From contig NZ_CP136920.1 of NCBI RefSeq assembly GCF_033100135.1, positions 1,116,001 through 1,180,000 of the forward strand: a DNA stretch of 64,000 nt. The letters run 5' to 3'. The notes below the pieces were generated by a model. That model did no database searches. It had not been told where the DNA came from and was given only the letters and a program-made list of their open reading frames with translations. The DNA is from Rubellicoccus peritrichatus (GTDB taxonomy: Bacteria > Verrucomicrobiota > Verrucomicrobiia > Opitutales > Cerasicoccaceae). Both the position numbers and the translations under genes were made by a program. The first letter of the stretch is position 1. Each line of letters starts with the position of its first letter. Of this stretch, positions 1 through 64,000 are shown piece after piece.

Positions 1-376
1 CAAATCCTTTCGGAAGAACGTGCCCTACGACTTTTGCAAAGTCTTCTGGTAGTGCGATGTCATAGACACGCCCGCTTTTTTCATCCAAAAAATGAGCATG
101 CTCACCATCATTTGGACAAAACCGACTTGGCTCTCTTTCGTAGTTCAGTTTCTTAACTAATCCACAATCAGTGAGTGTTTCGAGGCAGTTGTAAACCGTT
201 GCCAGTGAGATGCTTGGCATCGTTTCTTTAGCTCTGGCATAGACTTCATCGGCCGAAGGGTGGTCACGTTGCTTTAGGAGTACTGCGTAAACATGCTCAC
301 GTTGCCGTGTCGAGCGTTGGCCGCTGATCGACAGTGCATCATCAAGAGCTTGTTTTTCTAGAGCAGAAAGATCCAT
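1..376 (-). CDS. Fur/PerR-family metal-dependent repressor, 3' end outside window
   Basis: I translated this by hand from the ATG at 376 downward; 125 residues are visible and the C-terminus lies off the left edge. The N-terminal winged helix fits Fur/PerR (…SISLATVYNCLETL…), followed by SRFCPNDGEHAHF, which aligns with the SRFD…HxH metal site of PerR-type proteins. The usual first CxxC of the structural zinc site (CxxCGK) is replaced by DEKSGR, so a canonical Cys4 zinc site is unlikely unless built from elsewhere. The family represses iron-uptake or peroxide-stress genes when metal-loaded. A perfect inverted repeat lies 8 bases upstream of the start, which suggests autoregulation. Whether it senses iron, peroxide or another metal cannot be decided here. 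Confidence 0.88.
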   Translation of the reverse strand, partial: MDLSALEKQALDDALSISGQRSTRQREHVYAVLLKQRDHPSADEVYARAKETMPSISLATVYNCLETLTDCGLVKKLNYEREPSRFCPNDGEHAHFLDEKSGRVYDIALPEDFAKVVGHVLPKGF

Positions 377-383
377 TTCTCTT

Positions 384-402
384 AATTAGAATAATTCTAA
401 TT
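384..402. promoter_or_regulatory. PerR/Fur-like operator
   Basis: A perfect 9-1-9 inverted repeat whose core TTAGAATAATTCTAA follows the 7-1-7 architecture of PerR boxes (TTATAATNATTATAA). It lies immediately upstream of the regulator start at 376. A weaker site with AGAAT (424-428) and ATTCT (436-440) follows in the same AT-rich stretch. Repression of the regulator by itself is inferred. Confidence 0.7.
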
Positions 403-522
403 CCAAAAAGCAAATTCTTTTTGAGAATTAATTTCATTCTAATTAAGATTTTGGCAATCTACCTTGAGAATTCGTTCTGCTTTTTGGTCGATTAGTCCTG
501 TTGAATACGAGCGGTAAAACGC

Positions 523-1233
523 TCAGGCATTGGTGTTGTCTGGTTCTCCTTGAGTTGGAGCGACAAGGGTAAGATCCGCCAAATCAGTCATAATATCCTG
601 CATAATCGGCAGGTCCCATATCTCATCAAAAGGCTTGTTACTGGCAACACGTATGAAAAATTGCTCTCTCTGTTGGTTTAGTCCGAGACGAAAAAGTGAT
701 TTAAGAGGATCAAGGCGGTCCCATGTTCCAACAATGCGATTTACGTAAATTTCGTTTCCGATGACATGCCAGTAGTAAACATACTGGAGTGCGGGGTCTT
801 TGGTCATGACTCGAAATTCAGCTGGCATTAGGGGGACCCCATTACACTCGAGACTGACCGAGTATTCACTATCGGTAACTGTCCAGCCATTACGAACCCA
901 GCAAATATCAGGGGTATGCGCCTGCACAAGACGAACTGGCATCTTTCTAGGCTCCCAATACGCAATATAGACCGAAATATCAGTATCGCCCTGCTTGTAA
1001 GATCTGAAGATGGCGTCTGTGAAATTCAAAATATCTGAGACGCGGTCCTGCATTTCTTCTGATTCAGCAAGTGGATGGTCAGCAATTTCCCATCCATCAT
1101 ACGCGGCAGGTACGGCTTTGGCGAGTTCAACAGTTTCTCTGCGTTCTGGTTGCCAGATGAACATTTGATAGGCTAATGCAAAGGCTAGGAATCCAAAACA
1201 AATGAACCCAAACAGGATAAGAAACTTACGCAT
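523..1233 (-). CDS. Exosortase-associated EpsI family protein (DUF3485)
   Basis: A 236-residue protein with one N-terminal membrane segment (about residues 4-22) and a periplasmic domain typical of EpsI/DUF3485, including the HTPDICWVRNGW segment with its conserved Cys and the later VYYWHVIG. EpsI proteins accompany or are fused to exosortases, the transpeptidase-like enzymes that process PEP-CTERM proteins in bacteria with exopolysaccharide loci. The exosortase itself is not in this window. The neighbouring polysaccharide genes and the PEP-CTERM protein at 33251-33817 support the assignment. The gene is divergent from the aminotransferase at 1313. Confidence 0.85.
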   Translation of the reverse strand: MRKFLILFGFICFGFLAFALAYQMFIWQPERRETVELAKAVPAAYDGWEIADHPLAESEEMQDRVSDILNFTDAIFRSYKQGDTDISVYIAYWEPRKMPVRLVQAHTPDICWVRNGWTVTDSEYSVSLECNGVPLMPAEFRVMTKDPALQYVYYWHVIGNEIYVNRIVGTWDRLDPLKSLFRLGLNQQREQFFIRVASNKPFDEIWDLPIMQDIMTDLADLTLVAPTQGEPDNTNA

Positions 1234-1312
1234 GGTTGTGATAGACAGTTAGTTTAGGTGAATGTTGCCTTGAAATGTAGGCTTTGTTCAATCCAATATT
1301 AATCTCCTGCCT

Positions 1313-2455
1313 GTGAATACCCAAACCCGACAAAAAATTTACCTTTCGCCACCGGAGGTTTCAGAAAGTGACATCGCAGCAGTGACTGCAGCAATGAAAA
1401 GTGGCTGGGTTGCTCCTGTTGGGCCCGCCATTCGATCATTCGAAGAAGCTTTTGAAGGCTACATGGGAGGTGGTCATGCAGTTGCACTTTCGTCGGGTAC
1501 AGCGGCACTGCATCTTTCATTGCAGCTATCCGGTGTCGGCCCAGGCGATGAAGTGTTCTGTTCCACACTCACTTTTGCGGCATCTGCGAATGCGATCATT
1601 TATTGTGGTGCTCGGCCCGTTTTTATCGATTCAGATGAGAAATCCTGGAATATGGATCCCAATGTTCTAGCTGATGCTTTGCAGAAACGAGCCAGAGAGG
1701 GACGTTTGCCAGCTGCTGTCGAATTGGTTCACGCTTATGGGCAAAGTGCTGATATTGATCCAATACTTGAACTTTGTCATAAATACGGCATTCCTTTGAT
1801 TGAAGATGCTGCAGAAGCTATCGGTGCCACATATAAGGGCAAAGCGGCTGGAGGATTCGGAAATTTTGGGACATTTTCGTTTAACGGCAACAAACTGATC
1901 ACGACTTCAGGCGGTGGTATGCTATGGACAGAGCACAAGGATGATGCTGAGCGTGCGCGCTACCTGGCAACCCAGGCTCGATTACCCGATCGTGGTCATC
2001 TTCATGAAGAAACAGGCTACAACTATCGTCTGAGTAACTTATTAGCAGCACTTGGGGAGTCGCAATTATCGAGGCTTCAGGAGCGAATTGAGATGCGTCA
2101 CGAGGTTTTTAAAGCTTATGTGGATGGCCTTGCTGACATCCCTGGTGTATCTTTTATGCCAGAAGTAGAATATGGGCAATCAACACGGTGGTTAAGTTGT
2201 TTGTTGATAGATGAAACGCAATCAGCTGTAACGCGTAATCAGCTCATTGATAGATTGCAGGAGAATAACATAGAAAGTAGGCCAATATGGAGGCCATTGC
2301 ATAAACAGCCTGTTTTTGATGGAAGTGAGTTTTATGGTTCAGGGGTATCTGAGCGTTTAGCCGGCCATGGAATCTCATTACCAAGCGGAGGTGAAATTAT
2401 AGGCGATGACCAATCTTATATCATCGCGTCAATTTGTAATGCCTTCGGTTTATAA
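1313..2455 (+). CDS. DegT/DnrJ/EryC1/StrS-family sugar aminotransferase
   Basis: A 380-residue PLP-dependent nucleotide-sugar aminotransferase. The fold-type I signature is clear: SSGTAALHLSL near residue 60 for phosphate binding, LIEDAAEAIGA near 163, and SFNGNKLITTSGGG near 190, whose Lys would form the PLP aldimine. The FNGNK signature resembles PglE-type enzymes that aminate the 4-keto sugar made by PglF-type dehydratases, and such a dehydratase is encoded at 3764-5617. The start is GTG at 1313; there is no strong Shine-Dalgarno sequence, but the conserved YLSPPEVSESDI segment follows at once. It ends two bases before the convergent glycosyltransferase gene. Confidence 0.9.
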   Translation: MNTQTRQKIYLSPPEVSESDIAAVTAAMKSGWVAPVGPAIRSFEEAFEGYMGGGHAVALSSGTAALHLSLQLSGVGPGDEVFCSTLTFAASANAIIYCGARPVFIDSDEKSWNMDPNVLADALQKRAREGRLPAAVELVHAYGQSADIDPILELCHKYGIPLIEDAAEAIGATYKGKAAGGFGNFGTFSFNGNKLITTSGGGMLWTEHKDDAERARYLATQARLPDRGHLHEETGYNYRLSNLLAALGESQLSRLQERIEMRHEVFKAYVDGLADIPGVSFMPEVEYGQSTRWLSCLLIDETQSAVTRNQLIDRLQENNIESRPIWRPLHKQPVFDGSEFYGSGVSERLAGHGISLPSGGEIIGDDQSYIIASICNAFGL

Positions 2456-2457
2456 AA

Positions 2458-3594
2458 CTATTTTCCAAAGGTAATCATTGGTGCGGCATAAACGCGCTTT
2501 GGTTTACGCCTTCGATGTATGTAGTGCTTGAGTTTCTCAATGGATATATAACGAAGACGATAGAGAAGTAAGATTACAAATAAGCTTGCAGCTAGCGTAA
2601 TGAAAAGTCCTTGAATTGTGCCAGCCAACATCAACGCTATTGCAAAACAACCAAGCAAAGCATTAATTGCATAGAGTGAATAGACTGTTTGGCGTTGCGA
2701 ATAGTTAAATACACGTTGAATGCGGTGATGTATATGGTCTTTGTCAGGATAAAACATTGGTCGGCCTCTCAACAGTCGCCTAATCATGGAAAGAAGCGTA
2801 TCTAACACGGGTAATCCAACTGCCAAAACAGGAACGAGGAAAACAAAGAAGCCTTGTGGTTCTATTGTCGTTTGTAATGAATAACAGGCAATAATGTAAC
2901 CGAGAAATAGACTTCCTGAATCACCCATGAAGGTCTTGGCTGGGTGCCAGTTTAAAAATAGAAACCCAAGCACAGCACCCACCATACAAAAAATCAGGAC
3001 AATAGGAACTGCGATGCCTGCAATAACAGAACAGATGCTAATGACTAGCAGAGAAATGAGAAATATACCTCCTGCAAGACCATCCAAGCCATCAATAAGG
3101 TTTACCGCATTGGTTACTCCAATAATCCACATGAAAGTGATTGGGACGGAAAGGGCTTTTGCATAACCTGGATAAATGCCAAAGTCCAAATTGAGCCTGT
3201 AGCCAGCGAGTATAATATAAACTGAAACAAGGCATTGCACTACCAACTTCTGGCGGAAACTGATGCCTCGAAAATCATCTACCAATCCTGTTACTGCTAT
3301 TACAATTGCTCCTGTCAGGAGAAATCGATCAGGTAAGTTCAATATGGAATGACTCATTGGAAAAACGTCATTCACAATCTGTAAAAAGAGTATACCTGCG
3401 AAAAACCCTGTAATAATTCCTATGCCGCCGACACGTGGAATCGGGGATATGTGAACTTTTCTATGGTCTGGCTCATCGACGAGACCTAATTTGGTGGCAT
3501 GCTTTTTGGCCTCGATAATCGCAACAAGGCTTACCAGCATTGCGCATAGCAATGCACCCATTGATATTGCTAAAACTGTAATGTTAGAATCCAT
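2458..3594 (-). CDS. Polyprenyl-phosphate N-acetylhexosamine-1-phosphate transferase (MraY/WecA family)
   Basis: A multi-pass membrane protein of about 378 residues with the family motifs in order: GLVDEPDHRKVH with the cytoplasmic-loop Arg/His, GLVDDFRG (Asp pair), NLIDGLDGLAGG, FMGDSGSLFLGY and DHIHHR. These match WecA/TagO-type enzymes, which transfer a sugar-1-phosphate from a UDP-sugar to undecaprenyl phosphate and so start polysaccharide assembly. I place the start at the ATG at 3594 (MDSNITVL) because the in-frame extension to 3651 adds a polar, poorly initiated segment. Its place between the aminotransferase and the dehydratase fits a surface-polysaccharide locus. Confidence 0.9.
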   Translation of the reverse strand: MDSNITVLAISMGALLCAMLVSLVAIIEAKKHATKLGLVDEPDHRKVHISPIPRVGGIGIITGFFAGILFLQIVNDVFPMSHSILNLPDRFLLTGAIVIAVTGLVDDFRGISFRQKLVVQCLVSVYIILAGYRLNLDFGIYPGYAKALSVPITFMWIIGVTNAVNLIDGLDGLAGGIFLISLLVISICSVIAGIAVPIVLIFCMVGAVLGFLFLNWHPAKTFMGDSGSLFLGYIIACYSLQTTIEPQGFFVFLVPVLAVGLPVLDTLLSMIRRLLRGRPMFYPDKDHIHHRIQRVFNYSQRQTVYSLYAINALLGCFAIALMLAGTIQGLFITLAASLFVILLLYRLRYISIEKLKHYIHRRRKPKRVYAAPMITFGK

Positions 3595-3763
3595 AAACCG
3601 TAAACAGCTATGCGAGCTGACGAATATTTCATTATAGCTTGAAAACGTCAATCACTCTTGGGTCGATTGCAGTATGAGGGTAATTTTGCTTGTTAGTTAT
3701 GAGTTGAGGGATAAAAATGGGTAGGATTATTTTTGCCTGCTGCTCAATTACGTCTAAATATAT

Positions 3764-5617
3764 ATGGCCAAACCGATACCCAAAGAAAACGTTGTTTACA
3801 TCATTTTGATTGGGGTCCTGTGTGCAGCGGCGCTTTATTTTGCCTATGAAATACGCTGGGAGTTTGCGACTCCCGAAAGCCTTCAAACTAAGCGCGTATC
3901 GGTTATGCTATGGCTCATTCCTCTGCAGATGGTAATTCTGTATGCATTTGGCCAGTTGGAGGTTATGGCAGCGAGGATGAGAAGCTACGATTTCCTTCAG
4001 TTAAGTTCAGCCTTGGGTCTTACCGCAATTTTTCAGTTCTATTTATGGTATGTTTTCAGTGGCAAGGATATGCCGGGTCGGTCAATTATTTTGATCGACT
4101 TTATGTTGGCATTACTGGCGATTGGTGGTTTGCGTGCCCTGTTACAGTATTTTCGTGGTGATGCATTTGGCTTAAAGCAGAAAAATGGCCTTTCCAGCCA
4201 GCGCATTGCAATCATTGGTGCAGGTTTTGTTGGCAATAGTTTGGCTTTAGAGCTTTTAACCAAGCGCGGTTTTGGAATGGTACCCATTATTTTTATCGAT
4301 GATGACTCCTCGAAGATTGGTTGTACCTATTGTGGTCTTCGTGTTTTTGGTGGTGTAAAAACTATTGGGCAGGCCGCAGCGAAGTTTGATATCGATAGAC
4401 TTGTTATCGCAGAACCAGCGATTTCCCCATCTAAGATTCGCGAAATTCTGATTGCTGCGCGTCGTGACAAGCTGGATGTTTTGATTGTACCCTCGCCGCA
4501 GGAGCTTCTTTATGGTCAAATAAGGGCCGATCAGCTACGTGCTTTGGACCTCGAAGATTTCCTGGGTCGCAATACTTTAGATACTGACAGCATCGAAGTT
4601 CATGACTTGATCTCTGAAAGTGTTGTGATGGTCACAGGAGCAGGTGGAAGCATTGGGAGTGAGCTTTGCCGACAGATTGCGGCAAAAAATCCTTCAAGGC
4701 TACTTCTCCTCGATCACTCTGAAGCGGCACTTTTTACGATTGAGCAGAAACTTCATTCTGAGGGATTTCATTCGCTCGTACTTCCATTACTTGCAGATGT
4801 TTCAGACGAGACACGAATGCGCCATATTATGGGCCGTTATCGCCCAACCATCATTTTTCATTCAGCGGCTTACAAGCATGTACCAATGATCGAACAACAA
4901 CCAGGTGAAGCGATTCGAAATAATACTTTGGCGACGGCCAAGTTTGGTCGCCTGGCTTCAGAATATAATGTTCGTCGCTTCATTTTTATATCGTCTGATA
5001 AAGCTATCAATCCAACCAACGCGATGGGTGCATCTAAGCGCCTTGCTGAAACTTACCTGCAATCCTTGAGTGGCAAAGAGGGGATGAAAACGCAGTTTCT
5101 AGCGGTTCGATTTGGTAATGTCTTGGGATCTTCTGGAAGTGTTGTACCTATATTCAAGAAGCAGATTCGAGAAGGAGGCCCGGTCACGGTTACGCATCCG
5201 GATGTAACACGATATTTCATGTCGATCCCGGAAGCAGTTGGTTTGGTTTTGCAATGTGCTTCACAGGGGCATGGAGGTGAGATCTTCATGCTTGATATGG
5301 GAAAACCTATTAAGATAGTGGATGTTGCCCGTCAGTTGATTGAGTTGAATGGGTTTGAGCCGGATATCGATATCGAGGTTAAATTTGTTGGCTTACGCCC
5401 TGGTGAGAAGCTTTATGAAGAGCTGCATTACACCAAGGAAGAATATGCGGAAACGCCTCACCCGCGTGTTAAGCGTTACACTGCTGAACCCGCTGATTTG
5501 GCAATTGTAGAAGCGCAACTAAGTGAGCTTGAGGAGCAAGTGGAAACTTTGGATCGCAATCAGCTCAAGCAAATGATTCGCAGATTTGTTCCTGAATACG
5601 TACCTTATTTGGATTAA
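3764..5617 (+). CDS. Membrane-bound nucleotide-sugar 4,6-dehydratase (CapD/FlaA1/PglF family)
   Basis: 617 residues: about four N-terminal membrane helices, a Rossmann-like domain beginning IIGAGFVGNSL near residue 150, and a second NAD(P)-binding domain beginning MVTGAGGSIGSELC near 290. The catalytic region reads SSDKAINPTNAMGASKR, where the usual YxxxK Tyr is replaced by Met, as in PglF-type UDP-GlcNAc 4,6-dehydratases. The C-terminal GLRPGEKLYEEL is also typical. The expected product, a UDP-4-keto-6-deoxy sugar, is a fitting substrate for the aminotransferase at 1313. It is divergent from the glycosyltransferase across about 170 AT-rich bases and ends 18 bases before the convergent ExbB-type gene. 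Confidence 0.92.
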   Translation: MAKPIPKENVVYIILIGVLCAAALYFAYEIRWEFATPESLQTKRVSVMLWLIPLQMVILYAFGQLEVMAARMRSYDFLQLSSALGLTAIFQFYLWYVFSGKDMPGRSIILIDFMLALLAIGGLRALLQYFRGDAFGLKQKNGLSSQRIAIIGAGFVGNSLALELLTKRGFGMVPIIFIDDDSSKIGCTYCGLRVFGGVKTIGQAAAKFDIDRLVIAEPAISPSKIREILIAARRDKLDVLIVPSPQELLYGQIRADQLRALDLEDFLGRNTLDTDSIEVHDLISESVVMVTGAGGSIGSELCRQIAAKNPSRLLLLDHSEAALFTIEQKLHSEGFHSLVLPLLADVSDETRMRHIMGRYRPTIIFHSAAYKHVPMIEQQPGEAIRNNTLATAKFGRLASEYNVRRFIFISSDKAINPTNAMGASKRLAETYLQSLSGKEGMKTQFLAVRFGNVLGSSGSVVPIFKKQIREGGPVTVTHPDVTRYFMSIPEAVGLVLQCASQGHGGEIFMLDMGKPIKIVDVARQLIELNGFEPDIDIEVKFVGLRPGEKLYEELHYTKEEYAETPHPRVKRYTAEPADLAIVEAQLSELEEQVETLDRNQLKQMIRRFVPEYVPYLD

Positions 5618-5635
5618 CTATCCAAAAGCTACTGT

Positions 5636-6424
5636 TTATGCCTCTACCATCGTTTCCTCAGCAAATTCAGCTTCTTGCCCTTCGTCATTATTCTCACCAG
5701 CAAGGTCGTCGACCAGGTTGCTGGCTGCCTGAACAGTTGCGATCATGCTGTTACCGAGACGATTCTTGAGAATAAAATAAGCAATCATGGCAGGTATTCC
5801 TATTACAAGCCCTGTGGCAGTGGTAATGAGAGCTTCACCAATGTCACCAGCCAACAATTCTGGACGTCCCATGCCGCCTAAGGAAATGGTTTGGAAAGCG
5901 CTAATCATGCCGCTGACTGTTCCAAGTAAACCGATCATCGGCGCTACTGCCGCGATGACATTTAGATAATTGACCCACTGTCCGGCCTGATTTTCTTCTG
6001 CTTCTAGCGATTCTGATAACATCAACTCTACTTTACCCTTGTTAGCATCAGGGAGATTGGGCTTCGCCTTGCCTAATCCTGTGACCATGACGCGGCTAAG
6101 GACACTATTGGCTGATTGTAGCGTATTGATTGCACTTTGAATATCACGGACGCGTAGAAAACCTGAGGCTTGAGGCAAGATCGCTTCGGGCACATATTTT
6201 TTGCGAGCAGTTTCACGCCAGCAATAAATTGCCAGGAAGAACATGAACAGACAGCAGAGCCCAAGCGGCCACATTGCCCAACCTCCTTGCTGTATCAGAC
6301 CCCATAGGCTTTGACCTCCACTGGTCGCGATATCACCGGCTTCCTCTTGAGCTGATGTAATTAATGGCAAAAATGCCATCAAAGCTGTGATTGAAATCGA
6401 ACAAAAAATTGAGCAGTGCTTCAT
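5636..6424 (-). CDS. MotA/TolQ/ExbB-family proton channel
   Basis: I take the ATG at 6424 (MKHCSIFCSISITALMAF…), giving about 262 residues with a signal-like N-terminus ending TSAQEE. The longer frame to 6535 would overlap the upstream gene. A membrane helix (WAMWPLGLCCLFMFFLAIYCW) and the late pair of helices around NVIAAVAPMIGLLGTVSGMI and LITTATGLVIGIPAMIAYF carry the family signature. Such proteins use proton-motive force, with ExbD/TolR partners, to drive envelope processes. No ExbD/TolR gene follows, because the operon stops here against the convergent dehydratase gene. It is the last gene of the VWA-HEAT-DUF4159-TPR operon. Confidence 0.9.
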   Translation of the reverse strand: MKHCSIFCSISITALMAFLPLITSAQEEAGDIATSGGQSLWGLIQQGGWAMWPLGLCCLFMFFLAIYCWRETARKKYVPEAILPQASGFLRVRDIQSAINTLQSANSVLSRVMVTGLGKAKPNLPDANKGKVELMLSESLEAEENQAGQWVNYLNVIAAVAPMIGLLGTVSGMISAFQTISLGGMGRPELLAGDIGEALITTATGLVIGIPAMIAYFILKNRLGNSMIATVQAASNLVDDLAGENNDEGQEAEFAEETMVEA

Positions 6425-6470
6425 TGTATTATATGATGTTAAATTGTTTCGTAAGTGTTGAAAGTGTTTT

Positions 6471-7391
6471 TTATCCTTTAGCAGATTCTGTTTTCGGCTC
6501 AGGAATGCTATCAAAATAATCCAGGTAAGGTTCAAGTTTGGGGGCAGTGGGCCAACTCATTCTACGTCTTTGCATTTCATCAAGAAGTCGTTGGGCTTCT
6601 GTGTAATCTTCGATTTTGACCGCTGCGACGATTGCGAGTGCATAGCAGTGATCAAGATACTCCATGGGGAATTGGCTTGAGAACACAACTGGTTTCAAGC
6701 TGAGCCAAAGTGCGTTGTCGAACTCTTCACGATCAAAAGCAAGTTGTCCTAGAACATACCAGCCGAGAGCTGATGCGCTATATGGCTCCCATTCCGCAAT
6801 CCAGGAATCTGCCAGGCTTTGGGTTTTTTCAAGAAGTGGTAAATGGTAATGGGCCAACAGCTCCCTGTCATCCAATTGGCGTTTTATTATTGGGTTTTCT
6901 ACATAAGGGCGGACATTGCGAGCAACGCCAACTGCCAGATAATAATCACCCGTGCGGTAGGCAGTATCTGACAGTTTTTGGAAAAACGCTACTTCATTGG
7001 GAGGCATGAATCTAAAGAAGCGAACTCGCTGGCGATAGAGAGCATCGAGGATTGGTAACGCTGAATCAGGATCGCCATTATTGAGATAACTGTTTGCCTT
7101 TACCGCGAGCTCATTGCCTGGAAAATCAAGACGTGATATTTCTTCATGAGAGAAGGTGTATTCGACTTCTCCTGCTCCGGAAGCTCCCTCAAACACCAAG
7201 CTGTTATTCTCAATGTCCATCGCTTGCCCGCGTAAACTGCGTCCGTTCTTTAGGACTAAATTGACCGGTTCACTCAGGATATCAAAATCCTCCACTGGTT
7301 GACTTTGCGCATTGGTGGATGGAACGAAAACCAACACAAGTAACGAAACTAAGGAGCTCTTAAGTATGTTTAATACTTTTGTTCCCATCAT
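6471..7391 (-). CDS. Exported TPR-like protein of unknown function
   Basis: 306 residues with a signal peptide (MMGTKVLNILKSSLVSLLVLV…STNAQ). A short beta-rich segment (LVLKNGRSLRGQAMDIENN) precedes alpha-helical repeats resembling degenerate tetratricopeptides (SYLNNGDPDSALPILDALY; ALGWYVLGQLAFDREEFDNAL). It overlaps the end of the large TPR gene upstream by four bases (ATGA) and lies 46 bases before the ExbB-type gene, so it is translationally coupled in the operon. A periplasmic scaffold role is inferred. No enzymatic motif is visible. Confidence 0.75.
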   Translation of the reverse strand: MMGTKVLNILKSSLVSLLVLVFVPSTNAQSQPVEDFDILSEPVNLVLKNGRSLRGQAMDIENNSLVFEGASGAGEVEYTFSHEEISRLDFPGNELAVKANSYLNNGDPDSALPILDALYRQRVRFFRFMPPNEVAFFQKLSDTAYRTGDYYLAVGVARNVRPYVENPIIKRQLDDRELLAHYHLPLLEKTQSLADSWIAEWEPYSASALGWYVLGQLAFDREEFDNALWLSLKPVVFSSQFPMEYLDHCYALAIVAAVKIEDYTEAQRLLDEMQRRRMSWPTAPKLEPYLDYFDSIPEPKTESAKG

Positions 7392-10270
7392 GCTGCCTCC
7401 TCCGATTGTGATGCCGGTTCTTCCGGGATTTCGGGAGGTAATGTTTTTGCCAATCGCTCTGCCTGTTCCAGTGCAATGGTATATTCCTCGAAATCTTTAA
7501 GCCTTTCGTCGGCAATCATTTCCCTGTAAGTGTTGTAGGCGCTTTGCGGTTCACCTAATTCTTCAAAAAGCTGCGCACTGCGAATATAGGCAGGAGCCAG
7601 CAAGTCTGGGTAAGCTCGGTAAACAGTATAGATCCGCTGATAATAAGCGATGGCTTTTTGAGGGTCATGGGCTGATTCATAGGCATTCGCAATGCCAGCC
7701 AGAGCGCGTGCATGCGGGCGTCCACGAGCGGATTTCAATCGAAGTAAATCTTCCAGCACGTCAACGGCGTCCTCACTCCGACCGGAATCTGTCAGAACTT
7801 GAGCCTGGAGTAATGTGGCCTCGGGAGAAAGAGGGTGCAGTGGCGTTTCTTCACGGAACTGCTGTAGCCATCGTGCAGCAGTGATTAGGTCCTCATCTCT
7901 AACCGCAAGATTGGCTAACCCGTAATAAGCCGCACCAGTTTGTGGTCTGCCTGGAAAAGCGTCAATAAGGCGATCAAAATATTCACGGGAGGTTTCATAA
8001 CCTTCGCCCTGGAGCAGTAAGCCAAGTCGAGCCAAGCCATCGGCATCAAGCTTGTCCGTCGGAACCTTTTCGATGGTTTCCCACAGATATGCATTTGCTC
8101 TGTCGTGATTTTTTCGCTTTGTCTCAACTTTTGCCAGATAGCTGCTCAGGCGTGAAAACCATGTCAGTTCTTTGGCATCCAAAGCACGTTTGCGTTCACC
8201 GATCAAGTAGTCCTGGAAATCTTCCGCTGCCAGGAGCTCGTTTCCTTTGGTTGTTTGTGCCTCAAGTAAGGTTTCTCCCTGCTGGTATTGTCGATGTAGC
8301 TTTTGGAGAGCTTGGAGGATTTGTTCGGTTTCTCCAGCTAGTGGATCATCTCCATATCGTTCAAGTGCATCGACAAAAGCAGGAAATGCATCCTGACGTC
8401 GATCCTGTTGCGAGTAGGCCCAACCGATCCAGTAAAGTGCTTCTGCCACGCGGACTTTTTGTGGCACATCCTCGCTGTCTACGTACTCCTGAAAGTGCTC
8501 GATCATGAGATCATACTCTTCCAGCGCGCGCATGATCTTGCCACGTTGGAAAACAGCGTAGGTATAAAGGCCTTCTGCTTCAGGTGATACACGATGAAAA
8601 GCGTTGGATGCTTCCAGTAAGCGCCCTTGGCCCATCAGTATATCACCGCGTAGGACTCGTGCTTCGGGTGTACGTTTGTGTTTTGGATACTTTTCTATAA
8701 AGGCGTCAATTGCAGGTAGTGCTTCATCATAATCGCGCTTTGAATAAAGTGTGCTGGCACGGCGGTATTCGATTTCGGGATAGACATGATGTCCGCTTGG
8801 AATGCTTTGCATGGCGGTGTCAAATTCCTCCAATGCAGTGTCGTAATTCTTCTCGAGAAACCAGGTTAGACCGTTCCAAAGTCGCGAGTCTGCAAGTTGG
8901 AATCCTTTTGGATTGTCTGCGATGTAGGCTTCGAAATCGATACGTGCACCCTTGAAATCATCCGATAAGGTCTTGTTGAAACCACGCGAAAAAAGCCATC
9001 TGGAAGCAAGCCGATGACCTGGATAGTGATCGAGCAAGTCATTCAGAACAGAAACAGCATCTTCGTAGCGCATCTGTTCGTGATACGCATTGGCAATGAG
9101 GTAGAGTGCTTCAGGAGCGAGAGGATTGCCGGGATATCGATCGAGGAAAGAGCGTGCGATTACCAATGCGTCGTCCCAATCTTCAAGTGCATTGGCACTC
9201 AGAATCCAGCGGTAATGGGCCTGTGAGCGGAGGTCCTCTTCCAGTGTTTCGTCTTCAGCTAGTGCTTCATAAAGGAGGTATGCTTCGCGGTTGCGGCCTA
9301 CCAGAAGAAATCCCTGCCCCAACCGCAGCTGCATGGCTGGCGTGTAATCATCCTCCGATTTCAATACTTCAAGGCCCCCTGCAACCTGAGCAATAAGATT
9401 TCTGTAATAGTCGTTCCAGATCGCGTCGTTTTGTAAGCCGACACTAGCGAGACTCTGACGTTCAGCATTTGCATTTTGAAGGGTTCTTAGTTTCTCTTGC
9501 TGGACCGTGATTAGCTGCTTGAGTGGAGGAACCAGACGGTAGACTAGAATGGCGTCCTCAATCCGCTTTTCCTTCATCAGAAAGTCGCCCGCTCGTAATG
9601 CACTAAATGATAGCACGGCCAACTCAGGCATCGCATTGATACTCCAATTACGGCTCAGGAGCAGCTCGGCGGCTTGAGCTTCATCCCCGATTTCCTGTGC
9701 TTTCTGAATCGCTCGCAATCTCGCTTGTGCCTGCAGGCTTGGCGGTACTTTTTCTGATTCTGAAAATCCAACCAGGCGTTCAATGCCCTTTTCATTTTCG
9801 TCGAGTTCGAAATACAGGTCCGATTGTCGCATTGCGCTCAATATCGCCTCTGGTGAATCCGGCGATTTCTCGATGAAACGTTGATAGACTTCAATCGCTT
9901 CATTGATTTGACCACTGCTGTGGTAGGCCTGTGCCAGTGAATAAAGCACAAAGGCCTGACGTTGTATCTCGTCCGGATATTCTTTCAGGAAACGTTCGAA
10001 TAGCTCGATAGCTTTTGGTCCGTCATCAGACTGGGCTGCTGCATATCCCCAGATTGGCAACAGCGTCCGTGGCAGCGGTTTGTACTGATGTTCTTTACCG
10101 AACTCTGATTCAAGCCGGGCAAAGGCCTCAGCCGCCTGCGCGTAGTTTCCCGCAGAAAAGGCGGTCACTCCCTGCTGGAGCAGTGCTTCCATAGTTACAG
10201 GAGTTTTCTGTGCGAAGCCTTGAATCCAGAAAAGCAGCAGCCCGGTTGTAAAAACAACCCATTTGGGCAT
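7388..10270 (-). CDS. Large exported tetratricopeptide-repeat protein
   Basis: About 960 residues of near-continuous TPR units, for example YAQAAEAFARLESEFG, IELFERFLKEYPD, AIEVYQRFIEKSPDSPEAI and DAVSVLNDLLDHYPGHRLA. The ATG at 10270 gives a clean signal peptide (MPKWVVFTTGLLLFWIQGFA); an in-frame ATG at 10333 would add 21 residues ahead of it. TPR proteins of this kind act as periplasmic assembly platforms, and the tandem YPG/YPD-type turns resemble outer-membrane lipoprotein YbgF/BamD-like repeats. It is coupled to the next gene by an ATGA overlap. The partner proteins cannot be identified from sequence. Confidence 0.87.
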   Translation of the reverse strand: MPKWVVFTTGLLLFWIQGFAQKTPVTMEALLQQGVTAFSAGNYAQAAEAFARLESEFGKEHQYKPLPRTLLPIWGYAAAQSDDGPKAIELFERFLKEYPDEIQRQAFVLYSLAQAYHSSGQINEAIEVYQRFIEKSPDSPEAILSAMRQSDLYFELDENEKGIERLVGFSESEKVPPSLQAQARLRAIQKAQEIGDEAQAAELLLSRNWSINAMPELAVLSFSALRAGDFLMKEKRIEDAILVYRLVPPLKQLITVQQEKLRTLQNANAERQSLASVGLQNDAIWNDYYRNLIAQVAGGLEVLKSEDDYTPAMQLRLGQGFLLVGRNREAYLLYEALAEDETLEEDLRSQAHYRWILSANALEDWDDALVIARSFLDRYPGNPLAPEALYLIANAYHEQMRYEDAVSVLNDLLDHYPGHRLASRWLFSRGFNKTLSDDFKGARIDFEAYIADNPKGFQLADSRLWNGLTWFLEKNYDTALEEFDTAMQSIPSGHHVYPEIEYRRASTLYSKRDYDEALPAIDAFIEKYPKHKRTPEARVLRGDILMGQGRLLEASNAFHRVSPEAEGLYTYAVFQRGKIMRALEEYDLMIEHFQEYVDSEDVPQKVRVAEALYWIGWAYSQQDRRQDAFPAFVDALERYGDDPLAGETEQILQALQKLHRQYQQGETLLEAQTTKGNELLAAEDFQDYLIGERKRALDAKELTWFSRLSSYLAKVETKRKNHDRANAYLWETIEKVPTDKLDADGLARLGLLLQGEGYETSREYFDRLIDAFPGRPQTGAAYYGLANLAVRDEDLITAARWLQQFREETPLHPLSPEATLLQAQVLTDSGRSEDAVDVLEDLLRLKSARGRPHARALAGIANAYESAHDPQKAIAYYQRIYTVYRAYPDLLAPAYIRSAQLFEELGEPQSAYNTYREMIADERLKDFEEYTIALEQAERLAKTLPPEIPEEPASQSEEAA

Positions 10271-10376
10271 GCGTAAATCTGGACGTGATAAGTCCATTTG
10301 GCTCGAAAGTAGAGCCAGTGCCATGCCAGGCAATACACATTTACACCGTTACCGACTTGTTACATTCGTCTTCGCC

Positions 10377-11396
10377 TTATTCAGTGAAGGCATAGACGAA
10401 AATATTGATTCCCAGTCGCGTGTAAAAGGTATGTGCGTAATCGGAAATTTCCTGCGTGTAGTAGTAGCGAAAAACACGCCAGGCATCGTCGGGCTCCTGC
10501 ACCCAGGCGGGCATGGCTTCCTGCTGAGTGTAAACGACATCACTGCGGCCATCCTCGCGGGTTGTCTCAAAGCGAACACCGGTATAAGCGGCATCGGCAA
10601 GTCGCTCTGATATCCCGTCCGCACCTTCGCGGATGCGAAAGCCGATAAAGGTCGTCCATTGATCGAGCTCGTTTTTGCCCCAGCCCATTGCGAGGATCGG
10701 CATTGCTAAAACGGAGAGACGTCCCTCGACAAAAAGCCCCATCGCAGCATAGGTGCCTTGCGGCCATTTTTCGTTTACGACAAAATCCCGAACCGTATCG
10801 GGAAGGATTTCAGCGTCAGGCAGGCCGGAGTAAAATGAGGTGAAAAGCCGGTGTGTGCGGGGCAGGGGTTGAAAGGTTTTTTCCGGATAGACCTCGGTGA
10901 ACATGTCCGATACTTTTGGGCTAACCTGCCACTCTGCAAAGCTGTGAAACTGGCCGTAGGCGCTGTTTTCATCACGAAGGAACGCAGCATTGATCCCTGC
11001 ATCGACAAAAATGAAACCTCCCCGGTCAATGAAGTTACGGAGGTTTTCCGCTTCCGCTTCAGATAGCGTCCAGTCACGGCGGTCGGCAAAGTTGATATAG
11101 ATGAAAGGGTGATCCAGAATGATTGGATCGGCCAGCGTTTCGATAAAGATCGGGTCCAGTGCGACACTGAGTGTCGTTACCTTCTGGAGTTCTTCGATCA
11201 GGCTGGGCAGTGCATCGGGATAGTTGCGTTGAAGATGGTTCCCCTGGACCAGCTGCACGATATGGATGGCCGATGCTTCGTCCCAGGCCTTCGTAGCATC
11301 CTCGACTTTTACCACATCCGCTGCCGCGATGGAAATACTTGCCAGCAGGAGCAGGCCTGTTCGGAGATTGGCTAGGTATTTCTGAAAGTGGGTCAT
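10377..11396 (-). CDS. DUF4159 family exported protein
   Basis: 339 residues with an N-terminal signal sequence (LANLRTGLLLLASISIAAADV). The body matches the DUF4159 layout: HPFIYINFADRRDWTLSEAEAENLRNFIDRGGFIFVDAG, with a flexible Gly-rich turn, then PRTHRLFTSFYSG and the C-terminal LGINIFVYAFTE. DUF4159 resembles glutamine-amidotransferase-like folds and is repeatedly found next to VWA and MoxR-type genes in Planctomycetes, Verrucomicrobia and Bacteroidetes. Its biochemical function is unknown. It lies in the same operon as the VWA gene upstream and the TPR genes downstream. Confidence 0.83.
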   Translation of the reverse strand: MTHFQKYLANLRTGLLLLASISIAAADVVKVEDATKAWDEASAIHIVQLVQGNHLQRNYPDALPSLIEELQKVTTLSVALDPIFIETLADPIILDHPFIYINFADRRDWTLSEAEAENLRNFIDRGGFIFVDAGINAAFLRDENSAYGQFHSFAEWQVSPKVSDMFTEVYPEKTFQPLPRTHRLFTSFYSGLPDAEILPDTVRDFVVNEKWPQGTYAAMGLFVEGRLSVLAMPILAMGWGKNELDQWTTFIGFRIREGADGISERLADAAYTGVRFETTREDGRSDVVYTQQEAMPAWVQEPDDAWRVFRYYYTQEISDYAHTFYTRLGINIFVYAFTE

Positions 11397-11418
11397 AGTT
11401 AAATCGATTGTGGTTACA

Positions 11419-12981
11419 TCATGTGTCGGAGCCTTTTGGCTTGCCGAGGCGCGCTCGAATTAAAGGTGCAAGCGGGCTGTCGGGATGCTCGGTCAGGAAA
11501 TTGGTCAGTGCTTCCGTGTCACCGGGAAAGGGGTTTTTCAAAATCAATCCAAGTGCCGCACGTTGCATCTGGTAATCAGGGTCGAGCAGGGATGCGCTTA
11601 GTACTTCTGACCACGGAGAGAGCTTGCGGTTAACGGTTTCCTGCAGCGCCCGGGCGCGAATCTGCACGTTTTCATCAAGAAGTAGGTCCATCAGAAGCTC
11701 GGCTGCCGGCTCTGCCTGGAATTGGTTGCTTACAGTGATAAGTCCGGCCCGGACATCGAGATATGGACTGAAAACCATCGTTTCGATCAAGGTATCATCA
11801 GTTCGTCCGGTTCCGGAGGCGAGATAGTTGATCACTTCCTTGCGGACCGATTCAGAAGGGTCTTCAACCAGTGGGTCCAGCTTTCGCGGTTTTCCGTCTG
11901 CGATTCCGGAATCGAGATAGGCGGCGACTGCCTCGCGACGTAAGACTGAGTCATCCAGCTGGATAAGGCTGGGTAAATAGGGGATCGCATCATTCGGGTT
12001 GATTTGGATAACGCGGAAAAAACGAATTCCTTGATCCTGGGTCATTTTTCCTTCGAGCAGTCGTTTGACCGCAGTTTTGAAAAGCGAGTTGGTCGAGGCG
12101 AATTTCAGCTGGCCAAGAATTGCTTCCGATGCGACTTCTTGATCTTCATCCTCCTGAAGTAATTTGAGTATTTCCTGCGCTTCAGGATGGACACCGCGTA
12201 GATTGAGTTCTCTCGCCAACTGCAGACGTTCAATCCGGTCTTCCGATTTCGCCAGCTCTTTTGCTTTCGCAAAAAATACCTCTCTTGGAGCATGGCGGGC
12301 CGCCAGGGGCAAGGCTGCTAGGCGCACTTGCCGGTCCGGGTCATTCAACAGTTCTATCCAGGTTTCGCCTGGCAGGTTGATATTTAGAGAGTAGTAGTGG
12401 TTAACAAGGTTACGCCGGACGACTGGATCTTCGTCTTTAAAGCCCGCTTTCAGGGTCGCGATAATATCGCTGGGGAGTGGCTTGGGCCCATCCGGGCTTG
12501 GTCGAACGATCTGGTATGTCTGACGGATGGTCATCATCGTTGGGATAGTCGCGCTAGCTGTGCGACGGATTTCCAGATCCTCGTCTCCTACCAGCTTCAA
12601 TACTGGTATGATGGCCTGGTGGGGAGCGCCGCGACTCCATTCTGCCACGGAAACGAGTGCCGCACGGCGGACGCGTGGCGATTCATCCGAGAGGGCCTCA
12701 ATGACGGGCAGTCTCGCGCTGGGATGATCGTATTTTCCCAGAATCATAACCGCTCCGGTCCGGACTTCTTTATCCGGAGACCTCAAATCGCTGATCCCGC
12801 GATCAATGGTGATTCTTTCTTCTTCGGTTAGAGGAATCTGCGGAATTACCTCAGGCGGTAACAGATGGCGCGGTATCCCTGAGTTTTGAATACGAACCCG
12901 ATTTGGATTGTTCTGGGCTGCCAAAGGCGACAACACCAGCAACAAAGTGCCCAAAGCTATCGTATGTTTTAAATAATCCAT
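11419..12981 (-). CDS. Exported HEAT-repeat protein
   Basis: 520 residues starting at the ATG at 12981, which overlaps the TGA of the VWA gene by one base (TGATG), a classic coupling arrangement. After a signal peptide (MDYLKHTIALGTLLLVLSPLAAQ) come repeated HEAT-like helix pairs with the Pro/Asp-Val-Arg/Arg-Ala pattern, such as DKEVRTGAVMILGKYDHPSARLPVIEALSDESPRVRRAAL split over residues 45-85, DPDRQVRLAALPLA and DPDYQMQRAALGLIL. HEAT solenoids bind other proteins; no catalytic motif is visible. The context implies a periplasmic scaffold with the VWA and DUF4159 proteins. Confidence 0.85.
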   Translation of the reverse strand: MDYLKHTIALGTLLLVLSPLAAQNNPNRVRIQNSGIPRHLLPPEVIPQIPLTEEERITIDRGISDLRSPDKEVRTGAVMILGKYDHPSARLPVIEALSDESPRVRRAALVSVAEWSRGAPHQAIIPVLKLVGDEDLEIRRTASATIPTMMTIRQTYQIVRPSPDGPKPLPSDIIATLKAGFKDEDPVVRRNLVNHYYSLNINLPGETWIELLNDPDRQVRLAALPLAARHAPREVFFAKAKELAKSEDRIERLQLARELNLRGVHPEAQEILKLLQEDEDQEVASEAILGQLKFASTNSLFKTAVKRLLEGKMTQDQGIRFFRVIQINPNDAIPYLPSLIQLDDSVLRREAVAAYLDSGIADGKPRKLDPLVEDPSESVRKEVINYLASGTGRTDDTLIETMVFSPYLDVRAGLITVSNQFQAEPAAELLMDLLLDENVQIRARALQETVNRKLSPWSEVLSASLLDPDYQMQRAALGLILKNPFPGDTEALTNFLTEHPDSPLAPLIRARLGKPKGSDT

Positions 12982-15155
12982 CAGCGAAGTCCAATGCGGC
13001 GACGGAGAAACCACTCAGTCGCAGCAAAAACAAAAAGTATGATAAGAAAAAGCGGAAGGCGACTCCAATAAACGTGCTCTTTTAAGATAGGTAAGCCATC
13101 GGCCAGGGTTAATGGGAGAATGTCGTTCGGGTTCTGGTAGTCCCTGTAGCGTCCACCAGTTATCCGGGCCAGGTCACGCAGCGACTCTTCCCGAAATGCG
13201 ACATCCTCACTTTCGCGCCCCTGTCGGGTGGCAATAAAGTAAACATTATTGATAAGTCGTTCGCCATCGGGAAACTCCACCGTATAGGTCACGCGGTGTT
13301 CGCCTGGTTCCTCCGTGTTGAATCCGCCTGTGTAGAGACCTGCGTCAAATGGACTCGGTGCCAATGTCACCGATCGGAGGCTTTCTCCTTTGGGCCCCAT
13401 CAGATTGGCACGAACCCGAGCCGATTCAGCTAGCCGGAAGTCACTCCCGCGTACCCTAATATCGAGTGAGGCATCTTCTCCAACCCCTTGTATCGTTGCC
13501 TGAAGCGGTGTTTCGATTCGAGGCTTCCCACCTGACCCGAGCCAGCCGAGCAGGTAGCTCCAGAAGAGGCGGTGTTGTTCCATGCCCCGTGCGCTTTCCA
13601 TCTGCCAGCGCCAGCTGCTTTCTGTTCCGAGGAAGGCCGCTCTGCCCGGCCCATAAGCCTGCACGGCTAGAACCGGGAAGTCGCCGTTCTGGGTTTTGGC
13701 GGCAATGCGCGCTCCTTTGGCTGCTGAAACTCCTACGCCGACTGGTTTGCCCTCTGGCAGAAAGGGGTGGGGCGGCATGAAAAGAACGCCTTGCGAGGCT
13801 TCCTGGAAAATCGGCTCCTCCGATAACTCAAGTGCCTCGCGTCGCTTCGGTTCGAAAATCTCCGCCTGACGGACGGGAATCAGGCTTTTGAGGTTCTGGG
13901 GAGCGGCATCCGGTGGTCCGAGAAAGAGCACGCCGCCCGCGCGGTCTTCGAGGAAAGAACGTATTGCCTCCTGCGCTTCGGGGGCCAGTTCAACAAGAAC
14001 CCGCGTGTCGATGACGAGAATACGGTTGTCCAGCAGAGTCATTGGGTCTTGGGGAAAACTGTCCTTGGGGCCTTCCCAGTTTTCGTCAAAGCCACGGATC
14101 GTAAACTTCTCTTCTCCGGTTCGGATAATGGCCTTGAGCGCAAATCGATCATCGTCATTCAGCAACATGCTCAGGAAGCGGTAGCTGTATCCCAGGCGAT
14201 TGCTCAGATAGAGTATCTCGATTTTTTTCGGTGCGGTGATCTCGACGGCGGCAAAAGCGGTGTTATTCGCCTGGTTCATGTCGCCTTTCGGCGCCTCTTT
14301 AAGTCGTGCCCGATAGGTTTCAACGCCGGGTATTTCCGGGACATCTCCAAAAACCAGTTTACTTTCTCCATCACCTGGCAGGCTTACTTTCCTGGTTTCC
14401 AACACCCGGTCATCCGAGAGTAGTTCCACTTCCACTTCCTTGGGGGCCGATCCGGTATTGGATGCCATCACCGTCAAGTCGATGGGTTCTCCTGCTGGAC
14501 TTTTCTTCACAATATCACCAAATTCAAGTTTGATGTCTCCGGAAGGAGACACATTGCCGATCCCAATTGCTGAGACGGGAATTCCTTTCGCCCGATAGTC
14601 CTTGGCTGCATCAATAATGCTTTCACCCTTCAGGGAAACACCATCTGTCAGGAGGACGACGGCGCCCAGTTGACGGCTGGATGCGTCACTGCCGGCCAGG
14701 GTTTGTTGCAGTACCTCACCAATAGCAGTTGTCCCGGGTTCGACTTGTAAATTGGAGCCCGATTGGGCTGGTGACTCCACAAAAGCCAACAAGTCAGTCG
14801 GTGCTTCTTCCTGGATTTGGGCCAAAAGGCTTCCATTATCCTCTGTGTCCAGCATGAGGCGGGCAACTTCCAGTCGAGATTTTCCACCGGCATCTTCGGT
14901 CAGCATGCTTTCAGAAACATCGGCCAGCACCGCGATTCGAAAACCCTCAGGGTCCGGCTTTTCCTTGATAAAATAGGGATTTGCGGCAATCAAGCCCGCC
15001 ATCAGGATAACCAGCAGCCGCAGAGCCAGAATTCCACTCAGGTAACGATTTGGCACTGTCCCCCGGCTTCTCCATGCAATCCAACATGCCGCAGCCATCA
15101 AAACAAGGACGACTGACGCAACCAGCGAGCCAGGGATAGGACTCTCAAAATTCAT
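12981..15155 (-). CDS. Membrane-anchored von Willebrand factor A domain protein
   Basis: 724 residues with two N-terminal membrane helices (residues 8-26 and 40-60), a VWA domain with the MIDAS DVSES motif near residue 80 and a later VVLLTDGVS, a CARDB/beta-sandwich region near 220-300, a glutamine-amidotransferase-like segment (RSFLEDRAGGVLFLGPP) near 400, and a final membrane helix (LPLFLIILFVFAATEWFL). This BatA/BatB-like layout is usual in MoxR-VWA operons, where a MoxR ATPase and a DUF58 protein come first. Neither is present here: 178 bases upstream is an unrelated oxidoreductase gene. It heads the minus-strand operon ending at 5636. Confidence 0.88.
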   Translation of the reverse strand: MNFESPIPGSLVASVVLVLMAAACWIAWRSRGTVPNRYLSGILALRLLVILMAGLIAANPYFIKEKPDPEGFRIAVLADVSESMLTEDAGGKSRLEVARLMLDTEDNGSLLAQIQEEAPTDLLAFVESPAQSGSNLQVEPGTTAIGEVLQQTLAGSDASSRQLGAVVLLTDGVSLKGESIIDAAKDYRAKGIPVSAIGIGNVSPSGDIKLEFGDIVKKSPAGEPIDLTVMASNTGSAPKEVEVELLSDDRVLETRKVSLPGDGESKLVFGDVPEIPGVETYRARLKEAPKGDMNQANNTAFAAVEITAPKKIEILYLSNRLGYSYRFLSMLLNDDDRFALKAIIRTGEEKFTIRGFDENWEGPKDSFPQDPMTLLDNRILVIDTRVLVELAPEAQEAIRSFLEDRAGGVLFLGPPDAAPQNLKSLIPVRQAEIFEPKRREALELSEEPIFQEASQGVLFMPPHPFLPEGKPVGVGVSAAKGARIAAKTQNGDFPVLAVQAYGPGRAAFLGTESSWRWQMESARGMEQHRLFWSYLLGWLGSGGKPRIETPLQATIQGVGEDASLDIRVRGSDFRLAESARVRANLMGPKGESLRSVTLAPSPFDAGLYTGGFNTEEPGEHRVTYTVEFPDGERLINNVYFIATRQGRESEDVAFREESLRDLARITGGRYRDYQNPNDILPLTLADGLPILKEHVYWSRLPLFLIILFVFAATEWFLRRRIGLR

Positions 15156-15200
15156 AGAACAGCAAATGATGTCATATAATCTGTAAAAGAAAAGACCCCA

Positions 15201-15219
15201 CTCACTCTTATTTGTTTCA
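15201..15219. repeat. Short motif shared with 19087-19105
   Basis: Nineteen bases upstream of the VWA operon (start 15155) match 18 of 19 bases of a segment at 19087-19105, upstream of the membrane-bound AraC-type gene. Read on the minus strand the core is TGAAACAAATAAG followed by GTGAG. Both copies lie upstream of minus-strand genes. It may be a shared operator, a promoter element or chance. Confidence 0.35.
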
Positions 15220-15333
15220 TCACCGTGGCTAATCGAACTTCATCTTAAGCCGGTAAGCTGGAATGAAGGCAGCTATCCGTATGGCCAATGTGCCACTACC
15301 GTTTTTGCTTTTGGTCAAATAACCACATGCGCA

Positions 15334-16680
15334 TTAGATAATAAACTGCTTCAAATCCCACTCCGGCCGATAGTAGGAATACTTCATCATCGCTTCAGCT
15401 TGAGGGTTATTCGTTATCTTTTCAGAAACCGGATCCCAAGTGAGTTTTTCACGACTCTTAATTGCCGCAAGCCCTAGTAAGCACTGTGAGAAAACTCGAT
15501 GTCCCGCCTTTGCATCAATCATGACGGGCGTGTCCTTCCTCACTGCATCAATGAAGTCACGCTTGTCAGATTTTGTGGAGACCAATTTGTCTGTATCCCG
15601 AAATTTCGTGCGGAAAATTTTCCTGTCGTGCGCCTGCAAGCCGCTCTTCCCAAACCAATTTGCCTGAATCCAACCTTCATCACCTTCCACACGGACGTAG
15701 GCGTTGCTGATTTTGTAATCGAGCTTCACGCCATTCGCATATTCGTAGTGCAGGTCCATGCTTACAATCGTATCCCATATACCATTTTGATCTGTTGGAA
15801 AGTCACCCGTGCCTTCACAGGAAATCGGTCCTGTATCACTGGTATTGTTGCAGAGGTTGGCCACATCAATCAAGTGCGCACCCCAGTTGCAAATCATACC
15901 GGCACAATATTCGGATAGACGCAACCAACCAGGACGTTGAACAGGCTCTCCTGTTTGTGGATTGGTTCGATGTACGCGATCCACCGAGTAAGGCCGCAAT
16001 TGAGCCGGTCCCTGCCACATTTCATAATCAAGATACTCTGGAACTGGAACGATTGTCGGGTCGCCGATTCCGCTTTGGAGTTCTTTGGGCACACCTACTT
16101 CTATACGCTGCACATTGCCTAAGTAGCCATTGAGCACGAGGTTTGCGGTCTTGGTCATATAGGCAGCGGATCGGCATTCGGTATCCGTTCGGAACACGAG
16201 GCCAGTCTTATCGGCGGCCTGAACGAGTGCCTGACTTTCGTCGAAATAACGGGTCAGCGCCTTCTCACAACAAACATGCAGTCCAAGCTTCATCGCGTAG
16301 AGTGCCTGAATCCCATGCCAATGGTCAGTCGTTGAAATCATTACAGCATCCAACCCTTGCATCTCCATTGCTTCGCGGAAGTCGCCAAAGAGCTTGCAGT
16401 CCGAGTTCCCATACTTCGCATCGACGATACTTTTGGCATATTCGGCTCGCTTACGGTCTACATCACAGACTGCGACGATCCTGACATCTTCCATGCCGAG
16501 GAAGGTCTTCATATTCACATTAATGCCTTGTCGGCCAGTGCCAATCATTGCAATATTCACGCGATTTGATGGCGCAGCGGCACCGCGCAAAGCAGACGGA
16601 AGTATCGTAAAGGCGGCACCAGCAACAGCGAATTTTGCCAGGGCTTGACGACGTGTTAGATTGATTGAGGATTCTGACAT
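15334..16680 (-). CDS. TAT-exported Gfo/Idh/MocA family oxidoreductase
   Basis: 448 residues. The N-terminus carries a twin-arginine-type signal (NLTRRQALAKFAVAGAAFTIL), then a Rossmann NAD(P) motif (IAMIGTGRQG) near residue 42, CDVDRKRAEYA, and the EKALTRYFDES segment, with Lys in the EKP-like position of the family. These enzymes oxidise or reduce sugars and inositols; secreted members are abundant in Verrucomicrobia and Planctomycetes. It ends the two-gene unit with the TIM-barrel epimerase-like gene two bases upstream, so the two probably act on the same sugar or glycoside. The substrate is unknown. Confidence 0.92.
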   Translation of the reverse strand: MSESSINLTRRQALAKFAVAGAAFTILPSALRGAAAPSNRVNIAMIGTGRQGINVNMKTFLGMEDVRIVAVCDVDRKRAEYAKSIVDAKYGNSDCKLFGDFREAMEMQGLDAVMISTTDHWHGIQALYAMKLGLHVCCEKALTRYFDESQALVQAADKTGLVFRTDTECRSAAYMTKTANLVLNGYLGNVQRIEVGVPKELQSGIGDPTIVPVPEYLDYEMWQGPAQLRPYSVDRVHRTNPQTGEPVQRPGWLRLSEYCAGMICNWGAHLIDVANLCNNTSDTGPISCEGTGDFPTDQNGIWDTIVSMDLHYEYANGVKLDYKISNAYVRVEGDEGWIQANWFGKSGLQAHDRKIFRTKFRDTDKLVSTKSDKRDFIDAVRKDTPVMIDAKAGHRVFSQCLLGLAAIKSREKLTWDPVSEKITNNPQAEAMMKYSYYRPEWDLKQFII

Positions 16681-16682
16681 TT

Positions 16683-17522
16683 CTATAATTTTTCCGGGGT
16701 TTGGTTAAGTTGCTTCCAGGCGCGCATGGACTCGCTTAGATGTTTAGCTGCCGGAGGGGCAATATCGTAGCACTGCAAATTGACTGGACCGTCGTAGCCA
16801 ACTTCGTCGAGAGTTTCTATTACGCGACTCATATCAAAACTTCCCTGTCCCAGCGGTTTGATGTATTCCTGCCAGTTGTTGGTAGTTGTGGGAGTTGCGT
16901 TAGCACCGCTGATTTGCACTAGCCTCATATGCGGAGCAATGGAGCGGATCGTGTCCTCCAGTCCCTCCTGGCCATTTTGCCTCAATTCATGACAGAGTGT
17001 GAAACTCAAACCGATCCCTGGTCGTTCGGCCAACTCCCTGAGGCGTGCACAGGTGGCTGCGGTATCTGTCTTAAAGTCGATGTGCCCATATAGCACGAGT
17101 TCGACGCCATTTGTCTCGCAAAGATCATAGACTTTACGGATGACTTCGACAGCAGCTTTGTCGGGTGCATTTTTACCAGTCAATGACAGCCAGATGATCG
17201 TGCCACTCCCCCTCAATCGCTCTATGTGTTCTGTAAGCCAGATCGGTAAAGGCCCTTCTGCATTTGCTGGCAGCACGACATAGCTAGCGATCATCTTCAG
17301 GTCGTACTTCTCCAGTGCGCTAAAGAGTTCCTCCGTAGCTCTCCCTGGACGAGAACAGATACCATTGTAGCCAAGCTCCTTCAATAATGAGACCTGCTCT
17401 TCAACAGATGTGTTCTTCTGAAATGCATTATCGAATGGAAAAAATGTTCGTTCAGCACTGAGGTTTGTAAGGCTGAAAAATAGTGTAAGCAGGATGATGG
17501 CTAAAAGGAGGCGAATCTGCAT
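16683..17522 (-). CDS. Exported sugar phosphate isomerase/epimerase-like TIM barrel (AP endonuclease family 2)
   Basis: 279 residues with a signal peptide (MQIRLLLAIILLTLFFSLTNLSA). The rest follows the xylose-isomerase-like TIM barrel: SLLKELGYNGICSRPGR, YDLKMIASYVVL, GVELVLYGHIDFKTD, IGLSFTLCHELRQ (metal-site His/Glu region) and the C-terminal GYDGPVNLQCYDI. Proteins of this family often sit beside exported Gfo/Idh enzymes in Verrucomicrobia, as here with two bases between them. The metal ligands appear only partly conserved on inspection, so activity is likely but not certain. Confidence 0.85.
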   Translation of the reverse strand: MQIRLLLAIILLTLFFSLTNLSAERTFFPFDNAFQKNTSVEEQVSLLKELGYNGICSRPGRATEELFSALEKYDLKMIASYVVLPANAEGPLPIWLTEHIERLRGSGTIIWLSLTGKNAPDKAAVEVIRKVYDLCETNGVELVLYGHIDFKTDTAATCARLRELAERPGIGLSFTLCHELRQNGQEGLEDTIRSIAPHMRLVQISGANATPTTTNNWQEYIKPLGQGSFDMSRVIETLDEVGYDGPVNLQCYDIAPPAAKHLSESMRAWKQLNQTPEKL

Positions 17523-17667
17523 CTCCTATTATTAACGCAATGCAGAGTTTAAGACCTCCACTATTGTGCGATAATGACCTCTAAAATAGTGCTAAAGTGT
17601 AAAGTGCTCTATAAAAGTGACTTACATTAGGTATGGTTCATCCGGTAGATCAAAGAATCTGCCACAA

Positions 17668-19005
17668 TTATTTCTTTTTCAGTGATTCCTGAAACTGTAC
17701 TGGTCTCATCCCGGTTTGCTTTTTGAACACAGTGCTGAAGTAGTTGGAGTTATTAAAGCCCACTTCGAAGGCTGTTTCCGTTACGGACTTTTCAACCAGA
17801 AGCAACTTAGCTTGTTCAACCCTGTAGTTGGTTAAATATTGGTTCACAGTCTGGCCGGTGCCTTTTTTGAACTCTCGCATAAAATGCGAACGACTTGAGC
17901 CAAGCGACTTTGCAATCGATTCCACACTCAGTTCTTCGCCATAGTGCTTTTCTATATACGCCTTCGCCTTCTCTACGATAACATTGGTTCGTTTCTCTGG
18001 AATTTCGGCGATGATTTCCGAGAGCTCGATCGCCTCCGAATGAATGACTTTGCGCATTTCGTTCGGGTCGGAGCTGGTATCAATCTTCTGCGCGATGTCT
18101 GTATTGCGCCGTATCAGTGTATCGGTGTCACCACCTGCTTGAATCGTAGCATCAGTGAGCATGCTTAGGATTTCGCGAATCCGCAGCTTATAAACGTCTA
18201 GATTTCCTTTGGATAACTCTTCCAGATCCTCCAGTAGTTTTTCTACCTCGGGAGCGATCGACTCCTGTCCCGACTGGACAAGAAGTTGCAGTTCTTCTTT
18301 TACCAGCGTCACTTTTCCCTTCATGTCATGAACATCCTGATACACGACCCAGGCCCAGCATAATGCACTGAAGATCGAACCAACATAATAGATACTGTAA
18401 TCGAACGCACTTGAGGTTCCCAGTGCCAGCAGAATACCGAACAGTAAGGCGCCCGTTAGGAATGCCAGGATCTTCGGATTGCGAGATGAACGTAGTTCCT
18501 GGACAATCAGATAGCTGCAAGGTAACACCAATAAGGCAATCGCTCCTGCAATCTGCACAATATGAGCAAGGCCGGTCGTTACCTGCCACGGCAGCCATGC
18601 CAGCATTTCACGATTCAATCCAAACTGGCCCCAGGCTCCTGCTAAAATGATACAGTATGTGAGCGTAAACCCAAGTCCGCCACCAAAACACCACACATAA
18701 AGGGACAGGCAACGAGGCACGCCGGACTGAACAAAAGACGCCACCAGCAACGATGGCAGCGATATACCAAACAACAATGTTATCCGGACGAACAACACCA
18801 TTGGCATCACATCACCCCAAAAGTATTGCACAGGCCGTAAGACCAGGAAACCTATGAATGCTCCCAGAAAACAGACATAGAGTTTGTAATCTGCAGCGAT
18901 ACGCCGACGTACTATCGTAAAGTAAATCAGCACGACCAGAAATATCTGTGCTGCTATGATCGGGGCCAAAAGGGTCTCGATTGCATGCCAGGTGTTTTCA
19001 AACAT
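17668..19005 (-). CDS. Membrane-bound AraC-type transcriptional regulator
   Basis: About 445 residues. The first 220 contain about seven hydrophobic helices (from IETLLAPIIAAQIFLVVLIYF to YYVGSIFSALCWAWVVY), followed by a helical, coiled-coil-like linker (about 230-330) and a C-terminal AraC double helix-turn-helix (VESIAKSLGSSRSHFMREF and VTETAFEVGFNNSNYFSTVF). A DNA-binding domain fixed to a polytopic membrane domain implies that a membrane signal directly controls transcription. The ATG at 19005 is chosen over an upstream TTG at 19020. Sugar-metabolism genes lie on both sides. Its targets are unknown; the epimerase/oxidoreductase pair downstream is a reasonable guess. Confidence 0.87.
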   Translation of the reverse strand: MFENTWHAIETLLAPIIAAQIFLVVLIYFTIVRRRIAADYKLYVCFLGAFIGFLVLRPVQYFWGDVMPMVLFVRITLLFGISLPSLLVASFVQSGVPRCLSLYVWCFGGGLGFTLTYCIILAGAWGQFGLNREMLAWLPWQVTTGLAHIVQIAGAIALLVLPCSYLIVQELRSSRNPKILAFLTGALLFGILLALGTSSAFDYSIYYVGSIFSALCWAWVVYQDVHDMKGKVTLVKEELQLLVQSGQESIAPEVEKLLEDLEELSKGNLDVYKLRIREILSMLTDATIQAGGDTDTLIRRNTDIAQKIDTSSDPNEMRKVIHSEAIELSEIIAEIPEKRTNVIVEKAKAYIEKHYGEELSVESIAKSLGSSRSHFMREFKKGTGQTVNQYLTNYRVEQAKLLLVEKSVTETAFEVGFNNSNYFSTVFKKQTGMRPVQFQESLKKK

Positions 19006-19066
19006 AGGGGAAGCGGCCAAAACGATATTAACAGAATGCTACCGAATAGGGTACGACATCAACCTG

Positions 19067-19078
19067 AATGTCGACATT
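19067..19078. promoter_or_regulatory. Perfect 12-base palindrome upstream of the membrane AraC gene
   Basis: AATGTCGACATT lies about 60 bases upstream of the start at 19005, between the two minus-strand AraC-type genes. It could be an operator. There is no second copy in the window to support that. Confidence 0.3.
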
Positions 19079-19086
19079 TCTCCCGG

Positions 19087-19105
19087 CTCACCCTTATTTG
19101 TTTCA
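19087..19105. repeat. Second copy of the 15201-15219 motif
   Basis: This 19-base segment differs at one position from 15201-15219 and lies 82-100 bases upstream of the membrane-bound AraC-type gene. Together the two copies mark the upstream regions of the two nearby minus-strand units. Confidence 0.35.
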
Positions 19106-19115
19106 CGAAAGTGCC

Positions 19116-19991
19116 CTAATCCCCGGAACCCCGAAATGCTGACGGACTTAATCCGTTATATCTACGAAATGTACGTGAGAAGTACTGACTACTATTGAAG
19201 CCGCATTTAAATGCAATGTCGGAGACGGATAATTTACTGTTCTTTAGTAACTTTTCGGCGGCATTGATCCGCTGACGAGTGATATAGTCAACAGGCGATT
19301 GCCCAGTATGATTGCGAAAAAGTGTGTAAGTGCGGCTTAGACTGTATCCAAGGTGCTTTGCAATGTCTGCGACCTTGAGCGGTTCATATAAATGACTATT
19401 TATATACTCTTGTGCTGCTTCTGCATAAGTGATGTCACCGGGTTCGCCTAAAGAGATTAGCTGATGGACGCCGTCGATAATTAGCTCACAGGCAATGGAT
19501 TTTATTAGGGCCAGGGAACCTGCGGGAGCATTGGCTGAGTGGTATTGTGCGAGTGCTTTTTTAAAACGTTTTAGTGTATGGCGAGTATGCCCTCCGTACG
19601 ATTGCACCGACATTCGGCAATCATCAAGTTGTGCCTTCATTTGTTCTATTTCTTGCGGTAAGAAAGTGCTGTTGTGGGTGGCGGGTTTTTGAGCCGGACG
19701 GAAAATTATCCAAGCGGACAGACACGGTGTTTCGTAGCCACGATAAGCCTGATGATGAATCCCTGGAGCCATGCAGGAATACTGCCCTCCACGTATTACT
19801 ATGACTTCGCCTGTCCCGATAATCTCGTAATTCAACTCACCGTCCAAAACGAAAACAAACTCATAGCCATCATGTTCATGCCCATGTAAAGCAACTGCTT
19901 CACCGTAAAGATTGACACCCATGTGTTCCACAACGGGAAAATCAATTTCCTCACCCGTGATCATATAACGGCTGTTGGAGCTCAGAGACAT
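19116..19991 (-). CDS. AraC-family regulator with cupin sensing domain
   Basis: 291 residues. The N-terminal half is a cupin with a HGHEHDGYEFVFVLDGELNYEI core (residues 35-57) that would bind a sugar ligand; the C-terminal half has two helix-turn-helix units (VADIAKHLGYSLSRTYTLFRN and VSDIAFKCGFNSSQYFSRTF). It is divergent from the GH116 gene with 91 bases between the starts, the usual layout for a local activator of a glycoside-utilisation gene. Regulation of GH116 is inferred from this arrangement. No conserved operator stands out in the gap. Confidence 0.9.
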   Translation of the reverse strand: MSLSSNSRYMITGEEIDFPVVEHMGVNLYGEAVALHGHEHDGYEFVFVLDGELNYEIIGTGEVIVIRGGQYSCMAPGIHHQAYRGYETPCLSAWIIFRPAQKPATHNSTFLPQEIEQMKAQLDDCRMSVQSYGGHTRHTLKRFKKALAQYHSANAPAGSLALIKSIACELIIDGVHQLISLGEPGDITYAEAAQEYINSHLYEPLKVADIAKHLGYSLSRTYTLFRNHTGQSPVDYITRQRINAAEKLLKNSKLSVSDIAFKCGFNSSQYFSRTFRRYNGLSPSAFRGSGD

Positions 19992-20082
19992 GTTTGTGCA
20001 TTATTCTCCTGTGCGGCTTACTACAAGACAAAATTACATTTTTGCTTTAGTATAGTGCCTCATTGCTTAAATCAGTTGGTAT

Positions 20083-23000
20083 ATGAATAAGATTTTTATG
20101 ATCATTCTTGGGTACTTATTTGCTTTGTTACCTGTAAGCTCAAGTGAGGTCACTGACGCTATCATTATGGAACGCTTAAACTTAGACAGCGGCGGTAAAA
20201 CAGAAGTCGTCAAAAACTTTCCTGACAGCTTTCCTGAAATTCTGGTAGAACGAGGTGAGCCGTTGGTTTATACAAAAGATAATTCAGAAAATTTTGAGTA
20301 CATTGGCATGCCGGTTGGTGGCATTGGTGCAGGGCAACTTTATCTTGGTGGCGATGGCCAGTTGTGGTTCTGGGATATATTTGGCCTAAACTACGGTATT
20401 GGAGATCTCAAAGGAGATGAGGCGTATCAATTTCCCTACGAGCGTAGTAAGCCAAACGAAATGGGCGCGTGCATGATTGAGCAAGGCTTCTCCATTGCAG
20501 TTAAGAAGGATGTTGAGTGGGTGAGTAAAAAGCTCAACCGGGAAGGTTTTGAGAATATTCAATTTCTCGGCCAGTATCCGATTGGAGAAGTTGATTACCA
20601 GGATCCTGAGTTTCCTGTGAAGGTTAAACTGGAAGCCTTCTCACCTTTTATTCCATTGGATTTGGAGAATTCTCTGCTCCCGGCAACGATATTGAACTAT
20701 ACCGTTAAAAACACTTCAGAAAAGGAGGTTGAGGCCAAGCTCACTGGCTGGCTTGAAAATGCTGTTTTGCTTGGCTCAAGAGGCCGGAAAGGACTTAACG
20801 TTACCTTGAAAAATGAAGTAGTGATGATACCCGGCATTGGGGAAAGATTGCTTTGCTCAGCAGAAGCAAGAGTCGAACAAGGGCAGCCTGCGCGCCTTAA
20901 AGATATACCGATTGTTACTGGTTGGAATAATCACCGCAAAGACAGTGACTATTGGAGAAGTAGCAAGGTCGATGCCAGCGAATTCGCTTCTTTGATTCCA
21001 GAGTCGAAACAACGTCCCGGGAGCTTGATGAAATATACATCCAAGCCTTTTGTCATCCAGCGACCGCTTGTCACACTTGATGTCCGAGGCGGGTCTCATG
21101 GTGGAGCTACCGCGCTACAAGTAGTTGTGAATGGCAAGGTGGTGGCATCTGCAATTGGTCCACAGGAACCCTCTTATCAGAGTCTTGAGCTTGATGTTAG
21201 CCAATATCAAAAGAAAGAAGCTGTGATTGAAGTCATTAACCCAGACTATCTCTACGGTGTTCGATTGATGATCAGGAATCTCAAGCAACAAGATGCCGTT
21301 TACAGCGATGCAGATCTTGGCTTGTTGCAGGACTATGGAACCATGACTTTATCATTTTTGGATTCACAGGTTGCCACACGTGATACGGAAACATCCCGAC
21401 TTGAGCTCTCTTCCGAGGAAAGTCTCACGACTGAGCTAAGCCGTTCCATCAGGCTAGCTCCGGGTGAGGAGAAAACGCTGACATGTATATTGACCTGGCA
21501 TTTTCCTAAAACGCTTTCCATGAGAGGAAAAGATGAGACTAGATATTACTCAAAACTATTTCGTAATGCAGAGGCGGTTTCCGATTACGTGATTCAGAAT
21601 TACCCTTTCCTCGCATCGACGACTCGTCTTTGGCGTGATACCTGGTATGATTCTACCTTGCCATACTGGTTCCTGGATCGCACCTTTTTGAACACGTCTA
21701 CTCTGGCTAGCAGCACTTCAAGTATAATAAGGGACGGTTTATTCTATGGCTCTGAAGGTGGAAACCAGGGCCCGGGCACTTGCACACATGTCTGGGGTTA
21801 TGTTCAGGCCATGGGGCGACTCTTCCCTGAACTTGAAATCAGCCTTCGAGAGCAGGTTGATTTTAAGCCGCATTCGGAAGGTGGCGCCATGATGGATGAT
21901 GGCTTGATCCATTTCCGCTGGCAAGATCATGGTCCGGCTGTTGATGGCCAGTCGGGTATCATTCTGCGTACGTATTTGGTTCATCAGATGTCAGAGGATG
22001 ACGCGTTTCTGAAAAGGAACTATTCGCAGATCAAGAAGGCGATGCAGGGGCTTACCGAGGCCAGGGATGCTGACCATGACGGAATACTGACTGGCGCTCA
22101 GCATAATACCCTTGATGCGGATTGGTATGGAAAAGTTACCTGGTTAAGCCTGCACTATACCACTGCTCTCCGGGCGATGGCAGAAATGGCCGAGGAAATG
22201 GGGGATCACGAATATGCGATTTTTTGCCGCAGGACGGCGGACAAAGGGCGTGCATACATTGAAGACAATTTATTCAACGGAGAATATTTTATCCATGAAG
22301 CCGACCCGGAAAACCCTGATTCTCCAGGTACCTACACCGGCTTGGAATACAGTCAACTGCTTGGTCAGAGCTGGGCCTATCAAGTTGGCTTAGGGAAAGT
22401 TATTGATCCTGATAAAACCCTTACTGCCTTGGAGTCGATGTGGCGTTACAATTTCACCACCGATGTCGGGCCTTTCCGTGAAGTTCATAAAGGCGGCCGC
22501 TGGTTTGCCATGCCAGGTGAGAGTGGATTAATAGCCTGTACTTGGCCAAGAGGTGGTTCCGAAGTGCTCAATAAGGGGCTTAGGCATTTTGCTAACTATA
22601 ACAACGAAAGCCAAAACGGCTATGAGTATGCAGCAACTTCTCTTATGATGTGGCACGACATGCCTTATCACTCACTGGTTCATATTTGGTATATGCACAA
22701 CGACCGCTATCATGGGGCAAAAAGAAATCCCTGGTGCGAGATCGAATGGGGGCTGCACTACTCGCGCTCAATGGCCAGCTACGGGCATTTCATTGCGGCG
22801 AGTGGTTTTGAATATCATGGGCCCGAGGGCTACATTGCTTTCTCTCCCAGGGTCACAGCCGACAATTTCAAAGCAGCTTTCACTACTGCTACCGGTTGGG
22901 GCACTTTCGAACAGTTACGCCTAAAGGGCTCACAAACCGAAAAAATACTGGTTAATCATGGTGCTCTTAAGCTGAAAACCATGGCATTTGATGTGAGCAA

Positions 23001-23142
23001 AGGCATGAAAGTCAGTCAGGTTGCAGTAACACTCGAAGGTAGAGTGGTTCCGGTTGAATTCACTCAGCTGAATGAGCGTATTAGCATTGAATTGGATGTG
23101 ACCATTAAAGCCGGACAGGCCTTGTTGATTCAGATGATCTAG
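20083..23142 (+). CDS. GH116-family glycoside hydrolase (non-lysosomal glucosylceramidase-like)
   Basis: 1019 residues with a signal peptide (MNKIFMIILGYLFALLPVSSS). The GBA2 N-terminal signature GMPVGGIGAGQLYLGGDG begins at residue 76, and the catalytic (alpha/alpha)6 domain follows from about 520: TCTHVWGYVQAMGRLFPELE, DHDGILTGAQHNTLDADWYGK (segment with the acid/base Asp) and FREVHKGGRW. GH116 enzymes release glucose or xylose from beta-glucosides, including glycolipids. Residues about 330-415 (LDVRGGSHGGATALQVVVNGK…) look like an inserted beta-sandwich not part of the core fold. The cupin AraC gene upstream is its likely regulator. The exact substrate is unknown. Confidence 0.9.
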   Translation: MNKIFMIILGYLFALLPVSSSEVTDAIIMERLNLDSGGKTEVVKNFPDSFPEILVERGEPLVYTKDNSENFEYIGMPVGGIGAGQLYLGGDGQLWFWDIFGLNYGIGDLKGDEAYQFPYERSKPNEMGACMIEQGFSIAVKKDVEWVSKKLNREGFENIQFLGQYPIGEVDYQDPEFPVKVKLEAFSPFIPLDLENSLLPATILNYTVKNTSEKEVEAKLTGWLENAVLLGSRGRKGLNVTLKNEVVMIPGIGERLLCSAEARVEQGQPARLKDIPIVTGWNNHRKDSDYWRSSKVDASEFASLIPESKQRPGSLMKYTSKPFVIQRPLVTLDVRGGSHGGATALQVVVNGKVVASAIGPQEPSYQSLELDVSQYQKKEAVIEVINPDYLYGVRLMIRNLKQQDAVYSDADLGLLQDYGTMTLSFLDSQVATRDTETSRLELSSEESLTTELSRSIRLAPGEEKTLTCILTWHFPKTLSMRGKDETRYYSKLFRNAEAVSDYVIQNYPFLASTTRLWRDTWYDSTLPYWFLDRTFLNTSTLASSTSSIIRDGLFYGSEGGNQGPGTCTHVWGYVQAMGRLFPELEISLREQVDFKPHSEGGAMMDDGLIHFRWQDHGPAVDGQSGIILRTYLVHQMSEDDAFLKRNYSQIKKAMQGLTEARDADHDGILTGAQHNTLDADWYGKVTWLSLHYTTALRAMAEMAEEMGDHEYAIFCRRTADKGRAYIEDNLFNGEYFIHEADPENPDSPGTYTGLEYSQLLGQSWAYQVGLGKVIDPDKTLTALESMWRYNFTTDVGPFREVHKGGRWFAMPGESGLIACTWPRGGSEVLNKGLRHFANYNNESQNGYEYAATSLMMWHDMPYHSLVHIWYMHNDRYHGAKRNPWCEIEWGLHYSRSMASYGHFIAASGFEYHGPEGYIAFSPRVTADNFKAAFTTATGWGTFEQLRLKGSQTEKILVNHGALKLKTMAFDVSKGMKVSQVAVTLEGRVVPVEFTQLNERISIELDVTIKAGQALLIQMI

Positions 23143-23196
23143 GGCTTTCCTTGGATGACTCTATTGGTAAATTCAGAGGGAAATCATTGTAATTAC

Positions 23197-23271
23197 TGGT
23201 GCCCCCGGCGGGAATCGAACCCACATTAACGGTTTAGGAAACCGCGGTTCTATCCATTGAACTACGGGGAC
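23197..23271 (-). tRNA. tRNA-Arg (anticodon CCU)
   Basis: The minus strand folds as a full cloverleaf with encoded CCA: acceptor GTCCCCG/CGGGGGC, D stem GTTC/GAAC, anticodon stem GCGGT/ACCGT around loop TTCCTAA (anticodon CCT), and T stem GTGGG/CCCGC with loop TTCGATT. Thirty-eight bases from its anticodon loop to its 5' end recur at 31841-31878, so this gene is the integration site of the adjoining element. Its present 5' half and upstream region would be those supplied by the element. Confidence 0.95.
23234..23271. repeat. Attachment site copy within tRNA-Arg (left)
   Basis: Thirty-eight bases identical to 31841-31878, covering the tRNA from the anticodon loop to its 5' end. It is the tRNA-proximal end of the element and keeps the tRNA gene intact. 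Confidence 0.92.
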
Positions 23272-23325
23272 AAGTCATTGATAATAAAGCATTTGCAGGT
23301 TTTATGCGGCTCTCAAAATTTAGGC

Positions 23326-23348
23326 TTGTAACCTGATTTTGTAACCCG
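23326..23348. repeat. Paired TTGTAACC motifs near left end
   Basis: Two TTGTAACC units start 13 bases apart (23326 and 23339), ending 14 bases before the integrase start. A 21-of-23 match in the same orientation is present at 31693-31715 near the other end. Arm-type integrase or excisionase binding sites, which may also let the integrase repress itself, are the likely reading. Confidence 0.6.
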
Positions 23349-23361
23349 CTAGATTCAATGC

Positions 23362-24438
23362 ATGCCCAAGACGAAACAAGCCGATTCAGGAACAGGCCAG
23401 TTTTCGAAAGTTGCAGAGAATCTTTACCGTTATAATGCATCTGGCGGTTACTATGCGTTGCTTAAAAGAGGCGGCAAGCAAATCCGAAAATCACTCAAGA
23501 CCCAAGACCGTAAATTGGCGGAGAGGCGTCTTGCCGATCTGAGAACCAAGGTAGATCGAATTGATACCCAAAAAGGGAAAACCAAAGTCGAATTCATGGA
23601 AGCTGCCGGAATGTGGTTGGATGTTATGCGGTCGAACTTGAAATCAAGTTCTCTTCTAAGACGAGAGACTAGTATAAACCAACTTAGACGACATTTTGGT
23701 CACTATTCAATTCGTGGAATTACTCGAATTGTCTGTGAAAATTGGGCTAAGACTAGAGCACCTCAGGTCGCTGCTTCCACATTCAACAATGAACGGGAGA
23801 CCCTCATTTCCATATTAGACTATTCAGAGAGGGAAGGGCACATTCTGGATAATCCAGCTAGGATTCTGAAAAGACGTCGCCAGGGCAAAATACAGCTACG
23901 CATTCCCACGCGTGAACAGTTTCAGTCATTAATGAAGACATTGCGATCAATGGATTCTCGTTACTGGCCAGCGGCTGACTTGGTGGAATTACTCGCTTAT
24001 TCAGGAATGCGTAAAGGCGAAGCAAATGAATTGAGATGGGAAGACATTGACTTTGATCGTGGTCAGTTCGTAGTCACTGGCGGAGAGACTGGGACTAAAA
24101 ATCACGATATACGTCATATTCCACTGTTTCCGGTGTTAAGTGGCTTTCTTGAGAGACTCCAGAATGACTATCAGGTTTGGAATGAAGAAGACTACGTGAT
24201 TCCAGTCAAAAACGCTAAAAAGGCGATTGATACAGCGTGTCAGAAAGCTGACTTACCCCACTTTAATCACCATAGTCTCAGACACTACTTTGTCAGTAAT
24301 GCCATAGAGAAGGGCATAGACTTCAAAGTCATTGCCCAATGGATCGGTCACAAAGACGGTGGTATTTTAGTGGCCCAAACCTACGGTCACTTAAGAGATA
24401 CTCACTCATTTGAAATGGCCAAACGCATGGACTCATGA
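23362..24438 (+). CDS. Tyrosine recombinase/integrase
   Basis: 358 residues: an N-terminal AP2-like arm-binding region, a core-binding SAM-like domain (about 75-165), and the catalytic domain with the full set of active-site residues, R217 (YSGMRKGEANEL), K246, H304 and R307 (HHSLRHYF), H330 (WIGH) and nucleophile Y341 (QTYGHL). It catalyses integration and excision at the tRNA-Arg site. It is the first gene inside the element, 90 bases from the attachment core, and its stop overlaps the next gene by four bases (ATGA). Confidence 0.95.
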   Translation: MPKTKQADSGTGQFSKVAENLYRYNASGGYYALLKRGGKQIRKSLKTQDRKLAERRLADLRTKVDRIDTQKGKTKVEFMEAAGMWLDVMRSNLKSSSLLRRETSINQLRRHFGHYSIRGITRIVCENWAKTRAPQVAASTFNNERETLISILDYSEREGHILDNPARILKRRRQGKIQLRIPTREQFQSLMKTLRSMDSRYWPAADLVELLAYSGMRKGEANELRWEDIDFDRGQFVVTGGETGTKNHDIRHIPLFPVLSGFLERLQNDYQVWNEEDYVIPVKNAKKAIDTACQKADLPHFNHHSLRHYFVSNAIEKGIDFKVIAQWIGHKDGGILVAQTYGHLRDTHSFEMAKRMDS

Positions 24439-25217
24439 AGCGTTCAGAGTCGGCATTAACCCTGTTCAAGAAATATAAAATCATCATTTCAGATGATGAC
24501 GATGTAGCCATTGAAGAAGTAAGAGAGATTGTATCTAGAAACTTAGAAACTAGGGGCTGGCTAAAGGAACGCTCGATCAGAGTTGGGGTTTGGATATCAA
24601 GTTCGATTTTCAGTGAAGATTCCACCGGTGAAATGGCTAGTATTATTGACACAGAAGTTCCAATCGTCACTGGCTGGAAGAAACTGGTTTCAGAAACTCT
24701 AGCAAAAACTATCTTCAGCAAAGCCAAGCATATCATTGACCATGAGAATGAAGCGTGTGTGAAAGGATTTCTCCTAGGCGCAATCGAAAATCTTTTTTAC
24801 GTCAGCGAAGCAATACATTCAGATGATGCATTAGCGGACAAAGAGCTTCTTAAGCTTCTAGATTTTAGGACATCAGAAGAAGCGCGAGCATTCAACAAAG
24901 ACAGAGAGGTTTTTCAAAGAGTCCTACAATGGACTGGTAGAAAAATAGAGTATTCCGATCCGGCTGTAACCAGAGAATTCGCAAGAGGATTTTTCGAGGG
25001 TGCAGCAGTGCTCAGTGAAGATGGTGAGCAACTCACCAACAGCACATCGGCGACGCGCATTTACATGCTACTTCTGCTGTTGGCAGATGAAATTGACGTG
25101 CTCAAAACAAGACGGCAGGTGTATTATTTATTCAAGATTATGCTAGAGGACGAACTTTTTCACTCAGAAGAATCATTTTGTGCAATATGCCGGAGAGTCC
25201 GATTGAAAGGACGATAG
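24435..25217 (+). CDS. Unknown protein coupled to the integrase
   Basis: 260 residues, starting inside the integrase stop (ATGA overlap), so the two are probably co-translated. I do not recognise the family. It is mostly helical and acidic at the N-terminus (ISDDDDVAIEEVREIV); two similar segments (CVKGFLLGAIENLFYVSEAI and REFARGFFEGAAVL) suggest an internal duplication. A late FCAICRR pair of Cys is visible but is not a full zinc motif. It may modulate recombination or element copy number; that is a guess from position only. Confidence 0.7.
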   Translation: MKRSESALTLFKKYKIIISDDDDVAIEEVREIVSRNLETRGWLKERSIRVGVWISSSIFSEDSTGEMASIIDTEVPIVTGWKKLVSETLAKTIFSKAKHIIDHENEACVKGFLLGAIENLFYVSEAIHSDDALADKELLKLLDFRTSEEARAFNKDREVFQRVLQWTGRKIEYSDPAVTREFARGFFEGAAVLSEDGEQLTNSTSATRIYMLLLLLADEIDVLKTRRQVYYLFKIMLEDELFHSEESFCAICRRVRLKGR

Positions 25218-25221
25218 AGAG

Positions 25222-25260
25222 CAGTCAATGTACATGGTAAATTTTCATGTACACTGACTG
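25222..25260. promoter_or_regulatory. Inverted repeat between the integrase unit and the HTH gene
   Basis: Two 15-base arms (25222-25236 and 25246-25260) match at 14 positions around a 9-base AT-rich loop. There is no T-tract, so it is a better operator candidate than a terminator. The HTH protein encoded at 25291 is a likely binder. It lies just downstream of the 24435-25217 stop. Confidence 0.55.
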
Positions 25261-25272
25261 ACTGCTATTTTT

Positions 25273-25290
25273 CGGGCTTAATAAGGCCCG
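25273..25290 (+). promoter_or_regulatory. Hairpin directly before the HTH start codon
   Basis: CGGGC and GCCCG pair around TTAATAAG and end at the base before the ATG at 25291, so the AAGG ribosome-binding candidate would be partly within the structure. Translational control of the excisionase-like gene is inferred. It could also act as a weak terminator for read-through from upstream. Confidence 0.4.
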
Positions 25291-25488
25291 ATGAAAACAA
25301 AAGCAAAGAAAAGAACATCCAAGGCACGGCTTGCCTACACGAGAGAAGAAGCTGCTGCAGTTCTTGGATTATCTCCGGTCAGCATTGACCGATTGACTAA
25401 ACGCGGATTACTCCGCCCGTCCCGTGCTACGCGACGTCCGTTGTATCCAATCACCGAGATCGAGCGTTTCCTCCGGGAAACGCGATAA
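25291..25488 (+). CDS. Small HTH protein, excisionase-like (MerR-type HTH_17)
   Basis: 65 residues. After a basic N-terminus the sequence LAYTREEAAAVLGLSPVSID followed by RLTKRGLLRPSR and a YPITEIERFL end is the winged HTH used by excisionases and small phage regulators. Proteins of this type bend DNA at attachment sites to favour excision, or control early genes. It lies between two inverted repeats upstream and the Rep gene 11 bases downstream. Excision and copy-number control are both possible. Confidence 0.85.
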   Translation: MKTKAKKRTSKARLAYTREEAAAVLGLSPVSIDRLTKRGLLRPSRATRRPLYPITEIERFLRETR

Positions 25489-25499
25489 GCAGGTAGATT

Positions 25500-26528
25500 G
25501 TGATGAATACAGATCCTTGTTTTTCCTTGCCCCGCCCCAAGCCAAATTTTGACGAAGCGCAAGGTGGAGCGCAGCCGAAGGCGAGCAATACCTTGTCGCG
25601 AGTCGTTAAAATTGATGGCTTGGCGGAGGCAAGGGACAAGATGAGAAATAGTGAAGGCGGCAAAGAGCAGATATGTACTTTAGGCCCTTTTTATCCCGAA
25701 TCGTGGTTTCACCCAATAGGTGCTTTAAAGTTGAAAAAGAAACTAATGGCAAAACTGCCTGATGTTTCTGGGTGTCTATTTCTCACTTTTACCGTGAACC
25801 CAAACGAATACGCCAATCCTGAGTCTGCTTATAATATTTCCCGCCAAAAACTTCGAAAACTTTTCTATTCACTTCGAAATGGGGTTAATTGGAACGGAAA
25901 ACACTTTAAATTGAATTCACCCTATTTTGTTAAAACAGAATTCCATAAAAACGGTTTTGCTCATTTTCATGTAGTTTTCCTAACAAAACGTTTTTTGCCG
26001 GGAATACTGCTCAATCAACTTTGGAAACTCGGAAGAACGAATGTAAAACGGATTTCAAATAAAGATTTCCACTATTTGTTGAAATACGTTGTTAAAAATA
26101 ATGATTTACCGGAATGGGTTAAAAACCGAAATCGGATTCGAATTATTCAATCTTCCCATGGTTTTTATTCAAAATTAGCTGAGATCGCTAAAAGGAATCT
26201 AATTCCAAAAGTATTCCCCAGAAAACGACGTAAAAAGAATACCATTGGGGAAAGAATAGAAATTTGGCGGCATAAGGCCGTATTCCGAAAAGGAAAAAGG
26301 GCTTGGACAGTCAATTTATCCAAACCCTTTTTCGAAATCCTTTCGGAAGTCATTCTACCACTCGCTCACGCAGATCAATACTTGGGCGAGTGGACAATAC
26401 AAATCCTAAATATAGGAGAAATTGAAAAATGGCTGAAAAATCAGCAAATGACAACGATGAACTCAGTATTCCCGAACCCGGTGCATACTTCAAGGGCATC
26501 ACCGTATCATCAACCTGCCGTCTGCTAA
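25500..26528 (+). CDS. HUH-family rolling-circle replication initiator
   Basis: 342 residues with the three Rep motifs in order: motif 1 LFLTFTVN (93-99), the HUH motif GFAHFHVVF with H155 and H157, and motif 3 FHYLLKYVV with Y192, K195 and Y196. Such proteins nick one strand at an origin and stay attached through Tyr, starting rolling-circle replication. The layout resembles Rep proteins of small phages and plasmids. The start at 25500 could be one codon later (second Met). Its last 100 bases overlap the next gene in another frame. I could not identify the nick site. Confidence 0.85.
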   Translation: MMNTDPCFSLPRPKPNFDEAQGGAQPKASNTLSRVVKIDGLAEARDKMRNSEGGKEQICTLGPFYPESWFHPIGALKLKKKLMAKLPDVSGCLFLTFTVNPNEYANPESAYNISRQKLRKLFYSLRNGVNWNGKHFKLNSPYFVKTEFHKNGFAHFHVVFLTKRFLPGILLNQLWKLGRTNVKRISNKDFHYLLKYVVKNNDLPEWVKNRNRIRIIQSSHGFYSKLAEIAKRNLIPKVFPRKRRKKNTIGERIEIWRHKAVFRKGKRAWTVNLSKPFFEILSEVILPLAHADQYLGEWTIQILNIGEIEKWLKNQQMTTMNSVFPNPVHTSRASPYHQPAVC

Positions 26529-26767
26529 ACAAGCGAGATGGCAGTGGTAAACTTGCGATTATCAGAAATGAGATTGCGACCCAACCCGGAATGATTGTTT
26601 GGGAAGAGTTCCTCGACCCAGAACGCAACCCAGGACTAAAGATAAATGGACATGATGTTCTAGAATGGCCCCGGCTTGAGACGCTCAAACCTGTGATAAT
26701 CAAAGCCGAGCGGTTCAAAGTGGTCAATGAAACGCTCCACATCTCAAACGCAACCGTGGTTAGCTAA
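26429..26767 (+). CDS. Small protein after Rep, possible ssDNA-binding protein
   Basis: 112 residues in another frame from Rep, with a good Shine-Dalgarno sequence (AGGAGA, about 10 bases before the ATG at 26429). The composition is beta-rich (YFKGITVSSTCRLL; GKLAIIRNEIA; PVIIKAERFKVVNETLHI), which fits an OB-fold or single-strand DNA-binding accessory, as often encoded after Rep in rolling-circle replicons. I recognise no specific family, and the function is inferred. It ends 35 bases before a strong terminator, closing the replication unit. Confidence 0.65.
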   Translation: MAEKSANDNDELSIPEPGAYFKGITVSSTCRLLNKRDGSGKLAIIRNEIATQPGMIVWEEFLDPERNPGLKINGHDVLEWPRLETLKPVIIKAERFKVVNETLHISNATVVS

Positions 26768-26802
26768 TGAACGCTAGAGCATTCACGCAAAAGGATTGGC
26801 GG

Positions 26803-26832
26803 GGAGTCGCGCGAGAGCGCGACTCCTTTTTC
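26803..26832 (+). terminator. Intrinsic terminator after the replication genes
   Basis: A perfect 10-base GC-rich stem (26803-26812 with 26817-26826), a GAGA loop and a following run of five T. It separates the replication unit from the SIR2-type cargo, which therefore needs its own promoter in 26833-26977. Confidence 0.92.
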
Positions 26833-26977
26833 CTTGTTTACATTCCCAATAACTGTCCAATGAAAGGCATCTACTTGTAAGATTTGTTTGCAGATACTAT
26901 CTGAAAATGCTTGAGACTTTAGTAGTATGCACTAGCAAAAATCAGCTATTTATCAGAATTAAATTAATTCATCAAAA

Positions 26978-27862
26978 ATGACGGCAAAACTGACAGAGAC
27001 AAATCAATCAGTTGCTGACCGTCTCTCAGAATTCATGAAGCTAAAGCCAGTAGCGATGCTAGGAGCGGGTGTTTCTGCAGACTGCTTCCCCAAAAGCTGG
27101 GATGAGTTGATTCAAATCCTTTCTCAAAAAATGGGCATTCAGCCTAAAAGCACCACAAATCTAAATAGGGCCCAAGAACTCAAAGATGCTGACGAGACTA
27201 AATATACCGAAGCCCTAAGAGAGATTTTCACTAAGAAACCCGAGGAACTTCCAGCAACGTTACTCAAACTAACTCAGCTACCCTTTAAGCACTATGTTAC
27301 CCATAATTTTGACAGATCCATTTCGGAGGCTCGAGGCCATAACACTGGTGTTGCTCCTCAAGAGCAATTCTACCCTAAAATAGCCCTGGCAGATTGTACA
27401 GATGGAAGTGTAACGTATGCTCATGGGGCTTTTAAGCCTGATGGCGAAATCGAAGACATAGATTTCATTGTTCTACATACCAAAGCATATATTAAGGCCT
27501 ACAAAAACAATGGGAGTTATAGCTGTTTTGCTTATGACTTCTTTAGGTTCGTGTTCAAGAACGAACACATTTTGTTTGTCGGAATTGGGCTTAATGACGA
27601 AGCCATGCAGACCCTACTAGAGGAATCTAGTAGATCAAATAGCCAGAAAATTATCCTATTTCCCAAAGGAAGATATACTGGTGAGCACAAAGTAATTAAA
27701 GACCTACATAAAAGAGCTTATAATATTGAAGTTCTATTTTACGATGCAGTAGACAGCGATCATTCTGGCCTGACGAGCATCCTCGAGGTGGTCCACAATC
27801 GTATAGTTCTTGAGCCCAAAATCGCTCAAAACACACTGCAGGAGGGCGGAATATGGGAGTAG
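26978..27862 (+). CDS. SIR2-family NADase-like protein (putative defence effector)
   Basis: 294 residues forming a SIR2-like domain: GAGVSADC (29-36) as the NAD-binding loop, THNFD with the catalytic Asn at N110, the catalytic His at H149 (YAHG), and GIGLND (202-207) as the C-terminal Rossmann motif. Defence SIR2 proteins deplete NAD+ to abort infection. Unlike DSR1 or DSR2, this chain ends soon after the SIR2 domain, leaving sensing to a partner. Its last ten bases overlap the next gene (ATG at 27853), which has a strong GGAGG before it, so the two are coupled. NADase activity is inferred from family and residues. Confidence 0.85.
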   Translation: MTAKLTETNQSVADRLSEFMKLKPVAMLGAGVSADCFPKSWDELIQILSQKMGIQPKSTTNLNRAQELKDADETKYTEALREIFTKKPEELPATLLKLTQLPFKHYVTHNFDRSISEARGHNTGVAPQEQFYPKIALADCTDGSVTYAHGAFKPDGEIEDIDFIVLHTKAYIKAYKNNGSYSCFAYDFFRFVFKNEHILFVGIGLNDEAMQTLLEESSRSNSQKIILFPKGRYTGEHKVIKDLHKRAYNIEVLFYDAVDSDHSGLTSILEVVHNRIVLEPKIAQNTLQEGGIWE

Positions 27863-30735
27863 ATAATAAAACTATCAAGAAAGTGCTCTTAGAGTTAGAA
27901 GACATTGCAAATAAGCCGAGTGTTACTAAATCAGAATTTGTAGTAATATGCATTAGGAATGAGATTCTAGGACGTTTCTTCTTAAACAGAGCTTTAAGCC
28001 CAGAATGGAATTCTATTTTACGAACACAAGAAGACATTGATCTATTTGGTGAAGATCTACAACAGGTATATATTAGCTATCTACTTCGAGTATTTGAGGA
28101 TTCACCACAAGACATCAGTGACTCGTTAAAAGACAACATCGCTCAAATTACACGATTCAACCTTTACCGCATTTTGAGTTTTGCTACAGAGCAAGATTTA
28201 GAGACTGCGATTCAATTTATCGATATTGCTAAAAGACTATCCGATGAGCCACAGGACATCTATGGCGCGACGCTTTGTGAATACTTCGTCACCATCACAA
28301 AGAGAGACGATTTTTGGCCACAAGCGAAAGAATTACTTTCTTGGATACTCCATTTCAAACTATCAGATAGAGAAGGCTATGCAACATATGAGCCAAGGTT
28401 AGACAATCACTCATTGGGGGAGTTCATAAGAAATGGACTGAAAGGAGTAACTCAACATAAACCCATTGAAACTTTTGATCTAGTCCTTCAGTCTCTAGAC
28501 AACTTAATTAGGCTAAAGGCTGCTCAGGGCAACTACGATCCAGAGCATGATGAAGTTTATTGTCGAAGAGTGGAGGCATATACTTCTGCATACGCCTCCT
28601 CTGAAGAGCTTATTGTAGTTGGAGTTACAAATGTGGGCAGTCATATTCTAAATGACTTTCAGGATTTCGCTCCTGAAGTAATACAGCATTTAGATGAACT
28701 CGACTGGAATATAACAAAGCGTATACGCGCCTACCTTTATTCTCTACACCCTAAAATTTTTGCAGATGCAATAAAGGAATGGATATCCAACAACATAATG
28801 AGAATCGCTCAGGGTAATCTTTCGCGTGAAGAAAGGTTCATGATTGATCGAGCAAGCTCGTCACTAAAAGAAGCACTTTTAAGCGAATCAGACTCGAAAG
28901 AGCTATATGATGCTGTCAGAGCTGAACCTGACTCACGTAACTATCTGGAATATCTTCGAATGCATTTCCCAGACATTAATCACGCCGAGCGCATCCTCAA
29001 TTGGAAGAATGAGCGCAGACAGCAAACCTTAAGTTTATTTAGAAATTCCCTGTATGATTTGCCAAAAGCATACTTAGCCGAACTCACAGACAAACTAGGA
29101 CCTGCTAAAACAGTTTGGGATAAAGATGAGGAAATGGTTTCAGAGGCCCAGATCCACACTGTGGCGAATCGAAGCCCAATATCTGAAACTGACCTTTCAG
29201 CTCTTTCTAATGTAGATATGATTGACTACCTAAACGCATGGAATAGGAGTGGTCGTAATACTGATGAGCCATATGTGGATATTAATAAGAGTGCACTTGC
29301 TAGCACATTTCAAAAAGTAGTTGAATCGACGCCTGAGAGATTTGTTCCTGATTGTTTCAATTGGAAAAGAATTGAAAATCCAATATACCACGGAGCTGGA
29401 ATTAACGCAGTAAAATCGCTCTATGAGAATGACAAGGAGATTCTACTAGATAAATGGATGTCTCTTTTCGGGTGGATGCTAGATGAACAATATCAGACAT
29501 TCAACGAATCAGGTGAAAAAATCAAAAGTGAAGAAATGCAAGGCACGGATCCAGTAAGTCATTATGCCATCTTGGATCTAATCAAAACTCTAATTGATGC
29601 GGATAATAACACACAAATCGAACTTCGTCCGAAGATCGCATTTTTGCTAAATAGGCTTTGTACGACAAAGCAATCGAGACTGGAGTCTTACACCCTAGAG
29701 ACAAGCGACCCAACAGGTGTATATGGTACGGCGATTAACACAATACGAAGTAGAGCATTGGAAGTATTCATATGTTTCTCAATCTGGGTCCATAAAAGTA
29801 AAAATGTGGGGCAGGATGAGCGACCAGCCGATGAATGCAGCAAAGAATTTCGTGAAGTTCTTAATTACAGAATTCATAAAGGACCTATTCTCACACCACC
29901 CGAACTATCAATTCTAGCAGTTGAACTACAAAACCTTAGTTATCTAAATGCTGATTGGCTAAGAGGCTGGATACAGAATATTTTTCCAGAAGATGATCAT
30001 GTTTGGTCCAAAGTCTTTGCGAGTCACATTCTATACAGTAGATGCTTAGGTTGGCTTTTTCATGATACTAAACTGCATTATGAGCGTGCATGTAGGAATC
30101 TTGATCTATTTCGCTATAAAGATCGCGACAGTGAACAAATCGTAGCACAAATTGGAACACATATATTTCTGTTCTATCTATGGGAAAAATTTGCTCTTCC
30201 TACAGAAGAAGCAACAGACAAAAACCTAATAGAACTTTTCTACAGGAATACCACCAATGAGGAAAAAAGAAGGACTTTTTCTAAGATAATGCACATGCTC
30301 CGGACAGACGAAAAACTCAAGGATGAACTCGTTAAACGTAGCATTGGATTTATAGAATATCGTTTTAATTGTGGGAATTCCGACGAATTTGAGGGTTTCG
30401 ATCAAATACTTAACACCAAAAACTTTGATAAAGCTTGGGTTCTAAAAAAATACGCAGAAATACTCGACCATAAATCAACAGACGGAACACTTCGTGTATA
30501 CGAACTAGATCATTTTTTCGGTGCATTTGAAACCGAACCAGAGGCAACTGCTCTTTGTTTTGAAAAAGTTACCAAACGCGCAGCAACTCAAGACCACTTT
30601 TACCTTCACAATGAAGATGCTAAAAAACTCCTAAAACTGTTTCTAGAATCTGATAACCCCGTAATAGTCAATCTAGGTGAGAAAGCACAGGCTAATCTCC
30701 TCATGGCTGAGATGTTTGAATATCTTGCGCTTTAA
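27853..30735 (+). CDS. Large unknown protein, probable partner of the SIR2 protein
   Basis: 960 residues, translationally coupled to the SIR2 gene. I recognise no family. It looks almost wholly alpha-helical, with recurrent amphipathic helices suggestive of an ARM/HEAT-like solenoid; there is no Walker A motif, no nuclease motif and no transmembrane segment. An aromatic-rich part lies near residues 690-760 (WLRGWIQNIF, ILYSRCLGWLF, FLFYLWEKF). By analogy with the helical portion of DSR1/DSR2 or DUF4020 proteins it could sense phage proteins and regulate the SIR2 subunit, but no homology was tested. The gene is very AT-rich. Confidence 0.8.
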   Translation: MGVDNKTIKKVLLELEDIANKPSVTKSEFVVICIRNEILGRFFLNRALSPEWNSILRTQEDIDLFGEDLQQVYISYLLRVFEDSPQDISDSLKDNIAQITRFNLYRILSFATEQDLETAIQFIDIAKRLSDEPQDIYGATLCEYFVTITKRDDFWPQAKELLSWILHFKLSDREGYATYEPRLDNHSLGEFIRNGLKGVTQHKPIETFDLVLQSLDNLIRLKAAQGNYDPEHDEVYCRRVEAYTSAYASSEELIVVGVTNVGSHILNDFQDFAPEVIQHLDELDWNITKRIRAYLYSLHPKIFADAIKEWISNNIMRIAQGNLSREERFMIDRASSSLKEALLSESDSKELYDAVRAEPDSRNYLEYLRMHFPDINHAERILNWKNERRQQTLSLFRNSLYDLPKAYLAELTDKLGPAKTVWDKDEEMVSEAQIHTVANRSPISETDLSALSNVDMIDYLNAWNRSGRNTDEPYVDINKSALASTFQKVVESTPERFVPDCFNWKRIENPIYHGAGINAVKSLYENDKEILLDKWMSLFGWMLDEQYQTFNESGEKIKSEEMQGTDPVSHYAILDLIKTLIDADNNTQIELRPKIAFLLNRLCTTKQSRLESYTLETSDPTGVYGTAINTIRSRALEVFICFSIWVHKSKNVGQDERPADECSKEFREVLNYRIHKGPILTPPELSILAVELQNLSYLNADWLRGWIQNIFPEDDHVWSKVFASHILYSRCLGWLFHDTKLHYERACRNLDLFRYKDRDSEQIVAQIGTHIFLFYLWEKFALPTEEATDKNLIELFYRNTTNEEKRRTFSKIMHMLRTDEKLKDELVKRSIGFIEYRFNCGNSDEFEGFDQILNTKNFDKAWVLKKYAEILDHKSTDGTLRVYELDHFFGAFETEPEATALCFEKVTKRAATQDHFYLHNEDAKKLLKLFLESDNPVIVNLGEKAQANLLMAEMFEYLAL

Positions 30736-30738
30736 CCC

Positions 30739-31527
30739 ATGAATCAAGGGCAATACATGCGCAGACTCACTGAGGCAATTGGTTGCCCAATTGATTGGTC
30801 CAAACGAGGTTTCTCTACTGAATTCATTCGGCTCATACATTTATTATGGGCAAAGACTGTATATGATAATCAGTCCGACAACGAAATATCTCTTTATATG
30901 CAAGAGCGGCATGATAGTTTTGGTATGTGTATCTATGAACTAGAAATTGTAGAAGAAAATACAAAATTATGGTATGATCAAGCACAGAGACTATACTCTG
31001 AGAAGGTAGCTTTTTTCAAGTCATTTAGGCATTTAGACGAGAAAGAGCACGATAAGCATTGGCTCAGGAATGTAATTAGAAATGAAAATGTCATTACTAA
31101 CACTAAGCGTAAACCTGCGAAATATTATTTTGATACGACCTTGAAGAGTGTCAAGTTTGCGTTACTTTCTGCGATTGAGAAAAATTTTTTTAACTTAATA
31201 TGTGAGCATCCTCCAAAATACTTGTACCATAAATTTAATCAGCCAATAGGAGCGTCAAAAGGGGTTGAAACAAGCAGCACTATTTTTGACATTGATTACT
31301 CAAACTTCACTGTTCATTCATACCCAATACCCGATTCCGAAACTCCGACAATCATACAAGACACAAAAATGGTTGATGAATTCAATGCATTTTGTGATGC
31401 TTTTACATTTAGTGACAGCCCCACAATAGATGACCCAATAGAGATGGATTTGAAATTCTGCGAATCCGATTGTTGCATAAAATGGAGAAATATGCCGGGA
31501 TTCAACTTAGGCACAAGGGACTTGTAG
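30739..31527 (+). CDS. Unknown protein, third gene of the SIR2 cargo
   Basis: 262 residues beginning four bases after the large gene's stop, so it belongs to the same transcript. No family is recognised. The N-terminal half is helical (RLTEAIGCPIDWSKRGFSTEF; ERHDSFGMCIYELEI; HDKHWLRNVIRNENV), the rest mixed with a Cys-rich end (FCESDCCIKW). It has no signal peptide or membrane helix. It could be a third subunit or a regulator. It is followed by 313 bases without a gene up to the right attachment site. Confidence 0.72.
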   Translation: MNQGQYMRRLTEAIGCPIDWSKRGFSTEFIRLIHLLWAKTVYDNQSDNEISLYMQERHDSFGMCIYELEIVEENTKLWYDQAQRLYSEKVAFFKSFRHLDEKEHDKHWLRNVIRNENVITNTKRKPAKYYFDTTLKSVKFALLSAIEKNFFNLICEHPPKYLYHKFNQPIGASKGVETSSTIFDIDYSNFTVHSYPIPDSETPTIIQDTKMVDEFNAFCDAFTFSDSPTIDDPIEMDLKFCESDCCIKWRNMPGFNLGTRDL

Positions 31528-31840
31528 ATAGATGAACAACTCACAACATCTCGGGTCAGTCATTATATAGGCTTGCTTTACGATATTCTGACAAAATATC
31601 AAACAAGATTGTGCAAATCAAAGGTCGATCGCAATATTGAGCTATAAAATAAATCGGGAAAGAACCGAATCCACTTTACTCGCGGTTCGCTATTGTAACC
31701 CAATTTTGTAACCCGGGTGCAAAAAATAGGCGTATTTGAGATTACTTGAGATAAGATTGAGATTTCGTAAATATCTATGAACCAATATCTTGAATACGTC
31801 TGAGTGTTCTAGATGACTTCAGGGAAACGCCTTTTTTGCG
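31528..31840. other. Right-end region of the element without a gene
   Basis: No supported gene. It contains the TTGTAACC pair at 31693-31715 and a short AACGC/GCGTT hairpin with a T-rich loop (about 31826-31842) that abuts the attachment core. The content fits a recombination-end region. Confidence 0.5.
31693..31715. repeat. Paired TTGTAACC motifs near right end
   Basis: Two TTGTAACC units start 13 bases apart (31693 and 31706), matching 23326-23348 at 21 of 23 positions and in the same orientation. The distance to the core is about 127 bases here against 55 on the left. Confidence 0.6.
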
Positions 31841-31878
31841 TTAGGAAACCGCGGTTCTATCCATTGAACTACGGGGAC
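31841..31878. repeat. Displaced tRNA-Arg 5' half / right attachment site
   Basis: A 38-base copy of the tRNA-Arg segment from anticodon loop to 5' end, identical to 23234-23271. It is not followed by the rest of a tRNA. It marks the far end of the element and is presumably the original 5' half, with its native promoter beyond 31878. Confidence 0.92.
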
Positions 31879-31985
31879 TCACCTTGGATAGGTTGGCTAA
31901 TATGTGCTTTGGGGGCAGAGCGGCAAGCAAATCCGTCAATCGTTGGGAATGTTCTAGCGAGTGAGCTCGTATCTTGCCTGCGTGA

Positions 31986-32843
31986 TCAGGAGCTTGGCTG
32001 TTTTTCGGCATCAAATGGATCGCCGTGGGTCCGGGCAAAGTAGATATCCTCGGCGTAGATGGTACTCTGGTTGTTGATCAGGCTTATCAGATTGTTGTCG
32101 AATGCCAGGGTGTTGGCGGCGGGGAAATTTCTTTTGATGATGTTGATGTCTTTATAGCTTCTGTCCAGGACGGAGAGGTAGGCGCCGACAGCATAATAAA
32201 CGTCTTTGGTTGTGGAGCGTTCCTTGCGTGCCATTACGTTTCTTGATTTTACATTCACCTGATCGTATTTTTGGTTGGCCTTCAGTTTGAAGGAGCCAAT
32301 GTAGGCGACTTTTCCGCGATTGATATCGATGACCCCGCGAAAGGCCTGTCCGGGGAATATCAATTTGGAAGATTGATGTGACTTCTCTATGGGTACGAAG
32401 ATGCCTCCAGCAGGTACGCCAGTGCTACTTGAGTTGTTACCGGTAAATTCCAGGCTCGAGATGTTATACTGTCCGGGAGGGATTTCATCAAATACAACTG
32501 TGCCGTAGCCAATGCCTTCGCTGCTTATTGATCTTGCGTTCTTGGTATGGAAAGTATCTGTCCGGATTAGAGAATCAAAAACTGCAGAGCGGCCAGTGTC
32601 TACTTCAGCTAGGACAAGCCTAACCGCGCCTACGTTGAGGACTGAGAACTGCGGCAGCGCCCCCTTTGCCTGGTTTTTTGTCGGAACGACAACCGAAAAG
32701 GCAATGCCTCCATAGTTCTTGCCGCTCTTGATGTCGGTGACGGCTTTTTCGATTTTGTTGTCAATCATTTGGCTTGCGCAGCCCGAAAGCAACATTGCGC
32801 AAACAATAAGAATTGATGAAATAAACGGATACAGTGTCTTCAT
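31986..32843 (-). CDS. Lipoprotein of unknown function
   Basis: 285 residues with a clear lipobox (LLSGC, Cys at about residue 22) after a hydrophobic leader, so it should be anchored in the envelope. The body is beta-rich, with a segment VRLVLAEVDTGRSAVFDS and a transthyretin-like GYGTVVFDEIPPGQYNISSLEF that resembles a carboxypeptidase-regulatory-like fold. No enzyme motif is visible. It is the first chromosomal gene beyond the element and stands alone. Confidence 0.75.
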   Translation of the reverse strand: MKTLYPFISSILIVCAMLLSGCASQMIDNKIEKAVTDIKSGKNYGGIAFSVVVPTKNQAKGALPQFSVLNVGAVRLVLAEVDTGRSAVFDSLIRTDTFHTKNARSISSEGIGYGTVVFDEIPPGQYNISSLEFTGNNSSSTGVPAGGIFVPIEKSHQSSKLIFPGQAFRGVIDINRGKVAYIGSFKLKANQKYDQVNVKSRNVMARKERSTTKDVYYAVGAYLSVLDRSYKDINIIKRNFPAANTLAFDNNLISLINNQSTIYAEDIYFARTHGDPFDAEKQPSS

Positions 32844-33250
32844 TGTTAATGATAGCGTTTTTTCTGGAAATCACCAATGACATTTGCGGCAATTTCAAAG
32901 AGGTCAATGGTTTAATTGTGGACGTGGACTCGTGCCTGTGTCGTGACTTCAATTTCAACCAGATGTATTGTTATGCTGGGGTGTGAGTTGACCACAGATT
33001 GGTGTAGATTCGATTCGAGTGCTCCATTGTTTCATCTTCGGTTCAGCTGTAAATGTCCGCAATATTTTAAAAATGCGTAGATGTGGGACGGTATATCCCA
33101 ACGCTTTCCTTAGATGTATTCAGCAAAATGTAATCCATACGGTCCTGCCTAAATTCTTGGATTTAAATGGGGTTGACTGACGGTGATTAATATAATAATA
33201 ATAAATATGAAAAATACCTTAATATTACATGAAAATAACCTTATAAAATT
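32844..33250. other. Intergenic region, AT-rich towards the PEP-CTERM gene
   Basis: About 400 bases with no supported gene. The final 60 bases are dominated by A and T and contain two similar AATA/ACCTTA segments before the start at 33251. I find no clear promoter or operator that I would call with confidence. Confidence 0.5.
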
Positions 33251-33817
33251 ATGAACCCAACAAGATTGTTTTTTCTTTTAGCCTTAACGGTCTGTCATTA
33301 TTCTAACGCGGCTGTTTCGATGCATGTTGATGTAAATGCTGAAGAAGTATCTTTTGAAGGTTTTACCTCAGGCACCCCTGTTGATACTGGTTCCGATTAT
33401 GAATTTTCATACGAATATAACAACTGGAGCAGCGGTAGTTTGGCATTGGATATTAATGGAGCCTTTGAAGAGGATTTTTCATTCGCAAGTCTTTCAGTAG
33501 ATGTCAATGACAGTAGTGATCCATCTTCAGGAGCAATCTTACTGTTTTTTTCTGCGACAGATGAGATTACAGCACGGACTTTAGTGGCAGCAAGCGGTGC
33601 ATCGCCTATTTCATATGCGAGTTTAAGTGATGACGAGAAAGCAGTTCTTGCGGCATCAATTGGGAACTCATTCATGCTCAATAATGGCAGTGGCTATAAT
33701 TCAACCATCACTATAAGTGCTGTGCCTGAGCCCTCGATATATGCAACCATGCTTGGGTTCTTTACGTTATTCGGAGTTGGCGCAATTCGATTACGTAGGT
33801 CGAAAATAAAACACTAA
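33251..33817 (+). CDS. PEP-CTERM sorting-domain protein
   Basis: 188 residues. A signal peptide (MNPTRLFFLLALTVCHYSNA) leads into a Ser/Asp-rich, beta-type passenger with no known domain. The C-terminus has the sorting signal: VPEPS, a hydrophobic helix (YATMLGFFTLFGVGAI) and a basic tail (RLRRSK). PEP-CTERM proteins are processed by an exosortase; an EpsI protein is encoded at 523-1233. The passenger's role is unknown. The gene stands alone. Confidence 0.88.
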   Translation: MNPTRLFFLLALTVCHYSNAAVSMHVDVNAEEVSFEGFTSGTPVDTGSDYEFSYEYNNWSSGSLALDINGAFEEDFSFASLSVDVNDSSDPSSGAILLFFSATDEITARTLVAASGASPISYASLSDDEKAVLAASIGNSFMLNNGSGYNSTITISAVPEPSIYATMLGFFTLFGVGAIRLRRSKIKH

Positions 33818-33882
33818 AGGGTGAGCTCAGAGATAATCGACGGAATTACTTGTGCTTGACTTGTTTAATGCCGTGTTCGTTG

Positions 33883-34090
33883 CGAGTACAGTTTTATGGA
33901 GCTTTTTATCATGTGCTCAATCGCGGGAACTGCTGTATGGATTTTGTCTATAGTAGGTGAGACGAGGAAGTGATTTGAGAAAGCTTTATTTGATGCAAGT
34001 GGGTAATGTGGCTGGCGGGTGTACGCATATGCGGTGATGAGCAACAACTACCACTTGTTGTCTAAGGATGCCTTGGCTTTGTGTTCTTTG
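33883..34090 (+). pseudogene. Decayed REP-associated tyrosine transposase (IS200/Y1 type)
   Basis: Reading from 33883 gives RVQFYGAFYHVLNRGN, the N-terminal motif of REP-associated transposases, then stops at several TGA codons. A frame shift later, from 34019, VYAYAVMSNNYHLL recovers the conserved VHAYVLMSNHYHLL segment with the HUH-type His, here Asn-Tyr-His. Only this fragment remains; there is no catalytic Tyr region. It is a fossil insertion, not functional. Confidence 0.75.
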
Positions 34091-34177
34091 CGCCTTGAGC
34101 GCAGCGCAGCAAAGTGGTAGCTAGATAAGCTAGCTTTCGAATTGTGCCTTACCTGGGCTACTCATGGCGAGTATCGT

Positions 34178-35053
34178 TTATTTCCTGTTGGGTACCCACT
34201 CTTGGCTGTCATAAAGAAAGAGATAGGCAATACTTCCCTCGGTATCATGAGCGGGGTATGCCCAGCTTTCATATGGATGCGAATAAACCCATGCACCAAA
34301 GCCCCCGCCATACATCCATTGGCTTTGATATACTTCACCGGTTGGAGGAGCTGGATTATAAGCATCGGCCAGGCTAGCATTCACTGAATCAAACACTCTG
34401 CTGCCTTGGAAGGTATCGTTAACAACCTCAGTTAGTGCTTCAAAGTCTTCTTCGCTTTGAATTCTAACAATTCTAAAATTAACGGTGAGTTCCATCCCGT
34501 TGATTGTATTGGTCCATGAGTATGACCTGTCATCATGGTCACTGATTTCAGGGTCAAAATCATCGAGGTCATAATCTTTGCTCACCGCAAGAAAGGCAAT
34601 GTCTTCTGTCCCATCTGTAGGGTAATCGTCATCAATCATCATTGCGATGCTTGTGCCATTGAGATGAACAGACAGATAATCACAGGAATCGGTATGGTAG
34701 ACCTTATCGAAGACAGCACTTATGGATGATGTAATCGCTGGTAGTTCCGCCTCGAAGTCGTGTGTATATATAGAAACATCCGTACGGTTTCTACTGTTCA
34801 AATCGATCTCAAGTTCATCGGAATCAATTTGCATGTGTGGTTCCGAGGACATTCTAATATTGCCGCCAGTATTTTCCTCAAAGAGTTCTTCGATTTTAAA
34901 ATTGGCTTTAGTGAATAATAAAAGCGTATCATCCAATTCAATAAGTTCGATATTGAGCAAAGAGTCCTCGCCTACGGACCATTTGGCAGTTGCTGACTGG
35001 CTGAATAAGCTAATCAGGGATAATGGGATTAAAAAATATTTATATAATTTCAT
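34178..35053 (-). CDS. Exported protein of unknown function, paralogue of the upstream gene
   Basis: About 291 residues from the ATG at 35053, which gives a signal peptide (MKLYKYFLIPLSLISLFSQSATA); the longer frame to 35146 overlaps the next gene. The middle and C-terminal parts resemble the 240-residue neighbour: AFLAVSKDYDLDDFDPEISDHDDRSYSWT against AFVTKTEDFSIDDCGLST…YHW. The C-terminus is rich in Trp, Tyr and Gly (QWMYGGGFGAWVYSHPYESWAYP), absent from the paralogue. Function unknown. The two genes are 19 bases apart. Confidence 0.65.
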   Translation of the reverse strand: MKLYKYFLIPLSLISLFSQSATAKWSVGEDSLLNIELIELDDTLLLFTKANFKIEELFEENTGGNIRMSSEPHMQIDSDELEIDLNSRNRTDVSIYTHDFEAELPAITSSISAVFDKVYHTDSCDYLSVHLNGTSIAMMIDDDYPTDGTEDIAFLAVSKDYDLDDFDPEISDHDDRSYSWTNTINGMELTVNFRIVRIQSEEDFEALTEVVNDTFQGSRVFDSVNASLADAYNPAPPTGEVYQSQWMYGGGFGAWVYSHPYESWAYPAHDTEGSIAYLFLYDSQEWVPNRK

Positions 35054-35072
35054 AGTTTTATTCCTTAAAATG

Positions 35073-35795
35073 TTAGTCACTGAAAGCGTCGCTAAACATA
35101 GTTTGTATGGTAGTCCAGTCGTCACTATCTCCGAAATATTCTTCAACTAAATCTATCATGGTATCATAACCACTCGAGTTACTAGTTCCGAGATCCTGGG
35201 CGTTGAAGGTGAAATACTGCTCATCGGTATCACCTCCGCCTGTTGCTTTCCAGTGATAAGTAGAGCTTTCATAATCACCGTTACTGTCAGTTGAGAGACC
35301 ACAGTCATCGATGCTGAAATCCTCTGTCTTGGTTACGAAAGCGATGGGGTCTCCATCATCGTAGCTTTCCTTCAGATACATGATTACTTTGTCGAAATTA
35401 CCAGTATGGAAATCGAAGTATAAATACTGTTCACCAGTATAATAGGTACTATCGGAATCGAATGTAATGGTGGTGCTGTCTGCAGGTAGGTCTAGATTCT
35501 TGACATCTTTGCTTTTGTACCGCTCGAGCTTTTTTACTTTATCATCATTATTAAACCAGAGCTTAAAATGATTTTTCCCGAAATAAACAGAGGGGTCAGC
35601 TGATTTTTCGTAATTTGTTGAGTCGTCTTCCAAGGCATTCGTATTGATTGACCCATAGGCAAACATGAAGAGCGAGTCACCAACCTGGTAAAAGTTACAG
35701 TAAAAATAGTCAGTGGTCGTGCTGCTAAACAGTTTACAGTTTGTTGCTGCGATCAACGCTATGAGAAGGGTGGTAAAAAATCGATGTGATTTCAT
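35073..35795 (-). CDS. Exported protein of unknown function, paralogue of the downstream gene
   Basis: 240 residues. The N-terminus MKSHRFFTTLLIALIAATNCKLFSSTTT could be a signal peptide, or a lipobox-like segment at the Cys. The domain is rich in Asp, Thr, Ser and Tyr and shows beta-strand alternation. Its C-terminal third aligns with the gene downstream (TMIDLVEEYFGDSDDWTTIQTMFSDAF), so the pair arose by duplication. Function unknown. Confidence 0.65.
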   Translation of the reverse strand: MKSHRFFTTLLIALIAATNCKLFSSTTTDYFYCNFYQVGDSLFMFAYGSINTNALEDDSTNYEKSADPSVYFGKNHFKLWFNNDDKVKKLERYKSKDVKNLDLPADSTTITFDSDSTYYTGEQYLYFDFHTGNFDKVIMYLKESYDDGDPIAFVTKTEDFSIDDCGLSTDSNGDYESSTYHWKATGGGDTDEQYFTFNAQDLGTSNSSGYDTMIDLVEEYFGDSDDWTTIQTMFSDAFSD

Positions 35796-36235
35796 GTTTA
35801 AAATACATAATTAAACGGAAATTATTGGTCAAATTTATGTTATCTGTTTTTATAAGTAACCCTAATTAATTAGAATGAGTAATATTGGGCGCATTTCATT
35901 TGCGAATCAATCCGGAGCTAAAGACCAGCTAGAAAGGGGGATCGCAGACCTCGGGCATTCATTTCTAAATTTCTTATCGTTGCCTGGATTCATATTCGTT
36001 TCAGGTTCTTGTTGGTTAAAAAGCTTACGCTGACCAACTGAAATAGATATCCAGGTCGTTCTATCAGCGACTCAACCTTTCAATTCGATCTCTCGAACTG
36101 GAGGTTCTCGGAGTAAGCACGATACTAATGCTCGCAATACTGACACATTGCGTACTTTAACACGCAATGTCTGCCGGTGATTATTTATTAAATCACTAAG
36201 CAGCTGCGGTCTTACTCAGCAGTCTTGGGTCAAGT
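35796..36235. other. Intergenic region before plsX, with a perfect inverted repeat
   Basis: About 440 bases without a supported gene. It contains GTTGGT/ACCAAC arms near 36010-36040 and a perfect 9-base repeat ACATTGCGT/ACGCAATGT at 36145-36170 with an 8-base loop, downstream of plsX on its strand but without a T-tract. Function unclear. Confidence 0.45.
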
Positions 36236-37303
36236 CTACGCTTTAGCAGGAGCTTCGGATTCTTCCACGATGGCATTTCCTTCGGCGATGCCCTTTTGAA
36301 TCTTCTTGGTCAGGTCATCCCGGAGGCCTTCGTTGGCGATGCGGATGGCGCTACGGATGAACTTGCGGTTGCTGGAACCGTGGGTCTTTAAAACGAGACC
36401 GTTGATGCCGAGCAGGGGAGCTCCGGAATAGTGCTCCGGGCTGAGCTGGTCTTTCATCGCAGTGAAGGCACCCTTGGACAACACGGCGCCGAGCTGACGG
36501 AATGGCGTGGCCCCAAGTTCTTTCTTCAGGAAGCCGGAAAGCGTGGTGAAGCATGACTCCAGGCTCTTTAGCACGCAATTGCCGGTAAAGCCGTCAGTGA
36601 CAACCACATCGGCGACGTTTTTGAAGGTGTCAAATCCTTCGATCGGCCCAATGTAATTGATCTTATGGGAAATCTTTTTGAGATGCTCGTGGGCGGTGGC
36701 GATGCGCTCGGTGCCTTTGCCTTCCTCACTGCCGATTGTTAGCAGGCCGATCCGTGGATTTTTGTTGGGCAAAATCGACTTGTAGTAAATATTGCCGAGA
36801 ATCGCGTTGTGGGCGAGCTGCAGGCCGGTTGTCTCCGGGTTTGCCCCTGCATCAATTAGCAAAAAGTGGTGCTTGTGGCTTGGGATGACTGTCGCGAGGG
36901 CAGGACGCTCAATGCCTTTGACCGGACGCAGCTTCAAGGTGGCGCCAGCCATGAGGGCTCCGGTGTTGCCGAGGCTGACCACAGCCCCTGCGCGGCCTTC
37001 TTTGACCAGTTCAATTGAGCGAACGAGTGAGGAATCTTTTTTCTGCTTGAGTGCCTGGATGGGCTTTTCACTCATTTCGACGACCTGACTGGCATGGTGG
37101 ATGGTCAGGCGGCGGTCTTTATTCAGGTCAACCTTTTTAAGCATTTGCTCCAGCATCCGCTTGGGGCCAACCAGGATAATTTCGTCGATGTCCTTAAATT
37201 CCTTGAGAGCAAGCGCAACCCCTCGAACCACCTCGGCGGCTCCGCGGTCTCCTCCCATTGTGTCTACGGCAATCGAGTACCGTGATCGCTGCGCATTAGC
37301 CAT
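36236..37303 (-). CDS. plsX: Phosphate acyltransferase PlsX
   Basis: 355 residues, the usual length. PlsX converts acyl-ACP to acyl-phosphate, the first step of phospholipid synthesis by the PlsX/PlsY route. The sequence starts IAVDTMGGDRGAAEVVRGV, then LGNTGALMAGATLKLRPVKGI, FLLIDAGANPETTGLQLA and VVVTDGFTGNCVLKSLE, all typical. It lies downstream of rpmF, as in many bacteria, with a strong hairpin between them. No fabH follows. Confidence 0.96.
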   Translation of the reverse strand: MANAQRSRYSIAVDTMGGDRGAAEVVRGVALALKEFKDIDEIILVGPKRMLEQMLKKVDLNKDRRLTIHHASQVVEMSEKPIQALKQKKDSSLVRSIELVKEGRAGAVVSLGNTGALMAGATLKLRPVKGIERPALATVIPSHKHHFLLIDAGANPETTGLQLAHNAILGNIYYKSILPNKNPRIGLLTIGSEEGKGTERIATAHEHLKKISHKINYIGPIEGFDTFKNVADVVVTDGFTGNCVLKSLESCFTTLSGFLKKELGATPFRQLGAVLSKGAFTAMKDQLSPEHYSGAPLLGINGLVLKTHGSSNRKFIRSAIRIANEGLRDDLTKKIQKGIAEGNAIVEESEAPAKA

Positions 37304-37360
37304 AATTGCAAGCTGTGTGTGAGCTACCGACTGGTCAAGCTAAACAAGCGTGATACGAAA

Positions 37361-37396
37361 AACAAAAAAGCACGGTGGCCTTGGCTGCACCGTGCT
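37361..37396 (-). terminator. Intrinsic terminator between rpmF and plsX
   Basis: A perfect 9-base stem (37369-37377 with 37388-37396) followed on the minus strand by a run of T (37363-37368). It would end most rpmF transcripts, so plsX may depend on a separate promoter or read-through. Confidence 0.88.
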
Positions 37397-37418
37397 CAAA
37401 GGTTATTATCGCCTCGGA

Positions 37419-37598
37419 TTAAATTTCTACGTCGACAACCTGACGCCCACGGTAAAGACCGTTGCTTGGGTTGACGCGGTGGCGGAGGTGCGCGGTTCCG
37501 TCTTCCGGGTCTTTAGCCAGAAGAGGTGCTTTGAAACGATTGGCGCCACGGCGCGTTCCGCTGCGCATTTTTGAGTGTTTGCGTTTTGGCTGTGCCAT
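37419..37598 (-). CDS. rpmF: 50S ribosomal protein L32
   Basis: A 59-residue frame that I translated by hand: it starts MAQPKRKHSKMRSGTRRGANRF and continues through a tail DGTAHLRHRVNP and YRGRQVVDVEI. This matches bL32 of Verrucomicrobia-like bacteria. There is no CxxC zinc ribbon, so it is the zinc-free form. It is the partner of plsX in the usual rpmF-plsX arrangement, separated from it by a terminator. Confidence 0.95.
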   Translation of the reverse strand: MAQPKRKHSKMRSGTRRGANRFKAPLLAKDPEDGTAHLRHRVNPSNGLYRGRQVVDVEI

Positions 37599-37722
37599 AA
37601 GAAAAGGTCGTTAAATTAGCGTGGATTGAATCCACAAATTGAGAAAAGCCGGGAAAAATGAACGCTTCTCGCCGTTACGTCAAGCAGTTCCTTTGGGAAT
37701 TTTTGTTCGCGGAAATCAATGG

Positions 37723-38076
37723 TTATTGAAGGGCCGCTTCCCACTCCGGTTGCTTGAAGCCAACGAGTTTGACGTCAGCATTGATTGCGAATGGCCTTTT
37801 GACGAGATTTCCCTGCTGGCGGAGCTTTTCGAATACTTCGTCTGTCGAGAGGGTCGGCAGGCTGTCCTTGAGGCCACTTTCCCGGTAATCCGCACTCGAA
37901 GTATTTATCAGCCTTTTCAGATTTCCGTCATAGGCCGCGAGCATCTGCTCCAGCTCTTCCATGCTGGGCGGTGTCTCCCGAATAGGGTGTGTCTCAAAAG
38001 GAATGTCATGCTGTTCCAGCCATTTGGTTGCATTGCGGCAGGTTGAGCATTTGTTATAGATGTAAACTTTGAGCAT
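37723..38076 (-). CDS. ArsC/Spx/MgsR-family thioredoxin-like protein
   Basis: 117 residues starting MLKVYIYNKCSTCRNATKWLEQHDI, with the active CxxC of ArsC/Spx/YffB-like proteins. The rest has the family's thioredoxin-like fold: TPPSMEELEQML, a LINTSSADYR segment, LVKRPFAI and VGFKQPEWEAAL. Members are arsenate reductases, RNA polymerase-binding regulators (Spx) or unknown proteins. The lone position and lack of other arsenic genes make arsenate reduction unproven. Confidence 0.87.
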   Translation of the reverse strand: MLKVYIYNKCSTCRNATKWLEQHDIPFETHPIRETPPSMEELEQMLAAYDGNLKRLINTSSADYRESGLKDSLPTLSTDEVFEKLRQQGNLVKRPFAINADVKLVGFKQPEWEAALQ

Positions 38077-38143
38077 TGATTGCTTTCCTATGAAGCCACT
38101 GGGTTTATTTTTCGCGCAGAGGCGCGAGATTCTCTATATAGAA

Positions 38144-39577
38144 TTACTCAATGACTAGGCCGTCGGTGATTTCTGGTTTGGTTTCCAGAGCATTCCATTT
38201 TGCCACGAAGTCTCGTTCGTTATCAGCAAAGTGCGGGCTGACTTCGAATACGATTTGCGGAATGCCATCTGCATCAAGATCGATTTCCACTCCGGCTGCC
38301 TTGAGCCATGAGGCAAAGAGGCGTAATTGGTCGTCTCGGCAGGACTGGGCTGAATCAACGCCTTCTGCGTTTTTGACCGGACTGAACCCGGTTTCGCGTA
38401 ATGATTCTATGACGACCGGGCCTTGGGCAAAGGGAATGGCGTCAAAGACAAACATTTCGAACTTCACACCGTTGGGGGCGTCGGGCTTGGATGTATTACC
38501 TTCATCATCAACGACTTGAATTTTTTTGTCGGCGCGGTGGAAGGGAAGAGTGGTTTCTCCGGCTTCGGCGCCACCCATGCGTTCGACAAATTCGCGGGAA
38601 AGAATATGAACGGCAATGCTACCGGCGCGATAGGACAGTTCACCATCAGCATCGCGCTGTTCGCAAAGCTCGTCCGGCATGTCACTGTATTCAATCACGA
38701 CCTGCTTGCCGCGCTGGTTGCAAAAGTGCCCCAGTTTTTCCTTGGGATATGCTTTTTGCAGCATTTTCGAAGACATTTCGCTCTTCCCGCGGAGGTGAAA
38801 ACCAATAAACGCCGGATCAATGCAGGCCACGAGTGGGTTGTCGACCTGGAAGTAGCTGATGGTGTCGATGCCCATTTTAGCCATTTTCTCGGTTGCACCG
38901 CTGCGGACGAGTGCGCGGAGTGAGCCGCCGTGCCCATCAGGCGTCATTGCGATGGAGTCCTTTCCATCAAGGATGATTTTGCCTTCATAATCCACCGCAG
39001 GCATCAGGCCTTGCCGGAAAAACGAAACAGAGTCCTCTTCCATTCCGAAGTAGGCGTGCTCTTCAAAGAAACGGACCGTTGCTTCATGGTTGATCGTGCT
39101 GGTCATGATGAACCAGGGGATTGGTGCATTGTAACGACGGCGTGCGGCCAGAATTTTTTCCGCAAACACCTGAAAGAGCGTGGCTTTGCGAACTGGAGTC
39201 ACGGGAAAAGTGCCTTTGGGGCCATCGTAACCAAGGCGAGTGCCTTGACCGCCGGCGACGGTGAAAGTGGCGACGCGTCCGGCTTCCAAAGCGGCTTCAC
39301 CTTCCTTGAAGGCGGTTTCCCAGTCTTCGGCATCACCGCCTTTGCTTGGCAGTGAAATATATGGAGCAGGCTCAAGGTCACTCAGATCGACGCCATGATG
39401 GCCTTGTCCGTGAACCAGGGTATCGACGAGGTGTTGGACCTCTTTCAGATCAATTTGCGCGGCCTGCTGCAGGATGTTGTCCTTTTGCTCCTTCTCAAGC
39501 CCTTCAAAGAAGCGAAAGACCTGGCTTTGGCCAGCGTTTTCAAATGCGGGAATTATTGAATCGATCGTTGGTGGCAT
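38144..39577 (-). CDS. UDPGP-type uridylyltransferase (UDP-N-acetylglucosamine pyrophosphorylase-like)
   Basis: About 477 residues. The nucleotide-binding motif VAGGQGTRLGYDGPKGTFPV is near residue 110, and MTPDGHGGSLRALVRSG near 220 forms the sugar-binding loop. This eukaryotic-type UAP/UGP family makes UDP-GlcNAc or UDP-Glc from UTP and the sugar-1-phosphate. The ATG at 39577 (MPPTIDSIIPAF) is preferred over 39643, since the longer version adds a Met-rich segment of doubtful value. It lacks other cell-wall neighbours. Confidence 0.88.
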   Translation of the reverse strand: MPPTIDSIIPAFENAGQSQVFRFFEGLEKEQKDNILQQAAQIDLKEVQHLVDTLVHGQGHHGVDLSDLEPAPYISLPSKGGDAEDWETAFKEGEAALEAGRVATFTVAGGQGTRLGYDGPKGTFPVTPVRKATLFQVFAEKILAARRRYNAPIPWFIMTSTINHEATVRFFEEHAYFGMEEDSVSFFRQGLMPAVDYEGKIILDGKDSIAMTPDGHGGSLRALVRSGATEKMAKMGIDTISYFQVDNPLVACIDPAFIGFHLRGKSEMSSKMLQKAYPKEKLGHFCNQRGKQVVIEYSDMPDELCEQRDADGELSYRAGSIAVHILSREFVERMGGAEAGETTLPFHRADKKIQVVDDEGNTSKPDAPNGVKFEMFVFDAIPFAQGPVVIESLRETGFSPVKNAEGVDSAQSCRDDQLRLFASWLKAAGVEIDLDADGIPQIVFEVSPHFADNERDFVAKWNALETKPEITDGLVIE

Positions 39578-39758
39578 AGCTAGTCTCAGTTCAGCTTCAT
39601 GCCACCCATTGGCGTGCATCATGTCAAGGTTTCCCCCGATCATGACAAAATCCTGACAAAGGATTTACGCGCATATGACGACTTTTCGGAGGCGTTTCGA
39701 TAGGATGTGGGAGAACCATTACCCGGAATCTCAAAGAACATCCCGAAAGGAAACAGTC

Positions 39759-41108
39759 ATGCGATATACGAATCTAAAATTACTTAGCCTGACCGCATTG
39801 GCGGTTGGCTTGCTTGGTGTCAGTCTGGCGAAGCCGCCTGCCGAGACGCTTCACGTCGATGCTGCCCTGGACCGTCCGATTGTGCCGGCTGATCGTGAAG
39901 AAACTGTTGTCGTGCAGATAAAGATCAGTCCGGAGCAATTACAGCACTCGGAAGAACGGGCTCCGGTAAACCTGAGTCTCGTGCTTGATCGCTCAGGGTC
40001 AATGAGTGGTGACAAAATAAGGCAGGCTATTGCGGCCGCTGAGACAGCTTTGGGTCGCTTGGGACCTAAAGATTACATTTCGCTGGTGATTTACGATGAT
40101 CGGGTCGAAACGCTTGCGCCGGCACAAAGAGCCACGTCGGACAATATTGCTTCGATTCGGCGAGCGGTGCGCGGGGTTCGCTCACGTGGGAATACCGCCA
40201 TTTATGCCGGTTTGAATCAGGCCGCAGCAGAGCTTCGTCGAAACAGCGAGCGCGGGTATATCAATCGGATGATTTTGCTATCGGATGGACTGGCCAACGA
40301 AGGTCCAAGCCAGGTCGCCGATTTTCGTGCACTTGGGCATGCTTTTGCCACCGAGGATATTGTCGTCAGCACGGTTGGTCTTGGACTGGATTTCAATGAG
40401 GATATTATGACCACGCTCGCGGAAGCCGGGCAGGGGAACACTTACTTTGTGGAAAATGCGAAAGACTTGCCCCGCATTTTTGCCGGTGAACTAGGAGACG
40501 TGCTTAATGTCGTGGCCCGCGATATCGAAATCATTGTTCGAGCCAGGGATGGCGCCCGTATTATTAAAAGTATCGGCCGTGAGGCGGAAATCCATGATGG
40601 GGTGGCCCGTTTTCACCTTCCGCAGGCTTATGGTGGTTTGGACAAACTGGCCCTTGTAGAAGTCGAAGCTCCAGCTGGTGGTGCCGGCAAGGCACGTGAT
40701 TTAATTGAAGTCGAAGTCAACTACCAGACCATGGGCAATGAGGCACGACGCCAGCAACAGGTAACCGTGCCGATCGCTTACAGTGAACGCAAAGAGGAGA
40801 TCCGCGAGGCGGCTCGAGTTGATGTTGCTCAGAATGTGATCGACAACCGAATCGCCGAAGCCAAGCAGGAAGCCATCGTTTACGCAGACAATGGTGATTA
40901 CGTCAATGCAGCCTCCAGCATGAGGAAGTCAGCGGAAAAGATTCAAAACGATTATGCGATTCTTGGTGATGCGTTTGTGGCCACGCCATCGGCCGAGCTG
41001 AATCGCGAAGCAGATGATGTCGAAACGGTGGGATTGCCTAACCAAAAGCGCAAGTCCTATCGCTCGGACAGCTATCAGATTTTCAATCAGCAGTCAGAAT
41101 CCAAATAG
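39759..41108 (+). CDS. Exported von Willebrand factor A domain protein
   Basis: 449 residues from the ATG at 39759 (AAAGGA nearby), after which MRYTNLKLLSLTALAVGLLGVSLAK is a signal peptide. The VWA domain follows, with the MIDAS SLVLDRSGSMSG near 70, LLSDGLAN near 170 and TVGLGLDFNEDIMTTLAEAGQG. The remainder resembles the YfbK/VWFA group of extracytoplasmic proteins. It may interact with other envelope proteins; partners are unknown. A strong hairpin (41143-41171) follows. Confidence 0.85.
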   Translation: MRYTNLKLLSLTALAVGLLGVSLAKPPAETLHVDAALDRPIVPADREETVVVQIKISPEQLQHSEERAPVNLSLVLDRSGSMSGDKIRQAIAAAETALGRLGPKDYISLVIYDDRVETLAPAQRATSDNIASIRRAVRGVRSRGNTAIYAGLNQAAAELRRNSERGYINRMILLSDGLANEGPSQVADFRALGHAFATEDIVVSTVGLGLDFNEDIMTTLAEAGQGNTYFVENAKDLPRIFAGELGDVLNVVARDIEIIVRARDGARIIKSIGREAEIHDGVARFHLPQAYGGLDKLALVEVEAPAGGAGKARDLIEVEVNYQTMGNEARRQQQVTVPIAYSERKEEIREAARVDVAQNVIDNRIAEAKQEAIVYADNGDYVNAASSMRKSAEKIQNDYAILGDAFVATPSAELNREADDVETVGLPNQKRKSYRSDSYQIFNQQSESK

Positions 41109-41142
41109 GGCCTTCCGCATCTCATTTAGCATCTGGATAGTG

Positions 41143-41171
41143 AGCCCGGTCGTCCCGCTGGCGGCTGGGCT
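41143..41171 (+). terminator. Probable hairpin terminator after the VWA gene
   Basis: AGCCCGGTCG and CGGCTGGGCT pair over ten positions with two G-U pairs around a 9-base loop. There is no strong T-tract, so termination efficiency is uncertain. Confidence 0.5.
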
Positions 41172-41251
41172 TATGATTTCGACATGAGCTAATTGGAAAA
41201 CACTGCCTATAGCTCGTAATTTATTTTTGAATCAACAAACTTAAGAAAGAA

Positions 41252-41608
41252 ATGAAGATGAACAAAACACTTTGCTTCCTCCTTGTATGCTTTGCCGCGA
41301 GTTTCACTTTCGCTGAGAAACCAAACATTTATGGTCAGAGAATTGGTGAGTTGATGGAAAGCCGCTGGCAGCAACCCCTGCGTGCTATTTGGGAGATTGA
41401 GTATAAGCCTATTCCTGGATTACTCGATACCAGTGCGTGGCATATTAAAGGCACGAATATGTGGGTTCGGTTTCACCCTGAAATCTATAAACTGGAGGAG
41501 CTGGACAAAACCAAAGATTATGAAATTGATGCAGCGGCTCTTGATCAGAATTATGGGACTATTGATTTTTATGTTTATGGATTGAAAGCAATCAAAGAGC
41601 CTGAATAG
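41252..41608 (+). CDS. Small exported protein, unknown
   Basis: 118 residues; MKMNKTLCFLLVCFAASFTFA is a signal peptide and the mature 97 residues (NIYGQRIGELMESRWQQPL…) carry no recognised domain. It begins with AAGAAAG nearby and lies 27 bases upstream of the sensor kinase gene, so it may share its transcript. It could be a periplasmic partner of the sensor. Confidence 0.65.
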   Translation: MKMNKTLCFLLVCFAASFTFAEKPNIYGQRIGELMESRWQQPLRAIWEIEYKPIPGLLDTSAWHIKGTNMWVRFHPEIYKLEELDKTKDYEIDAAALDQNYGTIDFYVYGLKAIKEPE

Positions 41609-41635
41609 CACATCCCTTTAAGTCATTTTTTATCC

Positions 41636-43630
41636 ATGCCAATCCGTCCTATATTCCTTGCCTGGTTGCTCCTGTTGGGGGCAACGCTTGCAATCGGTGG
41701 TTTGGCCTGGTGGCTTTTGGGTCGCGAGGCTTCACGTGTGGAATCGCTGGCTGCGGGAACGCTGGCAAAGCGTGTTGCGACGGTGGCGGAAAGCGTCGAT
41801 TTCCTGATGGATGAAATCAAGACCGGGGTCAGTGATGCATTGCTCGCAGTCGACGATGTGGCGCAGCCGCGTCAAGCTCTGGCCGAATTGGTTTCGACGA
41901 ATCCCTATGTGCAAACAGGATTCTTTTTTCGAGAGTCGGATGGTGTTACGGTTTGGTATGGTGATCGCGGTGAATTTCCCGACCCGTCCGATCTGCAGGA
42001 ACCAGCAAATGACACCGGGCTCACTTATCCGTGGACCTTGGTTGATTTATCTGTCGATAGCAAAAAGCCTGAGCGTATCGAGAAGGCAATTCCAACTGCG
42101 CCGGCACAACGACCTGTTCCTTTTCAGCAGGCCATCTCTGCTCCAAGTGATGCCTATGCAGCACCAGAAGTTGATATAGCTACGCTTAATGCTTTTGATG
42201 ATTCAGCATATGCTAATCAATCTGAGTATGCTTACGACATTAACTCGAATGTTGCCTTGAAGCAGCAGCGTGCAGCAGTTCGTCAGTTCAATATCTCCAA
42301 CCGCAATAGTTTAAAGAGCAAGATCAGTGCAGAATCAAAGATCGCCGAATTAGGAGATTTTGTGAATGAGGACGTGTCGAATACTTACGCATTGAAAGAA
42401 CCTTTTGCCGCCTCCAACTCAGACTTTCCTTCATTACTTGAAAACGATTCATTTCTTGCGCCTTCGGTTGCACAGCAAGAAGAAATTGTGTTTCCATTAC
42501 CGCAGCGACAGGGTTGGTTTACAGCTCAACTTGACGGCTTTGTCGAATGGATGTTGTGGGTGGAGATGCCACGGTCGCTGAATGTATTGGGTGTCTGGCT
42601 GGACCGTGATGCGGTGATCGCTGAATTGGCCAAGACGATAAACTTAAGCCAACGCGATGGCATTCTTGTAACACTTGTTGATCCTCAAGGGCGAATGGTT
42701 GTCGGCCAATCCAGGCAAAGTAAATCGTATGAAGAAATCCCACCTTCTCCTGAGCTTTCCCTTGCTGTTGGGACAGCTCTGCCCGGCTGGCGCATCGAAG
42801 CTTTTCAACCAAATGGCAGCAATCCGTTTGGCCGGAGCTTTCGGCTTTTGGGAGGCGTTGTTGTAGCAGGTTTGTGTCTGGCCATTATGGCGGGTGGTTC
42901 TCTGTTGGTTTGGCAGGCGCGTCGCGACGCACATGAGGCTCAACGAAAGACAACTTTTGTTGCCAATGTATCTCATGAACTGAAGACTCCGCTAACCAGC
43001 ATTCGTTTGTTTGCTGAGATGTTGCAGGATGGTCGGGTCAAAGACCCTGGCAAACGTGCAAAGTATCTGGAGACCATGGTTACCGAAACGCAGCGATTAA
43101 CGCGTTTGGTAAATAATGTCCTCGACTTCAGTCGACTGGATCGTGGCAACCGAGACTTTAAACAGGAGTCACAGGATTTAGTTGCTACGGTTAATGGTAT
43201 CGTCGAACCGCAAATGGCTCGTTTGGCGTCCGAAGGTTTGAAGGTGGAGTTGGTGCTGCCTGACGAACCCCTACAACGTATCATTGATCGTGACGCCTTG
43301 GAGCAGGTTTTATTAAACCTTTTGGATAATGCTGCGAAGTACGCTGCATCGGGTAAAAAAGCAGAAGTTCGCCTTGAGGCACACGAGCATGAATGGAGCT
43401 TGTCAGTTTGTGATTGGGGTCCGGGGATTCCAGCCCGTGAGCGGGCTCGTGTGTTTGATGCTTTTTATCGGCTGGATGATCGACTGACGACAGATCGAGC
43501 CGGCTGTGGGCTTGGTCTTAGTATTACCGCACGTCTGGTTAATGGCCTTGGTGGAGAAATTCAGCTTTTGCCAAACCAGCCGCAGGGCTGCTGCTTTCGC
43601 TTAACATTTAAAGAAAGAACAATTTCATGA
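41636..43630 (+). CDS. Sensor histidine kinase with large periplasmic domain
   Basis: 664 residues: one N-terminal membrane helix (6-27), a roughly 370-residue extracytoplasmic domain rich in Ala, Ser, Gln and Asn (about 120-300), a second helix (about 405-425), then a HisKA domain with VSHELKTPLTSIRL (phosphorylated H447) and an HATPase with LLNLLDNAAKYA, CDWGPGIP and GLGLSITARL. It is coupled to the response regulator by an ATGA overlap. The signal is unknown; the first half of the periplasmic domain may be a PAS-like or novel sensor. Confidence 0.93.
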   Translation: MPIRPIFLAWLLLLGATLAIGGLAWWLLGREASRVESLAAGTLAKRVATVAESVDFLMDEIKTGVSDALLAVDDVAQPRQALAELVSTNPYVQTGFFFRESDGVTVWYGDRGEFPDPSDLQEPANDTGLTYPWTLVDLSVDSKKPERIEKAIPTAPAQRPVPFQQAISAPSDAYAAPEVDIATLNAFDDSAYANQSEYAYDINSNVALKQQRAAVRQFNISNRNSLKSKISAESKIAELGDFVNEDVSNTYALKEPFAASNSDFPSLLENDSFLAPSVAQQEEIVFPLPQRQGWFTAQLDGFVEWMLWVEMPRSLNVLGVWLDRDAVIAELAKTINLSQRDGILVTLVDPQGRMVVGQSRQSKSYEEIPPSPELSLAVGTALPGWRIEAFQPNGSNPFGRSFRLLGGVVVAGLCLAIMAGGSLLVWQARRDAHEAQRKTTFVANVSHELKTPLTSIRLFAEMLQDGRVKDPGKRAKYLETMVTETQRLTRLVNNVLDFSRLDRGNRDFKQESQDLVATVNGIVEPQMARLASEGLKVELVLPDEPLQRIIDRDALEQVLLNLLDNAAKYAASGKKAEVRLEAHEHEWSLSVCDWGPGIPARERARVFDAFYRLDDRLTTDRAGCGLGLSITARLVNGLGGEIQLLPNQPQGCCFRLTFKERTIS

Positions 43631-44340
43631 ATGGAGCACGTCACATTTTAATTGCTGAGGACGACGCAAGCATTCGCCTTGGCCTCGTTGATACTCTGGA
43701 GAGTGAGGGCTACACAGTCTATGTTGCGACGAACGGAAAAGAGGCCTTGCAGTTGTTCGAGGATGAGAATCCGGATCTGGCGATACTGGATATTATGATG
43801 CCGCAACTTAGCGGTTATGATGTCTGTCGCGAAATTCGTAAACAGAATGCCGCCATACCCATTCTGATGCTCAGTGCAAAAGCAGAGGAAATTGACAAAG
43901 TTTTGGGCTTGGAGTTGGGTGCTGATGATTATGTGACGAAGCCCTTTGGAATGCGTGAGTTGCTGGCCCGAGTTTCGGCCGCTTTGAGAAGAGTGGAAGC
44001 AAGTTCGTCGGGGCAAAAAGAATTGCCTGCCCATTTTTCGTTTGGATCCATGGAGGTTGATACGGAGAGGCGCCAGGCATTTTGCGATGGCAAGGAAGTT
44101 CCAATGACGCAATTAGAGTATCGGCTCCTGCTGGCATTTTACAAGAATGCGGAACGTGCACTAAGCCGTGACTTTCTGCTCAACGCTGCCTGGGGTGTCG
44201 ATTACCTTGGAACGACACGAACACTGGACCAACATGTGTCCCAATTGCGGCGCAAGATTGAAGAAAATTCATCTCAGCCCAAGTTTTTGGTTACAGTACA
44301 TGGGTTCGGTTATCGCTATTGCCCGAATGGCTCGGAGTAG
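43627..44340 (+). CDS. OmpR-family response regulator
   Basis: 237 residues. The receiver domain has ILIAEDDASIRLGL, the phosphoacceptor D55 (LAILDIMMPQLSG) and KPFG near 105; the winged-helix output domain ends with LDQHVSQLRRKIEENSSQPKFLVTVHGFGYRY. It starts inside the kinase stop (ATGA overlap). It should control transcription in response to the kinase; targets are unknown. Confidence 0.95.
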   Translation: MNGARHILIAEDDASIRLGLVDTLESEGYTVYVATNGKEALQLFEDENPDLAILDIMMPQLSGYDVCREIRKQNAAIPILMLSAKAEEIDKVLGLELGADDYVTKPFGMRELLARVSAALRRVEASSSGQKELPAHFSFGSMEVDTERRQAFCDGKEVPMTQLEYRLLLAFYKNAERALSRDFLLNAAWGVDYLGTTRTLDQHVSQLRRKIEENSSQPKFLVTVHGFGYRYCPNGSE

Positions 44341-44387
44341 ACGCTCGTTTTTCTGCCATTGAATTGCTGCGAAAGAGTCACCATGTT

Positions 44388-44948
44388 ATGAGAAGCATGG
44401 TAGAAAGTGGACAGAAAAAGCCGAACTTGTATCTGATCGGCTTTATGGGAACGGGCAAATCTTCGATTGGACGTGGGCTTGCTTCACGCCTGGATATGAC
44501 GTTCATCGATTCAGATCATGCGATTGAGGAGAATGAGGGGCGATCCATACCGGATATTTTTGCTTCAGAAGGAGAAGCGCATTTTCGAAAGCTGGAAAAG
44601 GCATTCGTTGAAAATGGGCATCCGGACCACGGATGCATTGTAGCCTGTGGAGGCGGATTGGTTACGCAACCAGGAATGATTGATGCAATAAAGTCTCGTG
44701 GTCTTGTCGCCTGTCTATTTGCCAAACCCGAGACGATTTTGAGCCGTACTGCCGGGAATCGAAACCGCCCGTTGCTCAATGTTGATAATCCCGAGGAGAA
44801 GATCCGCAAGCTCATGGCTGAGCGGGAGAAGTTTTACCTCCAGGCTGGCCTTTGCATGATTACAGACCATCGCTCAATGCTGGAAGTGATCAGTCACTTG
44901 GAGCGATATTATCAAAGAGAGTCAAAAAAGGCTAAACGATCAGAATAG
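44388..44948 (+). CDS. aroK: Shikimate kinase
   Basis: The ATG at 44388 gives a 186-residue protein with the P-loop GFMGTGKSS, the shikimate-site FIDSDHAIEENEG, a CGGGLV turn and the lid NRNRPLL. The longer frame to 44319 runs into the response-regulator gene. It phosphorylates shikimate at O3 in the chorismate pathway. It overlaps the thioesterase gene by nine bases convergently. Confidence 0.93.
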   Translation: MRSMVESGQKKPNLYLIGFMGTGKSSIGRGLASRLDMTFIDSDHAIEENEGRSIPDIFASEGEAHFRKLEKAFVENGHPDHGCIVACGGGLVTQPGMIDAIKSRGLVACLFAKPETILSRTAGNRNRPLLNVDNPEEKIRKLMAEREKFYLQAGLCMITDHRSMLEVISHLERYYQRESKKAKRSE

Positions 44949-45338
44949 CTTGTTTACGAGAGCCATGAAGCTGGCCGGTGGCTTGGCAGGCCGGCCTTCC
45001 AAGTCGACGAAGACATGCTGTGTAAAGCCTTCTGCCAGATGTACTTCTTTACAAGTCACTTTGTAGTGAACTTTTAATCGCAATCTCGGCTTCTCAGGTA
45101 TGCTCAAATGGATCTTCACACGGTCATCAAATCGAGCCGGGCGGCTGAATTTGGCTGAGCACTCGATGAGTGGAAGCATTAGTCCGTTTGCTTCGATTTC
45201 TGTATAAGGCAGCCCTAACTCATCCAGCATCTGGACACGGGCGGCCTCAAACCAGATGAAATAGTTGCTGTGGTAAACGAAACCCATTTTATCGGTTTCG
45301 GCGTAGCGGACACGGATTTCGCAGGTAGATTCGATCAT
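44940..45338 (-). CDS. Acyl-CoA thioesterase (YbgC/4-HBT hotdog family)
   Basis: 132 residues with the hotdog signature RYAETDKMGFVYHSNYFIWFEAAR, where the Asp and Tyr/His arrangement matches 4-hydroxybenzoyl-CoA thioesterase-like enzymes, and a CKEVHLAEGFTQHVFVDLEGRPAKPP core. It would hydrolyse acyl-CoA or acyl-ACP thioesters. Transcribed alone towards aroK. Confidence 0.92.
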   Translation of the reverse strand: MIESTCEIRVRYAETDKMGFVYHSNYFIWFEAARVQMLDELGLPYTEIEANGLMLPLIECSAKFSRPARFDDRVKIHLSIPEKPRLRLKVHYKVTCKEVHLAEGFTQHVFVDLEGRPAKPPASFMALVNKLF

Positions 45339-45401
45339 GGTTCTAAAATCTTACGCGTGAGTTTTCTTGCGGGAATCAATAGGCGCAACACACTTTTGCC
45401 A

Positions 45402-45683
45402 ATGAATTTTAAAGTAGTAAGCCGAAATATCGCCCATTGGCTGGGTTGTTTCCTGCTTTATCTGTCTGCCATACTTCTGGCTGGAGGTCTCATTGGAACC
45501 TTTTTGTATGTCACTATTGGCTCATTGACACATCCAGATTTGAGCTTGAGCTATCGTTTGAGCAAAGGATTCACTAACGGTTTCTTTTATGCAGGGGTTT
45601 GGGCGACAGGCTTATCCATTGTCTTCTGTGTGATGAGGGCTCACAAGGAGCGTAAAATGAAGGCAACCAAGGATTGTGAATAA
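45402..45683 (+). CDS. Small membrane protein, unknown
   Basis: The ATG at 45402 starts a 93-residue protein with two hydrophobic helices (LGCFLLYLSAILLAGGLIGTF and FFYAGVWATGLSIVFCVMRA). The longer frame to 45270 overlaps the divergent thioesterase start. Function unknown; it is a weak prediction. Confidence 0.6.
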   Translation: MNFKVVSRNIAHWLGCFLLYLSAILLAGGLIGTFLYVTIGSLTHPDLSLSYRLSKGFTNGFFYAGVWATGLSIVFCVMRAHKERKMKATKDCE

Positions 45684-45904
45684 CCAGTGAATAAACTTCA
45701 GATTAAATATTTATAGCAAGATTCATCTAACATTCATCTAATTGATTAATTTGACGGAATCCTGATTATTTAGACAGAAATAGCATTTAAATGATGGCTG
45801 ATTAGCTGTTTCCGGCTGCATTTTATCTGGATGTTAATAAATCTTAAGATTATAGGGTCACTTTTGCAGTTAATGCGGGAGGACCTGTCAAATAGATTAC
45901 TATC

Positions 45905-46501
45905 ATGAGTTTTCCTCAACGATTGTTTATATTCTGTATCGGCGCATTGATCGGCACGATTCTGGTTGTCTATATTATGAAAAAGCGGGGGCTGGAAAAG
46001 CCTGAAGGGCCTCCAGAAACTCTGGAACAAGCCGAAATCCAGGCCGTTCCAGGTATTTTAAAAGCATACGATGAGCGTCGTATGCCTCTGGATTCTCCTT
46101 ATATTGTTGGTAGTTTTCGCCAGCCGGGCAAAAATCCAGGTGAGTATCGACGGGTTGCTGTCTTGCGTGGACGATTGCCAGGGCAGTTGCTTCGGGTTGT
46201 CGAAATTCAGAAGAGCCTGCCAAATGGCATGATTGAACTTCTCAAGTGGAGAGTGATGGCGGCTGACCGCGTTGTTGCTCAACTTAACCCCGGAACTAAG
46301 CCAAGTGAATTAACATCCAAGCTAGGAGAATGGGGTTACCGCTTGTTGAAGAAAGCCAGTGAATCCGATGCATACGTTATCCAACTGGATAATAGTGAGC
46401 CGGAGGCTGTGGATCTTGCAATCAAACGAATTGAGGGTTTAGGTTCGCCAGTTGTATCGGTTAGACCAGATTATCTCGACAGCCATAATACAGATTTATA
46501 A
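45905..46501 (+). CDS. Membrane-anchored protein with protease-propeptide-like domain
   Basis: 198 residues; one helix near the N-terminus (LFIFCIGALIGTILVVYIM) and a soluble domain whose last half, VVAQLNPGTKPSELTSKLGEW followed by LLKKASESDAYVIQLDN and VVSVRPDYL, resembles the I9/fervidolysin-type prodomain of subtilisins, without any protease domain. A subtilisin-like protease is encoded 3.2 kb downstream at 49700-51331. It may inhibit or fold that enzyme; this is inference from motif resemblance. Confidence 0.6.
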   Translation: MSFPQRLFIFCIGALIGTILVVYIMKKRGLEKPEGPPETLEQAEIQAVPGILKAYDERRMPLDSPYIVGSFRQPGKNPGEYRRVAVLRGRLPGQLLRVVEIQKSLPNGMIELLKWRVMAADRVVAQLNPGTKPSELTSKLGEWGYRLLKKASESDAYVIQLDNSEPEAVDLAIKRIEGLGSPVVSVRPDYLDSHNTDL

Positions 46502-46511
46502 TTTTCCGACT

Positions 46512-46937
46512 ATGCTAAGCACTGTGTCTAAATTTCTGGATAAGCCTGATTTCGGCTTTCTCATTATTCGTGTGATCGTTGGAGTTATTTTTGTTGCTGC
46601 GGGCATCGGTAAATTCCTTGGTGGCAGTGAGACATTGGAAGGTGTTGGACAAGCCATGAGTATCGTTGGCATAAGTTTTGCACCGTTGTTCTGGGGGTTT
46701 TTAGCTGCGCTGGTAGAAACTGTTGGAGGCTTACTCCTCATTGTGGGTTTTCTTTTCCGTGGCTCAGCTTTTTTTCTTTTGGGGACCATGATCGTCGCGA
46801 CTGCGGTTAAGGTTTCAACAGGCGATGATTTTGTTAAAGACATTGGCTATCCACTTGCCATGGCGGCTGTAACTGCAGGTTTGCTTTTTACTGGCCCTGG
46901 AAAGATCGCCATTCAAAAGAGTGGTGGAGCTGTGTAA
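46512..46937 (+). CDS. DoxX-family membrane protein
   Basis: The ATG at 46512 begins 141 residues with four membrane helices. FLIIRVIVGVIFVAAGIGKFLGG is the typical DoxX start; PLFWGFLAALVETVGGLLLIVGFLFR and the C-terminal helices complete the domain. DoxX proteins are membrane-redox or quinone-associated. It starts 11 bases after the preceding gene, possibly co-transcribed with it. Confidence 0.9.
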   Translation: MLSTVSKFLDKPDFGFLIIRVIVGVIFVAAGIGKFLGGSETLEGVGQAMSIVGISFAPLFWGFLAALVETVGGLLLIVGFLFRGSAFFLLGTMIVATAVKVSTGDDFVKDIGYPLAMAAVTAGLLFTGPGKIAIQKSGGAV

Positions 46938-47074
46938 GTTCAGTCTTTCAGTGTAATGCACACTCTGTTTATTATCTTGTGGAATTTCCGGTGACTCTTT
47001 CGTCGCTTTGTGAAGGCTTGGTCATTTTCTTATTGTATGTATTTGCAACCCTAAGCTTTCGTTACCCTACCAGT

Positions 47075-49678
47075 ATGATTTGTAGAATAGTTGCCCTTCT
47101 TGGGCTCAGCTTGCTTACTTTGCAGGCAGCATCAGACGAACCATTGAAGGAAGAAATGAGTGCTCAACGCACTTACTTTAAATGGGACTCAATCGGCGCA
47201 GCATTTGATGGCAAATCAATAGGCCGGGCTTATGCAAAGTCTGGAGATTCGCTATTTGCTTTTGGCGGGCGTAATGAATTTGGAGAGATTACTTCGGAAG
47301 TTCAAATCCTTCAGCGCACCAGTGACGGTGGTTACAGACGAACTCAATCCGATCTCTCTAAGCCTGTGGCTTTTGCTGCTTCAACATCATATGCAGGCAA
47401 AGTCTATTTGATTGGTGGCTTGGGGCCTGATGGCGTAACGGATCGTGTTCTCGAGTTATCGTGGGAAAACGGAGTGTTAAAGGAAACTTTACTGCCACCT
47501 TTTCCAGAACCGATTATGCTGGCAGGAGCCGGTATTCACCGTAGCACAGTGCATCATTTCCTCTACGGAGTCAGTGGTGTGAATTCGATGGATGCAGTAG
47601 CAGCAAGTCCGCGCATGTATGAATTAAAACTTTCTGATCTTGAGACGGGAGAAGCCGTTTGGCAGAGGATGGAAGACATGCCTTTTGGTGGACGCGTTGC
47701 TCCATCTGTTAACGAGACTTACAATGAGCTGGTTGTGCTTGGAGGTTATACAATTGATAAAGACCAAGTAATAACGCCTACGTCGTCGACATGGGGCTTT
47801 GCACGTATTCCGCGTGACGGGCACGTCAAAGAAGGTTGGGAAAAGCGTGCAGACTTTCATCGACCGATTGCTTATCCTGCTGTTAGTAAAACCGGTCAGT
47901 CGCACCTGACAGTTGTGGGGGGCGATGCTGCTGGGGGAAAACTCAGTGAGCTGCTCAATGGTTCTAAAGTTGTGGAGCCAGTCGCAGGTGTTTGGGCATT
48001 TCACGATCCGCTTGATGTATGGTCAAAGATTGGAGAACTCTCTGTTCCTGCCTATGGTGGTGCCTTGCTAAAGATTGATGAAGATTCCTATCTTTGGTTG
48101 GATGCACGCGAGAAGAACAAGCAGGTCGTCGCATCAGGCACAATTGATTTCCTTGTTTCGAGGAAGACAATGGACTGGCTTGATTGGTTAGTGATCGGAG
48201 CTTATTTCATTATTGTGGGTTGGATAGGCTATCATTTTGCACGCAGGCAAAAAGATGCTGCCAGTTTTGCACTCGGTAACCGTAATGTTAAGTGGTGGGC
48301 CTCGGGCATTTCGCTCATGGCTACAGGAGTCAGTACGATCAGCTTTATGGCGATACCAGCGCTGGCAGCATGCACGGGTTTGGCGACCAAGGGGCCGATC
48401 CTCTTCATGTTTGTTGGAATTCTGATTTCCGCCTATATTACGTTTCCGATTCTCAGGCGCTTAAATATCACGTCTACTTACGAATACATAGAGCAGCGCT
48501 TTGGTGTAGGGTTACGCCTTCTGGGGAGCTTCAACAGTATCGTGGTTCAATTGATGGGGCGTATTGGTATCGTCGTGATGTTGCCAGCTCTTGCCATATC
48601 CACAATGACAGGAATTGAACCCTGGATTTCTGTCCTGACCATGGGTTTGTTGACGACCATCTATTCAACGGCTGGTGGTTTTGAGGCTGTTGTCTGGACC
48701 GACGTTGTTCAAGGAACGCTTATGATTGTTGGTTTTTGTGCAATCGGGATTTTTTCTTTTGCCAGCATTCAAGGAGGTTGGGATGCATTTGTTCAATATG
48801 GCAGGGAGCTGGACCGATTGAATTTCTTCATAACAGAATGGGATTTACGGGTGCCTTCAGTGTGGTTCGCTGTTTTGGGCTTTATTCTTGGGACTATGGC
48901 TTTTGCGTCAGACCAGGCCACAGCCCAGCGTGTTCTGGCTATTCCAATGAAAGACGTTCGCAAAATTGCTTTTCTTGGGGGTGCCTTCAGCATCGGTGTC
49001 GCATTCCTTTCTGCTGCGGTTGGCATGGGGTTATTTGGATTTTTTAAATCCAATCCCGAGTTTCTCAACCCGATTATGAAGAACGATCAAATTGTGCCTA
49101 TTTTTATTGTTAATAAAATTCCAGTTGGGCTGTCGGGCCTGCTCCTGGCCACACTTTTTGCTGCTGCAATGTCCACAGTTTCCTCAAGCGTTAATGTCTG
49201 CGCTGTTTTGTTCGGTGAGGATTTCTACAAGCGACTTCGTAAGAATGTTTCCAGTAAAGAAGAAATGCGGGCGATGCAGGTTGTTTCCATGCTCACTGGT
49301 ATTATCGGTACTGGAATGGCATTATGGTTGTTAAGCATGGATCTTCCTACTTTGTGGGAGTCCTTCATGCGCATCATGGCATTCATTGGCGGAGGTTTTG
49401 GTGGCATCTATATATTAGGTATGTTTACGCGGCGGACCCATGAAGTTGGGGCTATTATTGGTGTGGCGGTAAGTTTCGCAGCAGCATATTACTTTAGTGT
49501 TGCTCAACTAGATATTCACTATGGCACACTCGGGCTTGTGATTACATTGTCATGTGTCGTATCTGGATATGTTTCCAGCCTGATTATCCCCTGGAAACGA
49601 AAGAACCTCACTGGGCTTACAGTCTGGGATCAAGTCAAAGAGCGAGTTACCGATGATGAGCTTCTAGCTCAGCAATAA
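47075..49678 (+). CDS. Kelch beta-propeller fused to sodium:solute symporter
   Basis: About 867 residues. MICRIVALLGLSLLTLQAAS is a signal peptide; residues about 50-370 form kelch-like blades (LFAFGGRNEFGE; VYLIGGLGPDGV; LVVLGGYTID; LTVVGGDAAGGK), as in the NanM/YjhT mutarotases. The C-terminal half is a full SSS symporter (WLVIGAYFIIVGWIGYHFARR, ISLMATGVSTISFMAIP, GLLLATLFAAAMSTVSSSVN). Fusion suggests mutarotation and uptake of the same sugar, perhaps sialic acid. The GTG at 46979 is an alternative start. Confidence 0.88.
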   Translation: MICRIVALLGLSLLTLQAASDEPLKEEMSAQRTYFKWDSIGAAFDGKSIGRAYAKSGDSLFAFGGRNEFGEITSEVQILQRTSDGGYRRTQSDLSKPVAFAASTSYAGKVYLIGGLGPDGVTDRVLELSWENGVLKETLLPPFPEPIMLAGAGIHRSTVHHFLYGVSGVNSMDAVAASPRMYELKLSDLETGEAVWQRMEDMPFGGRVAPSVNETYNELVVLGGYTIDKDQVITPTSSTWGFARIPRDGHVKEGWEKRADFHRPIAYPAVSKTGQSHLTVVGGDAAGGKLSELLNGSKVVEPVAGVWAFHDPLDVWSKIGELSVPAYGGALLKIDEDSYLWLDAREKNKQVVASGTIDFLVSRKTMDWLDWLVIGAYFIIVGWIGYHFARRQKDAASFALGNRNVKWWASGISLMATGVSTISFMAIPALAACTGLATKGPILFMFVGILISAYITFPILRRLNITSTYEYIEQRFGVGLRLLGSFNSIVVQLMGRIGIVVMLPALAISTMTGIEPWISVLTMGLLTTIYSTAGGFEAVVWTDVVQGTLMIVGFCAIGIFSFASIQGGWDAFVQYGRELDRLNFFITEWDLRVPSVWFAVLGFILGTMAFASDQATAQRVLAIPMKDVRKIAFLGGAFSIGVAFLSAAVGMGLFGFFKSNPEFLNPIMKNDQIVPIFIVNKIPVGLSGLLLATLFAAAMSTVSSSVNVCAVLFGEDFYKRLRKNVSSKEEMRAMQVVSMLTGIIGTGMALWLLSMDLPTLWESFMRIMAFIGGGFGGIYILGMFTRRTHEVGAIIGVAVSFAAAYYFSVAQLDIHYGTLGLVITLSCVVSGYVSSLIIPWKRKNLTGLTVWDQVKERVTDDELLAQQ

Positions 49679-49699
49679 ATCATCCAGGCTTTCAGTCCG

Positions 49700-51331
49700 C
49701 TATTCTCCTTCTGGTGGAGGTAACGAAATAACCGTTACCCGACTATTGTTTTCCGGGCTGCTGTCTTCAGTGCCAGTCGATTTTATTTCTGATGCAATTC
49801 GCGTTGGTTGCCCACTGAGTAGTGTGGACGGGTTTAGCAGGATTTCCTGGGAAGCCGTTTGACCTGGATTCAGGCCACCAAGGTAGTAATCTTGAGTGCG
49901 ACCTTCGTATTCCACTGTCAAGGTATTGTTATTGGCCCATTCTGTACCTCGGTTCTGGACGGTAACCAGTACGCTTACAGCTTCCAGGTTGGACTCATCG
50001 CGAACAATATAGTGATCGGCCACAGCGACATCGTTGATGCCGGGGGTATCATAATTCAGCATGCGACCAACATCGACTGTGCCTGCGCCGAGGTAGGGAT
50101 CATATCCAGGTGCACCTGAATCATTGGCTGTGGATGTCAGTACATCGACTGCTTCGGTTGAGGTCATTCCTGGATTCTCCGATAGGAGTGCTGCCAGAGC
50201 ACCTGAAACAAGTGGTGCCGATGCTGAAGTACCGGAAAAAGTAACCAATTCTTCGTCTGTCCAGGCGGCATTGATACCGACCCCAGGCGCTGCCACAGTT
50301 GCACCTTCGCCGAAATTGGAGAAGGTTGTCGGCTCGGCATTGGCGTCGATCGAAGTTACCCCAACCACTTCCGAATACGCTGCGGGGTAAGCAAGCGCGC
50401 CTGTTGCATCATTACCTGCCGACGCCACAAGAATGGCACCATTAGCTGATGCATACTTGACCGCCTCGTACAAAATACCAGCATCGCCATTTGCTCCCAG
50501 GCTCAGATTAATGACATTCGCTCCAGCGTCAGTTGCAGCGACGATAGCTTCGGCCAGCTTAAAGGCATCAGTGCCATCATCCCCGGCCAGTACTTGAATA
50601 TCAATGAGCTCCGCACCTGGTGCCACGCCGGGAGCTTCCGGCGACTGCCCTGCAATGAGTGAGGCAACTGCAGTTCCATGTCCGTAGTCCACATTATTGC
50701 CATTAATACGAATAGCATTGCTGACGCTGCCGTCCAGATTGTCATGCGCACTGATGCCTGAATCAATCACTGCGACGGTTACGCCGGATCCAAGTTCCGG
50801 ATTATCGGGTGTGTTCATCCATTTGACTGCATTGGCTCCAAAGCCCTCCGTTCCTGTGCCAGCCTCACCTTCGATTGGGTCTGGTGGGGCAGAGACTGGA
50901 AAATTGAATCCTGCCTCAGCTCCATTGCCAGCGAGTCGCGAAACGGCACTGCGCTCTGATTCGCTACGGGCTCGAACGCGTATGGTGTTCAACTGGTCTG
51001 AGTATCCGCGAATACCGACACCAGCTTTCTTTAGCCTTCTCAGGGCTGCTTTTGCTTCGGCTGCTGTTCGATAAGTCAGCGTAAGATCACCATTTATTGA
51101 TCCAGATGGTGCTTCGGGGAGGTAAAATGCATCAGGCTCTGCAATATCTTCGACTATCTCCGCAACGTGCATCTCCGAGTCAAAGCTTTGACTCTTTGCT
51201 GTTAAAGGCCTTGTCTGAGATGAATCTTGTGCTGGCTCATCGTCTGTTGATGAGTGGGAGGCGCCTCGCCATACCAAAGCACCGCCAACAAGAACGACTG
51301 CAATAAATGCCAGATAATGAAAGCTTCGCAT
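49700..51331 (-). CDS. Subtilisin-like serine protease (S8) with C-terminal CARDB domain
   Basis: 543 residues. After a signal anchor and a propeptide-like part (70-140), the S8 domain carries D190 (AVIDSG), H218 (YGHGTAVASL), oxyanion N307 (SAGND) and catalytic S369 (SGTSASAPLVSG). Residues about 430-535 form a CARDB-like domain (AVSVLVTVQNRGTEWANN; LGGLNPGQTASQEI). The mature enzyme would act outside the cytoplasm. The propeptide-like protein at 45905 could interact with it. Confidence 0.9.
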   Translation of the reverse strand: MRSFHYLAFIAVVLVGGALVWRGASHSSTDDEPAQDSSQTRPLTAKSQSFDSEMHVAEIVEDIAEPDAFYLPEAPSGSINGDLTLTYRTAAEAKAALRRLKKAGVGIRGYSDQLNTIRVRARSESERSAVSRLAGNGAEAGFNFPVSAPPDPIEGEAGTGTEGFGANAVKWMNTPDNPELGSGVTVAVIDSGISAHDNLDGSVSNAIRINGNNVDYGHGTAVASLIAGQSPEAPGVAPGAELIDIQVLAGDDGTDAFKLAEAIVAATDAGANVINLSLGANGDAGILYEAVKYASANGAILVASAGNDATGALAYPAAYSEVVGVTSIDANAEPTTFSNFGEGATVAAPGVGINAAWTDEELVTFSGTSASAPLVSGALAALLSENPGMTSTEAVDVLTSTANDSGAPGYDPYLGAGTVDVGRMLNYDTPGINDVAVADHYIVRDESNLEAVSVLVTVQNRGTEWANNNTLTVEYEGRTQDYYLGGLNPGQTASQEILLNPSTLLSGQPTRIASEIKSTGTEDSSPENNSRVTVISLPPPEGE

Positions 51332-51450
51332 TATTGTTTGTTTAAACCTGCAATATGGGTGTTAGTTGCGGAGAGATTGATATCCTTGCAATTAGACAGC
51401 AATATCCGAAAATCGTTGCCTAACCGTATCATTTGAGCCTCAATTATTTT

Positions 51451-52104
51451 ATGTCTCTGCGCTTTGCTGAAGAAATTATCTTACTGGCCCTGGATGATCA
51501 ATCCGGTAAGCTCCGCCCTTTGCCAGATCGGGCTCTGGAGCTAGCAGTTGCAGGTGGCTTACTCATGGAGCTGGCTTTTGCCAACAGGATCGATACGGAT
51601 CAAAAACAGCTTACGATACTAGATCGGTCGCCAACCGGTGACACAGTTCTGGATTCTGTTCTGCAAACACTTCCTGAAGGTGATACATCAACCATCCGCC
51701 AAGCGATTTCTCGTGTGGCAGCCGATGCACCGGACTTTAAAGATAAGATTTTGAAGAGCCTTGTTGAGAAGGGCATTCTGAATAGAGAAGAACATCGCTT
51801 TTTCTTTGTTTTGAAAGAGCGAAGATACCCGATGGTCGATGACCGTGAGGAAAAGGAAGTCATTTCCCGAATTCGGGATGTAGTCATCGACGGAGCAATT
51901 CCTGATCCGAAAGATGTCGTCCTTATTTGTCTGATGAATGCTTGCGATCTGAGCTCTGCAGTTTTCTCAGATGATGAGCTCGAACAGCATTCTGATCGCA
52001 TCAACCAGGTCGCGCGAATGGACTTTATTGGGCAAGCTCTTGCCAAAGCAATTGCCGAAATCCAGGAGGCTATTCTCGAGACAATTTCCTACATGGGAAT
52101 GTAG
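51451..52104 (+). CDS. GPP34/VPS74-family (Golgi phosphoprotein 3-like) protein
   Basis: 217 residues from the ATG at 51451. LRFAEEIILLALDDQSGKL opens the GPP34 domain; ELAVAGGLLMELAFANRI and the C-terminal DVVLICLMNACDL helix follow the family layout. Eukaryotic GOLPH3 binds phosphatidylinositol-4-phosphate and glycosyltransferases; bacterial members are common in Actinobacteria and a few other groups but poorly studied. No glycosyltransferase is adjacent. The TTG at 51433 is a less likely start. Confidence 0.85.
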   Translation: MSLRFAEEIILLALDDQSGKLRPLPDRALELAVAGGLLMELAFANRIDTDQKQLTILDRSPTGDTVLDSVLQTLPEGDTSTIRQAISRVAADAPDFKDKILKSLVEKGILNREEHRFFFVLKERRYPMVDDREEKEVISRIRDVVIDGAIPDPKDVVLICLMNACDLSSAVFSDDELEQHSDRINQVARMDFIGQALAKAIAEIQEAILETISYMGM

Positions 52105-52122
52105 GTGATTTTTTGACGTTAA

Positions 52123-52284
52123 TCAATCGTCATCATCACCACCAGCGACTTCGGAAAAGCTGAATCGACTGACCGAGACACCGTGTTTGTCAGTGCTGCT
52201 ACAAGCACTCATTAAAGAAGCAAGGATAAGTAATGCCAGAAAGCCAAGGCCCTGGCGGGTGTACTTTGATTTTAATATGTCCAT
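52123..52284 (-). CDS. Small putative lipoprotein
   Basis: 53 residues starting MDILKSKYTRQGLGFLALLIL at the ATG at 52284, with a lipobox-type LMSAC. The mature part is a short acidic peptide (RFSFSEVAGGDDDD). It has no known domain and lies in the gap between two plus-strand genes. A longer frame to 52338 adds a second potential start. Confidence 0.5.
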   Translation of the reverse strand: MDILKSKYTRQGLGFLALLILASLMSACSSTDKHGVSVSRFSFSEVAGGDDDD

Positions 52285-52406
52285 GATACAAAACAGAATA
52301 GTTTTGTGCATGAAACGGTACAATTTTGAGAAAGGCAATAAATCACTTGCTTAGGCTATCTTAGGCAAGTTTCCTGTCAGTCCGAAACAGTTAGCCCATA
52401 GTCCAA

Positions 52407-53426
52407 GTGCTCGATTACACGTCCTTCTCTACATTGTTACTCATTGTTTTCCTGATTGTTGGGTTGGTTTTGCTGTGCTTTGGCGGGGATTGGTTGGCTA
52501 AAGGAGCCTCCGGCTTGGCATTGAAGCTTGATATTAATCCTGTTGTCGTAGGGCTGACGATTGTGTCAGTTGCCACCTCAATGCCGGAGCTGATCACTGG
52601 TATGATTGCTGCAGGGCAAGGTAGTACAGGGTTGGCGATGGGAAACATCATCGGTAGTAATCTGGCCAACTCCGCACTTATCCTTGGAGTCGCTGCTTTA
52701 GTATCGCCGATTATTATTCAAGCCCGTCTTATCAGGCAGGAAGTGCCTATTCTACTTGTGGTTACAGTGCTTTTCACCGCGATGGGTATGCAGGGGTTCT
52801 TCAAGAGTGGGGAAATTTCCCATTTGGAGGGGTTTATTCTGCTGGCTTTGGGAGCTCTTTACATCGTCTTCCTTGTTATTCAGGCGCGTAAAGGCGGGGC
52901 TGAGGATGTAGAAGGCCTCGTCGAGGAAGTTAAGGATGCCTCCAACGTATCGTTGATGATGTGTATTTTACTTGTTGTGGGAGGTTCTATTGGTCTCGCT
53001 GCAGGTGCGGATATGCTGGTTGGCGGTGCGACCGAAATAGCGGTCCGTTTAAATGTTAGCGAGGTATTGATCGGCTTGACGATTGTTGCCGTGGGCACGA
53101 GTTTGCCAGAGTTGGCTGCATCTGTCGCTGCAGCCTTTCGTAAAGAAAGTGACCTTATCGCAGGAAACATTGTTGGATCGAATATCTTTAATATTCTTTT
53201 AATTGGAGGCGGTGTTTCCAGCGTCTTCCCGATTCCTGTCGATAAGGGGCTGATGGTCATTGAGTTTCCGTCGCTCCTTCTTGTGACAGTGTTGCTTTGG
53301 GTTGCATTCTATACGGATCGTAAGGTTACGAGGAAGGAAGGTATCTTTCTCGTTGTTCTTTATGCGCTCATTATTGGGCTCTCAATTTTCGCACAATCTG
53401 ATGCTGGCCTCTTCTCTAAAGGTTAA
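52407..53426 (+). CDS. Calcium/sodium antiporter (YrbG/CaCA family)
   Basis: 339 residues with two inverted alpha-repeats containing the ion-binding motifs: TSMPELITGMI with GNIIGSNLANSALILGVAAL in the first half and TSLPELAASVA with GNIVGSNIFNILLIGG in the second. This duplicated layout is diagnostic of K+-independent Na+/Ca2+ exchangers. Start is GTG at 52407; about ten helices are predicted by eye. Ion specificity is inferred. Confidence 0.92.
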   Translation: MLDYTSFSTLLLIVFLIVGLVLLCFGGDWLAKGASGLALKLDINPVVVGLTIVSVATSMPELITGMIAAGQGSTGLAMGNIIGSNLANSALILGVAALVSPIIIQARLIRQEVPILLVVTVLFTAMGMQGFFKSGEISHLEGFILLALGALYIVFLVIQARKGGAEDVEGLVEEVKDASNVSLMMCILLVVGGSIGLAAGADMLVGGATEIAVRLNVSEVLIGLTIVAVGTSLPELAASVAAAFRKESDLIAGNIVGSNIFNILLIGGGVSSVFPIPVDKGLMVIEFPSLLLVTVLLWVAFYTDRKVTRKEGIFLVVLYALIIGLSIFAQSDAGLFSKG

Positions 53427-53486
53427 GCGCGTTGCCTGAGTGTATTTTTGGTTTGTCCGTTGGCTCTGTCTGGTCATGATCGCGGC

Positions 53487-53741
53487 ATGTCAAAATTTAT
53501 CGCATTCGCCTTTATTGTAGCTGCATTCACTGGCTGTAAGAGTCTGGACAATGATGTTATTTCCGGAAAAGACAGTGGCAAGGGAGACGCCGGTCAGCTT
53601 GCAGGTCAGAATCAGCGTGAGACCGAGACGGTCAATGAGTTCTACAATCAAGGCCAGCTTACCTCCTTTGAAAAACAGCAGATGGATGAATCCATAGGTG
53701 GGTCGCAAAATCCTGCAGGAGAGAATGGTGTGGCCGAATAG
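53487..53741 (+). CDS. Small lipoprotein
   Basis: 84 residues from the ATG at 53487; MSKFIAFAFIVAAFTGCK has a lipobox-type Cys at residue 17. The mature part is hydrophilic and repetitive in Gly, Asp and Gln. Unknown function. Five bases separate it from the phosphatase gene. Confidence 0.65.
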   Translation: MSKFIAFAFIVAAFTGCKSLDNDVISGKDSGKGDAGQLAGQNQRETETVNEFYNQGQLTSFEKQQMDESIGGSQNPAGENGVAE

Positions 53742-53746
53742 GGAAG

Positions 53747-54343
53747 ATGCCTCGAAATGCGCAGCGAGTTGCCGTTTGTCGGCATGGAGCTACGGAGTGG
53801 AGCAAAAATGGCCGCCACACTTCGAAGACCGACCTGATGCTGACTCCCGATGGCGAGCTGGAGGCCCGCAAACTACGACCAGCACTGACATGGTGGGATT
53901 TTTCCAAAGTCTTTTGTAGCCCGCTGCAGCGTGCGAGGCGTACCTGTGAATTGGCTGGTTTTTCTGATCAGGCTGAAATTACTGATGACCTCCTTGAGTG
54001 GGATTATGGAGACTATGAAGGCCTGACAACACCCGAGATTCGGAAGAAGGATCCGGGTTGGACGGTTTTTTCACATCCAGTTCCGGGCGGTGAAGATGCA
54101 GATGCGGTATCAGCCCGTTGTGATCGAGTTATTCAAAAAATCCGCGAAACTGGGGGTGACTGCGCTGTTTTTGCGCATGGTCACATTTTACGTGTCTTTA
54201 CGGCACGCTGGCTCGGGCTACCCGCAATGGAAGGTCGCCATTTCATTTTGGGCACAGGGACCCTTAACATTCTGAGCTATGAACACGAAAGTCCGGCTGT
54301 CAAAGTCTGGAATGCCCCTTTGGTTGGTTACGAAGTCGATTGA
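53747..54343 (+). CDS. Histidine phosphatase family protein
   Basis: 198 residues. The catalytic RHGATEWSKNGRHT near the N-terminus has the phosphorylated His, with downstream Arg (PLQRARRTCEL), Glu (LLEWDYGDYEG) and second His (FAHGHILR). These are the family's active-site residues in order. Such enzymes are phosphoglycerate-mutase-like or broad phosphatases. The substrate is unknown. It starts shortly after the lipoprotein gene. Confidence 0.92.
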   Translation: MPRNAQRVAVCRHGATEWSKNGRHTSKTDLMLTPDGELEARKLRPALTWWDFSKVFCSPLQRARRTCELAGFSDQAEITDDLLEWDYGDYEGLTTPEIRKKDPGWTVFSHPVPGGEDADAVSARCDRVIQKIRETGGDCAVFAHGHILRVFTARWLGLPAMEGRHFILGTGTLNILSYEHESPAVKVWNAPLVGYEVD

Positions 54344-54438
54344 TCATGATCGACTTTCCAGCTTTTATTGCCCTGTAACACAATTGAACCCCGGTTTACG
54401 TTGATTTTGGGATACCGTGTAGTCTAAGCTAAAAATCC

Positions 54439-56907
54439 GTGGAAGGATTGGCGACCGGGCTCAAGATCCCGGATATTTGGCAGCAGGAAGCAGTTAGTCA
54501 CTTGCAGAGCGGCAAAGACGTTGTTGTTCATGCACCAACCGGGGCAGGCAAAACATACATATTCGAACTTTTGGTTCGGGCGGGTTTGCGACGGCAGGCA
54601 ATTTACACGGTTCCAACACGCGCTCTGGCCAATGATAAACTGGCGGAATGGCGGGCAAAGGGATGGAACGTGGGCATTGCCACCGGTGATGTTTCCGAAA
54701 AAACGGAAGCGCCTGTGGTGGTTGCCACACTCGAGACGCAGAAAAGCAAGTTCCTGAGGGGAGAAGGACCGGGATTACTTGTCATTGATGAGTACCAGAT
54801 GCTCGCCGATCCGTCTCGCGGGATGAATTACGAGCTGGCAATTGCTTTGGCTCCTCCTGGAACGCAGTTGTTGTTACTTTCGGGAAGTGTTGCCAATCCT
54901 GATCGACTTGTTCGCTGGCTGCAGAATATTGGCCGTGAGGCAGTGCTGGTAAATCACCGTCAACGTCCGGTCCCGCAAGAGGAGTTACAAATGGAGGGTT
55001 TACCGGATCGGATTCCGTCCGGCATACGTGGTTTTTGGCCGCGTTTGATCGCACGAGCTCTGGCGGCTGATCTAGGCCCCATCCTCGTTTTTGCGCCTCA
55101 GCGAATTGCAGCCGAAGAACTTGCTATGAAGTTGTCCTCAGCTTTGCCGACAGCGGACTGGTTGGAGCTGACTCCTGAGCAACGTAAGCTTGCTGGTGAC
55201 CCTTTGGCCAAAATGTTGCGCAATCGTATTGCTTACCATCACAGTGGTTTGGGTTACCCGCAGAGGGCTGGGTTGGTTGAGCCCTTGGCCAAGGCGGGTC
55301 AGCTACGAGTTGTAGTGGCAACGACTGGGCTGGCTGCCGGGATTAACTTTTGCATGCGTTCAGTTGTTGTGACGGAACGCGAATACCGCCATGGCGGCCG
55401 AAGCCAATTGGTTCGCCCCGATGAGCTTCTGCAAATGTTTGGTCGGGCGGGCCGACGTGGTCTTGATGAAAAAGGATACGTTTTGGTTGCTCCTGGTAAA
55501 CCTCGTTTGGCTGAAGCCCGGCCACTTCAGTTGATGCGTCAGGCGGGTCCGGATTGGCCAAGCTTTCTCGCTGTGATGCATCAGGCCGTGATTGAAGGTG
55601 AGTCGCCGGTCAAGGCAGCAGATGGGCTTTCCGTTCGGTTGTTTACAGATCAGCCAATTCGCTCTGGGTTGCGCCGTCTCAAGCCATCTAAAAAAGAAAA
55701 AACAGTGGCTCAGCCGAACCTGAATGGTGGGCATCGCAAGCCAGTGCAGAAAATAAAAGAGATGCTCAATAGTCATGGCCAATGGGAACGCCAGCGTCCG
55801 CGGGTCAAAGTCAAACTTGGCGACAGTATGTTGTACAAAGAAGGTGGCTGGGTTTCTTCTTTGAAAGTACCGGAATCACTTGAAGGTGTACCTCATGGCA
55901 ATCTTTGTCGGCTCGATGCCGATGAAAACAAGCGCTATGGGCGTATTGTACCGTTGGCAACCTTTCCGAAGGAAGAAGGGCATGATCGCGTTTTGTTGGT
56001 TAAGAGCCTCTACCGCAGTTTGCGCGAATTGCAGCAGGCAGAGTCTCCTGGGCGGAAGGCGCCTCAGCGTGCCTGGCATTTGGATAAGCTGGAGTCTGTG
56101 CTCTTACCAATGTTGCCAAAGCTTACGCATGGCGGCCGGTTAAACGAGCTCGTTGAGGCGAACGGAACGATAAGTGCGCGTTTGGATTATACGGAAGCAA
56201 CCGTTTTGGCGCGAATGGATGCGCATGGTCGTGCGCTTCTCAATCCGCCGGTCCGCGAAGTGGAACCACCTGACTTTCCCAGTTTTGCAGAGATGGCAGC
56301 CGCCGAGGATGAGTCGGCACGGAGTACTCCGGCCGAAGTATGGTACCGGCTTGGGTTGATTAATGATCGTAAGCGTCCAACACGTCGTGGGATTGTATTT
56401 AGCTTTTTCAATCACGGGGAAGGCTTGGCCATTGCCGCCGCCTTGGGGGATGAAAGTTATCTGCTTGAAGACTTGATCTATGACCTTGCGAATTTGAGAG
56501 CTGGTCATCGATTTGAATCATTTGTTAATACAAGCAATCGCCTTGGTGATGTTTGTCGCCTGGCCTACGGTGGGTTGAGCTACTCCGGATATTTAGAGCA
56601 TGGTGTGCCGCCGAATTACGGATGCGGTGCTTCCGAGGTGCTTGCCGCTGTTCTGGATAATTCCAAGCGCAAGAATGAGTTTGTGGGAAATGACCTTCAT
56701 GCCGGCGACATCGAACGTGCCATCCTGGAATGGCGTTCAGTGTTGAACCATGTTTGCTTTGCGCCGGATGCGGACTGGGATCGCTGGATGGATCTCAAAG
56801 ACATGGCGCGCGTTTTCATCGCATCCAACTTTCATGTCAATGACCTGCCGGAACTCCCCGGGCTTACTCCTGCTCAAACTCGCCGCTACGAAGGGCGAGG
56901 CTGGTAG
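54439..56907 (+). CDS. Superfamily 2 DEAD/DEAH-box helicase (Ski2-like)
   Basis: 822 residues, GTG start. The helicase core has Walker A APTGAGKT (32-39), DEYQ (117-120) as motif II, LLSGSVAN as motif III and GRAGRRGLDEKG as motif VI. The C-terminal half (about 470-822) does not resemble the usual HhH domain and may bind nucleic acid. Ski2-like helicases unwind RNA or DNA; the substrate is unknown. It runs convergent with the OlsF-like gene. Confidence 0.88.
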   Translation: MEGLATGLKIPDIWQQEAVSHLQSGKDVVVHAPTGAGKTYIFELLVRAGLRRQAIYTVPTRALANDKLAEWRAKGWNVGIATGDVSEKTEAPVVVATLETQKSKFLRGEGPGLLVIDEYQMLADPSRGMNYELAIALAPPGTQLLLLSGSVANPDRLVRWLQNIGREAVLVNHRQRPVPQEELQMEGLPDRIPSGIRGFWPRLIARALAADLGPILVFAPQRIAAEELAMKLSSALPTADWLELTPEQRKLAGDPLAKMLRNRIAYHHSGLGYPQRAGLVEPLAKAGQLRVVVATTGLAAGINFCMRSVVVTEREYRHGGRSQLVRPDELLQMFGRAGRRGLDEKGYVLVAPGKPRLAEARPLQLMRQAGPDWPSFLAVMHQAVIEGESPVKAADGLSVRLFTDQPIRSGLRRLKPSKKEKTVAQPNLNGGHRKPVQKIKEMLNSHGQWERQRPRVKVKLGDSMLYKEGGWVSSLKVPESLEGVPHGNLCRLDADENKRYGRIVPLATFPKEEGHDRVLLVKSLYRSLRELQQAESPGRKAPQRAWHLDKLESVLLPMLPKLTHGGRLNELVEANGTISARLDYTEATVLARMDAHGRALLNPPVREVEPPDFPSFAEMAAAEDESARSTPAEVWYRLGLINDRKRPTRRGIVFSFFNHGEGLAIAAALGDESYLLEDLIYDLANLRAGHRFESFVNTSNRLGDVCRLAYGGLSYSGYLEHGVPPNYGCGASEVLAAVLDNSKRKNEFVGNDLHAGDIERAILEWRSVLNHVCFAPDADWDRWMDLKDMARVFIASNFHVNDLPELPGLTPAQTRRYEGRGW

Positions 56908-57004
56908 GTAACTTCACATTTGAAATTGCGAATTTTGCTAATAGGCGCGAATCAACTCTGATACTTTTTTCAGTAAACTGATAAGGTTCACGACGGAGGA
57001 CACT

Positions 57005-57042
57005 GAGTCACGGAGCTTTAAATTCTGTATTCCCTGTGACTC
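57005..57042. repeat. Inverted repeat in convergent gap
   Basis: GAGTCAC and GTGACTC arms lie between the helicase and OlsF-like genes, extended by partly matching GGAG/CCCT. It could form a hairpin at the ends of both transcripts, but no T-tract is present. The adjoining ACGGAGGACACTGAG text resembles an ACGGAG-type degenerate repeat. Confidence 0.35.
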
Positions 57043-57059
57043 TGTGGCAAAATCATCAA

Positions 57060-58898
57060 TCACACTTTCACTTCCACGCCGTGGTATTTCAGGAAGCTGA
57101 GGTGACCTTTTGCCCCGAGGTAGGACTTAAGTAGTCTTCGATCGGACTGAGACATGTCGACCACGATAAGGCCATCGACACAGTGACCAAATTCCTCATC
57201 GACATTAAAGGAGAGCAACTGGCCATTCATCTTTAAGTAATGACGAAGTAGAGTTGGTATGCCCTTGTGGTCGGTTTCGATCTCGGAGACAAGTGCCGAG
57301 ATATCATCAATGTTGTGGACTGCCTTTAATAGAGCCTGCTTTTCCGTCCCACGAAGTCTTGGCCCGCCTCGCGGCGGGTTTTTTGCTTTAACCAGCGAGG
57401 AAAGGTTTTCATCAAAACGTTCCTGCTTGAGGAACTTAACCATCAGGTCTTTGGAGATAGCGTTATATTCCTTGCTGATGCTGACCGGACCAAATAATAT
57501 CTTGTAACGTGGATTGCGAACAAGGTATTCGCCAATGCCGCGCCAGAGGAGCAAGAGGGAAGCGTGCTTTTTCTGATACTCAGAGACGATAAATGAGCGT
57601 CCCATTTCAAGCGCTGGCCCCATCTTCTCTAGGAAATTGGGTTTAAATTTAAACAGCGTTGAGGTGTAAAGGCCGCGCTGTCCGCGTGTCAGCATGATCT
57701 CATCAGTGGCACCAAAACGGTAGCTGCCCACAATTTTGCGGGCACCGCGATCCCACATGAAAAGATGACGGTAATAAACATCAAAACGATCCAGGTCGGT
57801 TGGCTCGCCCGTTCCTTCACCAACCTCGCGAAATGTCTTTTCCCGCAGCCTTCCAATTTCGTCAAGTATGTTGGGGATTTGCTCGGCAAAGGCATAGTAG
57901 ACGACAAAGTTACCATGCTCAGCCAGAAGTTGTTCCTCGGGGACATTTGCTACTTCTTCCTCCAGTATATCTGGTTCAACCGGGTCAACAATTGCTTGCA
58001 GCTCGTTGGTTTTCTTTGGGAGTGATGGGAGGTGAAAATGTTTCTTCGGAGCTGTATCTTCACGGCGCTTGAGCAGGTAGGTATTGAGCCTCAGGAAGTC
58101 AGTCAGCTTCGCGTTTTCTTCGTAATGGCACAGTTTACGGTAGGGAATAGCTGTGCCGATTCTGATACGCAACGTCGACCCGCTTGCTTTCATCATTTCG
58201 CGCGGCAGAAGAATCGTCCGCAAGAGCTCATGAACCAGCCCTGCCAGTTGGAATTGCCAGCTGTTCTGGCCTTCGAAAAAGACGGGGACCACCGTCGCTT
58301 GGGTTTTATGGACCAAGCGGGCGACATTGGATGACCATTGCGGGTCTGTAATCTGGCGTTGTTTCCACTGCCAGTGAGAGACGGTTCCTGAGGGGAAAAT
58401 ACCAAGACATCCCCCATCGCGCAAAAAACGGATGGTTTCCTTCATGGCGGCAAAGTTAAAGCGAGCCGAGCTTTTGCGTTCAAATGGATCAACCCCAACC
58501 AGCCAGGGTTCAATTTCCTTCATATGGGCCAGCAGGTAGTTGGCCATCACCTTGAAGTCGGGACGGACTGTCCCAAGCAGAGCGCCGAAGGCCACGCCAT
58601 CAACTCCGCCAAAGGGGTGGTTGGTAACTACGATGATCGGACCTTCCTGGGGAATGCGCGCCAAGTCTTCATCGGACACCTCATAGGAGATATTCAGTGC
58701 ACGCTGCGCTTTGGCGTAGAAATTCGTATCTGATTGGTCCTCCTGAACCTTGCGATAAGATTCGTTCAAATGGGTAATACCCAGCGTTTTCTCCAGCGGT
58801 TGATTGATCGGCGTGACAATCTTACGCAAAACTCCCTCCGGCAACAGTTGCCGGAAATCGAGTAGTTTTGACGACGCGCTGTCCTTGGCTTTAGCCAT
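57060..58898 (-). CDS. Bifunctional acyltransferase: PlsC-type domain fused to GNAT/hemolysin-type domain (OlsF-like)
   Basis: 612 residues. The N-terminal half is an LPLAT with NHPFGGVDG near residue 93 and GIFPSGTVSHWQ near 168; the C-terminal half (about 330-600) is an OlsB-type N-acyltransferase domain (AEQIPNILDEIGRLREKTFREVGEG; YYRHLFMWDRGARKIVGSYRFG). Both halves together match OlsF, which makes ornithine lipids in one protein. Ornithine specificity is inferred, not shown. Confidence 0.85.
   Translation of the reverse strand: MAKAKDSASSKLLDFRQLLPEGVLRKIVTPINQPLEKTLGITHLNESYRKVQEDQSDTNFYAKAQRALNISYEVSDEDLARIPQEGPIIVVTNHPFGGVDGVAFGALLGTVRPDFKVMANYLLAHMKEIEPWLVGVDPFERKSSARFNFAAMKETIRFLRDGGCLGIFPSGTVSHWQWKQRQITDPQWSSNVARLVHKTQATVVPVFFEGQNSWQFQLAGLVHELLRTILLPREMMKASGSTLRIRIGTAIPYRKLCHYEENAKLTDFLRLNTYLLKRREDTAPKKHFHLPSLPKKTNELQAIVDPVEPDILEEEVANVPEEQLLAEHGNFVVYYAFAEQIPNILDEIGRLREKTFREVGEGTGEPTDLDRFDVYYRHLFMWDRGARKIVGSYRFGATDEIMLTRGQRGLYTSTLFKFKPNFLEKMGPALEMGRSFIVSEYQKKHASLLLLWRGIGEYLVRNPRYKILFGPVSISKEYNAISKDLMVKFLKQERFDENLSSLVKAKNPPRGGPRLRGTEKQALLKAVHNIDDISALVSEIETDHKGIPTLLRHYLKMNGQLLSFNVDEEFGHCVDGLIVVDMSQSDRRLLKSYLGAKGHLSFLKYHGVEVKV
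57363..57384 (+). terminator. Terminator-like hairpin inside the OlsF-like gene, on the opposite strand
   Basis: CCCGCC and GGCGGG pair around TCGC and precede six T on the plus strand. It could stop transcripts reading through from the helicase gene into the antisense of the OlsF-like gene. On the coding strand it encodes PPRGG. Confidence 0.5.
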
Positions 58899-59188
58899 TG
58901 TCTAAAGCCGTATTCTGGATGCAATCACGAGAAAAACAAGCTCGGAAAGAGGGGTGAACATAGCACTTACTGCACATATGACCATTTACATTATGGTCCT
59001 ATGTAACAAGGATTCCAGGACATATAAGCTTAAAATTGAATTTACTGTTCTGTCGGTTGATAGAATCGAGCGTAAGTATCCGAGTTGTTGCTCCGCATTT
59101 GTCAAAGGCTTTGCTCTATTAATAATAGAGTGACAAAGGATCTAACGAATACCTATGCTTTAGCAACATTGGTATGAACATCAAGATG
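58899..59188. other. Intergenic region with nested inverted repeats
   Basis: No gene supported. CTCTATT/AATAGAG (59114-59130) lies inside TTTGTCA/TGACAAA (59098-59137), giving a nested hairpin with a 9-base bulge on one side. It may be a terminator, a small RNA element or an operator. Confidence 0.45.
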
Positions 59189-59273
59189 TTATCGATCTAA
59201 TACTGATATGTCTTTGAAGGGATCAACTACAGTCCATCCTTTCCAAGTTACAGGATTATCTTTTGTTGCACTT
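59189..59273 (-). pseudogene. Orphan RHS C-terminal tip fragment
   Basis: Read on the minus strand to a TAA at 59189-59191, it gives VQASATKDNPVTWKGWTVVDPF and a short tail. ATKDNPVTWK is also in the tip of the RHS protein at 59902-61335. There is no start and no core, so this is a displaced tip fragment as seen in RHS arrays. Confidence 0.6.
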
Positions 59274-59312
59274 GCTTGGACCTCTTTAGCCTATTTTCGT
59301 ATGGCATGGGAA

Positions 59313-59912
59313 TCATGGCTCAATTGACTTGAAAGGATCAACTCGATTTTGCCTATATTCTTGCATTTCTTCCCCAGTCATAAAATCTAATGGCGTGTAG
59401 GGAATGGAGAAATAGCCATTCTCACGCAGTAGGATACCTTCAACAAAATCACGACCTATGGCCTCTTGACGATCTGGGCGCGTGCGGCTGAAAGCAATAC
59501 TCGCTTCGATGCTATGTCTTGTTTTTTGAGATAGCTCTTTAAAGATTTTTCCATCGTGATCAAAATAGAAATCGTCCCCCGACGTTCTTATGTCAACAGC
59601 ATCTCCTTCGATAATATAAATAAAAAATACAGCATCTCCTCTTGTTAGCGCTACGTTCAGGGGTTTGGAGGATTCCCGAATTAAGTCTATGTAAGCATCC
59701 ATCTCACTGTCTGCGACTATTAAGTTTAAGCTTGAAATAGCAAGCTCTGGCGCAGGGGCATCCATATCACTTATTGACCAAGTATTAGGTAAAATAATAG
59801 AGCCTTTTGAGTCCAAATAAGCCGCAGGTCGAATTAGAATTGTTGCAGATTGGCTGTGCAAAGATGAAAAACACAAACACAATAACAATATATATATAGT
59901 ACTATAATTCAT
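59313..59912 (-). CDS. Exported protein downstream of the first RHS gene
   Basis: 199 residues from the ATG at 59912, with MNYSTIYILLLCLCFSSLHSQSA as a signal peptide; it overlaps the RHS stop by 11 bases. No domain is recognised. The position matches an RHS-linked immunity or accessory gene, but export argues against a standard cytoplasmic immunity protein. Its sequence is unlike the partner of the second RHS gene. Confidence 0.65.
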   Translation of the reverse strand: MNYSTIYILLLCLCFSSLHSQSATILIRPAAYLDSKGSIILPNTWSISDMDAPAPELAISSLNLIVADSEMDAYIDLIRESSKPLNVALTRGDAVFFIYIIEGDAVDIRTSGDDFYFDHDGKIFKELSQKTRHSIEASIAFSRTRPDRQEAIGRDFVEGILLRENGYFSIPYTPLDFMTGEEMQEYRQNRVDPFKSIEP

Positions 59913-61335
59913 GAATTTCAAAGCCCCAATGACCACCTATGTTTAAAAAATGCCCAACTCCGGCACTATCTACCGAAAAAAGATAGCTCCATGCTTTCCA
60001 AGTTACAGGGTTATCTTTTGTTGCACTTGTAACAAAACGGCTTGGACGATCACTAAGAGTATTCGAGGGCTGTTCATTTGCTCTCGAATAGTAAGGTGCA
60101 TTGTTGCTAGGCCCATCCAAAACGAGGCCAGCTGGACTGTCATTTGTTCCTACGTTTGAATCTCTGATTTGCACCCAACGAAGATTACCATTTAAAATTG
60201 ATGTAGTGGCACTTGAATTGATGACGACTCCTCCTAAAGGAACACCATTTTCTCCAGTCTCGGTAGATGGCGAAAAATTTGAAGTATTAATCTGGGCGAC
60301 ATTACTAAAGCTAGTAGATAACTGTAAGTTGTAGCTCTGAATTAAATTCTGATGCGCTTGCGGCATTGAAGTAATCTGGCCGCCTGACATTGCTTTTACT
60401 TCATAATCAGCTCCCTGATAAGGCACTGTTAGATTACCAACTTCAGTCCATAGTCCCAGCGGATCCAGCCCACTTGTTGGCACAGGTGCGTAATAGTGCT
60501 GGTTCGATCCATCGGGGAATCCGGATGGGTCGTAAGTCATCCAGCGGTTGACGTCGGTGCGGTAATTACGGTAAGGGAAAACGTAGGCGCCGAGGTCGTT
60601 ATCATAGGGTTTGCCTGTAAAGCGTGGTTGGTCTAGGCCGGAGCGGAGCTCGACATCCAGGCTTTCACCAAAGGGTGTTACATTGCCGGCGGTATAGCTG
60701 GCGTTTGCGCCATCACGCGAGTAGCTGGCCAGAGTATTGCCGAGGTAATCGTTCTCCATATAATTGACTTTATTACCAGAGGCATCAAAGGCGACAATTG
60801 GCACACCACCGGAGATGTGAGGCTCGTTGATGTAACGTTCGTTACCACGAGCGACCAGAGCCAGGCCATCCCAAGCCCATTTTTCCATGCCGCCCTTGGT
60901 TTCCTTGGCTACTAACATACCTGATGGAGAATAGTGAAAGCGTGCTTTGTGTCCATTCCTGTTTACGGAGATAACCTTGTCGAGATAGCCGTATTGGTAT
61001 TCGGCGATGGTAGTGTCACCCATGCGTTCACGTATGAGGCGACCAGCACCGTCATAGTCAAATTCTGTAATCCCCGAGGGATCCATCCGGTTGACGAGCT
61101 GGTTGGCCTTGTCGTAGGACATGCGAGTGCTTTGACCACCAACAGTTTTTTCAATCAAATTGCCGGAGGCATCGTAGGAATAAGTCTGAGAGAGATCAGG
61201 ACGATCTGTAACTTTGACAGCAGACAAACGTCCAAGCGCGTCGTATTCGTAGTTTTCTTCAATAGTGAGCCCTTGAAGGGTCAAAGCAGTGCATATTCCG
61301 CCGACGGTGGTGTATAGTGTTTTCCGTAGGTTCAT
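59902..61335 (-). CDS. Short RHS-repeat protein, copy 1
   Basis: 477 residues. A signal-like N-terminus (MNLRKTLYTTVGGICTALTLQ) is followed by YD repeats (YEYDALGRLSAV; YSYDASGNLIEK; FDYDGAGRLIRE) and the RHS core end (RFTGKPYDNDLGAYVFPYRNYRTDVNRWMTYDPSGF … GLDPLGLW). After that, a variable tip of about 180 residues differs from copy 2. The core is much shorter than usual RHS shells, so toxin encapsulation is doubtful. The tip has no recognised enzyme motif. Confidence 0.88.
   Translation of the reverse strand: MNLRKTLYTTVGGICTALTLQGLTIEENYEYDALGRLSAVKVTDRPDLSQTYSYDASGNLIEKTVGGQSTRMSYDKANQLVNRMDPSGITEFDYDGAGRLIRERMGDTTIAEYQYGYLDKVISVNRNGHKARFHYSPSGMLVAKETKGGMEKWAWDGLALVARGNERYINEPHISGGVPIVAFDASGNKVNYMENDYLGNTLASYSRDGANASYTAGNVTPFGESLDVELRSGLDQPRFTGKPYDNDLGAYVFPYRNYRTDVNRWMTYDPSGFPDGSNQHYYAPVPTSGLDPLGLWTEVGNLTVPYQGADYEVKAMSGGQITSMPQAHQNLIQSYNLQLSTSFSNVAQINTSNFSPSTETGENGVPLGGVVINSSATTSILNGNLRWVQIRDSNVGTNDSPAGLVLDGPSNNAPYYSRANEQPSNTLSDRPSRFVTSATKDNPVTWKAWSYLFSVDSAGVGHFLNIGGHWGFEIHEL
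60450..61335. repeat. RHS core duplication, copy 1
   Basis: About 885 bases encoding the N-terminus to the DPxG motif, closely matching 62770-63654 without indels. Only the tips downstream differ, the sign of recombination or duplication at the core boundary. Confidence 0.8.
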
Positions 61336-61617
61336 GATGATGGATTTATTTGTTTGATTCAGTTAGATTGGGGCAGTGATTGGAATATCAAAAATAAATG
61401 TAACTTCCTTTGTCCAGATAAAAATAGTATCTGGATTGGGATTTGAAATGATTGAAACATTGAAATCCCCTTTCTAGGGGTTTATTGCATTATGATCCCT
61501 CAAATACCAGGGCTAGCGGACATTTAAGGATTCCACTTTTCTTCATCATTAAGCGTCATTAAGCGATTTGCAACTAAGTTAGCAGTCTTTGCCAAGCAAT
61601 CTGAATGTTCATTCACC
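61336..61617. other. Upstream region of RHS copy 1
   Basis: No gene supported. It includes a perfect 7-base inverted repeat TCCAGAT/ATCTGGA (61413-61435). Short parts resemble the region upstream of copy 2, so the duplication extended into the promoter region. Confidence 0.4.
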
Positions 61618-61812
61618 CTAGGGTATTGTGCTGACCACATGATATCCTTGATCAGGGATTTGTATGGCCCGGCGATTGAGCCGGCCGCTTTCGTCCGATA
61701 GGTAACAAATTGCTTTTATCTCTTCATCCTTGGGACCGCGACTAATCATTGAAATAGGACAATCCTGATTGCTATCGCTATGCCCGCAATGCTGGTGCCC
61801 ACCGATTCTCAA
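61618..61812 (-). pseudogene. Decayed 3' end of a YD-repeat gene
   Basis: The minus strand encodes SRGPKDEEIKAICYLSDESGRLNRRAIQIPD, closely similar to the gene end at 63853-64000. The original stop after IPD is gone and the 5' part is lost. It marks the boundary of the ancestral tandem unit. Confidence 0.7.
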
Positions 61813-61879
61813 AGAGCACGTTTAGACCATTCACTTTGAGACTATGATTTTCCTACTCTACAGATGTCTATTTAGTGCG

Positions 61880-62404
61880 CTATTCAGTTCTGTAAGCAAC
61901 AATATAGATGGGAACTGATTCAGTTTCTGTACTCTCATTTGTTAGGTTAGACAAAGCAACCAGTTGTCCGCGTGCAATATTGACGCTTGATTCAGTTTCT
62001 GTGCTTTGCCCTCCACTATTTTCAGCGCTGCGAATTTTTCCTTTAAAATTAAGACTTTGTTTGTTCATTTCAGTATATCCATCGACATGAATTGAGGCTG
62101 TTTGTGATGATGCAGTAACATCGATCTTTCCCGTGATGTTTTGCACAATGGATACCTGAACTTTCATGACTCCCTTTTCTTCGGTAATGACTCCGAAGAT
62201 TAATTTGTCTTTTGCAATATTCAGAGGTTTTGATACCTCATTGATAATGGCTGTCTTTAATGACTCGTCTAAATTAGCTATCTTTTTAGAGTAATCTTCT
62301 ATTAATGCTTGCAAATCTGAATTGACTTCACCTTTTAGGTTCCCGGCTATCATCGCCAGGATTGTCAATTGTAGTGATAATAAATATTTTATGTGAAACT
62401 TCAT
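61880..62404 (-). CDS. Exported protein downstream of the second RHS gene
   Basis: 174 residues with a signal peptide (MKFHIKYLLSLQLTILAMIAG), overlapping the RHS stop by four bases (ATGA). Helical in the first half, strand-rich in the second (SQTASIHVDGYTEMNKQSLNF); no domain known. It holds the same position as the 59313-59912 gene after copy 1 but the sequence is unrelated, so the pair tip and partner seem to change together. Confidence 0.68.
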   Translation of the reverse strand: MKFHIKYLLSLQLTILAMIAGNLKGEVNSDLQALIEDYSKKIANLDESLKTAIINEVSKPLNIAKDKLIFGVITEEKGVMKVQVSIVQNITGKIDVTASSQTASIHVDGYTEMNKQSLNFKGKIRSAENSGGQSTETESSVNIARGQLVALSNLTNESTETESVPIYIVAYRTE

Positions 62405-63654
62405 TTTTCTACCTTGTAAGTGCCATTGGTGGCATCATTGAAGGCTTTTGTTGCAATCTGCAGTGATTTGACGCTTGAGGAGAATGTATAATCCCCTTCA
62501 TTACGAGCTGCAGTTAAAAATCCTGTTCCATTTTTAGTTGTAGTGTTTCCGTTACTTGGAACCGTAACTGTACTCGTGGTTCTAAACTTATCGCTTCCTG
62601 ATTGAATCACGAATTCAAACTGTGCAAAAAAGCTTCCAGTGTCTCCTTGATCACGAGTGACAGTTATTGTGTAACCGCCGATGTGCTGAACATTAATGCT
62701 GGATGCGCCGTTCAGCTCCAGTGTTTTCTTGTCCGGGGCACCAACCGAAGTGGAGGCGGAAACTGTCCATTTACCAGTGGGATCAATTTCGATCGTCGGA
62801 ATCGGTGCGTAATAATGCTGATTAGGTCCGTCAGGAAACCCTGATGGGTCGTATGTCATCCAGCGCGCGACATCGGTGCGGTAGTTGCGATAGGGAAAAA
62901 CATAGGCACCGAGGTCTTTGTCGTAGGGCTTGCCAGTGAAGCGCGGTTGGTCGAGACCGGATCGGAGCTCAGCATCAAGACTTTCGCCAAAGGGGGTTAC
63001 ATTACCTGCAGTGTAGGTGGCATTGGCGCCATCACGTGCGTAGGTGGCCAGAGTATTGCCAAGGTAATCGTTTTCCATGTAATTGACTTCGCTGCCGGAA
63101 GTATCGAACGCAACTACAGGCACACCACCGGAGATATGGGGCTCATTGATGTAGCGCTCGTTACCACGTGCGGCGAGAGCCATCCCATCCCAAGCCCATT
63201 TTTCCATGCCGCCTTTGGTTTCCTTGGCTACTAACATACCTGATGGAGAATAGTGAAAGCGTGCTTCGTGTCCATTTCTGTTTACGGAGACGACTTTGTC
63301 GAGATAACCGTACTGGTATTCGACTATGGTGGTATTGCCGATACGTTCACGGATTAGGCGACCAGCGCCATCATAGTCAAATTCTGTGATCCCGGCGGCA
63401 TCTATTCGACTGACGAGCTGGTTGGCCTTGTCATAGGTCATGCGAGTAGATTGACTACCAATGGCTTTCTCGATCAAATTGCCGGAAGCGTCATAAGCGT
63501 AGGCCTGAGAGAGGTCAGGACGGCCTGCCACTTTTACTGCAGACAAACGCCCAAGCGCATCATATTCGTAGTTTTCCTCAATGGTGATGCCCTGGAGTGT
63601 CAAGGCGCCGCAAATTCCGCCGATAGCTATGCTAAGTGTTTTCCGTAGGTTCAT
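62401..63654 (-). CDS. Short RHS-repeat protein, copy 2
   Basis: 417 residues, with the core nearly identical to copy 1 as far as IDPTGKW. The tip (about 120 residues, TVSASTSVGAPDKKTLELNG…) is unlike that of copy 1 and rich in Thr and Ser. The 3' end is coupled to the small exported gene by ATGA. As with copy 1, the short length argues against a classical shell. Confidence 0.88.
   Translation of the reverse strand: MNLRKTLSIAIGGICGALTLQGITIEENYEYDALGRLSAVKVAGRPDLSQAYAYDASGNLIEKAIGSQSTRMTYDKANQLVSRIDAAGITEFDYDGAGRLIRERIGNTTIVEYQYGYLDKVVSVNRNGHEARFHYSPSGMLVAKETKGGMEKWAWDGMALAARGNERYINEPHISGGVPVVAFDTSGSEVNYMENDYLGNTLATYARDGANATYTAGNVTPFGESLDAELRSGLDQPRFTGKPYDKDLGAYVFPYRNYRTDVARWMTYDPSGFPDGPNQHYYAPIPTIEIDPTGKWTVSASTSVGAPDKKTLELNGASSINVQHIGGYTITVTRDQGDTGSFFAQFEFVIQSGSDKFRTTSTVTVPSNGNTTTKNGTGFLTAARNEGDYTFSSSVKSLQIATKAFNDATNGTYKVEK
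62770..63654. repeat. RHS core duplication, copy 2
   Basis: Matches 60450-61335 along the full core with no length change, judged from identical spacing of shared landmarks. The divergence begins at the DPxG motif. Confidence 0.8.
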
Positions 63655-63852
63655 GATGGATTTTATAGTTTAGATTCAGTTATGATAGGGCAGTATCAAT
63701 ATATTAAGAATAGATAAGAATAATCTTGTCCAGGGAAAAATTCGGTATAATTGAGAATTAATCCAAAAGAAATGATGCAACCGTTTTATTTTAGGGCTGC
63801 TACCTTATGCCCCCTAAAATAATAGGGGATAGTAGTTATTAACCTAATACCT

Positions 63853-64000
63853 TCAATCAGGGATATGTATAGTTCGGCGATTGAGCCGACCGCTTTCATC
63901 CCATAAGTAATGAATAGCTTTGAGCTCTTCGCCCTTGGGCCCTCGACTGACAATGGAAGCAAGACGATCCATCTCATTATAGCCGTAATCGATCGTGACA
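63853..64000 (-). CDS. YD-repeat/RHS-like protein, 5' part outside window
   Basis: The last 48 codons before the TGA at 63853-63855: TIDYGYNEMDRLASIVSRGP, then ELKAIHYLWDESGRLNRR and IHIPD. The YGYNEMDRL segment is a YD repeat. The gene continues beyond the right edge. A decayed copy of the same end lies at 61618-61812, so this gene, the RHS core gene and the small exported gene form the repeated unit. Confidence 0.75.
   Translation of the reverse strand, partial: VTIDYGYNEMDRLASIVSRGPKGEELKAIHYLWDESGRLNRRTIHIPD

Follow-up and report, generated by a model that had tools for sequence, protein, structure and literature searches.

RS1 of Vibrio has a single-stranded DNA (ssDNA)-binding protein and lacks morphogenesis genes, and pSAM2-like AICEs are defined by an FtsK-like transfer protein. 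Among the satellite filamentous phages described in the literature are RS1 and TLC-phi, small and with a HUH initiator of the filamentous-phage type, and CTX-phi-type elements are described as integrating by way of the host Xer (PMC4439123). The PICI replication gene, pri, is described as primase-type (PMC10111431). With regard to tRNA targets, the archaeal pTN3-like integrases are reported to use the 5' half of a tRNA gene as attB, the rebuilt tRNA being expressed from the integrase promoter (PMC8371274), and Islander is reported to list 159 islands out of 3919 in which the integrase is between the tDNA and a displaced 5' fragment (PMC4383910). The locus described here is on the chromosome of Rubellicoccus peritrichatus (GCF_033100135.1), and the window, that is, the whole stretch of DNA analysed, is 64,000 nt long (NZ_CP136920.1, 1,116,001-1,180,000, forward strand); all coordinates are those of the window. 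It resembles RS1 and TLC-phi in its size, its initiator, and its lack of morphogenesis genes but differs from them in having its own tyrosine integrase and Xis, a tRNA target, and defence-like cargo, and a link to a helper was not found. As in the pTN3-like integrases, attB is a 5' tRNA half, although those are archaeal and from other elements, and the likeness is one of geometry. The tDNA/integrase/5'-fragment layout is that of the Islander islands, whereas here a whole integrase clade holds this geometry and the arm sites are conserved. Finally, the SIR2_2 domain is shared with the defence proteins LmuA, ThsA, and Dsr1 (PADLOC, 5e-14 to 5e-5), but in this locus it is in a separate 294-aa gene with a 960-aa partner that has no library name. 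The best explanation, which we consider very probable, is that the locus is an 8.6-kb integrative rolling-circle element.

The first-pass annotation had proposed an integrative element with a HUH replication protein at 23362-26767. The kind of element stood but its boundaries did not, as this interval is about 40% of the element, whose true ends are perfect 38-bp direct repeats and which extends from 23234 to 31878; the defence-like cargo and the tRNA att sites had been overlooked. The integrase, the excisionase-like gene, the HUH Rep, and the small post-Rep gene named there were all found by profile and ORF evidence (Table 1). The repeat is identical to nt 1-38, the 5' half, of tRNA-Arg(CCT) and therefore the size of the element is 8.6 kb. 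The locus is a tDNA element in the Islander sense: the tDNA is intact, the fragment is on the same strand and on the matching side, and the integrase is in between, int starting 90 bp away from the tRNA 5' end. Internal to the att repeats is a second repeat pair that looks like integrase arm sites, and such paired sites occur exactly twice in the window, once at each end. A sigma-70 scan of the gap between the tRNA and int gave one site on the + strand (0.6 expected) and none in the direction of the tRNA. Neither a circular contig nor an attP-like junction representing the excised form was present among the sequences searched, and synteny gave no empty site, the nearest genomes being of other genera. 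A 16-bp match (D7) between int and the right flank has no explanation.

Table 1. Features of the element and its target in the window
Feature	Position	Strand	Basis or remark
Intact tRNA-Arg(CCT), integration target	23197..23271	-	ARAGORN; 5' end towards element
att repeat, int side (tRNA nt 1-38)	23234..23271	-	Perfect 38-bp direct repeat
Paired arm-type site, int side	23326..23348	-	GGGTTACA ... GGTTACA, 13-nt period
Tyrosine integrase, 358 aa	23362..24438	+	PF00589 1.8e-22; phrog_1 1.3e-56; alignment
ORF2, 260 aa, core gene without assigned function	24435..25217	+	Alignment of relatives
Xis-like HTH_17 protein, 65 aa	25291..25488	+	PF12728 5.5e-8; phrog_66 3.2e-8
HUH Rep, 342 aa (H155-F-H157, Y192xxxY196)	25500..26528	+	PF23343 7.1e-13; alignment
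ORF5, 112 aa, predicted OB fold, candidate ssDNA-binding	26429..26767	+	Model pLDDT 88; fold searches
G+C-rich hairpin, candidate double-strand origin	26802..26827	+	
Conserved motif CCTTGTTTACATNNNCAATAACTGTCC, candidate nick region	26832..26858	+	
SIR2-family protein, 294 aa, cargo	26978..27862	+	PF13289 6.1e-10; PADLOC LmuA 5.1e-14, ThsA 2.1e-10
960-aa SIR2 partner, cargo	27853..30735	+	Pair kept in L098 and L100
262-aa protein, cargo	30739..31527	+	No family match
Paired arm-type site, far side	31693..31715	-	Second repeat pair, internal to att repeats
att repeat, far side = displaced tRNA-Arg(CCT) 5' half	31841..31878	-	38-bp direct repeat

The relatives compared were mostly from Opitutales-type Verrucomicrobia. 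A divergent tRNA is directly upstream of int in 25 of the 27 closer Int loci, five of which were added by a later search beyond the order, every one of them obeying the rule. The two exceptions are L063, where the contig starts 153 bp before int, and L077, which has a 38-nt tRNA-Arg 5' fragment with the 3' half missing. In all 17 loci with a second copy, which in L143 has one mismatch, the att block spans the tRNA from position -5..1 to 37-41, in the anticodon loop; for the other eight tRNA-linked loci (L035, L058, L059, L060, L062, L065, L067, and L144) no second copy was located in the sequences searched. Among four remote Int relatives (L072-L075, 31-33% identity) the tRNA is divergent in L073 and L074, int is placed after the tRNA 3' end in L072 and L075, and the att repeat search was negative in all. 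Arm sites, at fixed distances from both element ends, are paired on the int side in 11 of 13 elements (at least one in 13/13) and on the far side in nine (at least one in 12/13), compared to 0-1 of 300 in the shuffle control. Judged from these sequences, the integrase clade targets the 5' halves of many tRNA genes. The first-pass annotation had suggested looking for the Rep and Int pair in related genomes, and Int, Xis, Rep, and the post-Rep gene were indeed found together in related elements with att ends. The element thus appears to be a member of a family of small mobile elements with relatives in other Verrucomicrobia. The relatives of ORF2 have a terminal motif, ICxxIGLxxxxRGRPxK, in the alignment; the ORF2 model (pLDDT 51.6) was of low confidence and too poor for fold search.

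The profile match of Rep is to PF23343 (7e-13; Pfam), a family of phage and virus replication initiators, and the HUH and YxxxY residues are invariant in 15/15 aligned Reps, so that the element has one of the hallmarks of a rolling-circle replicon, a HUH Rep with catalytic tyrosine. A sequence search of Rep against solved structures gave no convincing match. Rep loci were divided into close (n = 21) and distant (n = 13), and three with fragments only (L068, L069, and L071) were left out of both. A hairpin followed by a 27-nt motif is present 3' of the OB-fold gene, orf5, in 19 of the 21 close loci, and is probably the replication origin, judged from its conservation. The two close loci without a match are L078 and L148; the motif is also absent at the three fragment-only loci (0/3), and it is present in L116, which is decayed and has lost Rep, and in L064, which has no Rep, both being outside the 21. 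The motif occurs once in the window (0.03 expected at three or fewer mismatches) and once in the host genome, and the reversed control gave none in 132 genomes. Single sequences of the region fold as a hairpin; RNAalifold on the alignment gave no consensus pairs. The pattern is present in 10 genomes. One of these loci, L130, is a relic, and in L131 a hairpin and a tRNA-Arg are present, with no match to the window proteins and no att duplicate found; the matches in G054 and G113, with neither hairpin nor Int relative, were put down to chance. The one match in viral contigs (L119) lies within open reading frames, showed no hairpin, and was likewise attributed to chance. The start of orf5 overlaps the end of the Rep gene, and its product is predicted to be an OB fold and is a candidate ssDNA-binding protein. 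In fold searches its best Z was 7.7, under the level that the tool trusts, and a viral library gave nothing decisive; by sequence, only LexA-like matches (E 0.04 or worse) were found among solved structures.

As for the cargo, the SIR2 domain (PF13289, 6.1e-10) is one found in defence systems, and the SIR2 gene recurs as a pair with that of the 960-aa partner in L098 and L100, where the 262-aa ORF8 has no relative beside the pair. The partner was given no family name by Pfam, NCBIfam, PHROGs, or PADLOC. From homology, the two are probably a phage-defence pair. Other elements of the same family also carry defence-type genes.

Rep is kin to inovirus Reps, and elsewhere in the host genome there is an inovirus-like provirus; therefore, the element would act either as an integrative plasmid does or as a satellite of inoviruses devoid of virion genes. 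That it is a plain integrative plasmid, a multicopy circle moved by conjugation machinery acting in trans or by transformation, has in our view an even chance. Int, Xis, Rep, and the origin are all present and, as the first-pass annotation had stated, MOB, capsid, and conjugation genes are absent, as none of the eight proteins of the element matched such a family in Pfam, NCBIfam, PHROGs, or PADLOC. The eight also gave no match to an FtsK-like transfer protein as in AICEs (Pfam), to a primase as in PICI/P4-type satellites, Rep being HUH, or to a Zot/pI assembly ATPase, which an inovirus would require. Furthermore, integrase and Rep have been exchanged independently (the int5 label requires five changes on the Rep tree), and in L061 the same integrase clade is beside a plasmid-type Rep_1. 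However, the relaxase that an IME would require is missing, and no free plasmid relative is known from the search of plasmids, which gave one weak match (27% identity over 32% of the query).

The element could instead be an inovirus satellite that has the replication part of a filamentous phage (Rep and ssDNA-binding protein) and relies on a co-resident inovirus for packaging and spread, like RS1 and TLC-phi in Vibrio, and this we regard as a tentative possibility. A Zot-family protein is 1-4 kb from Rep in 8 of the 13 distant loci, which are therefore inovirus-type proviruses, and in the Rep tree 18 element Reps adjoin the Zot-linked Reps and are not nested within them; the initiator is thus related to inovirus Reps. 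At G000:C1:3.46 Mb the host carries a Zot/Rep provirus of its own, with the sole Zot match in the genome, 2.3 Mb from the element. On the other hand, the origin motif is shared neither with this locus nor with 12 of the 13 distant Rep loci, and Zot is absent from four of seven close-Rep genomes, the overlap in three being in line with the family background, 7 of 10 genomes of the same family having Zot. In 2.9 million viral contigs there were 58 pattern matches to Rep and no confirmed relative, and phages gave two weak Microviridae matches only. In addition, the element has an Int of its own, unlike CTX-phi-type elements with their use of the host Xer. An 18-bp exact match between the element and the host inovirus-type locus is inside ORF7 and was judged to be chance. 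A bolder proposal, which we think unlikely, is that these elements are an unnamed family of virion-less, inovirus-derived satellites of Verrucomicrobia that ferry anti-phage systems in helper inovirus particles, and that by entering tRNA genes from the 5' side the integrase clade leaves an essential tRNA transcribed from element DNA, the host depending on the element for the expression level of that tRNA.

Decayed relatives are known (L116, L130, and L066 with a split int), but that this element is itself a decayed inovirus or island relic, now immobile, is improbable because all eight genes are open, the catalytic residues are retained, and the 38-bp repeats are identical. An IS91/IS200-like HUH transposon adjoining an unrelated integrase is hardly credible, for although Rep is a HUH nuclease with two tyrosines, its Pfam match is to the Rep family alone with no Y1/Y2 transposase, and the ends are tRNA att sites and not those of an IS.

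For the integrative rolling-circle element that we favour, we propose that Int, bound to the arm-site pair of each end and to a core in the tRNA anticodon loop, would recombine the circle with the tRNA gene. Insertion would shift the native upstream region of the tRNA 8.6 kb away, and the tRNA would remain whole because the element supplies its own tRNA 5' half. Xis would direct excision. On the circle, Rep would nick at the hairpin/CCTTG-TTT origin 3' of ORF5, its two tyrosines would power rolling-circle replication, and the ORF5 protein would coat the ssDNA. The SIR2 gene and that of the 960-aa partner would be passengers, probably as a phage-defence pair, and transfer from cell to cell would need aid that the element does not encode, whether from a helper virus, from the conjugation machinery of another element, or through DNA uptake.

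The mobile DNA of this phylum is little described, and the locus gives defined, testable parts (att cores, arm sites, Rep, origin, and Xis) for small mobile elements in it. Its integrase clade consistently uses an insertion geometry, that of the tRNA 5' half, which is rare in bacteria. Lastly, the family ties replication genes of the inovirus type to the mobility of defence genes, both restriction and SIR2-type, and bacteria may in this way pass immunity among themselves.

A perfect 38-bp direct repeat, corresponding to nucleotides 1-38 of a tRNA-Arg(CCT) gene, marks both ends of the element, which therefore spans 8.6 kb. The first-pass annotation, which had proposed an integrative rolling-circle element extending only from int to orf5, made it too short; SIR2-family, 960-aa and 262-aa genes also belong to it. 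This tRNA is the only one in the window (ARAGORN), and a search of the host genome returned it, its displaced 38-nt copy and a single further match at only 78% identity; therefore it may be the host's only tRNA-Arg(CCT) gene. The int gene and the right chromosomal flank share an identical 16-bp stretch. The five genes listed in that annotation are all where it had placed them, and, as it had claimed, the first encodes a phage integrase (Pfam, 1.8e-22), the third an HTH_17 excisionase-like protein (Pfam, 5.5e-8), PHROGs concurring on both, and the fourth a REP_ORF2-G2P protein (Pfam, 7.1e-13), while ORF2 and ORF5 have no convincing Pfam match. The absence of mobilisation, capsid and conjugation families was borne out in the eight element proteins with four libraries. 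A long inverted repeat with a T-run, a terminator or operator, lies between ORF2 and xis and has no obvious counterpart in relatives.

Coordinates of the element and of related features (window positions unless a locus or genome is named)
Feature	Position	Strand	Remark
Element	23234-31878
tRNA-Arg(CCT)	23197-23271	-
Direct repeat copies	23234-23271; 31841-31878
int	23362-24438	+
ORF2	24435-25217	+
Inverted repeat	25220-25266
xis	25291-25488	+
rep	25500-26528	+
orf5	26429-26767	+
16-bp match	23471-23492; 31920-31941
RHS/YD-repeat-like ORFs	59902-63654		Outside element; two adjacent, similar, 477 and 417 aa (by eye)
Host provirus L028	G000:C1:3463055-3468041		Near 3.46 Mb
Origin motif	L064:9490	-
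Rep_1 locus	L061:11116-13089
tRNA-Arg 5' fragment	L077:900-1023
tRNA-Arg 5' fragment	G007:C4:63012-100824		L117, L118; region of the possible larger island with this fragment

Most close Int relatives share this geometry. The count covers 27 loci whose Int is 42% identical or more: the window's own, 21 from the main searches and 5 from a later search outside the order. Of these, 25 have a divergent tRNA (Arg, Met, Thr, Lys and Leu among them) directly upstream of int with its 5' end toward int. A second att copy was recovered at 17 of these 25, and all 17 begin between tRNA positions -5 and 1 and stop at 37-41, where the anticodon loop ends on its 3' side. In an out-of-sample test on the five later loci, the tRNA was present in all five and the 5'-half duplicate in four. 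Integrases at 31-33% identity do not all keep the rule, and Rep relatives with other integrases lie at tRNA 3' ends (L033, L034, L039, L040, L042, L046, L047, L148). 5' tDNA fragments are a minority in published islands, 159/3919 as reported in PMC4383910. Like the Int relatives, archaeal pTN3-like integrases are described as targeting the tRNA 5' half, the tRNA then being expressed from the integrase promoter, and the same account calls such use seldom seen in bacteria (PMC8371274). At L077 int adjoins a 38-nt tRNA-Arg 5' fragment without the 3' half, a possible tandem insertion. In G007 ~38 kb separates a 35-nt 5' fragment from its tRNA-Arg; the integrase near the fragment is a different one (28% identity), and the region is possibly a larger island.

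Tandem copies of GGT(T/G)(A/T)CA, spaced ~13 nt, were found near both element ends: the int-side copies precede the tRNA by 53-77 nt, and those at the other end lie 126-152 nt inside the far fragment. Pairs occur in 11/13 elements on the int side and 9/13 on the far side, and at least one copy in 13/13 and 12/13, the far-side site being absent in L031. The window has exactly two pairs; of 300 dinucleotide-shuffled sequences, 0 or 1 contained a pair. The same variant (GGTTACA, GGTGACA or GGTTTCA) tends to occur at both ends of one element, which fits a single protein binding both putative arm sites.

Both motif-I threonines, H155-x-H157 and Y192-xxx-Y196 are kept in all 15 aligned Reps. The model of ORF5, an all-beta OB domain, has good confidence (pLDDT 88), and its best PDB matches, RPA and SSB domains (Z up to 7.7), support the predicted fold and by themselves no function. 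Immediately 3' of orf5 is a G+C-rich hairpin followed by CCTTGTTTACATNNNCAATAACTGTCC, and we read the two as a candidate double-strand origin. They occur at 19/21 close-Rep loci (absent in L078 and L148) and 1/13 distant Rep loci. CTTG and AATAAC are also present in the phiX174 origin. Folded one by one, 19/20 hairpins were stabler than shuffles (z -3.7 to -7.7; L064, -1.1). Pair types vary along the stem between copies, and covariation is only suggested because RNAalifold on the origin alignment gave no consensus structure. The CTX-phi HUH initiator is described as nicking between G and T in a hairpin of its origin (PMC4439123). The tRNA-Leu element at L064, which has Int and lacks this Rep, keeps the motif with a weak hairpin and is a relic or a non-autonomous element; L061 has an integrase of the same clade but a Rep_1 (PF01446) replication protein.

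Of 132 related genomes, 17 have Rep relatives and 15 have Int relatives (E 1e-30 or better). A species-wide genome collection gave 15 Rep loci, nearly all from MAGs of Opitutales or other Verrucomicrobia, with one from a MAG labelled Candidatus Obscuribacter that may be mis-binned. This Rep is present in 10 of the 13 complete elements annotated. A Zot-family gene lies 1-4 kb away in 8/13 distant Rep loci, which are thus predicted inovirus-type proviruses. The host has one, L028, separate from the element, with a Rep (38% identity), a Zot-family protein and small ORFs in between. The Rep tree unites the 18 element Reps in a single group (92/98) that excludes all eight Zot-linked Reps, and because integrase type switches at least five times among Reps, Int and Rep modules have been exchanged. 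Zot occurs in 10/132 relatives, close Reps in 7 and both in 3; these three all belong to the host's family, where Zot occurs in 7/10, and therefore the overlap demonstrates no helper association.

The element SIR2 protein matches LmuA, ThsA and Dsr1 profiles. In L098 and L100 the gene directly 3' of a SIR2 gene encodes a relative of the 960-aa protein. L097 and L099 encode fusions that join a relative of the C-terminal part of the 960-aa protein to another N-terminal region. SIR2 and the 960-aa protein may form a toxin/sensor pair. Cargo annotation of chosen family proteins (20 by Pfam, 10 by PADLOC) gave a type IIG system and SIR2 protein (L031), NotI-like endonuclease and methylase (L032), type III restriction and DndB/DpdB (L080), GmrSD-type and HEPN proteins (L083), FRG (L086), PemK (L078) and PIN (L029). 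No published description of the family was found in the open-licence works searched. Integration of the element and its replication gene set are well supported, and we infer that it excises, replicates, is transferred and acts in defence.
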